This document shows, in pieces, positions 1 through 64,000 of a stretch of DNA of 64,000 nt. Under the pieces are notes generated by a model. That model ran no database searches and was not told the origin of the DNA. It saw nothing but the letters and a program-made list of their open reading frames with translations. The translations under genes were made by a program, and so were the position numbers. The stretch is from Tremella fuciformis. Taxonomy: Eukaryota; Basidiomycota; Tremellomycetes; Tremellales; Tremellaceae. Where the stretch lies: contig CP136490.1 of the NCBI GenBank assembly GCA_032768795.1, positions 1,674,001 to 1,738,000 of the forward strand, given 5' to 3'. The number at the start of each line of letters is the position of its first letter. Position 1 is the stretch's first letter.

Positions 1-1338
1 AATCTGACCCGGAAATGGGCCATCGTCGACCGACATCCAGATGTCTGATGAGCAGCTGACGTACAGCTTGGCTTGCATTGTCGGCACGCACACCTGCTCC
101 CAGGACTTCTCCAATTCCATGCCAAAAGTGACGTGAGGGAAGGCATTCATTCGGTCTTCCACAGGAACCCGCTCTATCCGAAGTGGCTGACGGGAGGGCG
201 TGAGGAGGTCATCATACTCGTGAAGATGATGATGCTTCTCTGACGGTTCCGTCAAAGCTTTGTAATCGGTCAAGCTTCTCAGGGAAGAGAGCTGTTGCAC
301 GCGAGCAGAATGTCGATCTGCAAAAGAACTCCGGCCAGGGAGTTTTTCATCCTTGTCGACTGTTTGGGTCCACTCCTCCATCTCGGGAATCGGTTGACTG
401 AAATCGCGACCGAATCCGATTCGTATCCATCCCCAACAAGTCGTGCAAAAGTAGTATTCGTGATGATTTGACAGGCCTCCAGGCAAAGCCTCCCAGACTT
501 CTTCGAGAGTCGAGACGTGTGAATGCTCAGCCTCAGTAGCAGTTGAGGTAGATGCCTGTTCCGATGTGAGAGTTGGGTCGTCAGACAGTTTGATGAGATC
601 GGGTACCGGAGATGGATTGCTTTGTGACAAGCGCTTCGATGCGGATCTGGGAAGATCGTCGATGATCGGTTGGACAAGCTCATGCTCATGAGCAAGCTGC
701 AGCCATCGGCGCGGCAGAATGCCAGGGCCAAGGGTCGGAAACTCGGCTGCGGGAGGCGAGTCGGTGCTGTGAACGTCTTCGATCCACGTATCGTGCTGCA
801 GCTTAGCCTCGGCAGGCTTCATCGGCCGCGAGGGGCCCGCGACGCTATCCCACATCACGACAGTCTCATCCTCATCCTGGCCAATGTGCTCCGCAACGAC
901 GCCAGGTACATAGCCCGGAGGGTGCTCTTCAGGCGGTTCGTACACAGCTTCGGGGGGTCGATAAGGCGCGTGAGGAGCGTCCACTTCCTGGTCTACACCT
1001 GCTGGTTCATCCACATCGACAAGAGCTGCCGGGCCCGGTGGCGGCGGAGAGTGGATGTTGAATTCTAGCTCGCCTGACTCGCCGCGGTATCGCAAAGTTG
1101 GGCTGAGAGGGTGGGCTGGACGAGGTGCATAGTAGTGGGTCCGAGATGAGCCTGGTCGGTCTCGAGAGGGAGGCGAGCGAGGGCCATGGAGTTGTGAAGG
1201 CGAGGAGGAATGTGTGGATTTCGAAGGGGATTTGGGCGGCTTGTAGGCGAACGGACCCGTTGACTGACGGGAGTGCGTGGGTGTCACATTCTCGGCTTGA
1301 GACGGAAGAGTGTTGCTGTCTGGAGGTTCGTCTACCAT
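1..1338 (-). CDS. Unknown proline-rich protein, 5' part only (possible Ubp2-like deubiquitinase N-terminus)
   Basis: An uninterrupted reading frame of 446 codons starts at the ATG at 1336-1338 and leaves the window at base 1, so the gene is truncated at its 3' end. A TAA lies in frame 11 codons upstream of this ATG, which supports the start. The first ~200 residues are low-complexity and rich in Pro, Ser and His (PPEEHPPGYVPG-like runs). Around residue 300 follows a better-folded segment with a C-x2-C pair (YYFCTTCWGWIRIGFG), then a His-rich HHHLHEYDD stretch and, near the edge, LYVSCSSDIWMSVDDGPFPG. The late segment reminds me of the N-terminal region of fungal Ubp2-type ubiquitin hydrolases, but no catalytic Cys or His box is inside the window, so function is inference. 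No intron is needed. It is divergent from the nucleoporin gene to its right. Confidence 0.55.
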   Translation of the reverse strand, partial: MVDEPPDSNTLPSQAENVTPTHSRQSTGPFAYKPPKSPSKSTHSSSPSQLHGPRSPPSRDRPGSSRTHYYAPRPAHPLSPTLRYRGESGELEFNIHSPPPPGPAALVDVDEPAGVDQEVDAPHAPYRPPEAVYEPPEEHPPGYVPGVVAEHIGQDEDETVVMWDSVAGPSRPMKPAEAKLQHDTWIEDVHSTDSPPAAEFPTLGPGILPRRWLQLAHEHELVQPIIDDLPRSASKRLSQSNPSPVPDLIKLSDDPTLTSEQASTSTATEAEHSHVSTLEEVWEALPGGLSNHHEYYFCTTCWGWIRIGFGRDFSQPIPEMEEWTQTVDKDEKLPGRSSFADRHSARVQQLSSLRSLTDYKALTEPSEKHHHLHEYDDLLTPSRQPLRIERVPVEDRMNAFPHVTFGMELEKSWEQVCVPTMQAKLYVSCSSDIWMSVDDGPFPGQI

Positions 1339-1817
1339 CTTGCCTGCTTGCTCAGCTACCGAGAGCGAGGTTATGAGCGTTCCAGCCGACCGTGGTAACC
1401 AGGGCGTTCTCTATTCTCTACCGAGTTGAGGAAGTTGGCCCTTCATGGGAAGTAAGGGCTGTGCGTCGGCGCAAAGGTATCGGATACCAAGGAAACCAGG
1501 CTCGGCGTTCGACGCTGCGTGCTCTGCGATGGTGATGTATACTCTCGCGGTACTCTCAGCTGCTCTTGCGCAGCGCTCTGTGTCTCATGGCGGATGCGAT
1601 GGGATTGAAGGGGGAATATGTGTTCATCATTCCAATCGCTTTGGCATGACGAACGAGATCTAGGAATGGTCACGTGGTGATGGCGGCGACCGCCGCTTCA
1701 CCGTTTGGGTGGTGTCCGCGTTGCCTGACATCGCTCCTTGGACCAGACTGAACAACATAGTCCCCTCTTTATAGGATCAGCAGCGGGAGCAGAGACCAGC
1801 TCGGCAGGGACGACGAG
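1339..1817. promoter_or_regulatory. Divergent intergenic region, left-edge gene / NUP2
   Basis: About 480 bases between two divergently transcribed genes. It should hold both promoters. I see no clear TATA box. Short open frames on both strands here have no recognisable product and are read as chance. Confidence 0.5.
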
Positions 1818-4239
1818 ATGTCAAAACGCGGGGCAGGTCAGCAACTGACCAAAGACGGCGGGAGATCGGATGATGAAGACGAAATAGACGTCAGTCGCGA
1901 AAACATCTTGCGAGTTCTCAAAGCTGATGGACAGCCTGGCCAGAGATCAGAGCCTCTGGCCCCCGTAGAGGGTAGACAGTCAGTCGGTCGCCTTTTGATA
2001 TGATCGGGACTGACGCGGTAGAATCCGTGGACTCCCGAAACGCAAAGGACTAGGCGGACCAGCTGCTCCAAGTCCCGTGAGGACAATAAGATCTCCCAGC
2101 GCTACGCTCGCTCATCTACAGACTGCTCCATCGACACCTACATTTGGAAGTGCCCCGGCGGCTTCAGGAGGCGCATTCTCAGGCTTCAGCTTTGCCAAAC
2201 CCCCTGCAGCTCCGGGAACACCGTCATTCAGCTTTGGCACATCATCCGCCCCAGCCGCAACCAGCGAGCCAGCGAAGCCAACCTTTGGTTTCAGCTCTCC
2301 TCAGCCTGCTGTGCCATCGGCAACCCCGGCTTCTGCATCATCGCCTTTCGGCGGGTTCTCATTTGGAAAGCCTGCAGCCGCTGCACCAGCACCGGTGACA
2401 TCGACCTTCACCCCAGCTCCATCGAAAACCCCAGATACAACCCCAGCAGAGCCTGCCAGTGCACCGAAACCCTTCGCCAACTTCTCTTTCGGCTCGAGCG
2501 CTACACCTGCAACAACAATGACCGCTGGATCAATTGCAGGGTCTTCGTCTGGGCCGTCCAAGCAATCGTTTCCTGCATCGAGCTTCTCCTTTGCGTCCGC
2601 GGGTCCAGCAAATCCACCATCTGCGCTGGCACCTGTTGCGGCGCCCGGCCCAGTTGCGCCGGCAGCGGCAGCTGCAACTAGCTCGACTGAGAAGACTGCC
2701 AATCCTTCATCAGGATCTCAGACCTCCGAGACAACAATGACGGCAAATGGCCACGCCAACTTGAAACCGACGCAAGAGACCGAGCCAGACTCAGGAGAGG
2801 TGTCGTATTGGACCTCTCTCCGGGGTCTAAACGTTTCCATCCTCAACTTCCTCAAGTCTGAGCTCGACAAGGAGCCCTTCCTCGACCTCGGCTTCTACCT
2901 GCCGAGCCTCATGGCCCAATACGAAATTCATCTTGCCGATGCGGCCGCTTCAGCAGGCTGGCATCCACCAGAGACTGAAACACTGCAGGAGACCGACCAG
3001 GAGTCATCAAGTGCAACGGCGGCTAACGGCACGACATCACTTCCTACGCCTGCGGTCCCCGCCAAACCTTCGACGACCACCCAAGGCTTCACGGCCGGCG
3101 CACCCTCTTCCCTACCCGATGCATTGCCCAAACCTTCCTTCTCTTTCGGCGCGTCGGCGTCTGCGTCTACACCAAAGAAACCATCTGCACAAATGAACGA
3201 GCTGGTCAAGGAGGTGCTTGAGAGCAAGCCTGAGGCAGTCGCGGCCCCCGCTAGCGCACCGAAGCCGACATTCAGTTTCGGCACCCCATCAGCAGATTCG
3301 AAGAAATCTTCCACTATGTTCTCCTTTGCGCCGTCTGGACCGCTTCATCCGGCAACCCCCGAGAGCAAGACGTTCTCCCCGTCTGCAAATCTGGAGAAGC
3401 CAGACACCGCCGCAGCGTCTCCTGCACAACTTGGCAAATTTGGGCCCGGTGGCTCGCAACCTCAATTACCTTTCGGCGGTGCACGGGCGCCTTCAGGCTC
3501 CTCGTCGCCCGCTGCCGCCAAACAGTTCTCGTTCAGCTTCGGTGGCGCAAGCGCCTCACCTGCTGCGCCACCGACTACTGCCCCATCAGCCCCAACATTC
3601 AGCTTTGGCGCCAAGCCGGGATCAGCTCCATCCTTTGCATTCGGCGCTTCCTCTCAGCCCGCAGCGACAGGTGCGGGAGCTCCCAAAACGAACTTTTCTT
3701 TCGGGGCGAGCTCTAGTAGCGCTTTCGCCCCAGCATTGAAGTTTGCCGCACCGTCGACTCCCGCCTCGGGCGAGACTTCAGAAGCTCCATCGGGCGACGA
3801 GAATGCCGAAGCGAGTACCGAGCCTCAGGAGCCCAGCAAAAATCTGGCCGACTCTGTTGGGGCCGGGGAGGAAGGGGAGGAGACTGTGACGGAGGCTCGT
3901 GCCAAGCTGTATCGCTTTGCCGATGGGGCTCAAAAGCTCGAGGGGCTGGGAATGTTCAAGGTGAAGAAGAGCACCAAGGGGGATGGCAAGAAGAGGCTGC
4001 TCATGCGCACAGACGGGGGCGGGAACGTGATACTGGTACGTGTGGCCTGCTTGGCCGGGCTCGAAGCTGACATGCAGAACATGTCCCTTTCGGCCGACAT
4101 TAATCTTTCGCAGGAGGGTGCGCAGGTCAAGTTTGTAGGATTCGACAAGGACGGCAAGGCCGCTGCGTACACGTTGAGGGTGAAGAACGCCGAGAGCGCT
4201 TCGGCGTTGGCGGATGTGATCAAGAAGGAGCTAGAGTGA
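1818..4239 (+). CDS. NUP2: FG-repeat nucleoporin of the Nup2/Nup50 family with C-terminal Ran-binding domain
   Basis: Proposed exons: 1818-1978, 2022-2076, 2122-4035, 4078-4239 (763 aa). The protein opens with MSKRGAGQQLTKDG, the conserved importin-alpha-binding N-terminus of Nup50/Nup2. Splicing 1979-2021 (GTCAGT...GTAG) restores the family motif RGLPKRKG. The centre carries many FSFG/FGFS-type repeats in Ser/Pro/Ala-rich sequence, plus one ordered block (SYWTSLRGLNVSILNFL). The last ~120 residues form a RanBP1-type domain (AKLYRFADG ... RTDGGGNVIL NMSLSADIN). The introns at 2077-2121 (45 nt) and 4036-4077 (42 nt) are stop-free multiples of three. The second clearly interrupts the Ran-binding domain (VIL/NMS), so it must normally be removed. 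The role from the family is karyopherin release and Ran-dependent import at the nuclear basket. If 2077-2121 were retained the protein would be 778 aa. Confidence 0.9.
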
Positions 4240-4737
4240 GGAGTTGTGCCTTTTGGGCGTGTGGGGAGACGTCAAGCGCTATGCATGTTCCTCTTGCATG
4301 GCTAGGTCCAGACTATGAGCGGTTCTTCTGAGCGGTGGTCGTGCTGGCATGGTGCAACGACTCGCAAACAGCACGCCTTATCTCCTTGTAGGCTGCAGAG
4401 GTAGTCACCGGTGCCGCGTGCCGTAACCGCATGTGGACTGGCGGGTGCCTCGCAACTCCGCTCTCCTCTCTCTCAATCATCACCAAGTTACTTTCCCCGT
4501 GCGCCTCTTCGGCTTGGAGCTGATTCATCTCTGACCAATGACCAAAGGGAGATTGCACCCATGCCCGTCATCCCGCTCGCCGGAATGTCAGCATCGTTGC
4601 CTTTGGCCGGGATGGGATTGGTCTGAGCGGGATTGCTGATGGCTGATTCATCCCTGGCCCCTTGGACAGATATAAAGCAAGTCTCGAGCGCAACCAAGTA
4701 CAGTGACCAGCTTCATTCCGAGTAGGCGCCAAGCAAG
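4240..4737. promoter_or_regulatory. Intergenic region and promoter of the catalase-like gene
   Basis: About 500 bases between NUP2 and the catalase-like gene on the same strand. It contains a run of CCG/GGGATG-rich sequence and ends in the TATA element listed separately. No coding sequence was recognised. Confidence 0.45.
4671..4676 (+). promoter_or_regulatory. TATA box of the catalase-like gene
   Basis: TATAAA lies 62 bases upstream of the chosen ATG (4738). This spacing suits a TATA-driven, inducible gene. It is one of only two clear TATAAA elements at this distance in the window; the other serves the NmrA-like gene. Confidence 0.6.
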
Positions 4738-5722
4738 ATGCCCCTCCCTGCTGATCCCGCGGTGGTCGAAGTCGGTTCGGGGATCGTCAAGACGCTTCAC
4801 GAGATATTCGGGCCGCACCCCGGCTCGAGACCCGGTAGGTCTGCCTCCCGCCAACAAAGAGAGGAGGGTGACCTTAGCGCATGCCAAGGGCGTCCTGCTC
4901 AGCGGCACATTCACCCCGACACCCGCCGCCTCCCAGCTCTCGCGCGCCGAACACCTCTCCGCCCCGAGCACGCCGGTGCTCGCGCGCTTCTCGTCGTCGA
5001 CTGGCCTGCCGCAGATAAGCGACACGGACCCGAACGGCAATCCGCGCGGACTGGCCGTGCGCTTCCAGCTGCGCCCCTCGGGCGACGGCACGCGCCGGCA
5101 CACCGATATCGTCGCGCACAGCACGCCGCGCTTCCCCGTGCGCACGGGGGCCGAGTTCCTCGCGTTCTTCCACGCCGTCCAGGCGGGGCCCGCGGCCGTT
5201 GGCGCGTTCTTGGACGCCCACCCGCCCGCGGCGGCCTTTGTCGCGTACCCCAAGCCGTTCCCCGCGTCGCTAGCGAGCGAGGCGTTCTACTCGGTGTCGG
5301 CGTTCAAGTTTGTCTCCCGGGACGGAGAGGAGAGGTATGTGCGGTATCGGTTCGTCCCGCCCGCTGGCACGCAGTATCTCTCGCCAGACGAGGTGGCGGG
5401 CAAGGGCGCCGAGTACCTCTTTGGAGAGGTGGAGGCGGCTGTCAAGGGCGCCGGGGTCGAGTTCAAGCTCGTCGTACAGCTTGCGAAGGGCGGCGACGTG
5501 GTGGATGACGCCACGGTGGTCTGGCCCGAGGACAGGGAGCTGCTGGAGCTGGGCACGATACGGCTGGATGGCGTCGTGGATGATAACGAGGAAGAGCAGC
5601 GCAAGATCATTTTCGACCCTGTGCCCCGGGTCGATGGTGTCGAGCCGTCGGGCGACCCGTTGATCGACGTGAGGGCCGCTGCGTACCTTGTGAGCGGCAA
5701 GGAGAGGCGGGCAGCCAAGTGA
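4738..5722 (+). CDS. Small catalase-like heme peroxidase (catalase core, SrpA-type)
   Basis: Exons 4738-4834 and 4878-5722 (313 aa). The 43-nt intron (GTAGGT ... GTGACCTTAG) restores the catalase N-terminal signature RPAHAKGVLLSGTF, which places the distal heme His at residue 34. Downstream, ARFSSSTGLPQ, DTDPNGNPRGLAVRF and DIVAHSTPRFPV are the catalase-fold motifs following it. At ~310 residues it is far shorter than classical catalases (480-700) and matches the minimal 'catalase family peroxidase' group, which probably uses organic co-substrates or low peroxide rather than high-rate dismutation. There is no obvious signal peptide and no C-terminal SKL tripeptide (it ends RRAAK), so the location is probably cytosolic. 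The start gives good context after the TATA box. An alternative frame starting at 4703 without the intron lacks the conserved N-terminus. Confidence 0.88.
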
Positions 5723-6144
5723 CGCAGAGGTCAATCGTATACTATACCGTGATCCTGTACTCGTAGTGGTTGTAGAACGATACATCGCGTGCGTCATACA
5801 TGGCAGGCAATACATGAGGGGCGGAAGAGTGGTATAGTCTATGAAGGAGAAAGCACAACAACAGTATGCTGCACACAACTTTTGGTGTAGTCATGGCAAC
5901 TTTTGATTTCTAGATCCTCCAAGCCGTGATAGGTCGTCGCCAGCTTGGCAAGCACGGGCACAGCGCAGAGTGAGCGGCAAGTATCGGTGCACACCCTAAG
6001 CAGCAAGGCAGGCATCATCGAGTGCCATCCGACAGGCCCACCCGTGTGGAGTACTCTGGTGATGTATCTTCGTCGGTGGCTTAGTTGCAGCATCGAGCAG
6101 CGGATTGGCAATTCTTGCGTTGCACCAGTAAGGTCGTCAGGCGT
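5723..6144. other. Convergent intergenic region (3' UTRs)
   Basis: About 420 bases between the converging catalase-like and SFP1-like genes. It is presumably made of both 3' UTRs. Nothing else was recognised. Confidence 0.4.
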
Positions 6145-8111
6145 TTACGACCGACCGAGCTCCTCCAAAGTCCCGGTAGACGCGAACAACATGGCCTCGG
6201 GTCCTCGCTGGATCGGGAGTTGCAGTCCGCCAAATGCGCCAGGACGCTTCATGGCAGCTTGCTGGGCCTGTGCGAGCGCCGTAACGCCGGCTGGCCGGGT
6301 CTGGCTCAGAGCGCCGGGACGAGCAGGTGTCACGCCGGGCGCAACGGGACGGTTCGTCGGGATCGTGTAAGGCGCAGCGGCCGGACGTGCGTGCAGAGCT
6401 TGAGGCGGCCGAGGCTTGGTGGGATTGGGAGGGACTGTAGGCGGAGTGGGGTGCGTGCCGTTCTCGAGCATTCGCAATCCCCAAAGACCGTGCTCTCCAG
6501 AGTTGAGGTAGTGGTACTTGAGACCGTTCATTTGGCGGTATCGTTTGTTGCATCCGTTGCCAACGGCACAGACGAAAGGCTTGTTCCGGCGTTCGGCCTC
6601 TTCAAGAGAGAGCCCAAGGTCCACGGCATCATGGATGGCAAAGTCACATTGTCTGCAAGTCAGTTCGTTCAAGGAGCGGCTACACGATGGACTGACCCTT
6701 TCTCACGGTGATATTTGAGTCCGTTGCTCTGCTTGTACGATTTGTTGCAGCCGGGATTTGGGCACCTCCACGGCCTGTCGGTAGAGAACAGACTGGGCTG
6801 AGGCAAGGGCTCATCGGCCGCTGCCTTCTTTTCAGCGGTAGCAGCAGAAGCTTCGTTGCCGTCGGCAGTGGGAGCCTCGGTGGCAGAGGCAGGAGTTGGA
6901 GGGGCGGATCCATGGAGGACCGTGGGGGCGACGGCAGAAGGAAGCTTCTCGTCGCCCTCTTTTGCAATTTCGGCAGTTTTACCTGATACGACATCGTTGA
7001 ATGCCCTGTCAAAGTGTCGTTTTTGATTGATGGCTTGTTTCGAGGCAGGGAAGAACGCGGAGCGTCCTGATCCTTTGTGGATCGGGAATATGGGAGAAGT
7101 CTGCGCCGAAGTGTCCGGCGTGACTACCGATCCGTCAGGCGGAGAAGAGTTGGTCGACACCCTTGACAGCGGGGCGGATGGTACATGAACCGGCTCGATG
7201 GGGGAGGTGAGAATAGCAGTGATCTCTCCCGGTATGGACGGAGGCAGCTCGCTGCTCGGCGTCGCGGGCTTGCTGCCGCTGCCAGCGATCGGAATGGGAT
7301 ACGTCGGTGGCGATCCGCTATTTCTGCTTGAGCCAGCGGCGGAGATCTGCTTTTCGAGTGGCGAGAGCTTGTAGTCGATACCTTCCATATCCATGTCCAT
7401 CGAGAACAGGTTGTGCCCCTGCATATCTGCCTCGCCCAAAGGATGCACGTCTTCGACGTGTTCCAACAGCTCGTGCAGCCCGCCGAACTTTTGCTTGCAG
7501 CACTCGTACTCTTTTGTGAGCTCGGCGTCGGAGCGGGCAGCCATGAGACTGTGCACTTGTCCGCGGGAATAGGAAGTGGAGAGTGAGGCCGACATGTGGT
7601 GCATTGAGAGCGAGTTGAAGGATGACGAGAGGGCGTTCATGGGATAGTCGGAGGGTGTACGATTCTGCACTGCAGCCGCGTAGCTGCGACGTGAGACTGA
7701 TGCGGGGAGGTGGAAGGACGAGTTGAGGAATGATGAGGGCTCCATGGTGACGGAGGTGGAGAAGGGTATGGGTGGCGAGTCGGTCCTGGGACGTCAATCA
7801 ACATGATGCTGATGAGAAGAGGTTGATGCCCACCCGACGTTGTAGAATCGTGCCCCAAAGCTACCTGCGACGCCTCCGACGACGCCGCTCATCTTCTGAC
7901 TCCTTGATGATGTGCCAAAGCCGGGTCTGTTCTCGAGAGAAAAGCCCGCACCGTTTGTGAAGCTGATTCCTGTCATTGCGCCGTACGACATGGGTGAGGC
8001 ACCGGTCTTGGCTGAGGGACCCAACCCAAGCGCCTGGGGATGCTTGAAACCTCCTCCGAGAGGATGATTCGGATTCTTGGTGGGCACGGGTTGTGCGAGT
8101 GGGGAGGTCAT
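6145..8111 (-). CDS. Sfp1/JAZF1-like C2H2 zinc-finger transcription regulator
   Basis: Read from right to left: exons 8111-7834, 7785-6697, 6652-6145 (624 aa). The ATG at 8111 starts MTSPLAQPVPTKNP. The 48-nt intron 7786-7833 and the 44-nt intron 6653-6696 both give consistent phase, and the latter restores YHREKGQCDFAIHD between two zinc fingers. A degenerate finger of JAZF1 type (CCKQKFGGLHELLEHVEDVH, about residues 187-207) is followed by a long Ser/Pro linker. Two closely spaced C2H2 fingers come next: RCPNPGCNKSYKQSNGLKYH, about 430-455, and VCAVGNGCNKRYRQMNGLKYH, about 480-505. The C-terminus is Pro/Ala-rich. This split finger order is that of fungal Sfp1, a TOR-linked regulator of ribosomal-protein and cell-size genes. 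Nuclear function is inferred from the family. Confidence 0.85.
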
Positions 8112-8989
8112 GTTGGGAGGCGGGGGGGAGAGGCAGCCACCTTGCGGAGTGAGGGGCGCACAGAGCACAAAGCAACAGGAAAGGTGCAAGTAAGCGGGTA
8201 GAGGTGCTAGCGTGATGGTTCGAAAGGGAAGATCGGCTGATGCTAGTGGGAAGAAGGGGTGGCGATCGTTTCCAACGAGGCAACCGGAGGGAGGGGAGGG
8301 GAATTCCTCAGGTAGTCGTCTCCCGGTGATATATGTCGTGTCAACGATGCTATGCAGTGATGTGATGTGATGAGCTATTGCTGGTGTTGCAGCTGCTACT
8401 TATTGCTTATGCAGTGCTATGGTGTGTGGTGTATGGTGTACTCTTTTAGGTCGATTGTCAATGGTCCTGGGTCGCCCGACTTTTCAACAGGGGCGGACCC
8501 GTCACAAGGTTGAATCGTCAAAAGACCCTGAACGCCCTGACCCCTCACCCTCTCAGCTGTCCGTGCATCTCACACACACCAACCTGGATCCGGCAAGAGC
8601 GGGGGGGGGGTTGCGCCCGCCCGCAGAGTTCAGGGACAGACTGCCTTTGAGCCCACATGCATACGTACCCCTCCACATCTCCCCCCACTTTGTAGCCGAC
8701 CGACCTCATCGGCCGCGGATGGGAGCAAGTCATTTAAGAGAACAGTCTAATGGCCGACCATGGCAGACAACAGAGATCCCTCGCAGTCACTGTGGACCTC
8801 TATTGTGACTACATTACAATGCCGAAATATGCACATAGTCCCGTTCCTGCTATATGCTTCATTGTCCCAGCACCCCCTGACAGTGACGTGTCATGAACAA
8901 CGCCTCGGATCCGGCGATCCCACCGGCATCTCGTCACGGATGTCCAGGCTCATTGTGTTTCATCTCTGCTGCTTTGATATGACACCGAC
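8112..8989. promoter_or_regulatory. Long divergent promoter region between SFP1-like and VPS3-like genes
   Basis: Nearly 880 bases without a supported gene. Features seen are G/C homopolymer tracts near 8128 and 8605-8614, TGTGATG/TGTGGTG-type repeats around 8350-8440, and a pyrimidine-rich 5' leader next to the zinc-finger gene. A long regulated leader would fit a TOR-linked transcription factor, but that is inference. Confidence 0.4.
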
Positions 8990-11900
8990 ATGACCGACAC
9001 GACTGTACAAGCTGGACCTTTCATCCTCCAGCCAGTCCTAACAGAGCTATACGAAGCTCGCGATCTTCTGGACCTGTCCGCGCCATGTAAGCGTCGTTGC
9101 GTCGCGCAACACGAGCTTGTCCACTGACCTCGCAGCTCCGGCAACACCCCAAGGAGCCTTCTCATCCTCTCCCCAGCCGTCTCTCTTCTCCTCGGCGACT
9201 TCCATCGCTGCGGCAGCGGGTCGCAGAGCTGCTGCTGTTGCTGGAGCAGCATCTCCTTCGTCTGCGCAATCACCGTTCAGGAATGCAGCTTCGCCCGAGC
9301 GGAACAGGCCAGACCCACCTCCGGCGGCGGTCCAAAAGGTTGAGGCAAGATGCGTCGAGGGGTACGGGCCAAATCTCTATGTCGGCCGGTCGGACGGCGT
9401 GGTGGAGTGGTGGGTCTGCGATGGCAGCGCCGGGACGTCGCAGGTGAGTTCCGGCCCTTGTGTTGAAATAGCTGACGCGCAGGCCCAAGGGTGGTCGTTG
9501 AAGAACAAGTACACAGTGTTCCCCCGTCGACCCATCAGCAAGATCGTTCTGATGCCTCAAGTAGGACGGGCATTTGTATTATCAGGTCGGCCCCTTTCTC
9601 AAGCCGCATGACCATCGCTGATGAAGCAGAAGGAACACTGCATCCTCTTGCCCTGCCGAACTTGGACAGCATTCCTCCCACCAACACTGCCACTCTCCGC
9701 GGCATCATCAACGTTGTACTCGACGATGATCAGCTGGAGTGGAATGGCCCAGCTGCCGAGGAAGCAGCATTGGAAATGACCATGGTAGTCGTGCGGCGTC
9801 GAGGTCTCGGCATTTACCGCGTAGGGCAGCGAATGATATCTATCAAAGATATCCCACTCCCGGCCGGACCAACCTATGCCGCCCTCACATCGACCTTTCT
9901 TTGCGCTGCTATCCCTTCCGAACAGCAAAACACATACAGCATCATCGACTTGTCCGATGCGTCACTCACTGAGGTCTTGCCCGTCTCACAAGTCGATCCT
10001 GAAGTCGCCGACTTCGATGTCAACCCGAACATTGTGGTCATCCCGGGCGAGAACGAGTTCTTGGTCACCAGCTACACGGGGATCAGTACCATGGGTGTGT
10101 TTCTGAACGGACAGGGCGATCCCGTGCGCGGAACGATGGAGTGGCCATCGCATCCGGTATCCCTTGCCATTGAAGCGAGCTACGTTATTGCGCTGCTCAA
10201 GGATGGATCTATCGTTATACACAAGCTCGATGACTTGGAGAAGCCGGTCCAGACCGTCGATGCAGACACGGATCTGGGCGCAATCGGTCTGTGCTACTCG
10301 CCATACGGGGTGGCAGTCCGCGATATGCTCAGAGACGAGCGTCTCAAGACAGGCAGAATGCTCCTTCTCGGCGATCCTCTGGCTCCTACACAGCCTTCCG
10401 GAGGTCCACGAGCGGCCGAAAGCCCTCCGCAGGTCGACCTCGCTGTCATGAGCCCTGGAGAATCGGACGCCGCCTCTCCAGAACCCATGTCACAGATTTC
10501 CGATGAACCTCTTGCTGGTTCCGGTCTCACTCCTCCGTCTTCACCGCCCAATTTTGCTCGACAGCCCATTGTAGCCAAACGGCAATCGTCTTTGCTGCAA
10601 GCAACAGCGCCCCCTCCCAGAGGTCCCTTCTCAACCACGATCACGGAGACTCTGGTCTTTGGGCCAAACGCGATACACTCTCTGGCACCTATACCTATCA
10701 TCATTCAGGTAGAGAAGCTCTGTACAGAGAGACGGATGGAGGAAGCGATAGCAGCAGTCGACGAGGAGCGTCGGAGAGGCCGACGAGGGGAGGTCGACGT
10801 TGACAAGGTCAGCTAATAGCCCTCCGCATCGCAGTCAGCTGACAGGGCAGGTCACTCATCATTCGACGATGCGGTATCTTCATCTGTACCTCGCCTGTCA
10901 TTTGCTGCTCGAGGCGATGTTCGAAAAGGCTGGAGAGTACTTCTCTCGTGGCAAGGTTGATCCCCGTCTCATCGTTCGGCTCTTCCCTGCCCTAAGAGGG
11001 AAGGTGATCGGTTCTGCAGAAGAGGTCGAGGTGTATGAAGGACTGCGAACAGTGCTCGAGGAGATGCCTACCGTGGACGAAATCAGTTCGTGTATTGTCA
11101 ACGAACCTGTCAGCCCGCTGACGTTTCAGTTGGGAGCAGCATTCATCGCAACTACAGCCCTCACGTTTCTCCGAACTCCGAGAGAGCGCCAGAGACTGTC
11201 GAGCTTCGCTCGGCTCTGCAAGATGAGTCCAAGACCATGTTGACGGAGCTCTTGCGCAAGACTCGAGCCTCGAGGAGGAAAGGCGGAGGCGCTAGGGGCG
11301 TCGACTCGCGCAAGATCGATATTGTCAGTCAAGCAACTCAGAAAAGTACATCAGCTGAGGATACAGGTCATCGACACAACTCTTGCCAAGCTGCTCGCCG
11401 AAGCTGGCACCACGAATGAGCTCTTGGCGCTACTCGCTGCACCAAATGACGTTGTCTTAAGCGAACTGGAGCCCTTCCTCACTCAACGTCCGTATGTTTT
11501 GTCTACCGTTATGCGCCAACAGGGGCGAACAGATCGAGTACTGGAGTTGCTGAAAGAGTACGTGCCAAACGAGTGTGAGTTCCTTCTGACTGTGCAGGAT
11601 GGCCGAGTCGCCCGAAGTAGACCCGCTGTGTGAGGATCCGGTCGATGAGATTGCTCAACAGCTCGAGTCCGTAACAGACCCTGTCTTGTTCCGGCAATAC
11701 GCCCTCTGGCTTGTCTCGAAGGACGTCGACAAGGGACTTGCTGTGAGCCGGGCTTGAAATTGTGTGTCATAGCTCATTCAGCAGATCCTCGTCTCGCAGG
11801 GCGCCAAGCCAACAATGAAACTCGATGACGCGACTCTTCTCGCCGACCTGCGTGCCATCACTCCTTACGCCGCGGTCCGATATCTCGAATATGTCGTCGT

Positions 11901-12976
11901 CAATAGGCGCTCACCGAATCGCCAACTGCACGAGGACTTGTTGTCGGCCCTTCTTCAACAGAGTGCGGAACAACTGCGAGATGATGGCGTCAAGTATCAC
12001 CTGGAAGAGCTTGAAGCCGACTATCGCTTGCAGGTCGAGCCTGATCCATTCTGCGTGTTTTTAGCGGAAGTCGCACCTCCCAGTTCGATCAAGATGATCA
12101 GATTGAAATTGTTGCTCTTCCTACAAGGATCGCCATTCTACAATCTTCAAACGGCTCTAGCTGCACTTGACAGACCGGACATGGCCCTACTGAAGTCTGA
12201 GCTGGCTGTTGTGTTGGGTCGACTAGGCAATACCCGTCGAGCCTTACAGCTGCTGGCTCGCGATCTCGGCGATGGCGTATCAGCCCAGACCTACTGCACG
12301 CAGGGCGGCGAGATCATCCCGCCCAAAGTCGCCAGACGGGTGGCTCAACGCGTACCGGAGCTCGACCCGTGGGCGTCTTTAGGGGAAGTGGGTCGGAAGA
12401 AACGGGGAACGGTCGACCCGTCGACGCAGGAGAAGCTGGTCATGGAGCTGTTGGGCGTTTACATGCGAGACGGGTGCGTCGGCCATCCCCGCTCTAGTGC
12501 TGGACTGATCACTCAGAGCCGCCACGTCCAAGCAGACGGCATCCCTGCTGAACGCTCAATCTCTTCATCTCGACGCCCTTGAAGTACTCGACCTCGTTCC
12601 GCCCGACTGGCCCCTCGACGACGTCTCGTCCTTTTTCAAGCGGTCCCTGCGGCGACAAATCCACGATCGCGCAAGTTGGCAAATCCTCAAGTCCATCTCG
12701 GCCGGACAGAACCTCCAAGTCTCCGAGGGGTACCTCGAGCAAGTGCGCAAAGTCCATCCCCTTGTGCTTGAGCCGAGTCCCGCCGAGAGTCTTCCTAGTC
12801 GTCCGGACGAAGGCAGTATCGCCGAGAAAGAGTACGAGCACATGGACGAGAAGCTTGCCGGGGACGGGACGAGGGAGAAGGGAGAGGGGTTCTTCGATGC
12901 CGATGTGGTGGACAAGGAGTTGAGGGAGTTGCAAGTCAATCCGACCACGAGGGTTCACGGGAGGGATGTGCGATGA
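8990..12976 (+). CDS. VPS3: Vps3/TGFBRAP1-type subunit of the CORVET endosomal tethering complex
   Basis: Ten exons: 8990-9086, 9136-9443, 9483-9585, 9630-10807, 10851-11091, 11130-11323, 11367-11557, 11598-11742, 11785-12473, 12517-12976 (1201 aa). All phases agree. The N-terminal third is a citron-homology (CNH) beta-propeller, starting near ARCVEGYGPNLYVGRSDG, which resembles the start of TGFBRAP1 (CVE-CG-DLYVG). An acidic/Ser linker and alpha-solenoid Vps39-type domains follow (YLHLYLACHLLLEAMFEKAGEYF; YVLSTVMRQQGRTDRVLELL; GSPFYNLQTALAALD). The introns are 38-49 nt. Intron 9444-9482 is only 39 nt, stop-free and in frame. Family knowledge: Vps3 links Rab5-type endosomes for vacuolar transport. 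The alternative is its HOPS paralogue Vps39/Vam6; the CNH sequence favours Vps3/TRAP1. Confidence 0.82.
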
Positions 12977-13063
12977 GGGGCGGAGTGAGCAGATCATGCA
13001 TGGTATGCTGTGCGGGGTATATGGTGAGGGTATCAGTGTGTTGCTTTGGGAAACCTTGAGAGA

Positions 13064-14198
13064 TTATTCCAATTTCCAAACGTTCCGACTTGACATGCCC
13101 AGGTCTGCTAGTAGACCAGTGACCGGCCCTTGGTTAAAGTTCGGTTCGAGCAGACCACAGAGAGGCTTCATGAGGCTGAGCGTCAGCCCTGCCTAGACGT
13201 ATAGGTGACAAGATGGCTCACTTGGGCGATAAACATACAAGAACCAGCGTCCGGTCCCTCTCCTCCGCACTACCTGCCAATATGCCCTGTAGCGCAGCTA
13301 CGTCCGGTCCGAGTGGTCGGGTGACGGACAGCCTTTTGCCAAGTCTGCGTTCTACAGCCGGCAGAGCGTCACTCGTGACGGCCCAGTCGACCTTGTCTGC
13401 TCGAGTCGCAAGGTGGACAAGATGAAATTTGCCCTCTGGGACAGACGAAGCAGAGGAAGGAGGAAGTTTGTTGAGTAGCTGTAGGAACGGCGCTACGCCT
13501 GTGCCGGATGAGATCTACCGTCAGCCCCCGTAGCTCAGAGAAGGCACGTTGGGCGGACTCACCATGACGATCTTGTCGTATCCCTCTGGGATGATGCTGA
13601 GCGTGATGATCGGGCCCCGGATGCCCAACATGTCTCCAGGCCGAAGGGCACGCGCCATGCGGCCCACCTCGCCGCCCTTGACGCGCTTCACCACGAGCTT
13701 GAGAGCGCCCTCTCGCGCCGCGTCGCCGAGCGGGGTGTAGGCCCGCTCGATCTGCAGGTCCGGGCTCTTTAGCATGACGTGCTGCACGACGACCTCGGCA
13801 GGTGCACCAGCGCCAGCGCCAAGGGTCCCGGCGGGCGGATCCGAGAATAAGCGCCGGGACTGGGCGTCCAGCGGGACAGTGAGCTGTACGTGTTGCGGGC
13901 CGAGGGGCTCGACGGACTGCACGGCGAGGTCGGTATACCTCTCAGGAGAGAGGGTGCCTTCTTGCCCTTTCTGCCAGAAGAACAGGGTGGGCAGGGCGAT
14001 TACGAGGGCGAGTGGGTAGAGTCGTCTGCTCCTACTTCTTGGAGAGGCGGATGTGCTGCCCGATCGAGCCCCAAAGAGTGCGGCTGGTGGTGCGGCGAGC
14101 GCACTGGCCCGTCCGCACGTCGGACATGGGCTTCGTATTGGTCTCAGTCGGCCCACTGACCGCAAAGGCGATAGGCGAAGGGGCGTGGTGCTCAGCAT
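13064..14198 (-). CDS. Mitochondrial NADH-cytochrome b5 reductase-like flavoprotein (Cyc2-like)
   Basis: Exons, right to left: 14198-13563, 13514-13222, 13175-13064 (346 aa). The start MLSTTPLRLSPLRS opens an Arg/Ser-rich leader without acidic residues, suited to mitochondrial import. A single membrane segment follows at about residues 60-75 (YPLALVIALPTLFFW). The FAD-binding RAYT motif is at 152-155 and the nucleotide-binding ISSGTGVAPF at 213-222. The latter is formed only after removing intron 13515-13562. The C-terminus (LMKPLCG ... GPVTGLLADLGMSSRNVWKLE) matches the end of this family. Architecture agrees with inner-membrane-anchored, intermembrane-space flavoproteins such as yeast Cyc2 or Mcr1; the exact electron acceptor is unknown. 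The gene converges on VPS3 with only 87 bases between stop codons and diverges from cactin. Confidence 0.8.
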
Positions 14199-14393
14199 CG
14201 TTTGAAACGTCGAGATGAGAGTGAATCTCGAACTTTTCGTCAGAGACGTCACTTGGTGGGCTGTATCTTCCGGGAATCTGCCGAACCAGATGAAACGAGC
14301 TCTTTCTCTTGCCAGCATTTTGTGGTATTCATTTCCATACTTTCAACTTGCATCTCGAGAGTGCAAGGTTTGGGTTCTGGGAGCGAGATATAC

Positions 14394-16956
14394 ATGCCTC
14401 GCTCTCCTTCGCCCGAGCGGCGAGACCGGGACCGTGAACGCTCGAGCAGAAAAGACGAATATGACTCGTTTGACGAGTATGACCGCCGAGCCGGGTCTTC
14501 TCGACGTCGAGAACACGATGACAGCGGGCGGAGGGAACGGCATCGCCATCGAGACGGAGATCGAGGGAGGGACAGAGATGAGGATCGCGAGCGGAGGAAA
14601 GAGAAGGAGATCAGACGCAGGGACGGAGAGCGAGACCGTTCCCGGGACAAAGAGCGCGAGCGGGACAGAGACAAAGAGAGAGACAGAGACGGAGACAGAC
14701 GTCGAGATGGTGACAAAGGCAGGTCGAAGAGAGACCGCAAGCGAGAGTGAGGACCTTCTCTGCTTCGATTACAGGTGTAGGCTCATGTACAGCTCCGCTT
14801 CACCCGACAGCGACGCCCGAGCCAAGTCCAAGCGCAAAGAAGCGCGCCTGCTCGCCAAAGCCGAGGCGCGCCGTCAGACCGAGCTCGAGCAGTCCCGGGC
14901 GCTCGCCGAGCTGACCATGTACTCTGCGCAGGACAACCCGTTCCACGATGCCAACCTCGGCGAGCAGTTCCAGTGGCACAAGAAGCGCGAGAAGGAGAAG
15001 AAGGCCGGCATGACGCCCGAGGAGATCGCGCGCAAAGACGCGCGCAGGCGCCTCGAGGCCAAGGAGGAGCTGGAGAAGCTCAATCGCCGCCGCGCGGACA
15101 GAGAGCAGGAGATGGCTTTAAGGGAGGAGGAGGAGAACAAGCTCAAGCGCTTGGCGGAAGATGCGGCCATGGCGGAGTGGATTGCCAAGGAGGATGATTT
15201 CCAGCTGGAGCAGGCCCGCCGTCGTGCGGGCATTCGTCTCCGCGAGCAGCGCGCCAAGGCCATTGATTTTCTCGCCATCAACCTTCGCTTTGCGGATGCG
15301 CGCTCGGTTGGAAGGCATACGGCTGCCATTGGCGCTGTAACAAATCCTCGTAAAGGCGAGGCGGAGCGGGATGAAGAGGAGGAAGGGTGGGGCTGGGCAG
15401 ATGCGGGCTTCGAGTTTGAGATCGAAGAGCCTTGGAGGATCTTCGAGGTGAGTGTGATCTGCTTCAGTAACGCGGCTGGGTTGATGGATAGAACCTCAAT
15501 TTGGAAGACTGCGTCGAGCTCGAGCAAGATATCAAGATGTATCTGTCTTTGGAGAAATCACCGATCAATGTCGAGTTCTGGGAGGTGCGACATCACTTCG
15601 TGCATGAACCTGAGCACTGACAGTAAGGCAATGCTTGACGTCTGTACGAGCCACCTGGAAGACCTGAACGATCCGGATCATGCCGAAGGCGGCCGCCTCT
15701 TTGACCGCGACACCCATCAAGCGGCCGGCAAGATCGTGTCTGGCCTATCGCTGGCTCGTCTGGACGAGCTGGAGAGGAAGACAAACGCTATGCTTCGCAG
15801 TGGGCAGCCGGTGGATGGGGAATTCTGGGATCTTGTTCTGAAGAAGATTCATGTGGAGAAGGCTGTTGTAAGTCCGGACTGTCTGGCGATCGCGTTTACA
15901 GATTGGCTGACACATAAGGCTAAGCTCAATTCGATTCACGAGATCGTGCTTAAGAATCGCCTGGAACAGTTCAAGAAGCGCCAGAGGGAAGAAGCAGCAG
16001 CTCAGGAACTCGCTCAAGTGGCATCGGGAGCCGGCCGCGTGGACGACAATGTCTCGGACGCCGAAGACGACCTTGATGACGATGTCGCGGATGACGAGGC
16101 TGCAGTTGACGAGGGAGATGTTGTGGAGGCGTACGACCGGGAGATGAGCCCGCGACCGGTGATCTTGGAAAACATGACTCTAGAAGAGAAGAATCTGCCT
16201 GTCATCGACGAGGAAGACGAGCAGCGCGCCATTGTAAGTACTTCAACTCATAAGCTGTCCGGAATCGGGGTTGACTGTCAGTACGCCGCACGTCGTGCTC
16301 TTGTCGCATCATCTTTGGCGGCCAAGCCCGCTCCTACCGCTCAGCCGCAAGACCATCCAGTATTCGCCCCCGCGCATCGTCCGACTGCTGCCGACCTCGA
16401 GGTCGAGGCGTTCTTCCGCGCAGAAGCGCAGAGGGAGAAGCAGGAGCTCGGCTCCGATGAGTCAGAGGAAGAGTTTGGAGACCTTGACGACGGCCTGGAG
16501 CAGCCGACGCAGGGTCGCGGAGGTGCGGCGTACGACATGAACGACCGGTACCGTCCACGCAAACCTCGCTTCTTCAACCGAGTGCACACTGGATTCGAGT
16601 GGACCAAGTACAACCAGACGCACTACGATACGGACAATCCTCCACCGAAGGTGGTGCAAGGGTACAAGTTCAACATTTTCTACCCAGACTTGATCGACAA
16701 GAGCAAGGCACCGACGTACTTTACAAAGCCGATCGAGGCGGATCCCGAGACGCAAATGCTAGTCTTCCAGGCAGGCCCGCCGTACGAAGATGTCGCTTTC
16801 CAGATTGTCAGAGGTCCGTGGGAGTATTCGCACAGACGCGGCTTTCGAAGCTTGTTTGACCGGGGCGTGCTGCAGCGTATGGCTATCGCTTCAAAGTTGG
16901 TGTCTTGCTGATTCGCAGTGTACTTCAACTTCTCCAAGCAGTTCTATCACAGCTAG
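14394..16956 (+). CDS. Cactin, spliceosome-associated protein
   Basis: Seven exons: 14394-14746, 14793-15447, 15492-15584, 15628-15867, 15919-16233, 16282-16876, 16919-16956 (762 aa). The N-terminus is an RD/RE-rich disordered tract typical of splicing factors. The middle is a charged coiled coil followed by the cactin mid region (EPWRIFENLNLEDCVELEQD). The C-terminus is the conserved cactin domain (GPPYEDVAFQIV, PWEYSHRRGF) ending LYFNFSKQFYHS. The last 12 codons are supplied by a 38-nt final exon. Introns 15868-15918 (51 nt) and 16234-16281 (48 nt) are stop-free and in frame. Family role: pre-mRNA splicing fidelity (S. pombe Cay1, with effects on telomeric gene expression). Its own seven-exon structure and the SURP-domain gene 2 kb away are noteworthy context but do not prove linkage. 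Confidence 0.93.
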
Positions 16957-17074
16957 ACATGCGATCCGCGTACGGGACCTTTGGGTGTCGTGTGTCATGA
17001 TGCATACAACATATTGTGTGTTACACGTCAGTGAAGGGGAACGACCTGTCATCCCAAATTATGCCTATGTGTGG

Positions 17075-17535
17075 CTAAGACGCCACACCCTCCCACTCGT
17101 GAACAGCATACGCATTCGCCCCTCCCCGTTTCTGCGCCCTAGCCTTCTTGCCCTTCTTGCCGCCGGGCACGTTGTGCTGCGGCAAAGTAGCCGAGAACGG
17201 CTTGAGGGACACCCCGGGCTCGTCCGACCACGCGGCAATCTCGTACGCATTGGCGCGCTGCTCGTTCTGCAACAAAGTGGCCAGTGTAGTCTGCCGTCCG
17301 AGCCGCTGGCGATATCGGATCCACTGGGAGATCTGACAGTCAGCACGGTTACTGGTGAACACCTGCTGCGGTTTACCTTGAAGAATAGCACCAGAGCAGT
17401 GAGCACGAGTACGATGATGCCCGCCGCCACGGACGTCCGGATGATCTTGCTCGTCGAGTACTGGTTGTCGACGCTCGAGCTGGACCGGGCGGAGGACGTG
17501 CTCGACATGTCCGAGGCGGTGGTGAGGGACGGCAT
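17075..17535 (-). CDS. Small single-pass membrane protein of unknown function
   Basis: Exons, right to left: 17535-17377 and 17323-17075 (135 aa), with a 53-nt intron (GTAAAC ... CTCCCAG). The sequence is a Ser/Thr-rich N-terminus, one strong membrane segment (SVAAGIIVLVLTALVLFF, about residues 35-52), then a basic WIRYRQRLGRQ stretch and a Lys/Gly-rich tail ending VHEWEGVAS. An in-frame upstream ATG at 17712 would extend it by 59 residues; I prefer 17535 because the extension is low-complexity and overlaps the divergent promoter. I do not recognise a family. The positive-inside pattern suggests N-out, C-in topology. Confidence 0.6.
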
Positions 17536-17813
17536 GGCGCGGGTCGAGCGAGCGAGCGCGGCAGCGCCGCAAGCCTCAGCTCTGGCGTTGAGTGATGAGC
17601 GTGTGCGCTTGCGGGCGAAGGCTAGCTGGGGTGGAGACTGCTCATCTTGCGCGATACAGATGCATAGGTCATTGTCTGGCTGTAGCCGTTGTGTCGTCGT
17701 CCAAGCGGCCATCGCCGACGATTTTCCCGGAGCGAACTGGCGGCTGGCTCACTGGCAAATCAGGGCTAATCTGATCCTTCTCTTCTCTCCATAGATATCA
17801 AGCTACACTCACG

Positions 17814-18413
17814 ATGCTGGGCATCCGACCACAGCTCTTGCGCACACCACTACAGGCCGCCTTGCCGCGCGCGGCGGCCAGGCGGTCGTATGCGAGCCAC
17901 GGGCCGACGTACAACCCGCCCTCGGGATACCTCTTCGGTGAGAAGGTGCGTCAGGCGCGAAGCGCGGCTTCTTATCTTCTTCATGAGGTTGAGCTGATCT
18001 GGTAGCCGCTGCCGAAAGGTCAGAAGAGGCAGTGGGAGTCGTGGGAGTGAGTCTTGTCCCTTCTACCAAATTCGGGGACCAGATTGAGCTTTGTGGATCG
18101 AGTCGGACCGCGGGACCGGTACCATTCCACCTCTGACTTTCTCGTGTGATCAGCGGTGGAGAACTGGCAACGCTGTGGAACAGGGCTGATTCCAGGCTTA
18201 TCTACTACGTCGGCATGTTTGGCGGGATGGCACTGGCCACCGTGATCCTCGTCTACAAGCCCGATACGAGGTGGGTCTTCACACGCCACCTGGGTTGTGA
18301 AGAGAGAAGGGTCATTGATTGCCAGCATCCAAACATGGGCGTTGGAGGAGGCGAAGAAGCGGATGGAAGAGCGCGGCGAGAAAGTCGAGTACAAGCCGTC
18401 GCGACAGGCCTAG
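17814..18413 (+). CDS. Mitochondrial complex I ESSS subunit (NDUFB11 family)
   Basis: Four exons: 17814-17945, 18006-18046, 18154-18270, 18326-18413 (125 aa). The first exon encodes a presequence-like leader (MLGIRPQLLRTPLQ ... RRSYASHGP) and the ESSS signature NPPSGYLFGEK. The 41-nt second exon gives PLPKGQKRQWESWE. The third carries the membrane span (LIYYVGMFGGMALATVILVY). The short Lys/Glu-rich tail ends PSRQA. It is an accessory subunit of the membrane arm of NADH:ubiquinone oxidoreductase. Its presence implies that this organism has a conventional complex I, unlike Saccharomyces. The 107-nt second intron is longer than its neighbours. No continuous frame covers more than 61 codons, so ORF-length gene finding would miss it. 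Confidence 0.87.
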
Positions 18414-18718
18414 AGCGTCGATGCGGAAGCAGCGAGGTGGGCGTGGAGCGATAGGGCGGGAATGGGTCTGTATCATATTGCGGATTGGGAGTAAGACCAC
18501 TTTGGATCTCGTCCCGATGCATCTGCACTTCAGCATTCTCGGACGCAGTGCTGTTTAGACGTGGTCGCGGACCTCAATGTCGTCGCTCGAGCTCCTCGTT
18601 TGTGCTCCTACGATAAAGGGCTTCCCTCCATAGACCGAAAAGACACCTCCACTTCAGCCGACCACCTTTCCCCTCCTTTCAATTGCGCTTCTTCATTCGC
18701 CTCATACCTCACCAAAGC
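18414..18718. promoter_or_regulatory. Intergenic region upstream of the SURP-domain gene
   Basis: About 305 bases between two genes on the same strand; presumably the 3' UTR of the complex I gene and the promoter of the SURP gene. No specific element was recognised. Confidence 0.35.
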
Positions 18719-20050
18719 ATGCCGCCTCGCAACCCGCACAAGCGGGCATGGCAGCGCGATCGCAATTATAGCGGACATCAGCCGCACAAGGACGATTCCT
18801 CGTCTCAAGCTCCCAGCATACCGCCTACGGCCTACGTACAGGCCTATGAAGCCCAGCTCGTATACGGCGAAGCCGAGACCGCTGCGGAGCTTGGGACGCG
18901 CCGTGATGCATCGACAGCAGGACCTTCGTCGTCCTCGTCGAGAGGGCGGCCCTTACGCTGGGAGGGAGAGGACGGGCAGGAGGTGTGGGCTGAAAGGTGA
19001 TTCTTTGAGCTTTGGCCGGCCCTACACCTGATCTGTCGACATCTCGCGCATTGACCGCTTTGAGCTTGACACTTATTTGGAGACCTTCACAGCACGGCAG
19101 AGTTCATGTGGAGTATATGAACGGGGCTCGGCCATGGCCCGCAACGGCGGCTACAGGCGTACATTGACTGCTTCGACACCCTCGAGATCCGTACTGATGC
19201 CCAGGTACGATATCGTCCATCTCCTGACTTCCTTACCTGAGACTACACGAGGTCCATCTAGCCCCGCGAGCCAGGTGTCAAGCTCATGGGACGACCTCCC
19301 GTCCGATGAGGAGGACCGTTTTCTACTCTCTGGGTCGGACGAGGAGGAGTATGCTCGGGAGAAGAAGCGTAAATGGGTCGAGGCACTGCGTCAAGAACGG
19401 CTCAAAGGACTCAATGCACAGGCCGAGCAGCACGAGGAACAAGCGGGCCCTTCAAGTAAGGCAGCAGTGCCTCCTGGATACGAAGCAGAGGAAGAGGTGA
19501 GTCATTGTTACACTGGCTCTCGCTCGTTCAGTCGCATCATGACGGGACTGACGTATAGCCGCCAGACGGCATCTTGCAATTAATGAAACACACCGCGCAG
19601 TCTCTGGCCAAGTCCCCGAATCCTCGCATACTCGAGTCGCGCATTCTGACGAACCACGTCAACGATGAAAGGTTCGCCTTTTTACGTGGGCGATATCCGC
19701 AAGCGTGGGCGAACATCAAGAACGAGCTTGCCAGGGGCAAGGCGGAAGTCGAGGCGGAGAAAGGGAAGAAGGCTATGAGTGGCTTGATGGGTGGCTATGC
19801 GTCGAGCGATGAGGAGGACGAGGACAATTCCCAGCATGATGAGGTCGCATTTCCTGCCTCGCCACCGCGACCGCCGCCAGCAAAGGACACGCCAGAACCA
19901 CCTTTGCCTTTGCTGAACGCGTCAGGTGATCCTTCAGAGCGTCAACAAAATGAATCGCGACGAGATACAGGAGACGACGAGAAGAAGCGACAGATGCGTC
20001 TCCGCTTGGAGGAGTGGAAGAAGCAGAGAGCCAAGGCGGACAAGCCTTGA
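18719..20050 (+). CDS. SURP (SWAP) domain protein, probable pre-mRNA splicing factor
   Basis: Exons 18719-18996, 19205-19496, 19559-20050 (353 aa). The N-terminal part contains QAYEAQLVYG and RPLRWEGED. The 208-nt first intron joins VWAER to YDIVHLLTSLPETTRG. The third exon carries a SURP module (LMKHTAQSLAKSPNP ... ILTNHVNDERFAFLRGR, about residues 195-245), a known RNA-splicing interaction domain. It is followed by Lys/Glu-rich and acidic segments and a terminal RLRLEEWKKQR helix. The first intron is four to five times the local norm and is discussed as a finding. A continuous frame beginning at 19077 inside that intron runs into exon 2, so an alternative upstream exon cannot be excluded. 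Confidence 0.75.
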
Positions 20051-20106
20051 GATGTGCCCTTCCGCCCATAGCCAGGACGACATAGGACAACATCTCCCAC
20101 CGCCAC

Positions 20107-20154
20107 ATGCCACCTGCTCAGCTCAATCCTCCTCCATACGTTATCGCCGACTAA
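20107..20154 (+). other. Upstream ORF in the leader of the CSL gene
   Basis: A 15-codon open frame (MPPAQLNPPPYVIAD then TAA) lies 92 bases before the proposed main ATG of the CSL factor. Whether it is inside the transcript is unknown; if so it could dampen translation. It may instead be a short first exon, since GT lies at its end (TAC|GTTATC) and a CTTGCAG acceptor lies at 20223. Confidence 0.35.
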
Positions 20155-20246
20155 CTCCGGCTGATCTGTTGATCTCTCTTTCACCCGTGGGAGACTTTGT
20201 CAACTTTCCCCTCCACCTTGCAGGTCCACCAAGACCATCACGGAGG

Positions 20247-23200
20247 ATGGCAGAGGAGGGCGACACCCCGACAGCTCTCGACCTCCTGATCAATGCCATC
20301 AGAGGCCCGCCATATGCCAGGGAAGATGGAGAGCTGCCGCAAGCCGAGGACACCGTCACGAACCTCGCGCAGTACCTGCCTCCCGCTGTAAGTAGTCCTC
20401 ACATCCTCGAGGTGATGACTGACGGGAGAGGAGGCAGGTAGCTCATCAGCGGGTCTCGTGGACCAGGCAAAGGTCATCGACATTCTCACAAAACTCAGCC
20501 TTGCCTCCGAGCAAATCCCACGATCAGCCCAAGCCTTGGCAAACGGCCTGACGCGTGTCGAAGTATGGCATCCGACAACCGCCCAGAAGAGTTATGCGGC
20601 GGAGCGGAGGTCAGCTCTCGACTGGATGTTGATCTAAGCTCAATATTATAGAGTCTTGACGCCTTCCCCATTACTGCGCGTGTCTGGCCCACTAGCATCG
20701 TCATTGACGAACGCCACCGTCTCCACCCGTTACCTCGCTGCCGACGCCGAAATAACCTCCAGCCAGACCCACCATGTCCCCCTCGACCCCCTCGCAGACC
20801 CGCCGCTTCCTTCAGGGATGCCGGCAAGAAGGGCTGAAAGGGAGCGACGACACCGCCGGATGAAAGCACTCGCGGCTCGAAAAGGTTTCGCAGCTACATT
20901 GGCCATGGAGAAGCGAAAATTGATCGCGCGAGAGCGAGAGGTCCTGCAGGACGGCTTAGCTTTCTCTGGATTATGGGCCGGAGGCAAGAAGGGGAAAGAG
21001 AAGCATTTCAAGCTCGAATTGAAGATTGGTCAACCCGGCGAAGACGCCCTCCCTGTCATTCTCGATCCACCGGTCCTCGAGCCACCGACAGAACACACGA
21101 GTCCTGGTGTCTTGGCCATCCATCCTGCTTTCGGTCAAGCAGATGTCGCTGCTCTTGGGGAAATCTTCGGCACTGGCGACCTCGATGGGCTGTCGGGCTT
21201 GCGAGATCACGAAGAAATAGATCGTGCTTTGCTCAATCTTTCCGACCACATGCCGACCGATCTGGGAGCGTCCGAAGGCCCTCTTCAGACAGAAGACACA
21301 CTGCAGAGCGGGGACGAACCCTCAGATGACATCCCGCAGTTGAACACCGCTCCAGATGGGGAAGAAACGTCTGAAATAACGATAGCCCCGGTCTCAGCAG
21401 CGCCGGCTCCTCCTGCATGGGCTACATTCCCATCCCCTGCTATTGACATGGTATCCAAGCCGTCCATCAGAACTGCCAAGTCCAGGATAACCGCTACATT
21501 TCTCACTACGAGCTCTGTTTTCGGTCTATGGACCCGCATACACTCTCAAACCGTACGCACGAAGTACATGAAGGTCGACCTCGAGCCTGCACAGCCCGGA
21601 CTCGGGGGAGGGTCTGGAGCTGGAACATCTTCAGCCAAGTTCGCGGCCAAGACTGGGAAGTGGACGCCCTTTCGCTTCGAAGTGGTATCACTAGCCGAAA
21701 TGCCCGTGGCGGACTCGAAGCGACCCAAACGAGAGGAGAGTGAGCATATCCTAACGTATGGCTCGGTGGTGACCCTGGTCGATCTTCATACTGGCGTGCG
21801 CTCGGACCCTCTGCGACTGCTTAAGGTGGAGAAAGGCGAAGTCGAAGTTGGCGTTGATCATGGTCAACCAATCAGCGTCCTTCAGCGACTGGGATTGGTT
21901 CGGGTCGATGAGAATGAATCACAGAGCAGGTGGTACCTCAGCGCACCAGGAGCCAGAGCAGGCGGCGCCGAACTCATGACGCCCGAGCAAATAGCGTCTA
22001 TCCGACGAAGAAAGGTTCCCGCACGGTCCACTCTCGCAGCTGGAGAAGAGACACTGGCTGGGGCAGACGAGGCGAGCAGACCGAAGAAGAAAGTCCGGAC
22101 AAGACGACACGCCTTGGCGAAGGCCGTCGTTGCTGAAGACGAAGAAGGCAGCACCCTTGCGGACCTCGAATGGGCTCAAGCTGCGGTCGAGACAAGACCA
22201 AACGGGACAGACACCGACGTTGTCGTGGACAAGGTCGAGGACTGGATGTGCTGGATCATCGGAGGTGTCTGTAAGTTTGCGCAGAACACGTCATCCATGA
22301 GGCTCGCTTATGCAAAGCATCTTTCTCGTATTCCTTCTTCGACACGGTGAACTGGCCTAGCATGCCGTCCGCGGTCAATGATCCTCCTCGACTGCTCGCT
22401 GACCCGATCATGAATGCCGAGCAGACAACTTTGCAGTTGACTCTCTCCCCCTCTGCCGAAGGGATGAGCGTCTACCTTGGACCACTGCAGCCTCTTCGTG
22501 TCTCTTTGTGGCGGTCGACTGCGACAGACGATGGCATCTCCAAACCCGCGACCGCCCTGAGTCGTCCCCCGAGCAATCACCAGGAGCTCATGAGCCCTTT
22601 CCCAAGTAGCACTGAGCATATTATCTTTGTCCTCGAGCTGCCACCGAGACACACAGTCCAGGCCAAGATCAAGGAGCTTCAGAGTGACCCGCCTACGAAT
22701 CTCGATCAGCCAGTCGTCGACAATGCCGAGCCGGGTATCATACAGGCGACCGACGAATCGAGCCTCTGGCTTCAACACGATGAGGCCATAAGTGGTCAGC
22801 CGGACGAGGAGGCGAATAGCCACACAATCGATACCGAAACCCTGCAACAAGCGACAGAGCAAAGCCAACCCGTCGAGGAGACAGCTGCAGGGACGGTCAC
22901 TGAGACGGTCGACCAGTCTTTGCAGACTCTGCAGGACCAAAACGTGCAGGAACAGCTGGCTCGTGACCACATCGAGCTCATCGACCCGGAACTTCAGAAC
23001 CTTGCGGATGTCGAGTCGCATCCGGCAGAGACGGAGGTGAAAGCGGAATCCGCCAGGCAGCCGGTCGTTGCTCATCTCCCACAACAGTCGTACGGAGCGG
23101 AGAAGGGCCCGTTGGCTATGCCCTTGGTACTGATCAGGCCGACTGACGGGGTGGGCTTTTGCTTGGGCAAAGGGCTGTCCGTCGTACCTGGTGGCGAAGA

Positions 23201-23284
23201 AGAGGGCGCGCAACTCCGTGAGTTGCTGCCGCAGCCGAGAAGCTCTACTGACTCGCAGGTCTATGTATCGCCGACTGCTTGTGA
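20247..23284 (+). CDS. CSL-family (CBF1/Su(H)/LAG-1) DNA-binding transcription factor
   Basis: Proposed exons: 20247-20387, 20467-20609, 20652-22270, 22318-23217, 23259-23284 (942 aa). Removing 20610-20651 creates TTAQKSYAAERR/VLTPSPLLRVSGP, the CSL N-terminal Rel-like DNA-contact region. Further on are FGLWTRIHSQTVRTKYM and the beta-trefoil motifs AKTGKWTPFRFEV, YGSVVTLVDLHTGVRSDP, LQRLGLVRVD and RWYLSAPGARAGG, followed by the Rel-like C-terminal domain (WMCWIIGGVSSFSYSFFD). The large acidic insertions between blocks are typical of fungal CSL proteins (S. pombe Cbf11/Cbf12). The last intron (41 nt, CTGACTCGCAG) gives a short tail. If it is retained the frame continues to 23312. The first intron boundary (79 nt) is the least certain. 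Fungal CSL proteins regulate lipid metabolism and cell-cycle or adhesion genes and have no Notch partner. Confidence 0.85.
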
Positions 23285-23379
23285 TCTTGCGTGTTGTACT
23301 CTGATCAGCTAATCAAGGATTGCTATGAAATGCATGTGAGAAAATGCGCATGGGATGAATGTGCGATTGCAATGTGCTG

Positions 23380-26300
23380 CTATGCGGTCTCTGCGAAAGG
23401 GTCCTTGCGGGCCTCCTTTAATGCCTCGTCGCTCATGTCTAAATACCTCGAGTACCCTGGTTTCTTCATGATGCCATCCGCGCCAAGCACACCCGCAGCC
23501 GCGGACAGGCGCACGGGTCTGCCTGTCTTCCTGTTCATCCTCTCTCCGCCAAGCGCCACAACGGCATCTTCGGCCATTTCGAACATGTCGTCCGCACGGA
23601 CGATATCCCGGATGACGGGCATGTAGTCGGTAAATAGGGAAGGGTGAGGTAGGAGGTACGAGTTGAGCGAGATGAGCGGGTCCAGAATGGGAAGGAGGGA
23701 ACGTGAATAGTGTGCACGCCGAGCGGGTAGGTCGCGCACGTCTGCTGAGAGGGTGAGAGGGTGCAGGGCCGAGGCGATGGCTGTGCATGCGTCGTATGCC
23801 ACTGAGCCGAGGCACGGTCGATCGTCGTGCAACGGAGGCTTGACCAGTTGACGGATGCCGACCATGTCGTCTGCTGTGGTACTGTATCGGTCGATGTCGG
23901 TGACATCCATCTCTGCCCAAGTCGGCGGAGTGAGGGCATCTGCCAGCGAGCGCAATTCGACCGCCCGTGAGGCCGGCACGAAGTCTGGTGGCGCTGTCTC
24001 TGTAGGCGACTGTGTTTCAAATTCACTCTCGCCGGCGCGCTCGAGCTGCATCTGAACAATGGCACGACGCAGGTCGAATACCCCCAGAGGCTCGTTGCCA
24101 TTCGGCGGCAGAGGGCGATCGAGCACATTCTGAGGAGTAATCGTACAACGGTGATGCAGATGCGCAGCATAACCAGGCTGGAGAACACCAGAATGCCTGG
24201 CGAGGCTATCGAGATAGGAGATGGCCAGATCAGCAGGTGCCGGCTGAAAGTGCAGGACAGTCTGCAGGGGTAGCTGTTCAAGAGGCACGCTAGATGGATC
24301 TGGACTTCAGTGCGTGCCATTAGCGCGAATGAACAACATACCATTGCACGTGAGGACGATCGGCCGGCGAGATTCGGCGATGAGAGACACGACGGCAGGC
24401 CAGAAGGTCGTCTCCTCTTCGAACAGTATATCCACTTCGTCGATCAGAATTAGGGACTGTCGCACGGTCGCCTCTTTCTTCTCGGCGACTTGAGCAGTAT
24501 GGTCATCATCCTCGTCAATGTCAATCGGTTCGTGCACAGAGCCTTGACTGCCGAGAACCGGACTGCTCTGCCTCTGCTTCTTGCCGAAAAAGCCTTTGAT
24601 CGCATCCTTCTTATCCTTCTTCTCTTCCGAAGAGACGACAAGATGATTCCTCCCGACGTCACCGACCCAGCTGGCCACGTTGCCGCCAGTGCGTTTACCC
24701 ATCCCCGGATTGACCTCGAAGACCTCCCACCCGAGCTCGGCTGCAGCAGCATACACGGCTGCCGACTTGCCTGATCCGTTCGGTCCAGCAAGCATAATTG
24801 TATTCGTCAAGCGAACGTCTAGAGGAGTGTAGGCACCAGGGCGTTCGCCAAGCGCCAAATCAGGCTCCTCATAGGGCTCTTGCACCTCGTCTTCAGATTC
24901 CTCCTCGACTGGATCTCCGAACATTCCGATGTCGTCTACGATCCACCCATCGTCGTTCTGCCTTTTTGAACGTCGGACTTTTCGCTGGACGCGCAAAGCT
25001 GAAGAGCCCGGCCGGGCCGAGCGTAGCTGCAGAGTCAAAAGCCATTGTACGAGGTAGGTCGATTCGACTTCATTTCCCAAGACTTCGGCCGCACGACGAG
25101 GTGCGAAGCGCTCGCACCAGCCCTCTTGTTTTGAGCGCTTGGCGGACGTAGCTTTGTTCGACAAGGATGAGATGGCAGGATGATCCGTGAATTGAGTCTC
25201 GAAGCGATGCCCATTGCCGTTCGTTCGGCTGGAAGCCGTGACAGGTCGAGGTGGGTCTTCGCGCACAAGCACACTTCGCCAGAAACCGAGATCTTTGCTG
25301 AGTGATTGGCGAGAGCGAGACTGACGACCTCGCCTCTCGCACGCCGACGAGGTCGAGGATTCGCCGTTACGATCAACGCATGATCCTGTATGATTTGGCC
25401 ATATGCCTCCGGGCAACGGCGCCACTGGTTCCTCTCCCTCTTTGACGCCATTTCCCCATCCTTTCTGCTCCCCGACAGTGGCGCGTCCAGCGCCGTTCAT
25501 GGCGAAGAAAGCATGCACCTTCTTCTTAGGTGGTGCTCGACTGGTACTGGGCGCCTCGCTGGGAGGAGCCGTTGCCGCTGTCGCCGCAGTAGTCGCTGAC
25601 GGGGCATCAGAGAGCACCGAGCTATCCCTGGATGCAGAACCTTTGCCATTGGGCGCTAAGTGAGCAAAGAATGCGTGCGGGCGTTTGTTGTCGCTGGCGA
25701 ACACCAGTTTCCTGCGCCCAGGTTTCTCAGATCCCTCTTCTACGGCGATAGGATCATGAGCAGCGCCTTTGCCCGGGGTTGTCTCGACATCTATCGGATC
25801 ATGAGAAGCACCTTTGCTTGAACTTGACAAAGTCCGTTGTATGCGCAGTATGGGATGAGTCGTATGAAGGGCGGAAGGGCGATCGATGGACGAGCTGTCG
25901 CCTTCCTCGTCCGGATCGACAGGATCGGACGACAGCACGATCGTAGGCGGACTTGGCAGTCGAGAGAGGGACGGCTGGGAGAGATGCGAGACTTGCGACT
26001 TTCTCGGACGCCCACGCTTCTTCTTCTCAGGAGACGCGGCGGCTGAAGTCGGTCAGCGAGGATGACCTCACGAGCCGCGAAGAGGACTCACGGCTGGGTG
26101 CTGCTTCCTCTGCGAGACCGCCCATGTCCACATCCTCTCCGGATGCAGCATGTCCATTCAGACCATTCTGCTCGTTCTGCCCATTTGGTCCAGGCTTCCC
26201 CTTCGCTCTGGTCGACTTGGTCCGCTTCATCATATCCCTCACCTCCGCCTCCTCCCCATCCCCCTTCTTCGCCTTGCCCTTCCGCGCAACTGCCCCGTCG

Positions 26301-26611
26301 GTCCCATTTGGGAGGTTCGGCGCCCCTTCCTCCTGCAGAGCTTCAGCCCTTACGGGATCTTGCTGGTGCTCGACGGTCCAGCCAGTCGTGCCGGGTTTGA
26401 GCCGCGCCTGACCTTGATCAGGCGCAGCCTTGCGTTTTCGTCTAGCCGCCGGCTGCTGGGCTGCTGGAGGCGTCGCCGAGCTCCCCTCTTTACCTTTGCC
26501 GCCTCCGAGGAAGAAGAGGATGGAGCGGCGCGGTACAGATGGGCCGGGCTCGTCTTGCGTTGCCTCGGGGGCTGGCATGTCACCTGTATGCGTTTCGGGT
26601 TCGGCTGACAT
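23380..26611 (-). CDS. ELG1: Elg1/ATAD5-like AAA+ ATPase, PCNA unloader
   Basis: Exons, right to left: 26611-26092, 26042-24342, 24299-23380 (1046 aa). The AAA+ core has Walker A AGPNGSGKS (about residues 592-600) and Walker B SLILIDEVDILFEE (about 710-723), then RRPIVLTCND, which is completed only after splicing 24300-24341. The RFC-like helical C-terminus follows (LPLQTVLHFQPAP; MPVIRDIVRADDMFE). The disordered N-terminal half holds SILFFL (30-35), two HAFFA motifs (about 296 and 349) and an AT-hook-like KKKRGRPRK (about 180-188). Family role: the Elg1 RFC-like complex removes PCNA from chromatin after replication. Open sequence upstream of 26611 reaches 26905, but the MSAEPETHTG start fits the leader best. 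The gene converges on the CSL gene with 95 bases between stops. Confidence 0.9.
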
Positions 26612-26996
26612 TGCGAAGGAGGATCTGGGCCAGCCAGCCGAAGTGGAGGAAGCGGTTCCGCCTATCGAGCGCCTGGCATGGCTTGCCAATGACTGCCTGT
26701 GGCCTGTGCCAACAGCCAGACAGGATTGGGGCACACAACGCCGATGTGTAGAGGATTGCAAGACAAAAGACGGAAAAAGTGGACGAAAAGAGATCGGACG
26801 GGGTGACGCGACCTGGTGGACCATTTTGATGTCATTTGGACGCGTCTTCATCATCTCCCTCCTCCACCGATTTCTGACTCGCCATGCACATGAGTTTCTA
26901 TGCAAAATGCCAGGTATGAACTGTGTGTCTAGTAATACAGGATGCTCTATGATGCCCCAGGATACGTATAATGCTTGAGTTGGGTGTTTGGTCCTC
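26612..26996. promoter_or_regulatory. Tandem intergenic region: 3' end of the fusion gene to ELG1 start
   Basis: About 385 bases between two minus-strand genes. They should hold the ELG1 upstream region. The plus-strand sequence is A/T-richer near 26780-26950 than the flanking exons. No element was identified with confidence. Confidence 0.35.
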
Positions 26997-29900
26997 CTAG
27001 ACCAGCTTCTTCTCCTCCCTCGCCTCCTCTTTGCCGCTCACAAAGTTCAGGAATTTGGATGCGTTCCGATGCACCATCATCAGCCCGAGTAGGGCGGGCA
27101 GATACCACAGGCTGATGAAGAAAAGCCGCTTGGCCGCCGCGTCTGTCGTGGTTCTCCAAAAGACCCAAGCACTTTGGGCGAAGATGGCGTTGGGCACGAG
27201 GGATGTGGCGGCGAATGACCAGTCGACACTGCCGGATAACGGGGCGAGCACTGAGCTGATAGGAATCAACAGCACTGCGTGACGCAGGGATACCAGGGCA
27301 TTGAGGCGCGGGGAGAGAACGGATAGCATGGGATAGCCGGAAACGGCGTAGTGTTGTCGGATGAGATGCGACAGGGCGTTGAAGTGAGGAAACTGCCACG
27401 AGAATAGCAATGCGAACAATGTGAGGGGAGTGAGCGGATTGGGTGTGCTGGGCAGGTCAGAACCAGGGGTGTTAAGTAGCAGCGGCTGATCGGGTGTCGG
27501 GATAAGCGATCCGCCTGTTGCTGTCCAGCCCATCAAGGGAGTGATGGATCCGACAACCGCGCCAACCCATGTGTTGGCAACTGTGAAGCGCTTCATGGGC
27601 GTATACACAGCGGCGTACAGGACAAGGTTGCCGAGGCCGAGAGCAGCGGTCATCGGGTTGCAACCGTAGTACAGGATAGCGCCGCCCAGGACGGTACAGA
27701 CAAGACCGAAAACCGCCGCATGGAAAGGAGTGATCCGCCTGGTGACTAAAGGTCGCACACGGGTACGCGGGGTCTGAGCGTCGAGTGGAATCTCAAGGAT
27801 CTGGTTGAAGGTGTTGGCGGCAGTCGAAGTGAGGAAGGTACCAATAGTCAGGTTGAGCAGCAGTGGTAGCGAAGTTGGCAATGGCGAGAGAGCGAGACCA
27901 GTAGTCGCTGTCAAAACCATGAGAATTGACAGGTTCCGCTTTGACAGTTGCGAGTATACGCCAATCAGCCGCCGAAGACTCAGCGGTGGGACCGGTTTGT
28001 ACGAATCAAGCAGTGCTGTAGGCGCTTGCGGGGGAGGCAGGTCTAGCTCGGGAAAGATTGGCGGCTGGGCTTGAGCAGCATGAACGATTGTGGTGATACG
28101 AGGCAGATAGGGCACAGGGTGCGCGGAGAAGAATGGCTTCGATACAGCATCGGAGTGGGTGGAGCGGCGCGAGGGCTGGCGTTGTACCGAACGGCCGGTA
28201 TGGTATGATCGTCGTTGTTGACCAGCGAACGGAGAGCTCGCCTGCACAGTCACCGAGGATGGTTTTACTGTCACGGTCGCGTCGACGGGCGGTCTCTCAG
28301 CCTCAGGCTCCGCTTCGCCGACAGTCTGGGGCTGTCCAATCTTGGCCATCTGCCCCTCGACCATCTTCCTGAATTTCCCGCCCCTACGGGAAATGAGATC
28401 AGCATAAGACCCATCCTCGACCACCGCTCCACCATCGAGAAGGACTACTCGTTCAGCCGAGGCGATCGATGAGAGGCGATGAGCGACGAGAATCACAGTG
28501 ATGTCAGACTCCAGGAAAAGCCTCTTCAGAGCAGAGTTGACTGCTCTTTCAGACTCCGAATCTAGTGCGCTGGTGGCTTCATCCATGAGCAGCACGGAGG
28601 GGTTTCCAATCAGCGCTCTGGCAATGGCAATCCGCTGTCGCTGGCCGCCTGACATGCTGGATTTGTTGATCACCGTGTCGTAGCCTTCAGGAAGACGATT
28701 GATGAAGTCGCAGTTGGCCACGTTTGCCGCACGGACGATCTCCTCCCGAGTAGCCTCAGGATGCCCGTATGCGATGTTCTCAGCGATAGTGCCGGCAAAG
28801 AGGATCGGATCCTGAGGCACAAAACCGATACGTGATCGCCAAGACTCCGGGATAAACTGCTTAATGTCTTGGCCGTCGAACAGAACTGAGCCCTTTGTGG
28901 GGTCGTAAAATCGGAGCAGGAGTAGTTGCACCGAGCTCTTGCCACTGCCACTACCGCCCCTCAAGATCAGTACTGCCTCCCACACAAGAAGCAGGCCACG
29001 TACACCAGGGCGATGCGCTCGCCTTTGTCGATTCGCAAATTCAGCCCGTCCAGAACGTGCGCATTGGGTCGAGCAGGATATGCGAACTGCACGCCTCGAA
29101 GCTCGATCGAGCCGTTCCTTTGAGGGGCTACAACTTCGCCAGTCCCAAGAGGGATGGGCGAAGGAAGCGCGTGGAGACTCGTGATACGCTGCGAGGCTCC
29201 GACGCCTTTCATGAGACCGGTGAAGAAGCCAGCAATGGCTGTCTTGAGCTCTGACTGGCAGACTCGACATATGGACTCACTATTCAAGCTCCACTCTATC
29301 CAGTTGACGTAAATGAGCAACGAGGTCATGTCTCCAATGGTGATCTCGCCACGCTTGACCAGGAATCCCCCGTAGAGAAGCAATCCTATCATGCCGATAT
29401 CTCCAGCTACCTCGTTGACATTCTGGAATATGCCGTTCGCCACAGTCTCCTTCTTCTGCAGGGAGTACACCTCGTTCACCTTGTCGGCGAAGCGCTCCTT
29501 CTCGGTGGGCTGGGTGTTCGACGCGGTGACAGTACGATGTGCTGAGAGACGCTCCTCCGCCAGTTTGCTCATATTCCCTAGCGCTTCCTGTGTCTTCAAG
29601 GAGAGTTTTCGGATGTATTTTCCGTAAAAGTAGGAGGAGACCGAGATGGGCGGAATGACCAACAGCATGCAGACGGTGAGCGATGGCGAGAGGAACCACA
29701 TGGCGCCGACGCCAACTGCGGCCGACAGGACAGCCTTGAGACCCTCCCCGAGGTTCTCACTAAGCGATTGACCGATTATAGAAGTGTCTTGTCCTAGGCG
29801 TGAGAGGGCATCGCCAACGCCGGCGGTCTCGATGTGGGAAGGAGGCAGAGCAAGGAACTTGTCGTAGGTCTGGTTACTGCATGATCAGTCGCGTTCTTCT

Positions 29901-30654
29901 TATACACCATATACCGTGCTCACCGGATTCGCGCCACAGTCCGCTGGCCAGCTAGTCTCAAGGCAATGCTCCTTCCAGAGTTGGCAGCAGCCCCAATGAG
30001 CAGAGCGACGGTGATGGCTCCCATCGCGTATTCGAGGGGCAAGCCGAAGAGCAAGGTCGCCTCTGAGCCTGGGGCGAAGAAGTCGATGATACGTCCGATG
30101 GCCCACGGCCATGTCAGGTTGATGGCGGTGCTGATACCCAGACATACGATACCGATGGAGATGATGGGCAACTGGGGACGAGCGAATGACAGGAGTTTAA
30201 GCAGTGATGCGGTGTCCGGGGTGGACTGGGTGGTCGCAGGCGGTTGAGCCGGAGAGGGAGTTGGCGCAGGTGGCTGAGCGGAAGGGTCTGGGAGCTCCAC
30301 ATATGGTGGCGGTCTCGGTACTCCGGCCGCTGGGTCGTACAATGTTTGAGGATCTGCGGGCTTTCTTGCATTCTCCTCTGTGGGTGATGCCGGCTTCGTC
30401 TCGGTCGATTGGTGCCGAAGGGATTGCAGAGTGTGACTCAAGCCGACCCTATTCACCACCGAGCGGTGTGCGCTGAGTTGGCGGGATATCAATGGTGATG
30501 CTCGCGGTAGCACAGCTGCTCTCGGTGCAGCATGCACCCATCTCGCCGAGGTGTTCCGAAGATGAGGGACGATGCGAGATGGGCCGACGTCCGAGGGGGC
30601 GGCGACGAGCCACACTGACCTCCCGAGGCCAATGCCTTGTCTCAGGATCATCAT
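26997..30654 (-). CDS. MDL1-COX10: In-frame fusion: mitochondrial MDL-type ABC half-transporter plus COX10 heme O synthase
   Basis: Exons, right to left: 30654-29924, 29876-29281, 29238-29004, 28959-26997 (1174 aa). The N-terminus is a long Arg/Ser mitochondrial-type leader. A transmembrane domain follows, then an ATP-binding cassette with Walker A GGSGSGKS (522-529, formed by removing intron 28960-29003), signature SMSGGQ (622-627), Walker B VLLMDE (643-648) and H-loop His681. Without any stop the frame continues through a ~110-residue linker (about 730-845, including RRSYHTGRSVQRQPSRRS). It then enters a complete protoheme IX farnesyltransferase: SKRNLSILMVLTATTG, NTFNQILEIPLDAQTPRTRVRP (a polyprenyl-diphosphate-binding N-x3-E-x3-D type motif), PMKRFTVANTWVGAVVGS, FSWQFPHFNALS. 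No Met codon lies between 726 and 867. Intron 29239-29280 is a stop-free 42-mer. Both halves are inner-membrane proteins. Confidence 0.88.
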
Positions 30655-30910
30655 GAAGATGCTCCAAAACCTCGCGCGTGGGTGCCAGTCCAGTGGAGGT
30701 AGACAGGCTAGGACGTGAACGACAACGTTTGCAACGATGCCGACTGACTTTCGTCTACCCCACGAAGCTACTCCGGCCAGCCGAAGATTGGGATTAAATG
30801 GGAAAAATAGAGAGAGAATATCGAAAAGTCAGAACCAAGGTGGTCCGTTCTGCGTTTGGTATTGCGTTGCTCCTCAGCTGCGCGGGTATTCGACTTGAAT
30901 CGCCGCCAAG
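30655..30910. promoter_or_regulatory. Divergent promoter, ABC-COX10 fusion / UTP11
   Basis: 256 bases shared by two divergent genes. An A-rich patch (GGGAAAAATAGAGAGAGAA, about 30800-30818) precedes UTP11. No TATA box was identified. Confidence 0.4.
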
Positions 30911-31999
30911 ATGGTCGCCTCCTCCTTGAGAAGTAGGTCGTAGGCCGTACTGGGAGCTTAAGCTGACTGGCAGACTCTATGGCTCGGCGGAACCACAAAG
31001 AGCGCGCCCAACCGCTACATCGTCAACGGCTCGGTCTGCTAGAGAAGCACAAGGATTATGTTCACCGAGCGCGAGACTACAAGTCCAAGCAGGATCGCAT
31101 CCGGAAACTGCGGGAGAAGGCGGCCTTCCGGAATAAGGATGAATTCTACTGGGGCATGATCAAGGGCAAGACTCAGGACGGCGTGGCGATTGGCGATCGG
31201 GGGAACGAGGCGCTCAACACGGATCTGGTCAAAGTGCTCAAGACTCAGGATTTGGGCTACGTGCGGCTGCAGATCGCTGCGGATGAGAAGGTCAGCTCTT
31301 CCAGCTGGACGTGCGCGTGGGGCTGAGATGGTAGAAAGTGACCAAGTTGCGTCAGGAGCTCCAGGTGACGATGCCGACAGCCAAAGGTGGCGCCGAGGAG
31401 GAGTGGGGCGCAGCTGAGGAATTGGCCGAAGTTGAGAAGCTTGCGGAGATGGGAGTGGTCCTTCGTCCGCAGGCTTCGTCTAGCTCGGGGCGGAGGAAAG
31501 GCAAAGGCAAGGCGGTTAGCGCACCTACCGGACACGTCGTGTTTGTCGATGATCGCGAAACCTGTACGTCTCTGATCTGTCTTGGGAATTCGGCACTGAT
31601 CTCGTAGTCGAGTCCTACGCCGAACTAGATCACCCTATAGATACCCCCAGCGAGGCCGAAGCCACAGCGGAAGACCTTGGATGGGTAGTCTCGGAACAAC
31701 CGCCTTCGAAGAAAGCAGTACCGCCAGCAAACGTCAATATCGAAGATACAGCAGAGGCGGCCCGCGAACACCGGATAGAGCTCCTTACTACCCTGTCGGC
31801 CTACTTGGGGCGGATACGACTTCTGCGTCAAGCGGAAGCCAAGTTGAGTACGACCAAAGCTATGATGGGCAAAGGCGCCTCGACAAAAGTGCGAGAGTCG
31901 GCATATGTGGAGGATGATACACGGCCGGAGGACAAGAATGGGGAGAGGAAGCGCTTCCAGGGCAAACTGTTCAAGTGGAAGTCGGAGCGGAAAAAGTAG
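30911..31999 (+). CDS. UTP11: U3 snoRNA-associated protein 11 of the SSU processome
   Basis: Exons 30911-30932, 30974-31290, 31335-31563, 31608-31999 (319 aa). The 22-nt first exon contributes MVASSLR and the 41-nt intron completes [17 protein letters not shown], the invariant N-terminus of Utp11. [17 protein letters not shown] and [12 protein letters not shown] follow. A Lys-rich linker and the family's C-terminal [10 protein letters not shown] end are present. Role from family: nucleolar 18S rRNA maturation within the U3 processome. The second and third introns are 44 nt each. Confidence 0.94.
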
Positions 32000-32320
32000 T
32001 GTTTGGCCTCATTTCAGTGGTACATCTAGCATCCTCATACCTTGTTGTTGCAACTATACTGGTCGAACCCTTCATTGTGACAAGTCACGCGACCGATTTC
32101 TGTGGTTCAAGGTTGCGGACCAAAACTTCTCGTTCAAATGCAATGCAGGTCGAAAGGACAACACGCTCTTGAGTGGATACCGGACAAAGAGCTGTAAGAC
32201 ATGAACATACGGTGCATAAAAGTCGTGATGAAAATGCTACAAAGCAAGCAGAACATAAGAGGGACGAACGGTCCAGGGCGATCGAACAGCTCGGATGGCA
32301 ACACAATCAGGCTTGAAATA
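32000..32320. other. Convergent intergenic region, UTP11 / SDH8
   Basis: 321 bases between converging genes; presumably both 3' UTRs. No structured RNA was recognised. Confidence 0.4.
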
Positions 32321-32755
32321 TCAAAAGTCCTATTGAGTCAGCTCACTTGTCTGGACAGGAACAGAGCTGACCGTCACACGGCCACCATACGACCAGTCGT
32401 TGTCCCCGCTCTTGAACGGGTCAATCTTCGGGCCGCCCTGCTCGCCCGTCCGGGGATTCGTATCGCCGTCAAACTCGGCGCGCGGCCCCCGGCGCAAATC
32501 ACGATGCTCGACCTGCTCCAGCTGCTCCAGCTCCGCCTTCGGCAGCGTCGCGGCGGGCGTGCCGCCGATGGTCGATTGCGCCTTGACGAGCGCCTCGAAC
32601 TCTGCCTGATCGGCGGGAGGGAGCGGTGGCGGGCCCGGGCGATTGAAGGGCTGGGAGAAGCGCAGGATGGTGGAGGTGCCGAGCGTGCGGCGGCTCAGGT
32701 GCAGATGGGGGCGGAAGGCGGCTCGTGATGACGAGGCGATGATGTGCGTGAGCAT
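32321..32755 (-). CDS. SDH8: Succinate dehydrogenase assembly factor 4 (SDHAF4/Sdh8)
   Basis: Exons, right to left: 32755-32372 and 32329-32321 (130 aa). Residues 1-35 look like a mitochondrial presequence (LTHIIASSSRAAFRPHLHLS). The conserved C-terminal block EFDGDTNPRTGEQGGPKIDP ... DWSYGGRVTDF is the family hallmark. Its last two residues (Asp-Phe) and the stop codon come from a 9-nt final exon. Without splicing the 42-nt intron 32330-32371 the frame would read into VSSVP and stop at the intron's own TAG. Role: binds flavinylated Sdh1 and protects it until complex II is assembled. The Thr-Asp-Phe end is nearly invariant in the family, which supports the tiny exon. Confidence 0.92.
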
Positions 32756-33775
32756 CTTGACCGTTATTGGTTGCAGACGGATGGATTGAGAGACGAGGAT
32801 TCTTCTTTTGAACTAGGTAGATCGTGCAGGAAAGTGCGCGATAGGGCGTAGCTCGTTATTTCAATTCTTTTTTAGCTCTGAATTTCTAATCAGGTATTCA
32901 AGTTATTGGTTCTCAGGCAATTTGGAAAACCTAATGCAATTCCTTGTTCTTTGGTTCCGTTAGACATGGGGGGGTGGGACACCCCCCCAAGACCCCCCCT
33001 TGCGCCTAGCGGCGCAGCCATCGCAGCCCTTACGGGTCAAGCATCCGGCAAAGCCGGATGTACTGTAGAACATTGATTAGTTGCAAGCTAAAGCACTTCA
33101 TCAAGAGATGCGCAAGTGCTTGTTGGGCATGCTAGGCTGATCAGATGATCATAGGCATGCCAAGCTGGTCACAGGGGCTATGTCACAGCTGCCACCTGGC
33201 AAGCCTATTGCAGTCTTGTCAGACTTGCGCTATTGTAACCATTTTGGTGCAATGATAGGGCAGGGTATGGCAGTAGCTATGTAGGCGATTGGTTCTGCTA
33301 CAGAGATCATTCCATGCATCAGCCTCATGCATAGATCTTTATTCTCTGATGAAAGGCAATTTGGCAAGGACACAATGCATATTAGGATTGTGCTGATGAA
33401 ATCAGAATGGCCGGAATTTTCTTATTTAATTCCCCCATTTACCGTTTTCGTTCCAGGGACACCCGCAGAAATTCGCCCCGTAAGAGCTACGCTGAAAACG
33501 ATCCAATGGCCAGCTTGAGGAACCCGGGACACATCCGGCGTTACCCGATCGTCAACTCCTTGGAGCCCCACGTCGCGTGGCATGATTGAGCGAGCACAAT
33601 CGCGTCGACCATTTGGACAGACATTTTGGGACTGATTCTGTGTCGAGGAGCTGGCAGCAAGATCGAAGCCATCATAGCGGCCATTATCGGATCCTGGGTA
33701 CGGCATACTCGGGCCTTTCATCGACTGCCCGCTTCCAATCGCCTTTGTCCCTGGCCCATCGCCTCAGTCACCGTC
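32756..33775. other. Hairpin-rich, A+T-richer intergenic island between SDH8 and APN1
   Basis: About 1 kb with base composition unlike the flanks. From about 32850 to 33450 it has runs such as TTCTTTTTTAGC and TTTTCTTATTTAATTC. It contains three perfect hairpins within 95 bases (listed separately), paired TGATCA palindromes near 33140-33150 and GGCATGC/GCATGCC elements. No coding frame longer than 63 codons was seen. It may be a decayed mobile-element remnant; I could not recognise a family. Confidence 0.5.
32968..33060. repeat. Cluster of three perfect hairpins
   Basis: Stem 1 is GGGGGGGT 32968-32975 with ACCCCCCC 32981-32988 (5-nt loop). Stem 2 is TGCGCC 33001-33006 with GGCGCA 33011-33016 (4-nt loop). 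Stem 3 is CATCCGGC 33042-33049 with GCCGGATG 33053-33060 (3-nt loop). All pairings are exact. Confidence 0.75.
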
Positions 33776-35646
33776 ATGCCGCGCAGATCTGTCGCGGCCT
33801 CAGCGCCAAAGAGTACACCTGTCAAGCGCGAAAGGTCTGGGTCGTCGAGCGGCCTGTCCGACGCTCCAGACGTAGCCTCAGCAGTCATACCAGCTCTGTC
33901 CGCCTCCCAGGCCGCAAAAGCAGTGGCCTCCCCTCGATCGAAAAAGTCTCGCGCCTCTTTATCGACATCCGCCGTGGTCGCTGTCGAGGAAATCGACGTC
34001 AAGGTGGAGGTGACCCCCTCGAAGAAAGCTCGCAAGCCAAGAGCCTCTGCGAGTACCGCTGTCAAACCTGAAGTCGAGGACGAGGATGAGAAGCCCCGGA
34101 AGAAGGGCAAGAAAGCCGCCGCCGATGCCGCAGCGTTCTCGCCCGACGAGCTGGACAAGGAGGCGGTCCGGGCAGCGAATACGAAGGCTGCCGACGGAGA
34201 GCCGAAAGAGAAGAAGAAACGGGTAGCAAAGGCCAAGATCTGGCCGCCGGATGATCTGCATCCCGACAAGCATCCACACCGGCAGGGGTACCCTCTGTAC
34301 GACTTTGGGACTGGGAAACAGCCCGATCGGCCCATGCTGCTTGGCGCGCATGTGAGCATTGGCGGTGGACCGGGAGGTGCGCTGCTGCGAGCTGGTATGG
34401 CTGGTGCCAATGGGCTTGCTATGTTCGTCAAGAGTCAACGGAAGTGGGACAGTCCGCCATATGAGGCTGAAGCGGTGGAGCGGTTCCGTGCGCTGTTGAG
34501 GGGGAAGGCAGAGGGAGGCGAGTCACATTGCACAGGCAGATTGTTCTCACTGACCTTCAGGTGTAGGCTATAGGGCCGAGGATGTGCTTGTGCACGGAAG
34601 CTACCTGATCAATCTTGGGTGAGAAATGTCGCAGACTTTGGAGCACACGCTGATGTCCAGCAATCCCGATCAGTCAGCACAGCTGCTGACCCAAGATGTC
34701 GCCAGCTGACTACCAGGACCAAATGGAAACAGGCATATTCCTGCTTCAAAGACGACCTCTACCGTTGTCACCAGCTAGGTCTAAAGCTGTACAACTGGCA
34801 GTAGGTCTACCGACCACCGAGCTCTGATGTGAACTGACTCCTCAGTCCTGGCTCGACCGTAGGTGCTTGCAGTCGGGAAGAGTCGTACGCGTCAATAGCA
34901 AAAGCCATCAACATGGCGCACAAGGATGTCCCGGAAGTAATAACGGTCATCGAGAACATGGTGCGTCTTCACTACTCTGGTCAGCGGGGCCCGGCTGATG
35001 CAGAGGCCAATGCCGGGTCCAACATCATCGGAACAGCCTTCGCCGACCTGGCTGGAATCATTGCGTTGGTGGAAGACAAGTCTCGTGTCAGAGTCTGCCT
35101 TGACACGTGCCACATGTTTGCGGCCGGATACGACATTCGTACTCCCGCAGCGTATGCAGCGACGATGAAGCAGTTCGACGAGGAAGTTGGGTTTGGGTAC
35201 CTGGGCGGGATGCACTTGAACGACTCCAAAGCCGACTTGGGCGGCAAGCGGGACCTGCACGAGAATATCGGGCTGTGAGCCACATACCCCTCGAGGAGTA
35301 TTCAGAAGGGATGTCTTGCTGATTGTTTAGGGGCAAGATTGGGCTGTCGGCCTTCCGCAGCATCATGCGAGATCCAAGATTGCAAGGCATCCCCTTGGTG
35401 CTGGAAACACCAGCGCCGGACAACGCTCTCGAGTACGGCCAGCTGGCCATCTGGACGCGGGAGATCAAGCTGCTCTACGATATCCAGCGTCTCGAGGATG
35501 CCGAGTGGGAGCAGAAAGAGGGGGAGATCGCCGAGGCGTGGAGAAAAGAGAGGGACGAGCTCAATCCGCCAAAAGAGAAGGGGCCGAAGAAGGTGAAGAA
35601 GGGCAAGAAGGGCGATGCAGAGTGCAGCTGCGACGAGGACGACTAG
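33776..35646 (+). CDS. APN1: AP endonuclease of the endonuclease IV family (Apn1)
   Basis: Seven exons: 33776-34517, 34561-34618, 34661-34672, 34717-34800, 34846-34960, 35006-35274, 35331-35646 (531 aa). A Ser/Lys-rich, probably nuclear or mitochondrial targeting N-terminus (~180 residues) precedes the TIM-barrel: LLGAHVSIGGGPGGAL, VLVHGSYLINLGNPD, LYNWHPGSTVGA, VITVIENM, VCLDTCHMFAAGYD, GMHLNDSK, PLVLETP. These are the trinuclear-zinc ligands of Nfo/Apn1 enzymes. The C-terminal Lys-rich tail ends AECSCDEDD. Three structures are unusual: intron 34518-34560 uses a GC donor, exon 3 is only 12 nt (supplying Asn-Pro-Asp), and intron 34961-35005 is a stop-free 45-mer. Role: repair of abasic sites and 3' blocking groups in DNA. 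Confidence 0.92.
34518..34560 (+). other. GC-AG intron in APN1
   Basis: The donor reads GGGAG|GCGAGT and the acceptor CTTCAG, with branch CTGAC 10 nt before the acceptor. Only this GC donor gives the conserved EGGVGYRAEDVLVHG sequence; the nearest GT donor (34522) leads to a stop. Confidence 0.8.
34661..34672 (+). other. 12-nt microexon in APN1
   Basis: CAATCCCGATCA, flanked by CCAG on the left and GTCAGC on the right, encodes the conserved Asn-Pro-Asp after INLG. Skipping it would keep the frame but delete four residues. Confidence 0.8.
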
Positions 35647-35776
35647 GCTCTGGGGACCGGAAAGAGGGGGCGGAGGGGTTGTACAGTGTCAATTTCAGAG
35701 CATCTTGTCAGTCAGTTGACTAGTCATAAATTGGGTGGGGCGAGGGGTGGATCGTGCATGTGCATGCACATGCCAG

Positions 35777-36554
35777 CTAGTCCGACTTGACAGGCGTATC
35801 TGCGTCCCAAACCGTCCCTTCCAGCCCGACGAGCGAATGCAAGGGGTGCTCCTGCCGAGCCGCATCGAGCAGCTCTGACAAACTAGGATTCTGCGCAATG
35901 GCGTTCTGAAGCATCAGCAACCCCTCCCCCACCCAAGCGGACCCACCTTGAGACACTTCTGATAGCTCCTCCACGCCGCCCCACAAGCCAGCTCGTACTC
36001 TTCCGCCTTGACCTGCGCGCGCGTCTTGCCCGTCGGGTCCACCCGCGGCACCCCCCGGCGCGCATGCACCCCGGGCGCAGTAGCGAGGTCCGGTTCCCCA
36101 GGTTGCGGTGCGGCCGCAGGTGTATCTGGGTCCGGTGCTGGGTCGCTGAAACTCAAGAACGCCTGGCCGGGGGGTAAAGTCGATACCTCCTTCGGCGTCT
36201 TCCTGTCGAACGCGCGAGCCCACGATGTGACTAGACGGCGGGGTCCTGCCTCTGCCGAAGTTGGAGAGCTTGTGGTGGCCGTGGATGCGCTGCTGACGGC
36301 GGCGCCAAAGCCGAAGCTGGAGCTGGAGCTGGATGAAGAGGGTGAGGAGCTGGATGAGGCCGAGGAGGAGGAGCTGGAGCTGGAGGACGAGGGGTAGTCT
36401 GGCGTATGACCGTCGAGCGCGGGGCGCAGGTAGCCCTCGAACCACAGGATGAAGCATGCGTCATAGCGTTTTTTCAGCGGCGTGCATTCGGGGCTGAGCG
36501 ACCTGCGCGTCAGCGGTGAGTCCGGCGGCGTGCGAGCGAGCCGGCTGACTCCAT
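35777..36554 (-). CDS. MDM35: Mdm35/TRIAP1-like intermembrane-space protein with a large Ser-rich insert
   Basis: Exons, right to left: 36554-36550 (5 nt), 36502-35947, 35905-35777 (229 aa). Splicing the five coding bases ATGGA to exon 2 gives MESLSPECTPLKKRYDACF. The twin Cx9C motifs are both exact: C-TPLKKRYDA-C and C-GAAWRSYQK-C, as needed for Mia40-dependent folding. Between them lie about 140 residues, mostly Ser/Pro/Ala, including a long Ser-run, where yeast Mdm35 has only a short loop. The C-terminus LLDAARQEHPLHSLVGLEGTVWD matches the basidiomycete family. Role: chaperone of Ups1/Ups2 lipid-transfer proteins carrying phosphatidic acid and phosphatidylserine to the inner membrane. Confidence 0.85.
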
Positions 36555-36823
36555 GCTGGGTAGGTGGCTGAGGTGCTCCTGCCGTGCGCGGGTGTGAAGA
36601 GTGTTCGTACTTGAACTTGTGCAGTGATGGAGGAAAGTGCAGAAGTGAATTCAAGAGCCAACCTCGGTCAATTGCACGGAAACGCAGCCTCGGCGACGGC
36701 CCGCTCGGCTGTCCACCATGCAATGTACCGCGTAGCTCCTATGACATTGCGATGCATTGTATTCAGCATCCGTATGCAAGGCAGAGAGCACGACCGCGCT
36801 CCGCTACACAGTGGAGTACAGTA

Positions 36824-37631
36824 TCAAACGATGATGACGAGATCATCATCGTCGTCGTCCTCCTCTTCTTCCTCGCTCGACGAGTCTACACCCTCGCCCA
36901 TCCTATGATCTTCGTCCCACTCGGCCCGCATCTCCTGCCCTCCGTGCCCGTCTGCCCTCTCGGTCACATCTAAACTACCTAGCATACGCGCCAATCCTAC
37001 TCGTCTCGTCGAAGAAATCTTCCTATGACCCCTTGAAGAGACCGCCGGGCTGGACGTGCAAGAGGACGAGGGCTCGCATGGTGTAGAGGGGTCCTGGGCA
37101 TGCGCGAGTATGACAGAGATGGGGATCCCGTCGTAGTGTGTCTCGGGGCGCTTGCGCTTGTTCAGCGTCGCAGAGAGGATCTGGTTGAGCGTGACAAAGC
37201 TCCCCGTGGCGGAGGCGGTCGGTGCGGGCGAGGGAGGCAGCGATCTGAGGGGTAGAGGGGCAACCTGTGTCTCAGTGAGAACCGTACAGAGCCAACACTA
37301 CACTTCGACTCACCGCTGCTGAGCCTGCACCAAGGCCTGTCTGGCGTAAAGGAGAGGCAGAGCCGGCCGACTCATTCGACGCCGCCGAGCGCGAGGAGGG
37401 GCTTGACTCAGCCGATACATTTGAGATGGTCGACAGCGTAGACAGCGTCGACATGGCAGAGTACCGCTTGTCTCTGTGCCGCTCGGCCAGCATATAGCTG
37501 ACGACCCGCACTAGCGCCCGCCTCGAGCTCACGATGCGCAGTATCAGCCGGTCGGCCAGACAGGCGGTACTGCCTTCGTTGTATCCCTCATCATGTGAGT
37601 GCGTGAGCTTGCCATGCGCTGGAGACTCCAT
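36824..37631 (-). CDS. Unknown protein with acidic C-terminal tail and SUMO-interaction-like end
   Basis: Exons, right to left: 37631-37314 and 37264-36824 (252 aa), with a 49-nt intron (GTGAGT ... GACACAG). The N-terminal third holds a basic amphipathic helix (RLILRIVSSRRALVRVVSYM). The middle is Ser/Thr-rich, then comes TGSFVTLNQILSATLNKRKRPETHYDG, with a nuclear-localisation-like KRKRP. The protein ends in a run of Glu and Asp followed by LVIIV and the stop. I do not recognise a family. The start is the first ATG of the frame and could lie further upstream. It is tandem to MDM35 with its own 5' region. Confidence 0.6.
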
Positions 37632-37747
37632 CGGTGTTAGAAGTGAGGTGAAGTGTCATCCTCGTAGCCCCGTCAGCTGCAGCTGCGCATGGTGTGTGGA
37701 TGAGGGAGGGTGATTGGCTTCTGAAGGCAAAGGACCCTTTGCCCAAC

Positions 37748-37778
37748 CCCATCAGCGGTCCCATCAGCGGTCCCATCA
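37748..37778. repeat. Direct tandem repeat, unit CCCATCAGCGGT
   Basis: Two exact 12-bp copies (37748-37759, 37760-37771) plus seven bases of a third copy. Confidence 0.8.
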
Positions 37779-37789
37779 AACACGTCGAC

Positions 37790-37811
37790 CGATACTGCCT
37801 TGACAGTATCG
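37790..37811. repeat. Perfect 8-bp inverted repeat CGATACTG / CAGTATCG
   Basis: Arms 37790-37797 and 37804-37811 with a 6-nt spacer. It could be a dimeric factor site upstream of the minus-strand unknown gene, or an RNA hairpin. Confidence 0.6.
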
Positions 37812-38060
37812 CAATAACAGAACGACCGGCATGTTGTGAGTGTAGATATATACAGGTGAAAGATCAATCACCCAGCGGCCCCTCTGACTTTTGGCCATCA
37901 AATGCCCTGAGCCATCCATTGCATTGCCACACGGTGCATCGGCACTATCTACAACGTTCTGATGATACTGCACTGGCATTTATCTTCTACAGCTCTACGA
38001 TCCGCATCGTCACTCGTGATCCATCTCTATCCCCTTCTTTCGCCTGCAGTTCTTCCTCCA

Positions 38061-40002
38061 TTAGAGGCGGAAGAACTTGACGAGCACCTTTTCGAACGTC
38101 TCAACAGCCTTGTTCGTCTCCTCATACGAGGCGATCGAGTAGCTCAGGCGGAAATACCCGACTCCCTGTCCGCCGATATTGTGCACGCCGTGCGCGTCAA
38201 ACGACGCGGCAGGGGCAAAGAGCACGAGGTTCTCGGCGAGTTCGCGCCATAGCTTGTCGAGCAGGACCTGGGTCGCGTCTTCGCCCTTGGCCAGCAGGGA
38301 TTGGTAGTCGGGGTGCGAGCTCATGTGCACGGCGAGGAAGATGAACATGCCGGCTTGTCATAAGCAATTGTCAAGCACCTCTGGATCGAGACTGACCAGT
38401 TGGAGGGATGAACGAGACAAGAGGCGGGCCGCGTTTCGACACGACACCCCTCTTCTCGTCCCACTTGTCCTCTTTGCTGCCCTTGGCCTGCCGGGCATAA
38501 CACGTCACGCCGCGCATCTGGCCGCCAAAGATGTCCATGACAAGCGGGTTGGTGGCGACGCCGTTCATGCGCGCGTCGAACTCGAGGTGGAACACCCGCT
38601 CAAACGCATCGCACATCCAGTCTCGGCGCATCTTGTAAGTGGCCTTGATCCCCCTCAACCAGCGAATGTAGCCGTCCCAGCCCCACTCGGCGAGCAGCTT
38701 GGCGGTCATAGCCGTGACAAACCCGCTCGGTGCCTGTGTGCCGGCTTCAGTGGCACGTGTCAGGCGTTCGATGAATAGCGGCGAAGTGGTGATCCAGCCC
38801 AGACGAGATCCGGGGCAGGACGTCTTGGAGAAGGTGTCCATGCGGATGACTCGACCGTCCGTGTCGAAGTGCAGGTACGAGGGAGGCAAGGCGGAAATGA
38901 AGGCGGCTTCACCGCTGGCGCCCTCTTCCTTTTCGGCGTCGGCGAGACGCTGCGCCAAGATGGTTTCGGCCGTAGCGTGCTTCTGGGGCACCCAGTCGCC
39001 GGTGAAGAGACAGTAGTACGGCTCGTCCTCACAGATGATGACGTCTGGGCGTGTCAGCTCGGGCATCTTGGGCAGGAAGCTGAGCACTGACCATACTTCT
39101 TCATCACCTCGTAGACCGCCTTCTTCCGCTCCGCGCCCATGGTCGCTCCTGTTGGGTTCTGGCCGGTGGGCACAGTGTAGAATACGTGAGGGCGCTTCTT
39201 GCCGCGCTTGGCCTCGTCCCAGCCGCCGAGCACCTCGTCGACATACTCGGGGATGACACCCTGGCCATCCATCTTGAGGGCGATCTTCTCCGTCTCCAGC
39301 GGGTTGACCGAGTTCATTGCACCGGGGTAAGTCCACTCCTCCACCAGGATAGCATCGCCCATCTCGCAGAGAAGACCGACGACCTTGTTCCACCCATCGG
39401 TCGCGCCGACGTTCACCAAGACGTCCCAGTCGGCATAGGCAGGCTTGTAGATTTTCTCGACGTAGTTTCGCAGGAAGAGCGGGAGGGCCGGTGGGCCGGA
39501 GGCCTGTTGGTACTGCAGCGATGTGGAGAGCTGAATGGTGGTCGGGTCGGTGGAGTGGGCGTACTTGGGAATGGAGAATTCGGTGGTGGCCGGTTTGGCG
39601 GCCGAGGTGGGGAAGAGCCACGAGAATAGCGACTTCTTGGGCTTCGGCGGGACGCGCGGATTGTGCAGCGGCATTGTCGTGGGCGTGAGGACCTGCGCGG
39701 AGAGCTCCTCGAAGGGGAATAGCTCGGGCGAGGGGATCCCTGGGATTCAGCACCGGGATGACGGGTGGTAGGTCGAGCTGACCTCCGGCCATGGTGATCA
39801 TGCCCGGGATGAGCATGTACTTGTACATCTCCTTGAGCGACGAGGCCTCGCGGTTCTTGGTGATGGTGTTGAGGTGGTGCGTCATGTCCAAGGCGTTGGG
39901 CAAGCCCTTGCTCAGGCCGGCTGAGGCGGCGCTGGCTGCAGCAGCGGGCTTACCATCGGCGCCCAGGGCACCCTTGGAGGGAATGGCGAAGGACGAGTCC
40001 AT
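38061..40002 (-). CDS. ARO8: Aromatic amino acid / 2-aminoadipate aminotransferase (Aro8-like)
   Basis: Exons, right to left: 40002-39783, 39739-39092, 39044-38397, 38353-38061 (602 aa). The introns (43, 47 and 43 nt) restore MITMAGGIPSPELFPFEEL, KKYGDVIICEDEPYY and FIPPTAGMFIFL. Class-I PLP fold motifs: LVNVGATDGWNKV, YTVPTGQNPTGATM, and MDTFSKTSCPGSRLGW with the PLP-binding Lys at about residue 363. The closing YFRLSYSIAS segment holds the substrate-carboxylate Arg. At ~600 residues it is longer than yeast Aro8 (500) because of an Ala-rich N-terminus and an insertion around LAQRLADAEKEE. The family interconverts Phe/Tyr/Trp, kynurenine and 2-aminoadipate with their oxo-acids; precise specificity cannot be read from sequence. 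Confidence 0.88.
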
Positions 40003-41351
40003 GGCGGTACCGATCGGGCGGGCGGACGGAATGCACAATCGAGATCGGCCCAGTCTAGTCAGGCGACCGGGTGGCAATTGCTCGTTGGTCAGATAACTAT
40101 GCTACAGGTGTGCACAGACAACAGCGAGGTGGGAAGAAGACGACGCGTCGATGCTCGATGCTCCAGTATAAGAGTGGTTTAGCGAGTCGAGAGATAGTGA
40201 CAAGTGGAACCATTGAAGGGAGAGATAAGTTATCGAGTCCAGCAGTTAGCATGTGTCATCGTCTGGCTGGCATTTGGGAATTACTACGAGTAGAGCCACA
40301 CCGCATGGGACCCGTGCCTCGGCGATCGGACCAGACCGACCGCTGGCCAGTCGAACCCTGTTCACAGCACTCCAGCACTCCAAGAGATGCTCAGAGCAGC
40401 GTCACGCCAGCAGGTCAGCATGCTCAGAGGCGTGAGCAGGGCCCGAACGTGGCTTGAATTGACAAAGGCCAGCATGGGCGCTAGGCGATGGTATGTCTGC
40501 CGCGCGGATCGAGACCGTGATGACCGAGCGCGAGACTTGGTCGGGTTGAACAGACCGTCGGCATGCTAGGGGGTATACCTATACCAAGTCGGCAAGTGGA
40601 CCATCTCCCTTCCAGCTCGACACGTTCATAGCTTTCATGGAGCCATGAGACCTGATCGCGTCATAGCAGTACGGACCTCCGCCTGGCGCAGTGCGGGAGA
40701 TCTCGCGCCGACATGCGCCCTGTCTCGTGGGATCGCTATGGAGCTTCCGCTTCAGCCTGTCCCATGTCCTGTCCACCTCAGCCTTGAAGGGCCTGCGGAC
40801 GGTCAATGCAGCAGAGCGAGCTCGTATACAAGCTGTCACCGATGTAGCCATGTAGAGGGGCTAAGCGAGGCCCCGTTGTTCGGGACTAGAGTGCCACTTT
40901 GATAGCTCACGGGGTCCCGGAGTCCCACGCCGTTCTCCGAAGGAACCTGGCTGGGGCTAAGTGGCAAAGTGCGGGTGGATCAGCCTTGGCCCCTTGGCCT
41001 CTCTCTCGCTGCGGGCCAAGAGAGCCAGTGACGTCCCAGGGGCGAAAGCTGCTCTCTTTCTTTCTTTCGATCCATCAAAGGAGGGCGACCTCGTTCATAC
41101 ATAAGCCTTCGCGAGCAAGAGCCAAAGTACCTTTGTCCGCTTAGCTTGTCGACCCGCAGCCGGCGCTCTTCCCTTTCTCTCTCTGTCTTGTCGGGTAACT
41201 CTACACCACTCGACCCGGCCAAGAGCAACGACGCTTCCTCTCCTCTCCTCTCCACCTCACCCGCACAGTCGAAACCTTGTTCACCCCACCTCTGCTCTTA
41301 CTCTCTCGGCAACCCGCGCATACCACCACCACGTAGAAGACCGGCGTCATC
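40003..41351. promoter_or_regulatory. Long divergent promoter region (1.35 kb)
   Basis: The region separates ARO8-like (-) from the Ser/Pro-rich unknown (+). The right half is strongly pyrimidine-rich on the plus strand (TTTCTTTCTTTCG near 41060; CTCTCCTCTCCTCTCC near 41235-41252), as expected of a long fungal 5' leader. I scanned for tRNA boxes and found none. No coding frame is supported. Confidence 0.45.
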
Positions 41352-44300
41352 ATGTCCATGTTCTCCCAAGGCTCTTTCCGCCCACTCGACGAACCACCCA
41401 GACACTTTATACGACCTCACGACCCTCACGACTCGCCGTTCATGGACGACGAGAGCGACACGTCCTCTCGCCGTACCAGCACAGACATCGCACATCGTCC
41501 TCTTCAGAAAGAAGGGACACCCTTCTACGTCAGGCCCGAACAGGTAGGAGCCCTCATCCGCCGTCTCAGCAGCGACAGCTTGGACACCAAGGAAGACGAG
41601 GTGAGTTCCGCCGTCGCCATCACCGTCCTGGTCGGCTTTCCCGTTGCATCACTCCTTTCAGCCTCGTGTCCCCTTCTCCCCATCTCGCAACGTCAGCCGC
41701 CGGCTCGCACGACCCCAGCCCACGTCTGATCCCTTGTGCCCCCACACTCGTCTAACGAATCACCTTCGCACGCCACCCCCAAGCTCCGCCCGGTCCATCC
41801 CTTGTCCCCGTCACACACACTGGCTGGTGTCTGTGTCTGGCCAGCCTCGAGTCGCCTTCTCCCGTCGAAGGCCTCGGTGGGGTGGAGGGTCTAGAACTCG
41901 CACCATCGCACCCACACTCACACCCGTCGATCAGCCATCACCCACTCCCCAGACACCATCATCACTACCCCTCCTTCCCCGGCATCAGTTCTAACCGCTC
42001 TCTTCCCGGTGGTTCGGACCGTGTGTCGGCGTCGTTTCTTGCTGTTTTCTGCTTCGCCTCGTTCCCGCGAGGCTACATGCTACCTTGGAAGCACAGAGCT
42101 TCCGTCCTCTTGCTTCCCCGTGTCCGAGCCGTCCAACTAGCGGCCAGCCCGTGTCACGTTCTTGGCCACTGCTCCACCAGTTCCCGCTGCCAACATATAA
42201 TGACAACCGCTGACCCTGCCTTTCCATCTCTGCTCGATGCCATACTCCACTACTATCCCATCTCGCACTCCAAACCCAATTCTCCCGTCGCCTCACTGGA
42301 ACGCGTCGCCCATCGTGCCAACTCGCTCCCTCTTCCCCCGCTCATGCCGAATGAACCCCCACCACGCGTCTCCCGCTTTCTGTCTTGGACCGACAAGCAG
42401 CAGATACATTCTCCCGTACCCAAACACCCCCAACCCAATCAAGCCAACACCCTGAGACCTCCGGGCACCATGGACGGTAGTCCAGGATCATCACCCGGAA
42501 AGCCGAGATCCATTCGGGCATCCCCATCGCCGTCTAGGGGCCATCATCATGGTCTCTCGGCCCTCTCGCCACTTCAGATGTTCTCGCCACTCGAGGGAGG
42601 CCGTCAATTGAAACCCAAGCTACGAACACCTTCCGATGCCAGTATGGCAAGCGGCGCTGGTCTGAGCAGGTCGAGCTCGGTCACCAGGTCTCTCAGCAGG
42701 AGGCAGAGCCTGATTGCCAATGCGGCGAAATGGACAGCCAACCAAGACTACGAGCAGGAAAACTATGCCAAGTTCTCGCGGTTGACCATTGTCAAGGCTC
42801 CCGCTGAAAAGGACAAGGGCATGCAGCAGTGAGCGCCTCTGCCAGGTGTGGACGTTTCTAACGATGCCAGCCGACGATCCAAGTCTTACTCTGCGCTCTC
42901 ACCCTTCACGGCGCTCAGCACCAAGTCTGAAGCACCCGCGACCTCGGACCGTGGTCCTCGCCGCTCGTTTGCAGCTGCCTCGTTCGCCGGATTCTCGCCA
43001 CTTGCCAATGTGGCCAAATCCCCTTTGTCGCCACCCATGCCTCAAGGTGAACTGGGCGATTCCGCCAACCGAGTGGTCGTCCCCGGGAATGAGAATGAGC
43101 CAGGCATGACGCGGAGGACATTGTCGCCTGAGCAAGTCCTAGACATTGCCCGAAAGCTCGATACGCCCATCGCTCTGCCGGAAGGAGGCTTCAAGGGGGC
43201 CGAACTCAAGCGCCGCAAATCGTATGGCTCCGCGTCGAGTCGAAAGAGCTTTGGATCTGTCAGCGGACCGCAAACCCCTGAAGTGGAGCCGATCGCTCTC
43301 GAGCCGGTCGAGTATGTGCAAATGGACGAAGAGACCTTGTTGCCGTTTGTCGACCGGCCCTCCGAGGTCGACGAGCTCATCGTCCATCCGAGCAATGAAA
43401 AGACGTTCCATCTTCTGAAGGCAGCGTTCCCCAAGCACGCCCCGAGGCAAAAGTGGAAGGACATCCCGCCCACTGAGTGGTGTTGGGATGAGTTCATCCT
43501 CCACCTGACGACCGTTACGCGAGCCGAGTGCCCGGACTATGCCTGGGTTTTCAAGGCTCGTCAGGCAGTGCGTCAACACAGTATTGCCCTGTGGGAGAAA
43601 GTCGGCGTCATTCTTGGATGTGACGGCGACTTGCTCAATGCGGGTGGGGAGGACGACATACCTCCTTCCTGGGGCGGTCTTGGACTGGGCGAAGAAGGCG
43701 AATATGACCCGTTCGCGAACCAAGTCTACATCGAGGGTCTGGCGGCTCTCGACCCGATGGAGTTGGAGCGAGCCGAGCGCGCCTTTGCCGAGGGATTTGG
43801 CGAGATAGTCGAGGACGAAGGTGAACAGGCGGCTGCGGGCATGACTGCGCTTCTGGGCGCAATGGAGACCATTGGCGAGGGCGATGAAGAGCCAGTTGGC
43901 AAGCTCGGCCTCACCCCGGCTCAACGCGCAGGACAGAAGAAGCCCACCGTGGACCCTCTGCTCATGTCCCCCACGCAGGGCTACGATGAGGCGCGGGGTG
44001 ATAGAAAAGGCCGTTCCAAGTCGTTCGTCGGTCTGCAGATCATGACGTCTCCCGTCAGTCCTGGCTCGCCCGACCTGACGCCTCAAACGCCGCACTGGCG
44101 ACCGATGCAATTCGACCGCGGACCCGAGGCGCCCCTGTTCCCGTCCAGCTTCAGCAGCATGTCTGCGCAGCCCAACCTGGGTCGCAGTGCCAGTGTCGCC
44201 ACTGGCGGCGTGCGCCCGATGAAGAATGAGGACTTTGCCCGAGTCCGGAGGAACATTGTGCGCAAGCCGAGTGGCGCGGGGCTGAGCGAGAGTGAGTCGC

Positions 44301-44416
44301 CGCCACAACACATGATTCGAGCGAGTGCAGCTGACGCCGCAGGCGCCATCACGTTTGCTAGCGAGTCGGACTATGGCCATTCTGCGGGCTACGACCTACG
44401 GGACCAGTTTGTCTAG
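41352..44416 (+). CDS. Unknown Ser/Pro-rich protein with a conserved-looking C-terminal core
   Basis: Best model: exons 41352-41600, 41662-41691, 42404-42828, 42871-44291, 44343-44416 (732 aa). The first exon encodes MSMFSQGSFRPLDEPPRHF ... GTPFYVRPEQVGALIRRL. Exons 3-4 are full of SPSR, SPG and RRSxS sites suited to kinases. Around residues 390-500 there is an ordered Trp/Cys-containing block (HPSNEKTFHLLKAAFPKHAP, DIPPTEWCWDEFILHLTTV, RQHSIALWEKVGVILGCDGD). I do not recognise a family. Exon 2 (30 nt) and the 712-nt intron 41692-42403 are the weakest part; that stretch is pyrimidine-rich and could instead be leader to a downstream start near 42470. Intron 44292-44342 (51 nt) is stop-free and in frame. 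Confidence 0.6.
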
Positions 44417-44699
44417 AAACGACTTGGGAAAAAAGGAGCACGAAATGTTGTTAGGATGCGCGATCGACCCATCTTTCTTCTCACCCCACCATTGTAGCAT
44501 GCACGTACGTCCCGCGCCAGTCGAGTGGGGGCTTGTTCTGCTTTCTGCTTCTTCCGCCCGATACAGCCACGGGCAGGCTAGACCATGTTTGTTATGAAGC
44601 CGTGATCATGTCTCTGAGGGTCGACATGCGACGTGACAATGCATACAGGGAGTGAGTGATGTGATGCAGGAGGCTGGCAGACTGTTGGCACAACAGGAT

Positions 44700-45870
44700 T
44701 TATGTTGCTGCGGCGGCTTCTCGCCGTGCTAGCTGGTATTTCTCGAATCCTTGCGATCGCTCGATCACATCCAGCGGGGCGTCCGGCACGACGTGGCCTC
44801 GCTCGTTGCGCCTTGCTCTGTATGTCAGCGGGGCCGCCGCGTCAAGGGGGATCCCCAAATAGGTGGGCAAGACGGAGAGATGGAGGGAGGGAGGCGAGGG
44901 AGACGAGACGAGATGCACTTGAAGAACGTGTAGCTGAGCACGACATCGTCTATGCCGTCCAGGGCAGGGTCGTCCATGATGTCCCTATCGATGAAGAAGA
45001 AGACGGGCAGGTCGACCTCTTCTCCCGCGCGGATCTTTTGCTCTTCAAAGCAGAAACACTCGACCTTGGCGAAATACGGGGCGATCTGCGCGTCAGCGCC
45101 ACCCGAGCGCAGCGAGGGTCCGTTCAGTCTCCAGGTCCAAGCCACCCTAGATAGATGGACAAGTCACCTTGTCCGGCGTCATGTTGTACGTCGCGATCCC
45201 AATCAGGTCCCTATCACTATCGTTCCTCGCGCGGTAGAAAGCGAGCGCCGTCTCGCCCGGCAAGACGCGCACGCTGCGCTGCTGCGGCTCGAACGCCCAC
45301 GGTAGCGTGTCGCTCGACGTCGCCTCGAAGCGCACCGTGATGCGCTTGCGCCCCTGCGTCTCGGGCGTCGTGTACAGCCGGTCCGGCTGGAATCGCGATG
45401 GGTCCGTCATGGGCGTGCCGGAGTATCCTGTCGCCGAGCAGAATGCGCGGTAGAGCGGGACGGCGGCGTAGGTCAGCCCGACGGCGAGCACGATCTGGGG
45501 TCAGCGCTCGACGCTGCCAAGCTGCGATCAGAGATCGCAGGCTAGATGGACGGAGGAGAGAGGAGAGACGCACCGCGCCTGCGCCGTACAGCATGACGCT
45601 CCTGCTCTTCTGTGCGCGCTCGGCGTACATCTTTGCCTGGCCCAGCTCGGCGGACCGCTTGGCCCGCTCGAAGGCGCTGGCGCTGCTTGATCCAGCAGAC
45701 CCGGAGGCAGACGCCTCTGCTCGCAGGGGTGATGGCGACGACGAGAGCAGGCGGCGGGGTAGACAGGCGGGACATGCCGCTCGTCGTCTCAGAGTGGACG
45801 GGCCGGCTGTGCGCAGCTGAAGCTGCCCCGACAGTGCCCGCAGGCTACGCAGGGGCGTGCTGCTGCTCAT
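44700..45870 (-). CDS. COX11: Cytochrome c oxidase copper chaperone Cox11
   Basis: Exons, right to left: 45870-45574, 45494-45168, 45085-44919, 44817-44700 (302 aa). An Arg/Ser presequence leads to one membrane span (GAIVLAVGLTYAAVPLYRAFC). The globular domain has FCSATGYSGTP, LPWAFEPQQRSVRVLPGETALAFY and TYNMTPDKIAPYF. It also has the copper-binding Cys pair of KVECFCFEEQ, restored by removing the 82-nt intron 45086-45167, then VDLPVFFFIDRD and LSYTFFKAR. Role: delivers copper to the CuB site of Cox1. The introns here (79, 82 and 101 nt) are about twice the local average. The start is the first in-frame ATG. The gene diverges from OXR1 across 212 bases. Confidence 0.93.
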
Positions 45871-46082
45871 TTCGACCAAGAGAAGTGTATGGTACGACAG
45901 ATGGAATTGAAAATGATTTCAGTCTGATCCGATTCGTTTTCGCCGTCTTCTCGGTGTCGCTTGGCCCGGCCCGGGCGGCGTGGCGTGGGTGACGAAAGGG
46001 AGGTTGACCGTTGTCATCTCCCTCCTTCGCTTGCACATCGACGACAGCAAGCAGTCAGCAGTGGCAAGGTAGACGAGACGAG

Positions 46083-48001
46083 ATGAGCCCAAGCCGGCTT
46101 CGACCATGGCCATCGAGCCCAACGCAGAGCTCGAGCTCCAAGTCTGGGTCTGCATCTGGGCAGACGCACCAACGCCAGACGTCCGATTCGAGCGACTTTG
46201 GCGCCTTCGCCTCTGCCTCGGCTCAGCACCCATCCCAGTCTGCGACTCAAGCACCCCACCAGGCCTCGCTGCAGTCGGGCGACCTGCTGGGATCGTTCGA
46301 AGACCTCGTCGACTTGGGCGACGCGCTGCCGTCCACCTCGATACCCGTAGCTGGTCCGAGCACCAGCTCTGGCTCCCACCCCAGCCAACGGCGCAGACCG
46401 CCCGACCTGATGAGCGCGACAGGGGACGAGGTGTGGATCGAGCTGCCCGAGGAGCACGAGGCGCACGCGCCGCCCGTGCGAGAGGTCGCGCCGCCTCGAG
46501 GGAGCCGACCGAGCAACGCGAGTGCCGTCCCACAGCCTATACTCGTCCCGCTGCCTCCGCGGCCAGACGACATTTCTCCCGACTACGTCCCTTCCCACAC
46601 CTCGCCGCGCCGCATGCCGCGGCGCATGAGCCAGAACTACCTCTTCCCCGGGCCGTCGTCCCCGCCCGCGCTGTCGACCGCGGGCGCCGAGCTCTTCCAC
46701 CCGTTTGGCGAGACCGACTCGCCCGAGGGCATACTGCACAGGCAACACTCGCATTCGCATTCCCGCTCGCGCACGACGTCATCCGACTTTGCCCTAGCGG
46801 CAGACGAAAAGTCGGCCAATGCGCCCGACCGGCCGGAGCGCCCGCACACGCACACGCTGCTGGGGACGCTGGCGACCACGGCCAAAGTAGCGAGCAAGTG
46901 GAAGAATGTCCTGGCGCACCCGCACGACCACCTCCCTCAGACCGCCCCGCTCCCTGTCCGTTCCGGCCCTGGCACTGCGACCGGGGCGAGCGGGACCCGC
47001 ACGCGCGAGTCGAGCGGCGATATCTGGGGCTCGGGGTCGTTCGTGGAAGGAAGAGGCGGCACGGCCCTGCCCATCGAAGTGAGCCACACGACGCCGTTCG
47101 CCACGCCCGAAGAGGTGGCCGGGACGTACGTGCCGCCCAGCGGGGCGCCGGGGTTCAGCCACCTGCACGAGAAGGCGCGGAGGGAGGGGATGAACGGGGA
47201 CGACGAGTGGGAGCGGGTCAGGTTGATGGGCCGCAGAGAGGGCACGATCGAGGTCCTGTCTCAGCGTCTGGCGGACCAGGTGAGTTTCTCCTTTCTGCTC
47301 TAGACGAGAGCTGAGGGCAGCTGCGGGCCAAGCTGCCCCCGCGCCAACGTATAGCCAGCAAGTGGCAGATGCTCTGTACGCCCTTCGAAGCTTTTGTGTC
47401 TCTCACGCTCACCGTAGCGCAGTCTCGCTCGACCAGCACGGCGCGTCGCTCGCATCGCTCTACCGCCTCGTGGAGAAACACCGCGCGTCCGTCCAGGGCC
47501 GCGCGGCGGCAAACCTGCTCGCGGTGCGGGACAGCGACGACAACCTCTTTGGCGTGTTCATGACGGATAGCATACAGAAGCGCGAGGGGAGCTACTACGG
47601 CTCGGGCGAGACGTGAGCCCTTCCCCCCTCTTCGCGACTCATTATTTGCTCACTGCCAGATTCATGTGGAAGCTTCCCTCCGGATCTGGCGGCGCCGACG
47701 ACGAGTCGGCAGGGCTCGAGGTCTTCAAGTGGACAGGACGGAATCAGTACTTCGCCCTGTGCGAGAGCACGTTCATCTCTTTTGGCGGCGGGTGAGTGCC
47801 CCTCCTCCTTGACAATGAGGTATTGGGTTGACTGGCGACAGTGGCAACTCTTATGGCCTCTTCCTCGACTCGACCTTCAACAAAAATACATCGGCCACCA
47901 GCCCTGCGTTCGACAACGAGGTCCTGTGCACGGCGGAACACTCGCACTCGGACAGGGCGGTCAGGTTCGACTGTCTCGGCTTGGAAGTATGGGCCATCTG
48001 A
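46083..48001 (+). CDS. OXR1: TLDc-domain oxidation resistance protein (Oxr1)
   Basis: Exons 46083-47279, 47321-47375, 47423-47612, 47660-47791, 47842-48001 (577 aa). The long first exon is disordered, rich in Ser/Pro/His, and contains a SHSHSRSRTTSS stretch. The C-terminal ~190 residues are a TLDc domain: LRAKLPPRQRIASKWQMLFS, LDQHGASLASLYRLVE, DNLFGVFMTDSIQKREGSYYG, WKLPSGSG, GRNQYFALCESTFISFGGG, GNSYGLFLDSTFN, ending FDCLGLEVWAI as in the family. Known TLDc proteins protect against peroxide and can promote V-ATPase disassembly. The introns are 41-50 nt. The start at 46083 is the first ATG in frame. Confidence 0.93.
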
Positions 48002-48634
48002 CCTGCACTCCGACACTGTATATACTGCTCTGTAGCTATACCTGTCTCATGCACCGATACTGTGTGTACACTGCAAAGATTGTCTCGCAGAGATGCATCA
48101 AGCCCCCGCGCAGTCTTTTCTAGCGATTTTCAATACATACTAATCTTACATTCGTTCGTCCACTGCTACATCGTTCGTCGCGTCATGTCTATCGCTACTC
48201 CCTCTAGGCGGTCCAAGATCCTATCACTAGGCGGGTCCCATCTGGCCATTGCAGCAGCAAAGGCAGGTGAAGACTCGCGGGATGGATGAGGCGGCCGGGT
48301 CGTGCGTGTGTGTATCCTGGCTGCTACATGCGGTGTGTCGGTGGTGTGTGGTGGTAAAGTAGGGTGGTGGGGGTGAGAGTGGATTGTTGATTCTGACAAG
48401 GGCCGACCGTCGTGGCCTGCGATACCCATTGTCCGTGCCTCTTCGTGGAAGAGGTATCTCCTCGTCGTCGGCGCGCTGGATGCCCCCACAGGGGCGGAGC
48501 GGCGTTTTGGACTTGTGATCGGAGAATGGACGTGGTAGGCAGGAAGAAGGTTGAAGTCGGAGAGAAGAAGTGAGAGTAGAGGAGCGCCAAGCTCCTCTGT
48601 ATTTATTCGTTGTGCCTCTCCCTGGTGGGAGAGG
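48002..48634. other. Convergent intergenic region OXR1 / Crz1-like
   Basis: About 630 bases, presumably two 3' UTRs. GT-rich on the plus strand around 48310-48390 (GTGTGTCGGTGGTGTGTGGTGG). Minus-strand open frames here are low-complexity and not supported. Confidence 0.4.
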
Positions 48635-50116
48635 CTAGATGAGGCCACCGCTCTGAGCGCGACGCTGCATCCTCCCCTGTGCGCGGGCGACAGAGGGAGA
48701 CACGTTGTCACGCTTAGCGTCTGCCAACGGGCCATCCGAGTGGATGCCCTGGCGATGACGCTCGAGATCGTGAAGGCGGGAGAAACCTCGATTGCAAGTC
48801 GGGTGCGGGCACACGTGGGGCTTGGAGCGCATCGGGTTGTGTGTTTGCACATGCGACTTGAGGTTGAAGGCCCGGGCAAACGCGCGACCACAGATGTGAC
48901 ACTTGTGTCGCTTCTTAGGGTCGTCAGGCGTTTGGCCGGGAATGTAGCCGCGCCCACCGCCGTGAAGGTTGGTGAGCGGCATGGAGGGAATGGCGGGCTT
49001 GAGGTCGATGTGGGTCGAATCCGCAGGCGAAAGCTCATCTTCGCCTTCGTCATCACCTTCACCAAGCTCGTCGTACTCGTCTCGCTCGGGGATGGGCTGC
49101 TGGCTCAACACCGGGACGGGACCGAGGGCAAGAGCGCCGGCAGAAGCTGATTTGTGCATGCCGAGACCGATCGGTGTCGAGGGGACAGACGTGGACGCGA
49201 TCGATGACATGGTCGAGGGAGCCGAGAGGGACGGAAGAGACGACCGAGACCAAGGGGTGTCAATCGACGACCTGTTGGACGCGGAGCCGTAGAAGGTGTG
49301 CATCGACAGTGACCTGGCGCGAGCGGCAGCGTCATTATGGGCCTGCATGTGGGCCTGAGCGTGGGCCTGAGCTTGAGCGTGATACATGGCCTGCTGAGTT
49401 TGCATCTGGACCGGCTGCTGCTGAGGCTGGTACGGCATAGTCGACCATGTTGGGACCTGAGGCGGAGGCGGCGGCTGTTGAGGGATGTAGAACTGCTGGT
49501 GCTGAACAGGCTGCGGCTGGAATGAGAGCATGTTGTGATCGACAGGCTTGTATACCTGATTGTGGTTCGGGTTGCTGTCGGCCATAACCTGCTCCAAGTC
49601 AAACGACGGCAGGGAAAAGAGGCTGTCAAGAGACGCTTGCTCGTCGACAGCGATGATCGGGTCAACGGCCGAAACGACAGGTGCACTTGGAGGAGCGGAC
49701 TGTTCGGCGAGCGCCTTGTAGTGCAGGTAACGAAGAAGGTGGTGCTCGCTGAGCGCCTGAACCGTGCTGATTTCGGCGGCGGCGGGATCAAAATCGACGT
49801 CAAGCAAGGTCGACTTGGGCGGAGTGATGACCGATGCGCCAGACGCGATCGTCGACGGAGAGGTGGTCGAATCGGCAGGAGAAAGTCCGAGATTGACGTC
49901 GGCTGCAGCCGCTGCGCCTAGAGCCACCTCGAATGAGGCTGTCGAGTTGGTGAATGACTCAAAGTCGAGGTCGAGGTCCAGCTCCGGGGTGGTATCTGTC
50001 GCGCAACCCGTCGAGAGGGGCGGAGATGGGAAAGAGAACTGATTCAGGCTGTGGGTATGGGTATGCTCGGACTTTTCGAAAGGGGCGGCGAGAGTCAGAG
50101 GGAAGATCGACGACAT
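48635..50116 (-). CDS. Crz1-like C2H2 zinc-finger transcription factor
   Basis: One exon, 493 aa from the ATG at 50116. A longer open frame reaches 50131 but has no ATG. The N-terminal part is acidic/Ser-rich with repeated hydrophobic-acidic patches (ELDLDLDFESF, SLFSLPSFDLEQV), then a Gln/Pro-rich stretch with (QA)n/(HAQA)n runs. Near the C-terminus two canonical C2H2 fingers are seen: CHICGRAFARAFNLKSHVQTH and CPHPTCNRGFSRLHDLERHRQGIH. The finger pattern is like the calcineurin-responsive Crz1/Sp1 factors of basidiomycetes. A PxIxIT-type docking site is not obvious, so the calcineurin link is inference. The gene faces a long upstream region shared with the GH5 glucanase. Confidence 0.75.
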   Translation of the reverse strand: MSSIFPLTLAAPFEKSEHTHTHSLNQFSFPSPPLSTGCATDTTPELDLDLDFESFTNSTASFEVALGAAAAADVNLGLSPADSTTSPSTIASGASVITPPKSTLLDVDFDPAAAEISTVQALSEHHLLRYLHYKALAEQSAPPSAPVVSAVDPIIAVDEQASLDSLFSLPSFDLEQVMADSNPNHNQVYKPVDHNMLSFQPQPVQHQQFYIPQQPPPPPQVPTWSTMPYQPQQQPVQMQTQQAMYHAQAQAHAQAHMQAHNDAAARARSLSMHTFYGSASNRSSIDTPWSRSSLPSLSAPSTMSSIASTSVPSTPIGLGMHKSASAGALALGPVPVLSQQPIPERDEYDELGEGDDEGEDELSPADSTHIDLKPAIPSMPLTNLHGGGRGYIPGQTPDDPKKRHKCHICGRAFARAFNLKSHVQTHNPMRSKPHVCPHPTCNRGFSRLHDLERHRQGIHSDGPLADAKRDNVSPSVARAQGRMQRRAQSGGLI

Positions 50117-52275
50117 GAAGCCGAGATTCACTACGGCGCTCGAGGAGGAAGAAAAGAGAGAAGGGGAAGTGGCCTTGTGCCAGTGACGGCGGCGGAGGGG
50201 TCGGTCAGTCGACCTCGAGACGCCCAGACCGACAAGACGTGTTAGTCGATGAAAGGGGGCGGTGCGGTAGTATAGACGGAGGACGAGGGGGCCGCGAGTG
50301 TCGACGGGGTATATGTATTTTGAGCACTGTCGACGGGCAAGGAGAATGGTGTTGGTGTATGGTGGTGCTGGTGGTGAGATGAGAGGTGTGAGAAAGGAAA
50401 AGGGGAAACAGGGAGAGGGGGGGAGTGAGAAGAAAAGAGGGCGTGGCGAAAGGGTAAAGGAGGGACAGGCCCCGACTCATCAATGGACCGTCATTCAACC
50501 GCAAAGGCGTCAGACCAGAGGGGTGGAACTCAAAAGGCGGTGCAAACCGATCACCGGGGGAGAGGAGCACACACGCCATCACCTCAGGGCGTTACGTAAA
50601 TCCCCTTCAGCTGTCCACACCGTCCCGGTCCGCTGGCTCAACTGTTCGGCCGTGAATATGCATGGCGAATACGTTGACAAGGCGAGTGAGCAGCGATGCA
50701 GATGCAGAGCCTGACCTGTCAACCTCTGGAGCAGATCCAGAGTCTGGCTGCGGGTGGCTCCGTGCTGAAACACGACCGGGGGGAGCAGGCGTGGGGTCCG
50801 CGTTCTCGGCCCCCGGAGTTATGAGCGGAAAACGGGGGGCGCCCCGTCCGAGCGCATTCCACGCTCTTCCTCCCTCGTCCTTCCGAGACGGCCGTGTTTG
50901 CCGCATAACTCGGAGCTTGTCTCTTATGCCCTTGAGCAGCCGGCTCATCGCATTCTCGCTTGGGTGATAGACGGGAATGCGGGAATCAAAGTGACTGACC
51001 CGTGACACTCAGACCTCGGGACGGCGGACATGTACGGACGCGGAGACGGTGAAAGCAAGACGATGATCATGACGTAGAGATAGGAGTCTGGGCGGCATGC
51101 GGCGTGTTTCCTGGTCGTCTAGCGAGGACTTTCACGACGGGAGTGAGTGACGTTCTCGTTGCGAGATGGCGGCGAGACGACAAGCACCGCGCAGCCAGTC
51201 GCTGTGTTCTTTGCACCGCTCAAGACTGCGAGCTGTGTGAGGCGCATTTGCGTGGTCGGCGGTGATCGCCGCACGTCAGGCTGCGAACTGCACGTGACGC
51301 GCTGTAGCCGTCAGCCTGGGCGCGGTCGTGCAGAAGTCGATTGAAGCTGGGCCTGGCCCTGCCCCAGCCCCAACACCCAGCGAGGCTTTTGCCACCACCC
51401 GTGACCGTCGCCCTCCCGGCAGACGGCTGACATGTCCCATCCAACGAGCAACAGCCATCCCATCTGCCACACTGCAAAGTTTACACCTCTTGCCCAGCCT
51501 AATCCCCCGTTCCGGTGTGGGTGGGTCCGTGCGGATGTTCTCCCAGGTCAATGTGCCTGCTCATCCTATTGTGCCTCCCACGTCAAGAGGCCGAAGCGTT
51601 TCATCTCGCCATCTATCCCTAGCCTTTGGAGCAGAGGACAAGAAGCTCTTCAGGGCCGTATGTCAGGGTTCAGGAAATCAAGAGCGCGTCGCGACTGTCT
51701 TCTTAGGGTAATTTTCCCTGGATACGAGCGCGTAGCGTCGCCGTAGCGTTTCATCACGCCCAGCCCTCTCTTTGGTGCATTGTGTGCTCTGTGCTGGGTG
51801 GTCGTTGCTGGTATTCCGAGTGGTGGCCCTCACCCAGCAGAGGAGCATGGGCTTGGCGTGCCGAGTATGCATGCATGAACACCGACTCGACGTTGAGCTT
51901 TGATCGCCTTCACCTTCCTTCCTCTCGAACCCCCCTTTTTCTTCTTTGTCGAGGTATCTCCGAAAGGCAGTACGCAACCCCCCTCCCCTTGGTGCACTGC
52001 GCGGGGTGGAAGAAAGCCATTGGACCCTTGGCCATCCCTCATCACCGCGGTCGCTTGTTATTCTCGACACTCTCTTTCTCATCTCTCTCTCTCCCTCATC
52101 CTATTCTTCTCGTCACCCGACCCTTCCCCCCTCACACTCTCTTACACGACGCGACTCGCCCTCGGTACTCGTACCTCACTAACAACAACAACAACGCCCG
52201 TCGACATTCTACAAGTCGACCTCACATTCATTTAGAGACCTCTACTGGAAAAGGCTCTGGCAGCCTTGGCTCATC
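50117..52275. promoter_or_regulatory. 2.1-kb divergent regulatory region
   Basis: The longest gene-free stretch of the window, between the Crz1-like factor (-) and the GH5 glucanase (+). On the left side, plus-strand purine-rich runs at 50330-50480 (AGAAAAGAGGGCG, GGGAGAGGGGGGGAGTG) correspond to a pyrimidine-rich leader of the zinc-finger gene. On the right side, 51900-52160 is pyrimidine-rich (TTCTCATCTCTCTCTCTCC) and ACAACAACAACAACG at 52181-52195 is typical of a 5' UTR. No supported coding frame or tRNA was seen. Confidence 0.5.
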
Positions 52276-54578
52276 ATGTCGTTCTTCCACCTCGCCACCA
52301 CCTTGGCCCTCTCCTCGCTCGCCCTCCTGCCCTCCGCCCGCGCCGATACATCCTATGCCATCTCCCCTTCGTCCTACCCCGACCTCTGTCTCGCCCCCAG
52401 CGGCGAGACGGACGGGTCCAAGCTGGTACTGGCAGACTGTGATACCGCCGACAACATCGCCTTCACCCTCTCGGGCTCGACACTCGTCAATACCGAGACC
52501 AACATGTGCATCGACGTGACCGACGGCGGCGACTGGAGCGGGAACAAGCTTCAGTTCTGGGAGTGCTTCAGCGGCAACACCAACCAGGAGTGGGGGCTCT
52601 CGGGCAACTCGATCACCTGGAATGGCATGTGCATGGATCTTACAGACGGCAACGGCGCCGTCGGAACAAAGATCCAAATTTGGAGCTGCTTCTCCGAAAA
52701 CACCAACCAGATGTGGACCTTTACGGAGATTGAAGAGGTCGACGATGGGTCCGGTGATGACTGCGACTCGACGACCAGTGAGTACCCACGCTCCCGTCCC
52801 GGAGAAAGGATCGTCGCGATCCCGCCTTTGACGCGTCGTCAAAGGAATCAGAGCAATGCTGATCTACAGCCGTGGCATCCACCAGCACCGTCGCTGTCAC
52901 CGCTTCCGCCACCGACGCGACAGCAGCCGTGACTTCGGCGGTCACTGCAGCCTCGTCTGCCATCACCTTGGCCGTCACAGCTTCTGTCACGGCGGCTTCC
53001 AGCTCTGTGACCGACTTTTACTCGGCTTCGTCGGCCGCTTCCGCCTCGGCCTCTGCATCAGTGACCGCATCAGCAAACTCGTCCGACATCGGTGGTGAGC
53101 TCTGGGGCCACCAAAAATCCTCATCGAGCTCCGCCGACAGCTGGTCGACCGAGTCGACCACTTCCACTGACGACTGGTCTGCGACTACCTCTACTTCGTC
53201 AAAGGACAGCTGGGAGACGAGCTCGACCACCACGACTGACAGCTGGGGCTCCAGCTCGGTCACTGCGTCTGTCACCGCTTCGTCGGCTGCCGCTTCGTCT
53301 GCCTGGGGCACCACGACCGCCTCGTCCTCCTCCAGCGCCGCCAGCAGCACCAGCACTGGCGCGACGACCGTTTCTGGCATCCTTCAGACGTCGGGCACAA
53401 AGGTCGTCGACACTTCGGGCAATGAGGTCATCCTTCGTGGCCCGAACATCGGAGGCTGGCTCGTTTCCGAGGACTGGATGAACGGCATCACTGACAACTC
53501 TGGCAACGGCGACCGGTTCGCCATTGTCACTCTCGAAGGCCGATTCGGTGAGACAGAGACAGCCGCCCTGTTCAACGCGTGGTACGACAATTACATGACC
53601 ACCGATGACTTTACCCTCATCGCCAACATGGGTTTCAACTCGATCCGTCTGCCCTTTGGTTTCCGCAACCTTCAGAACGCCGACGGTTCGTGGCGCTCGG
53701 ATGCCTTTGACCGTTTGGACTGGGCCATCGCCGCCGCCAAGGCCGCAGGACTTTACGTTATCCCCGTCTTCCACATCTGGGACACCCAGCAGGAATCCTA
53801 CTCGCTCATCTCGGAGAACAGCGACGCCGGTCAGACCTCGCGTGACGCTGCCGGTGCCATCTGGAAGAAGGTCGCCGCTCACTACATTGACGAGACGGCC
53901 ATTGCCGCGTACGATGCTATCAACGAGCCAACCGGATCCTGGGGCGATCTCCTGCAGCAGGATCTGTACACCGCCATCCGATCCGTTGACGCCAACCGCA
54001 TCATCATCATGGAGTCCATCTCGACCGACCCCACGACGTACGGCTGGACCAACGTCATGTACTCGATGCACGAATACCTCATGATGGCCGGCGACTCGTC
54101 GCAGTGGTCTGGTGCTCAGAGCGACATTAACACCTGGAACGGCTACAACATTCCCACGTACATCGGCGAATTCATGGCGCACGCCGACGACGGCACCCTT
54201 TCGACCCTCCTGGACGAGGTCAACTCGAACGGTGTCTGGTGGAGCTTCTGGTCGTGGAAGACGATCAACATGGGAGGCTGGGGCATGTACAACTTCCCCT
54301 CCAACCAGGTCGACGTGCAGAACGACTCGTACGACACCATCATGTCGGCATGGAGCAACCTCGGTACCGCGTCGCAGAACACGGATATCTACTCGATGTA
54401 CAAGTCGGCAGCGGGCGGCTCGACGAGCGTCAAGAAGCGCGAGGCCGAGACTCCTGTGGAACGAACAGAGGGCGCATTCGTCAAGGTGACCGAACGCGCC
54501 GGTGAGATCCCGACCAGGCGTCTCCCTGGCTCTCACCGTCGCTCCAGGCGGTATTCGGGCCACTCGAGGAGCTTCTAA
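52276..54578 (+). CDS. Secreted GH5 beta-glucanase with N-terminal ricin-type lectin domain
   Basis: Exons 52276-52777 and 52870-54578 (736 aa). A signal peptide (MSFFHLATTLALSSLALLPS, cleavage near ARA) precedes a beta-trefoil lectin domain with QxW-like repeats (NKLQFWECFSGNTNQEWGL; TKIQIWSCFSENTNQMWTF). A ~180-residue Ser/Thr/Ala linker follows, likely heavily O-mannosylated, then a GH5 barrel beginning VILRGPNIGGWLVSEDWM. The acid/base Glu is in AAYDAINEPTGS (about residue 520) and the nucleophile Glu in PTYIGEFMAH (about 601). The very C-terminus is unusually basic (RRSRRYSGHSRSF). Homologous fungal enzymes are exo-beta-1,3-glucanases acting on the wall. The 92-nt intron lies exactly between lectin and linker. 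Confidence 0.9.
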
Positions 54579-54865
54579 AGAATAGGAGAACGGGCGGCAG
54601 GCGGCCGCTAGATATCGATTGGTACGGTGTACCAGTCTCCGACACCCCTGGGACACTCGAGCTGGCTCGATACCTCCCCTTCTCTCATCTTTCTCATCTG
54701 GGATGACCTGCAAAGGTCTTATTGTATAACTTCGAGAGCATCAGCAGCTTGACGCCGCTCGCTCTACCGTGCACCTGCACCTGCACTCGCGCCCGCCACT
54801 GCCTCATGGGCCTGCTCTTGATGGGCAGCCGGGCGCGAGTGCACGCACACACATGCATCAATCTC

Positions 54866-54896
<31 letters not shown>

Positions 54897-55651
54897 AACA
54901 TGCATTGCGATCTGCCCAATCAATAAGCATTGCCAGGCTGGCTCGGTTTCGTAAGAAAACCGTAAGCCGCCACGCCACATTGGCACACAATCACAATTGG
55001 CAGTGGCCACCAACGATCGGCGCCCGTCGGATGGGCCAAGCCGTGTTTGCGACCCCGCTGAACGTTCTTGGCTCTTGACATGTTCCGCATGTTGGACACA
55101 GGGGGATATGCGCCGTGTCATGGAGCGCTTGGCGGCCGGCCGAGATCGCTCGCTGGCCGGCGATGGCGGTCAGTGGGGCGGGCGACAAGGTGTGCCGTAC
55201 GGTCCTGTCCTCTGTGATGTCGACTGAGACAACTGATGGGCTGGTCTGGCCTACTGTATGGAGGAAGGGCAGGGTGTTGATTTGCGCTTTGACCTTGACC
55301 TCTACTGACTTGTCTTCCTCTCTTCTCTGTAGCCATCGACCACTCGAGGGATGGTACGGCGTAGCGAGGTGTAGTGAGCGGAACATCGACACTCACATTG
55401 AGCAACGACTCCGAGCACAGAAGAACAGCACGGACGCAAGTGGAATACGATACGAGCGCCTGTCTCACCGGCCGATCATTGCTTGCCCGCCTTCGTCCGC
55501 CTCGGTGTCTCAGTCTGACACCATCAACACAACACCGCATCAATCCATCCCAGGCATATACTGTACGCTCTGACTCGGACTGGAGGTACCAATAAGGCCC
55601 GACCCCTCGATCGCCGCCCCTCCTCCAAACCCATCGTGTCAGCCCAATACA
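54579..55651. promoter_or_regulatory. Intergenic region between the two glucanase genes
   Basis: About 1.07 kb between same-strand genes, presumably the GH5 3' UTR and the GH128 promoter. It holds the TCATCG repeat listed separately, a CACCTGCACCTGCAC run near 54771, and otherwise no recognised element. Confidence 0.4.
54866..54895. repeat. Hexanucleotide microsatellite (TCATCG)5
   Basis: Five exact copies of TCATCG in non-coding DNA. The same unit also forms Ser/Ser or Asp/Glu-type runs in coding sequence elsewhere in the window. Confidence 0.85.
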
Positions 55652-56985
55652 ATGCGACCCCTATCGACCCTCGTCCTGGCCGCGCCGCTCGTCGCCCCTG
55701 CACTGGCACACGCGGGCCACTCCAACTCGCGCTGGAGCTCGCGCGGCCATCGACAAAACGACCTCCTGCTGTCGGACCGATCCCTGCGCGACCTCCACGC
55801 CGGCAGTGTCGAAGCGCGCCTGGCACGCCGGGGCGCAGGCAAGCAGCTCGCGCGCCGCGCGGCGGTCACGCAGTGTCGCGCAAAGGGCAGTAAAGTGACC
55901 CTCTCCGCTGCTCTCTCCGGCGCGACCTCGAGTGCGGCTGCGTCAGCAGCGTCAGCGAGCAGCACGGCTTCGACATCGGCGGCGAGTTCCTCGACTGCCA
56001 GTGCGGCCGCTGCGACGAGCTCGGCTGCGTCGGGCATCAGCGTCAGCGTCGGGGTGCAGGTGGGCGGCAGCAGCGCCAGTAGCAGTAGCAGTAGTGGCAC
56101 GACGCCGAATGGGATCAAGGCGGGCATCAGCGGCGGGGACGCGTACGACTATGTCAAAGACCACATCGGGTGGTGGTATGGTGAGCCCATACATCGCTCG
56201 CTGGGCGGTGCAAGTGGAAAGCTGACGACGTCGTAGACTGGTCTGCCGACCCGTCTGGCCACTCCGGCTCGCCCGTCGCGGTGCCCATGCTCTGGGGCGC
56301 CGGGACAGTCGACGCGACCGACGCCTCGCGCCTCGCGGCGTTCAAGGCGATCTCGTCCCCGCCAGCATACATCATCGGCTTTGAGGAGCCCGACTGCTCG
56401 ACGGCCGGCAGCGCAAATATAGACGTGGGCACCGCCGCGGGCATCTGGAACGCGTACGTAGCGCCGCTCGGCGCGGCCGGCAGCGTGCTGGTCTCGCCGA
56501 GCATGTGCCACCAGGCCGCGGAGAGCGGGTGGCTGCAGCCGTTTGCGGAGCAGATCACGCGCGCGTGGGACGTGACGAACCTGCACATCAACAAGAACTC
56601 GGCGGACGGGATCAACGCGGACTTGGACCATTATTGGAATACCTACGGCAAGCCGATGTGGATCACAGAGGTGAGCCGGGCGCCGGGCGAGCATTGATGT
56701 AGCGCTCATCAGTTAGTTCGCCTGCGTCGACGACTCGACCGGCTTTGTGCCGTGTACCGACCAGGACGAGATCGACGCGTTCATCCAGACTGCCGTGGGC
56801 ATCTTCGAGTCCGACTCGCGCGTCGCAGCGTACGCATATAGCAACGGTGCGGGCCTGGGGGACGTATGGCCCATGATGAGCAACGGGCAACTGAGGTACG
56901 CCGCCCCTTGCACCGCTAAAGCGGCCAGCTGATGGGCAGTGCGAGTGGACAGACATATTTGAACGCCATCAGCGCCTATCATTGA
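55652..56985 (+). CDS. Secreted GH128-type glucanase (Asl1-like glycoside hydrolase core)
   Basis: Exons 55652-56180, 56237-56670, 56717-56895, 56940-56985 (395 aa). A signal peptide (RPLSTLVLAAPLVAPALAHA) and an Arg-rich propeptide-like stretch ending LARRGAGKQLARR (dibasic sites) lead into a Ser/Ala linker. The catalytic domain starts near AYDYVKDHIGWWYDWSADP and includes VPMLWG, PAYIIGFEEPDCS, WLQPFAEQ, LHINKNSADG, YGKPMWITEFAC (Glu before Phe-Ala-Cys) and ends GQLSASGQTYLNAISAYH. These are the features of the Glyco_hydro_cc/GH128 family of fungal beta-1,3-glucanases. The FEEPD and WITEF glutamates are the likely catalytic pair. Tandem with the GH5 gene, it suggests a small wall-remodelling neighbourhood. 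Confidence 0.87.
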
Positions 56986-57097
56986 GCCCACCAGACAACA
57001 TAGGCAAGTACATGAGCGGCGATGAGACTATGAGAGCTGTCAGATACCCTGCTGTGGATACCCGTCGATGTATACCCGTGTTTCGTGATTTGTGGAT

Positions 57098-58414
57098 TCA
57101 CCACCGGCGGATCGCCCCTGGACCACGCCGTCTCACGGCCAGTGCCGCCAGGAGTCCTGCTAGGATCCCGCCCATGTGACCAGCAGAGTCGGTGCCAGAG
57201 TACGGCCTGTACACTGCAGAGTATGCGTCGTACTGCTGTCAATTCCTGGTTCGTCCATCCGTCAGAGATACGCACAGCGAAGATGCCTCCGACCAGGAGC
57301 CACGCAGGCATGGGAACGATGAAGAACAGTAGAAACGTCGTGTTGGGGAACAAGGCTCCGTAGAAGGCTAGACTCGTCAGCTAGGGTCGAGAAGCTGGTA
57401 GCTGTACAGACCCAGCGACGCGTATATGGCGCCAGAGGCGCCCTCGGATCCGACCGACCTGTTGTTCCTATAGCGGTTCCACGCGAGAGAAGTCAGGGCG
57501 GCAAAGAGACCCCCTTCAAGTCAGCTTGCGCCTCGCAGCATTGTAGCAGCTGACCGCCGAGATACAAGCCAAGAAACGCCGACGACCCCACCAGCCTGCT
57601 TGTCAGTTTAACCTCGAGGATTGGTGAGGAAGACGCACGAAGCAGCGGCCGGGGCGACAAAGTACAGCCCGAGACAGTTGACAAGGATGTGCTGTCCGCT
57701 TGAATGGGAAAACGACGACGTGATGAGCGTCCACAATCTGCCAGCCATGATGTTCGGCTCGTTCAGCACAAAGTTCTTCAGCATAAAGTGGTACAGTCCG
57801 GGATCGTGGAAGCGTTGCTATCCGTCAGCTTGACTCGCGAGCCGCTGAGAGAGCTGACATAAGAGGAGATGGCGTATTGCCACAGTAGGAACACGGCGAC
57901 ATTGAGGCCAATGATGCCGTAGATCTGACATGTCAACGCCGGTTTCGCTGGTGACGCAGGCAGGACGCACGATGGTCATGACTGGTAGCCGATCTATACG
58001 CCTTCTTAAATCTCTGAACCACCCTCCTGTTCCTCTTGGCGGTTGGCCGCCGTATCCGCCTGTGTTCTTGGGGAAATAGGTGTCTCGGATCAGTGTCCGC
58101 GAGGTCTGACGGAAGGGAGCGCGAGAGGAGGATGAGAAGGAGCGGGAGCCTAGCGCTCTTGTGAGAGGCAAGGTGGAAGGTTGAGAAGTGCGAGTAGGAG
58201 GAGGGAGTCGGAAGCTGTGGGATGATGTTGCTGCGCTCGCATCGAAGGGTCTTATAGAGGTGTGTAAGGCCGCGAGGCGCGGTATCGTGTGCGACAGAAG
58301 AGCTCGCGGCGGTGAAGGTGGTGGCGAGAGGGCGAGACGCTTCATGCTGCCTGCGGCGTGGACGCGAGGTAGCTGCATGGCTGGTAGGAGCCCGATCGAT
58401 AGTCTGAGCGACAT
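57098..58414 (-). CDS. PCP1: Mitochondrial rhomboid protease (Pcp1/PARL-like)
   Basis: Seven exons, right to left: 58414-57983, 57924-57859, 57817-57639, 57598-57555, 57513-57412, 57367-57276, 57235-57098 (350 aa). All phases are consistent. Introns are 40-58 nt. The N-terminal ~140 residues are Ser/Arg-rich like a mitochondrial presequence (RALGSRSFSSSSRAPFRQTS). The rhomboid core then follows: IYGIIGLNVAVFLLWQYAI, WTLITSSFSHSSGQHILVN, SEGASGAIYASLAFYG with catalytic Ser at about 267, and DSAGHMGGILAG with catalytic His at about 325. The role in yeast is cleavage of Ccp1 and Mgm1 in the inner membrane. No reading frame longer than one exon shows the rhomboid motifs together, so it is easily missed. 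Confidence 0.9.
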
Positions 58415-59352
58415 GATGAGGGGAGTGACAATGATACAGTGAGTGCAGGAAATCGAAAGGGAAGTCAGTCGTCAGAGGTGGAGGTGGCAGTGGCGTGGCG
58501 ACCCCGGCTTGCGCACGTCCCTCACGCCGAGAGCTCACTGCTACTAGAGGGACTTGGGAGTCTAGGGGAAGCAGGATGATAAACATGCGCTGTCCCTTCT
58601 GCATGGCAGAGCACTGAAGTGGCAGATGATGCGAGAAATACTCAATCACCAATATCGTCGGCACAGACAAGCGGCCTTTCCTTCACCACTCCCGACTGAG
58701 TTCTTAGGAGGCACTGTTCTGCATGAGGAGCTGGGTAGCGCACAGTGCTGGGAGTGTCACTGATGTTTCAGAAGCGTGTGTCGTACCCATGACTTCTCGC
58801 ATCTTCGACCAAGCTCGTTGTCGAACTGACAACACCGAGGCGTGTTTGTCAGCTGGACTGATCATAAATACACCATCAATAGTGGCTGATTCATCGTGAG
58901 CGAAGAAATGCAGTTGCTTCCGAGTGCTTCTCTCGGCAGGTCGTAGGAGGTCTCTGGGAGACATGACCAACGACCGAGAGGAAGCTCGGTCAGAGCGACT
59001 TGATTGATAACATCGCATCGGTCGACCGCGAGCTCAGAGTAGTGGTGACAGCCATCGAGAGGCTTGCAACGAGCATGCTTTAGCGACCGGCAGGACCCTA
59101 TGCACGGCTAGTGATACCGTGTAGACCGCCGGGCTCGGTCACTGGAGTCCACATGTCAGGATACAGGACGGTGTCGATCTTGGCATGTGTCAGGAACGGC
59201 ACGGAGCACGGAGGGTTTCTAATCGCTGAACACCTCGGTCGCGAGAAGACCGAGCAGAGACCGGCGGTGACGTACTGTCCCGTGTCATATAAAGTCTGGC
59301 AGAGTTACAACGCAGCACCGACCACTTCTCCCCCGTTCACCTCCCGCACACC
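58415..59352. promoter_or_regulatory. Divergent region between the rhomboid and NmrA-like genes
   Basis: About 940 bases. The right end contains a TATA element for the NmrA-like gene. Nothing else was recognised. Confidence 0.4.
59288..59293 (+). promoter_or_regulatory. TATA box of the NmrA-like gene
   Basis: TATAAA within GTCATATAAAGTC, 65 bases upstream of the ATG at 59353, nearly the same spacing as at the catalase-like gene. Confidence 0.55.
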
Positions 59353-60438
59353 ATGTCCTCCTCCCCGCACATCCTCATCGTCGGCGCCACGGGCAAGCAG
59401 GGCGGCCAAGCCGCTTCCGCCGTCCTAGCCGCGAAAAACACCACCGACGCCGGGCTGCAACTGCGGTTCGTCACGCGCAACGTAGAGTCGCCTGCGGCTC
59501 GTGCCCTCGTGTCCAAAGGCGCCGAAGCAGTCAAGGCCGACCTGCTCGACAAGCCGTCGCTCGTCAAGGCGCTGCAGGGCATCGATAGGGCGTTCCTCGT
59601 CACGGATGCCGGGGCCGGCGAGGACAAGGAGCGCACACAGGGGATCACATTTGTCGACGCGGCCAAGGATGCGGGCGTCAAGCATGTGGTGTTCACGAGT
59701 GTGGCCTCGGCGGACGAGGCGGACAAGGTGCCGCATTTCAGATCGAAGTATCAGGTATGTTGGATCGGCGCCCCGGGAGATGCGGGGAGATGCGGGGAGA
59801 GGCTGATATGGGTAAGGTCGAGCAGCACCTGCAAGCGTCCGGTCTGTCGTATACGATCCTTCGCCCCGTCGCTTTCATGGTGAGTCGCTGCCTCTCTCTC
59901 CGGGCGGCGGGGAGGACGGCGAAAGGGGCTAGAGGCAGAAGGCTGACGCTGCAGGACAACATCCCCGTCAAGCCGGGATTCGGGCGGTTCATGTTTGGCG
60001 GCCTGTTCTACTCGGCTCTCGGGTGGAACAAATGCCACCTGATAGCATGTGAAGATATCGGCGTCTTCGCCGGCAAGGCGCTGCTGGACCCGACAAACTC
60101 CCTCTTCAACAACAAAACGATCAACCTCTCGGCGGGCAAGTACGGCCTGGACGAGTACGCACAGGCAATCAAGGCTACTCAAGGCCACGATCCCTGGTTT
60201 GCGCGATATCTCACCCGCGGGATAAGGTCGATCCTTCCTTACGACTTTAAGCAGATGATGATCTGTGAGTGTCCTCCTTCACTCTATCATGTCGCACATC
60301 CGCGCAGACGCCAGCCATTCTGAGTGCTGATTCCCAGTCCTGGATACCAAAGGTTATCCCGACATTGACGTCGATGCTCTTCGCCGTATTCATCCGAAGC
60401 TTCTATCGCTGGAGGACTACTTCCGCAAAAACAGCTAG
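59353..60438 (+). CDS. NmrA-like NAD(P)-binding protein
   Basis: Exons 59353-59754, 59817-59879, 59955-60264, 60338-60438 (291 aa). The N-terminal Rossmann motif ILIVGATGKQGG (GxxGxxG, residues 11-17) is followed by LRFVTRNVES, ADLLDKPSLVKALQGIDRAFLVTD and VKHVVFTSVASADEA. The second exon (63 nt) gives VEQHLQASGLSYTILRPVAFM. The C-terminal part (CEDIGVFAGKALLDP, NKTINLSAGKYGLDEY) is the usual substrate-cap side of atypical short-chain dehydrogenases of the NmrA group. It could be a redox sensor or a quinone/NADPH-dependent reductase. Intron 59880-59954 (75 nt) is stop-free and in frame, and intron 59755-59816 holds a 10-bp tandem repeat. Confidence 0.85.
59775..59800. repeat. Tandem repeat, unit GGGAGATGCG, inside an intron
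   Basis: Two exact copies (59775-59784, 59785-59794) and a partial third within the first intron of the NmrA-like gene. Confidence 0.75.
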
Positions 60439-60976
60439 GGAAGCAGCGGCGTATCTTCCAATTCGTCCGTGTGCAGCATACCTTGGGGCAGTACGGCTGC
60501 TGTATGTATGTATGAGCTGTGTGAGAGAAGCTTAGGACCGAGGATCGACTATTGTCACTGTATGGAAGGGCGTTCCATACGTGAGGCGTTCAAGCGCGAA
60601 AGTAGGCCCTCCCCTTCCTTCCACGAGTGATCATACTCGCTGTTGCCGCACGCAAGCACATAGGGCCCGGCGAATGCCGATATCATTTGTGAATGTGCAT
60701 TCCGAAGGTGGCGATCAGCGGCGCACGGACTTGTTCTTCCGCCACACCGCCTGATTCCAGCTGCTCTCGCTGCTTTTACCTTCAAACGCACCCTACCTGA
60801 TGCATGCGTTGCTCATGGACGTGTCCCAATTATCAGAGATCATAATATGAATGACATCCACATGCTCCGGCCTCGCAAGCAGAGCTTGAAAGCGGAAAAT
60901 GGCGCAAATTCTATTGAATGGTGTTTTTCGTCAGATCAAAGTCCGGCTCTCCGTCTCCTCCTTCCCTCTCTGCTGT
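60439..60976. other. Convergent intergenic region NmrA-like / MFS transporter
   Basis: About 540 bases; presumably the two 3' UTRs. No supported gene. Confidence 0.4.
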
Positions 60977-63011
60977 TCACAGAGCAGCGTGCGCTCCTCC
61001 TGCGCCGCCTAAAGCGTTCATATTGTGGTTACGTATGAAAGCGCCGAAGACGAGGGCTATAGCAAGTGCAATGAAGAGGGGAATGATCGAGCGAGTGATA
61101 GCGATGATGTAGGCATCGATGACACCCTGTCGGAGGTCTTCGGCGATGGTGTAAATGGCCGAAGTGCTCTGTCGGACAACCTCGAACGGCGCGTCAGGGG
61201 CGAGGAGCGGGATCTCTCGGTTGAGGTAGACCGACTCGACAGTGTTGACGATACCGATTCCCAAGGCTGAACCGGTGAGCTGGAAGAAGGACAGGATACC
61301 GGTCGCTTGGGCGATGAGGTTGGGGGTCTTGGCGTACTCTGCCTGGACGGCGATAATGGGCATCTGGAAGCCAAGACCGATACCCATGCCAGCCAAGATT
61401 TGGTAGCCGATAATCTTGGCATTGGCCGTGTCGAACTTCAAGGTGTAGAAGAGGGCGTAGCCAACGATACCGATGGGCGGGGCGATGATGAGGAAGGGGT
61501 AGTATCGTCCGAACTTGGTCGTCACGCCGCCGGCAATGAAGATGCCGATACAGACCATCACCATGAAGGGCTTGGAGATCAGCATGATGGTGAAGGGGGC
61601 CATAGTCAAGACTCACAATGATGTCGATACCGGACTTCTCGGGCGAGTGGCCGCGACCTGCCTGGTAGAACAGAGGGAGCTAAGAGTCAGTGGCAGTCTG
61701 GGAATGATCGGGGCAGAAGCGTACCTGGTAGACACCGCCCAACATGGCCATGGCGTAGAAGAACATGGCGACTGCCGAAGCCCATTCCGTGCGGTTCGAG
61801 ATGAGAACACGGGGGATAAGGGCATACTGGTTCCTGTAGTACTCCCAGCCAACGAAGACGGGGATGAGACCGCCACCGAGGACGAAGAGCAGGATGATGC
61901 GCCAGCCTACAGTCAGCCCCACTCCATGCCGGGTGAATTTTGACTCACTGCCCCAAGCGTACTCGTTGCCACCCCATTGGAGGGCGAGGAGCAGGCAGGT
62001 GACGAGGCAGAAGATGAGCACGGTGCCAACCCAGTCCATCTTGAGGAGACCGCGCCAGCCGGCGGGGAAGCCTTCGCGCTTCTCAGGGGGACGAGCGGGG
62101 AGGAGGAAGAGGACGGCGGCGGCGGCAACACCACCGAAAGGCAGGTTGATCCAGAAGCACCTGCGCGTCAGCGGGGGAGGGTGCATGGTGAACAGACGTA
62201 CCATCGCCAAGACACACGCTGGGTGAACACACCACCGAGAAGGGGACCGACCACGGACGAAATGACGAAGACGATACTGGGCTATCAGCAGGGTGTTTGT
62301 CTCGCGGAAAGGACCGCTCACCCGAACGCCGACATGAAGGCCGCTCGTTGTTCTACTCGAGTGACGGTAGCAATGATAGCAAGACACGACACGAACATGC
62401 CGCTCGACCCGATACCCTGGACGGCACGGGCGAAGATGAGGAGGTTCATCGAGTGGGAGACGGCGCAGAGCAGACTGCCGAGCTCGAAGAAGAAGATGGC
62501 ACCGAGCAGCATCCACTTGGCCTTGAGCACGGTCAGGAGCTGGCCGACGAGGAGGATAAGACCACATTGAGTCACTGGGAGTCAGCTCTGTCGATGGTCG
62601 ATGTGGTCGGCAGGGGGTAGCTCACGGAAGTAAGAGGTGACGATCCATGCGACCTGGTCGAAAGCGTTGAAGTTGGACACGATGACGGGGATGGCCGTGG
62701 AGACGATGGACTGGTCCAATGCGAACATCTGCCTGTCAGCTTCATCTTCGGCCGTACAGTCGTAGCCGCTGTCGACTCACAAAGATGGCCAACATCATGG
62801 AGAGGAAGACGAGGTAGAGCCTGGCTCCTGTGAGGAGACCCGACTCATCGTGCTCTGGCGCAACGGGCTTGTCGCCACCTGCGCTCGATGTCTTTTCGAT
62901 GTCATTGGGGATGGTGGGTGCGCTAGCGCGGCTGGCCTTGGATGCGCTGCGCTGGAGCTGGACCTCTTCGTTGGACTCTTCCGCGACAAAGGTCGGGACG
63001 GACGAGTCCAT
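60977..63011 (-). CDS. Major facilitator superfamily exporter, DHA2 (14-TM drug:H+ antiporter) family
   Basis: Eight exons, right to left: 63011-62781, 62728-62626, 62574-62322, 62276-62202, 62160-61949, 61906-61725, 61679-61617, 61570-60977 (570 aa). A ~60-residue cytosolic N-terminus precedes the first span ([20 protein letters not shown]). Family motifs seen are [13 protein letters not shown] (motif D1), [27 protein letters not shown], the antiporter-type [28 protein letters not shown] (motif C region), and later spans such as [20 protein letters not shown] and [14 protein letters not shown]. It resembles fungal toxin or drug efflux pumps of the plasma membrane; the substrate is unknown. 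Intron 61907-61948 is a stop-free 42-mer within a membrane-loop codon (AWG/SW). Confidence 0.9.
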
Positions 63012-64000
63012 GTTGGTGGGGAATTATAGGGGTGTAGTGGTAGTGGTGAAGTCAAGTGTTGCCGCTCCTCTTCTTTGGCGGAAGAGGGCGTCGATCGGGG
63101 TTGTCAACGTGACGGGGTAGGAAACGGGGCAAGAAAGATTGAAGGGGGAAGAGGAATGTGGGAGAGGGAGGATCGTGTTATTAGGTGGTGAAAGGAGATA
63201 TAGGAATCGCTGTCGCAATGTGGACGGCAGGTAAAGGTCCGCTAACCTCTTGTGGACCCGAATTTCGAAGAGACGCGCGCGGTGGACCCGCTGGAACCCC
63301 GACCCACACCGCATGGCCGTCGGTCTCGTCTCTTCTGCTCTCATGCCTTGTAGATGGGATTCCATTTTTGTCCGAAGCCGGGGTCCCCCTTAGCGCTCGG
63401 CGGTCGTGCCTGTAATTCACCCTTTGACCCCGAGCCGCTAAACAGCCAAGTGATCTGAGATGGCAGCAGCCGGCGGGATGGAACTCTCACTAACAGAAGG
63501 GGGCCGAAATGTTAAGACGGCGGCCGAGATTTGCATATTTGCCGACCCCCTCTCTGCCAGCGAGAGACATTGACCGACGGGAAAGTGAGACGCAACAGAC
63601 AGGCCGAATGAGGCCTGGTCAAGCATACCTGTGGGATCGCCGTCGCCGTCGGTCTCCCCTTTGCCCACCTTCGGGGACGGAGATGGGGCCGAAGCTCTAG
63701 AATTGTCCACCGTCGGACACGGGGATGTTCTCATTCTGACGTGTCTCTGACAATGTATGGCGCGGTCGTGATATCATTGCTTGTCCTGTCCCACCCATGC
63801 TTGCTCCTTCATGATCAACACAGCCATAGCAAAGGAGGGTAGCCGCGTGGGTCGGGTCAAATCAGGCGCACGGTTCTCAATGCAGGCGATGCAGCAGATC
63901 TTGGCACGATGCGACGAAGGCAATTAGGCGTGTCTGATTGCTGACACGCCTAGACTGGCCGGGGCTGATTTGCTTCCGCTCGTTCTGGTCAAGCTGATGA
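63012..64000. promoter_or_regulatory. Upstream region of the MFS exporter to the right edge
   Basis: About 990 bases with no supported gene. The first 180 bases are purine-rich on the plus strand (a pyrimidine-rich leader for the minus-strand exporter). A perfect 10-bp inverted repeat lies at 63925-63952. Confidence 0.4.
63925..63952. repeat. Perfect 10-bp inverted repeat TAGGCGTGTC / GACACGCCTA
   Basis: Arms 63925-63934 and 63943-63952 with an 8-nt loop TGATTGCT. It could be a hairpin in a transcript end from a gene beyond the edge or a palindromic binding site. Confidence 0.65.

Follow-up and report, generated by a model that had tools for sequence, protein, structure and literature searches.

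Heme O synthase encoded in frame behind a mitochondrial ABC half-transporter in Tremella fuciformis and its relatives: a candidate composite precursor

Introduction

Why should a fungus encode its heme O synthase as the C-terminal half of an ABC transporter, and does the product act as one protein or as two? The question is raised by a gene of Tremella fuciformis at positions 26997..30654 of a 64,000-nucleotide stretch of contig CP136490.1 (the window; all gene coordinates below are window positions on the minus strand). The reading preferred here, to which a probability of roughly 0.68 is assigned, is that the gene specifies a composite precursor, which the matrix processing peptidase (MPP) would cleave into two membrane proteins in the manner of yeast Arg5,6. 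The evidence for this reading, and for the accounts that compete with it, is presented below along the path from gene to proposed products.

A continuous frame for a transporter and an enzyme

Read from 30654 to 26997, four exons join into 1174 codons and a stop with no internal stop in the spliced translation, and encode in order a presequence, an ABCB10-type half-transporter, a linker of about 120 residues and a complete COX10 (heme O synthase). Exon 1 (29924..30654) carries the presequence and the first part of the ABC membrane domain, exon 2 (29281..29876) continues this domain, exon 3 (29004..29238) contains its end and the start of the nucleotide-binding domain, and exon 4 (26997..28959) extends from Walker A to the ABC C-terminus, the linker, the complete COX10 and the stop. 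The three putative introns (47, 42 and 44 nt, all GT...AG) were placed from the genomic sequence alone, the position of intron 3 being chosen to restore GGSGSGKSS at Walker A. In the list of open reading frames the last exon sits inside a 759-codon frame readable without any intron, so that the junction between the two halves is independent of splicing. An in-frame fusion lacking a stop, as claimed in the preliminary description, is thus confirmed by the translation and by Pfam, as is the claim of a Met-free stretch at the junction, which is bounded by Met725 and Met868; the COX10 half lacks an obvious start codon.

Three Pfam matches to the window's protein lie above their respective cut-offs, namely ABC_membrane (PF00664, 184.7 bits; residues 166–435, 29303..30159, across intron 1), ABC_tran (PF00005, 108.8 bits; residues 505–651, 28569..29053, across intron 3) and UbiA (PF01040, 173.5 bits; residues 869–1138, 27108..27917), the last covering the catalytic domain of COX10. 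The transporter half has one ABC_membrane and one ABC_tran domain, with Walker A, the MSGGQ signature, Walker B (MDEATSALD) and the H-loop all present, and the COX10 part passes the NCBIfam heme o synthase equivalog TIGR01473 at 230.2 bits (cut-off 210.3). Nine motifs were followed through 53 fused sequences: all five ABC motifs and three COX10 motifs, hence eight in all, are found in 53/53, and the remaining COX10 motif, SWQFPHF, in 51/53. The active-site motifs examined are retained in either half, and the two presumably work as transporter and enzyme. Upstream of the transporter lies a predicted N-terminal presequence (30409..30654) with a site of the R-x-x|S-T type, LRHQ|ST, at residues 79–84; 26 of the 28 full-length fused sequences have, at motif level, a loose form of this motif, R[FYWHLS].[SA][STANQ], among their first 135 residues.

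The assignment to the ABCB10 type was measured on two relatives of the window's protein. For the model of the Naematelia relative the top solved-structure match is ABCB10 (4ayx, 40% identity), and for the ABC part of C. wingfieldii ABCB10 is the best half-transporter by sequence (386.6 bits vs 260 for ABCB8), the full-size ABCB1 reaching 421 bits spread over two stretches. The fused clade has a long stem in the ABC tree (1.24–1.25 changes per site) and is flagged for long-branch joins. A second, unfused Mdl-type transporter is encoded at C2:2226270-2228266, which rules out the fused protein as the only one of its type in the genome. The fused transporter may be an orthologue of Mdl1 or a divergent duplicate, and the second copy may or may not be the sister of the fused clade (AU p 0.11). 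The genome contains two UbiA loci, and no second COX10 was found in the assembly. The other UbiA locus is COQ2-like (an exon fragment scoring 122.8 bits as 4-hydroxybenzoate prenyltransferase vs 43.8 as heme o synthase, below both curated cut-offs), and the fused gene is taken to be the only COX10 of the genome.

Spread of the fusion

A database search for long COX10 proteins returned 60 matches, of which 52 have the ABC–COX10 layout with UbiA and ABC_tran in one chain, the named carriers coming from Tremellales and Trichosporonales. Short entries of 658–817 residues without an ABC_membrane domain make up 24 of these 52, and in our reading resemble open frames called on unspliced contigs. A search for the three domains in one chain among Tremellomycetes, proposed in the preliminary description, has thus found them; the layout is not a one-off, since the fusion is common to many species and already deposited, often under the name 'protoheme IX farnesyltransferase'. 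Pipelines expecting a COX10 of about 400 residues can miss or misname it in these fungi. An open-licence PMC full-text search gave, among the matches listed and going by title and start of abstract, no paper on an ABC–COX10 fusion, and the main text of PMC11185503, on Cryptococcus and Kwoniella genomics, does not contain cox10, farnesyltransferase, ABC transporter, gene fusion or gene fission. No relative was found in a scan of IMG/VR with P0001, the closest relative, as query.

The breadth of this distribution bears on the simplest alternative, that annotation or assembly has joined two neighbors. Such joins do appear to occur: the eight matches without an ABC domain comprise three with UbiA alone and five with other domains (proteasome, CLP1, EF-hand, prenyltransferase alpha), and these five look like artefactual chimeras of neighboring genes. 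Against it stand the 759-codon frame that encloses the last exon and the recurrence of the same junction in 52 proteins from several sources, which also speaks against the frameshift or deletion at the junction that had been named beforehand as refuting. A local artefact at this locus is ruled out on these grounds; its probability is negligible, and chance or local assembly error as the source of the fusion is excluded for practical purposes.

Each half is also known unattached. COX10 without an ABC domain is found in Naganishia, Phaffia and others (the ABC motif occurs in none of 78 stand-alone N-terminal parts), and the transporter occurs with no COX10 attached as P0176 of Cryptococcus and P0182 of Mrakia. 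Most simply, the fusion would have arisen once, before the Tremellales/Trichosporonales split.

A nearly fixed motif in a drifting linker

If the two halves are to part, the linker (residues 726–845, 27987..28346) is where a cut would be expected to leave its mark. Its first half is acidic and its second acid-poor, and in the predicted structure of a relative it is disordered, with pLDDT < 50 at 717–794. In this predicted disordered stretch between the two domains lies QQRRSYHT (residues 768–775, 28197..28220), a candidate cleavage site with the cut before His774, followed by a second similar site, RRSTHS (residues 785–790, 28152..28169), which corresponds to RRFNHT in P0001. While the rest of the linker drifts among fused proteins (in an identity comparison that included the site itself), [RK]RxxH[ST] is the one almost fixed element. 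A script found it in 52/52 delimited linkers, to which P0036 (KREMHT), missed by the pattern and outside the scripted count, is added by eye; Q directly precedes it in 51/52. When the linkers were shuffled, leaving aside the opening 35 residues of every delimited segment, the motif appeared in a mean of 0.13 and a maximum of 2 of 52 over 1000 rounds. Nineteen further ABC-tailed pieces all contain RxxH, 15 of them the strict motif, and four deviate by HN, HV or the loss of one basic residue.

The surroundings of the site change in composition. The 30 residues that precede it hold 4.2 acidic residues per 100, against 22.6 in the linker upstream of them, and K/R rise from 8.3 to 14.4. Preceded by this acid-poor stretch, the motif is a plausible MPP site. 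Among seven sequences, the best amphipathic-helix moment near the site ranges from weak (four sequences, 0.27–0.41) through intermediate (one, 0.47) to strong (two, 0.55 and 0.61), which falls short of demonstrating a full targeting sequence in the linker. The histidine after the cut is not a textbook MPP residue. The linker might instead be cut by another protease, such as an AAA protease of the inner membrane, or by MPP with Icp55 or Oct1 acting after it; a dibasic core with two variable residues before His also agrees with the rules for two-step trimming. This alternative, considered together with 2A-type skipping, is very improbable, and skipping itself is ruled out by the absence of NPGP from the window's protein.

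The origin of the motif was assessed on 90 stand-alone COX10 rows, of which 78 have at least 20 residues before the core, nine are too short and three lack the anchor. Among the 78 N-termini the strict motif occurs once, the looser RxxH[ST] seven times and another R-3-like motif, exemplified by RSYST of Phaffia, 21 times. Its rarity there indicates that the linker motif is not simply the inherited presequence site of COX10. Of the proposal that the linker contains COX10's old targeting sequence, the part concerning a cleavable, presequence-like stretch is strengthened by the near invariance in fused relatives of RRSYHT, to which that description had drawn attention, and the part concerning its descent from COX10 is not borne out.

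The same rarity can be read in another way. A motif found in 1/78 stand-alone enzymes may serve the fused protein itself, as would be the case if the product remained an uncut bifunctional inner-membrane protein, in which heme O synthesis is coupled to the movement of heme, iron, a peptide or a prenyl donor and the motif is a docking site; a conserved binding site would give the same motif conservation. Retention of the fusion across two orders and of both motif sets is in keeping with this account. It is nevertheless unlikely, since what stays constant in a drifting, disordered linker is a short, basic, processing-type motif, and the stand-alone proteins described below add to the case against it.

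It may also be asked whether two proteins could arise without any cut, from two transcripts or two translation starts, COX10 having its own promoter or beginning at Met720 or Met725. Both methionines are present, and database COX10 models P0076, P0074, P0075 and P0077 begin in the linker or the ABC tail. A product starting at Met720/725 would, however, open with an acidic rather than a presequence-like stretch, and the frame stays open through the fast-changing linker in 52 relatives (a set found as fused, in which broken frames could not appear); two starts are therefore considered improbable. P0076, from Dioszegia, which begins inside the linker, is either a truncated model or another case of separation.

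Stand-alone proteins within the fused clade

The composite-precursor reading gains from two proteins that stand alone and are nested among fused ones. In the COX10 tree (29 rows, six others being left out by the patterns used) the fused clade has support of 99/98 and includes P0062, a stand-alone COX10 of Cryptococcus bacillisporus that groups with fused C. depauperatus (97/89). In the ABC tree, from which the patterns left out P0212, the stand-alone Cryptococcus transporter P0176 falls inside the Cryptococcus part (98/97). P0062 keeps QKRSSHS and the downstream sequence with no transporter attached, which argues against a motif serving the uncut protein, and P0176 terminates within the acidic part of the linker.

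The first 14 residues of P0062 match those of P0176 with a score of 49, reached in none of 500 shuffles, and 17 control COX10 N-termini score at most 36 against the P0176 start. Among the 27 N-termini compared with P0176 (P0022 and others being left out), P0062 is the best and only four show shuffle rates of ≤0.05; P0012, a fused protein closely related to P0062, is at chance level (0.264). On the basis of these protein records and trees, the fusion was probably undone in a Cryptococcus lineage to which C. bacillisporus belongs, and P0062 and P0176 may be from different species. If the halves can exist separately, their mature forms need no covalent link. The resulting natural series of unfused outgroup, fused and re-split forms lets one ask how internal processing sites arise.

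Proposed maturation and the link to heme

Maturation of the composite precursor may be envisaged as follows. One mRNA, presumed from the open frame, would give one 1174-residue chain, which the N-terminal presequence is predicted to take into mitochondria. Going by family topology, the half-transporter would insert in the inner membrane so that its nucleotide-binding domain faces the matrix; the linker and the N-terminus of COX10 would then also be exposed to the matrix, where MPP may cut the disordered linker at the conserved Q[RK]Rxx|H[ST]. The cut would separate a half-transporter of the ABCB10 type, ending in an acidic tail, from a mature heme O synthase beginning near His774. The two may act as separate oligomers, produced at the same place and in equal amounts. 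As suggested by the trees, the single fusion that made this possible would precede the Tremellales/Trichosporonales split and would have been reversed later in the Cryptococcus lineage that includes C. bacillisporus.

The fusion links a transporter of the ABCB10 type with heme O synthase, and hence with heme production for cytochrome oxidase. Passages of PMC7140478 name animal ABCB10, and ABCB7, as partners of ferrochelatase, and state that how heme b reaches Cox10 is unknown. The first of these makes a link of the fused transporter to heme suggestive by analogy, and both also lend something to the uncut bifunctional protein. One could further imagine a dedicated heme-pathway ABC protein, an ABCB10-like dimer brought beside COX10 by synthesis in one chain, cut or uncut; together they would form a local unit that takes over heme b, or a precursor, at the ferrochelatase complex and delivers it to heme O synthase. 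We hold this idea to be doubtful; if true, the fusion would be a natural clue to the missing step of heme b delivery for cytochrome oxidase.

Comparison with known systems

The two halves resemble familiar proteins. The enzyme shares the equivalog score and the prenyltransferase motifs with COX10/CtaB/CyoE and differs in being synthesized as the C-terminal part of a precursor that begins with a transporter, and the transporter differs from ABCB10/Mdl1 in carrying a C-terminal partner. As to their combination, few nuclear-encoded mitochondrial polyproteins are known, and no other is known to join two multi-span membrane proteins. The products of Arg5,6 are two soluble matrix enzymes of one pathway; Rsm22-Cox11 and Etp1, the latter combining Cox15 with a ferredoxin, involve partners of cytochrome-oxidase assembly.

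In the present gene two proteins found apart elsewhere share a single reading frame, with MPP-type sites, at motif level, at the N-terminus and between the halves. Sections of PMC8847149 and PMC8835746 describe an internal cut by MPP as shown for Arg5,6 of Saccharomyces cerevisiae, and candidate internal MPP sites for Etp1, Rsm22-Cox11 and Atp25. Rsm22-Cox11 and Etp1 of Schizosaccharomyces pombe, presented in part of PMC8847149 as composite precursors with internal MPP-type motifs, unite other partners and include neither an ABC transporter nor COX10; an S. pombe tandem protein is also discussed, in a passage of PMC7140478, with Yah1 and Arh1. Compared with Arg5,6, the fused protein differs in that its cleavage is a proposal from motif conservation and its partners are two multi-span membrane proteins not established as members of one pathway, and agrees with it in having one nuclear gene, an N-terminal presequence and two proteins in tandem.

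Structure of the fused gene

The fused gene (window 30654–26997, minus strand) yields on spliced translation of its exons (30654–29924, 29876–29281, 29238–29004 and 28959–26997) a chain of 1174 codons followed by one stop, its introns being inferred from reading frame, GT/AG boundaries and conserved motifs. An open frame of 759 codons, starting upstream of Walker A, takes in the linker and ends at the COX10 stop; it contains the last exon, so that the fusion is independent of intron placement and the uninterrupted frame of the preliminary description is borne out. In the product, the Pfam domains ABC_membrane (residues 166–435), ABC_tran (505–651) and UbiA (869–1138) all exceed their cut-offs, and the COX10 part satisfies the heme o synthase equivalog TIGR01473. 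The head-to-head neighbor, UTP11 (PF03998, 160.2 bits; 30979–31323, plus strand, in one open frame tested), has its start codon 324 bases from that of the fused gene, and downstream (24307–26052, minus strand) lies a gene whose AAA ATPase match (PF00004) reaches 26.1 bits and which we take to resemble an Elg1/ATAD5-type clamp unloader.

UbiA matches occur at two loci of the source assembly (28.1 Mb, 11 contigs), and no second COX10 was seen among them: the other locus, on contig C3, favors 4-hydroxybenzoate prenyltransferase (122.8 bits vs 43.8 for the heme o synthase model, scored on one exon and under both curated cut-offs), scoring 24.8 bits against COX10 itself. A second, unfused Mdl/ABCB10-type half-transporter gene is found at C2:2226270–2228266, in six segments with open frames that are 38–68% identical to the fused ABC half; when it is constrained to join the fused clade, the likelihood drops by 3.57 log units (p-AU 0.11). 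Its locus (C2:2225200–2229200) apparently contains several introns, and in trees it lies close to the Mrakia protein P0182.

Distribution and probable origin of the fusion

A database search with the COX10 part, restricted to proteins of about 645–2054 residues, returned 60 matches, the first 52 of which combine UbiA with ABC_tran. ABC_membrane is present as well in 28 of these, so that the three-domain chain first described in the window recurs in other proteins. The remaining eight comprise three with UbiA alone and five with unrelated extra domains; the latter (P0054, P0057, P0058, P0059 and P0060, in which the additions are proteasome, CLP1, EF-hand or prenyltransferase-alpha domains) have the appearance of chimeric gene models. 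A fused protein of Tremellales sp. Uapishka_1 (P0014, 1595 aa) carries some 440 extra residues C-terminal to COX10, which may reflect either another fusion or a gene model that runs on too far. Named holders of the fusion are Kwoniella, Cryptococcus (wingfieldii, depauperatus, sp. DSM 104549), Naematelia, Kockovaella, Tremellales sp. Uapishka_1, Vanrija, Cutaneotrichosporon and Cryptotrichosporon; Kockovaella belongs to Tremellales, Vanrija and Cryptotrichosporon to Trichosporonales, and the others to one or other of these two orders. COX10 models without ABC come from Naganishia (Filobasidiales), Phaffia (Cystofilobasidiales) and mushrooms, Moniliophthora and Tricholoma among them, and all 78 usable stand-alone rows lack an ABC motif upstream of the COX10 core. 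A COX10 tree was built from the 29 rows left after six were dropped; it includes one long outgroup row and is rooted for display only. In it, fused rows and the stand-alone rows nested among them form a single clade (support 99/98). The simplest history would be a single fusion before Tremellales and Trichosporonales separated. The window's ABC half is 84% identical to Tremella mesenterica P0177, a partial model without COX10, which probably places the genome in Tremella or near it.

A conserved motif in a variable linker

Across 11 relatives, the linker agrees with that of the window at 31–53% of aligned positions, vs 66–81% for the three domains. Even so, [RK]RxxH[ST] is present in all 52 delimited linkers (the window and 51 of 52 relatives), with one R and the H invariant, Q directly before it in 51 and A three residues past H in 42; P0036, the relative missed by the delimiting pattern, reads KREMHT by eye. 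After shuffling of the variable part of each linker (1000 rounds), on average 0.13 and at most 2 of 52 linkers bore the motif. Among 19 further ABC-tailed pieces, 15 hold the strict motif and all hold RxxH. In contrast, 78 stand-alone COX10 N-termini contain the strict motif once, loose RxxH[ST] seven times and another R-3-like pattern 21 times. The motif therefore belongs to the fused clade and was not necessarily inherited as a presequence site, and the earlier proposal that the linker is the old targeting sequence of COX10 is not upheld. Two RxxH[ST] copies occur in several linkers (P0061, P0068, P0073, P0021 and the window, the second at 28152–28169), possibly by duplication of the site; P0061 also has a repeated QAHTQSI block.

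Acidic residues fall from 22.6 D/E per 100 in the earlier linker to 4.2 in the final 30 residues ahead of the site, and K/R rise from 8.3 to 14.4. An AlphaFold model of the Naematelia fused protein (75-row alignment, mean pLDDT 76.8, pTM 0.55) is mostly above 85 in the nucleotide-binding domain and COX10, mostly 65–93 in the ABC membrane part and below 50 at residues 717–794, a stretch that includes the site (cut before residue 773). A protease site located in a flexible linker would be expected to look this way. For a complete internal targeting sequence the signs are less favorable: among seven sequences, the highest helical hydrophobic moment close to the site is weak in four, middling in one and strong in two.

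Probable processing and re-separation

ABC half-transporters are dimers with nucleotide-binding domains in the matrix, and the ABC C-terminus and COX10 N-terminus both face the matrix, making a one-chain topology possible. An uncut chain acting as a coupled enzyme is possible but rather unlikely. The most likely fate of the chain, with a probability of roughly two in three, is cleavage by the matrix processing peptidase (MPP), which would cut at the basic RxxH motif and free both halves. Cleavage is favored because this motif, with its R-3 spacing, is the sole fixed feature of the linker, because the stand-alone COX10 P0062 retains it without an attached transporter, and because MPP cleaves Arg5,6, a precedent stated in passages of PMC8847149 and PMC8835746. 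A similar pattern, R-x-x|S, is found at the N-terminal presequence in 26 of 28 sequences under a loose definition.

The stand-alone halves inside the fused clade bear on the same question. P0062 (485 residues; representing 66 clustered sequences under the name Cryptococcus bacillisporus) lies next to fused C. depauperatus (97/89, COX10 tree), and the ABC half P0176 (725 residues; a cluster of 49 Cryptococcus sequences) groups with C. wingfieldii, C. depauperatus and sp. DSM 104549 (98/97, ABC tree); both nestings are well supported. P0176 ends in the acidic part of the linker, and P0062 retains QKRSSHS and the linker after it. Their N-termini (MISRKGLGFAANIL in P0062, MLSRQGLGLAANFI in P0176) align with a score of 49, equaled in 0 of 500 shuffles, while 17 control N-termini score at most 36; this match is, however, the highest among 27 transporter N-termini compared, and four of the 27 had shuffle rates of 0.05 or less. 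We infer that the fusion was probably undone, the fused gene being duplicated and opposite halves then lost, with P0062 retaining the transporter presequence; the two proteins would share one genome. If this is right, the mature proteins require no covalent link. A Dioszegia hungarica COX10 model (P0076, 385 aa) begins at a Met in the linker just past the motif position, and is either truncated or a second separation.

Possible task of the transporter

The fused ABC copy has a long stem (1.24–1.25 changes per site in two trees, both flagged for long branches) and is conserved within its clade, a combination that would fit an altered task. Passages of PMC8468894 describe animal ABCB10 as stabilizing mitoferrin-1, associating with ferrochelatase and, in hepatocytes, exporting biliverdin, and yeast Mdl1 as a peptide exporter with overall no implication in iron homeostasis.

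Relation to known composite precursors

Fused proteins are already in public databases, often labeled 'protoheme IX farnesyltransferase', and the layout is therefore on record. No published description of an ABC-COX10 fusion was found among the full-text literature matches listed, as judged from titles, the beginnings of abstracts and review passages, nor did one turn up when a genomics paper was searched by term. In layout and motif, the fused gene resembles the composite mitochondrial precursors Arg5,6, Etp1, Rsm22-Cox11 and Atp25; unlike them, it unites two multi-span proteins of the inner membrane, and the fusion was probably reversed in one lineage.
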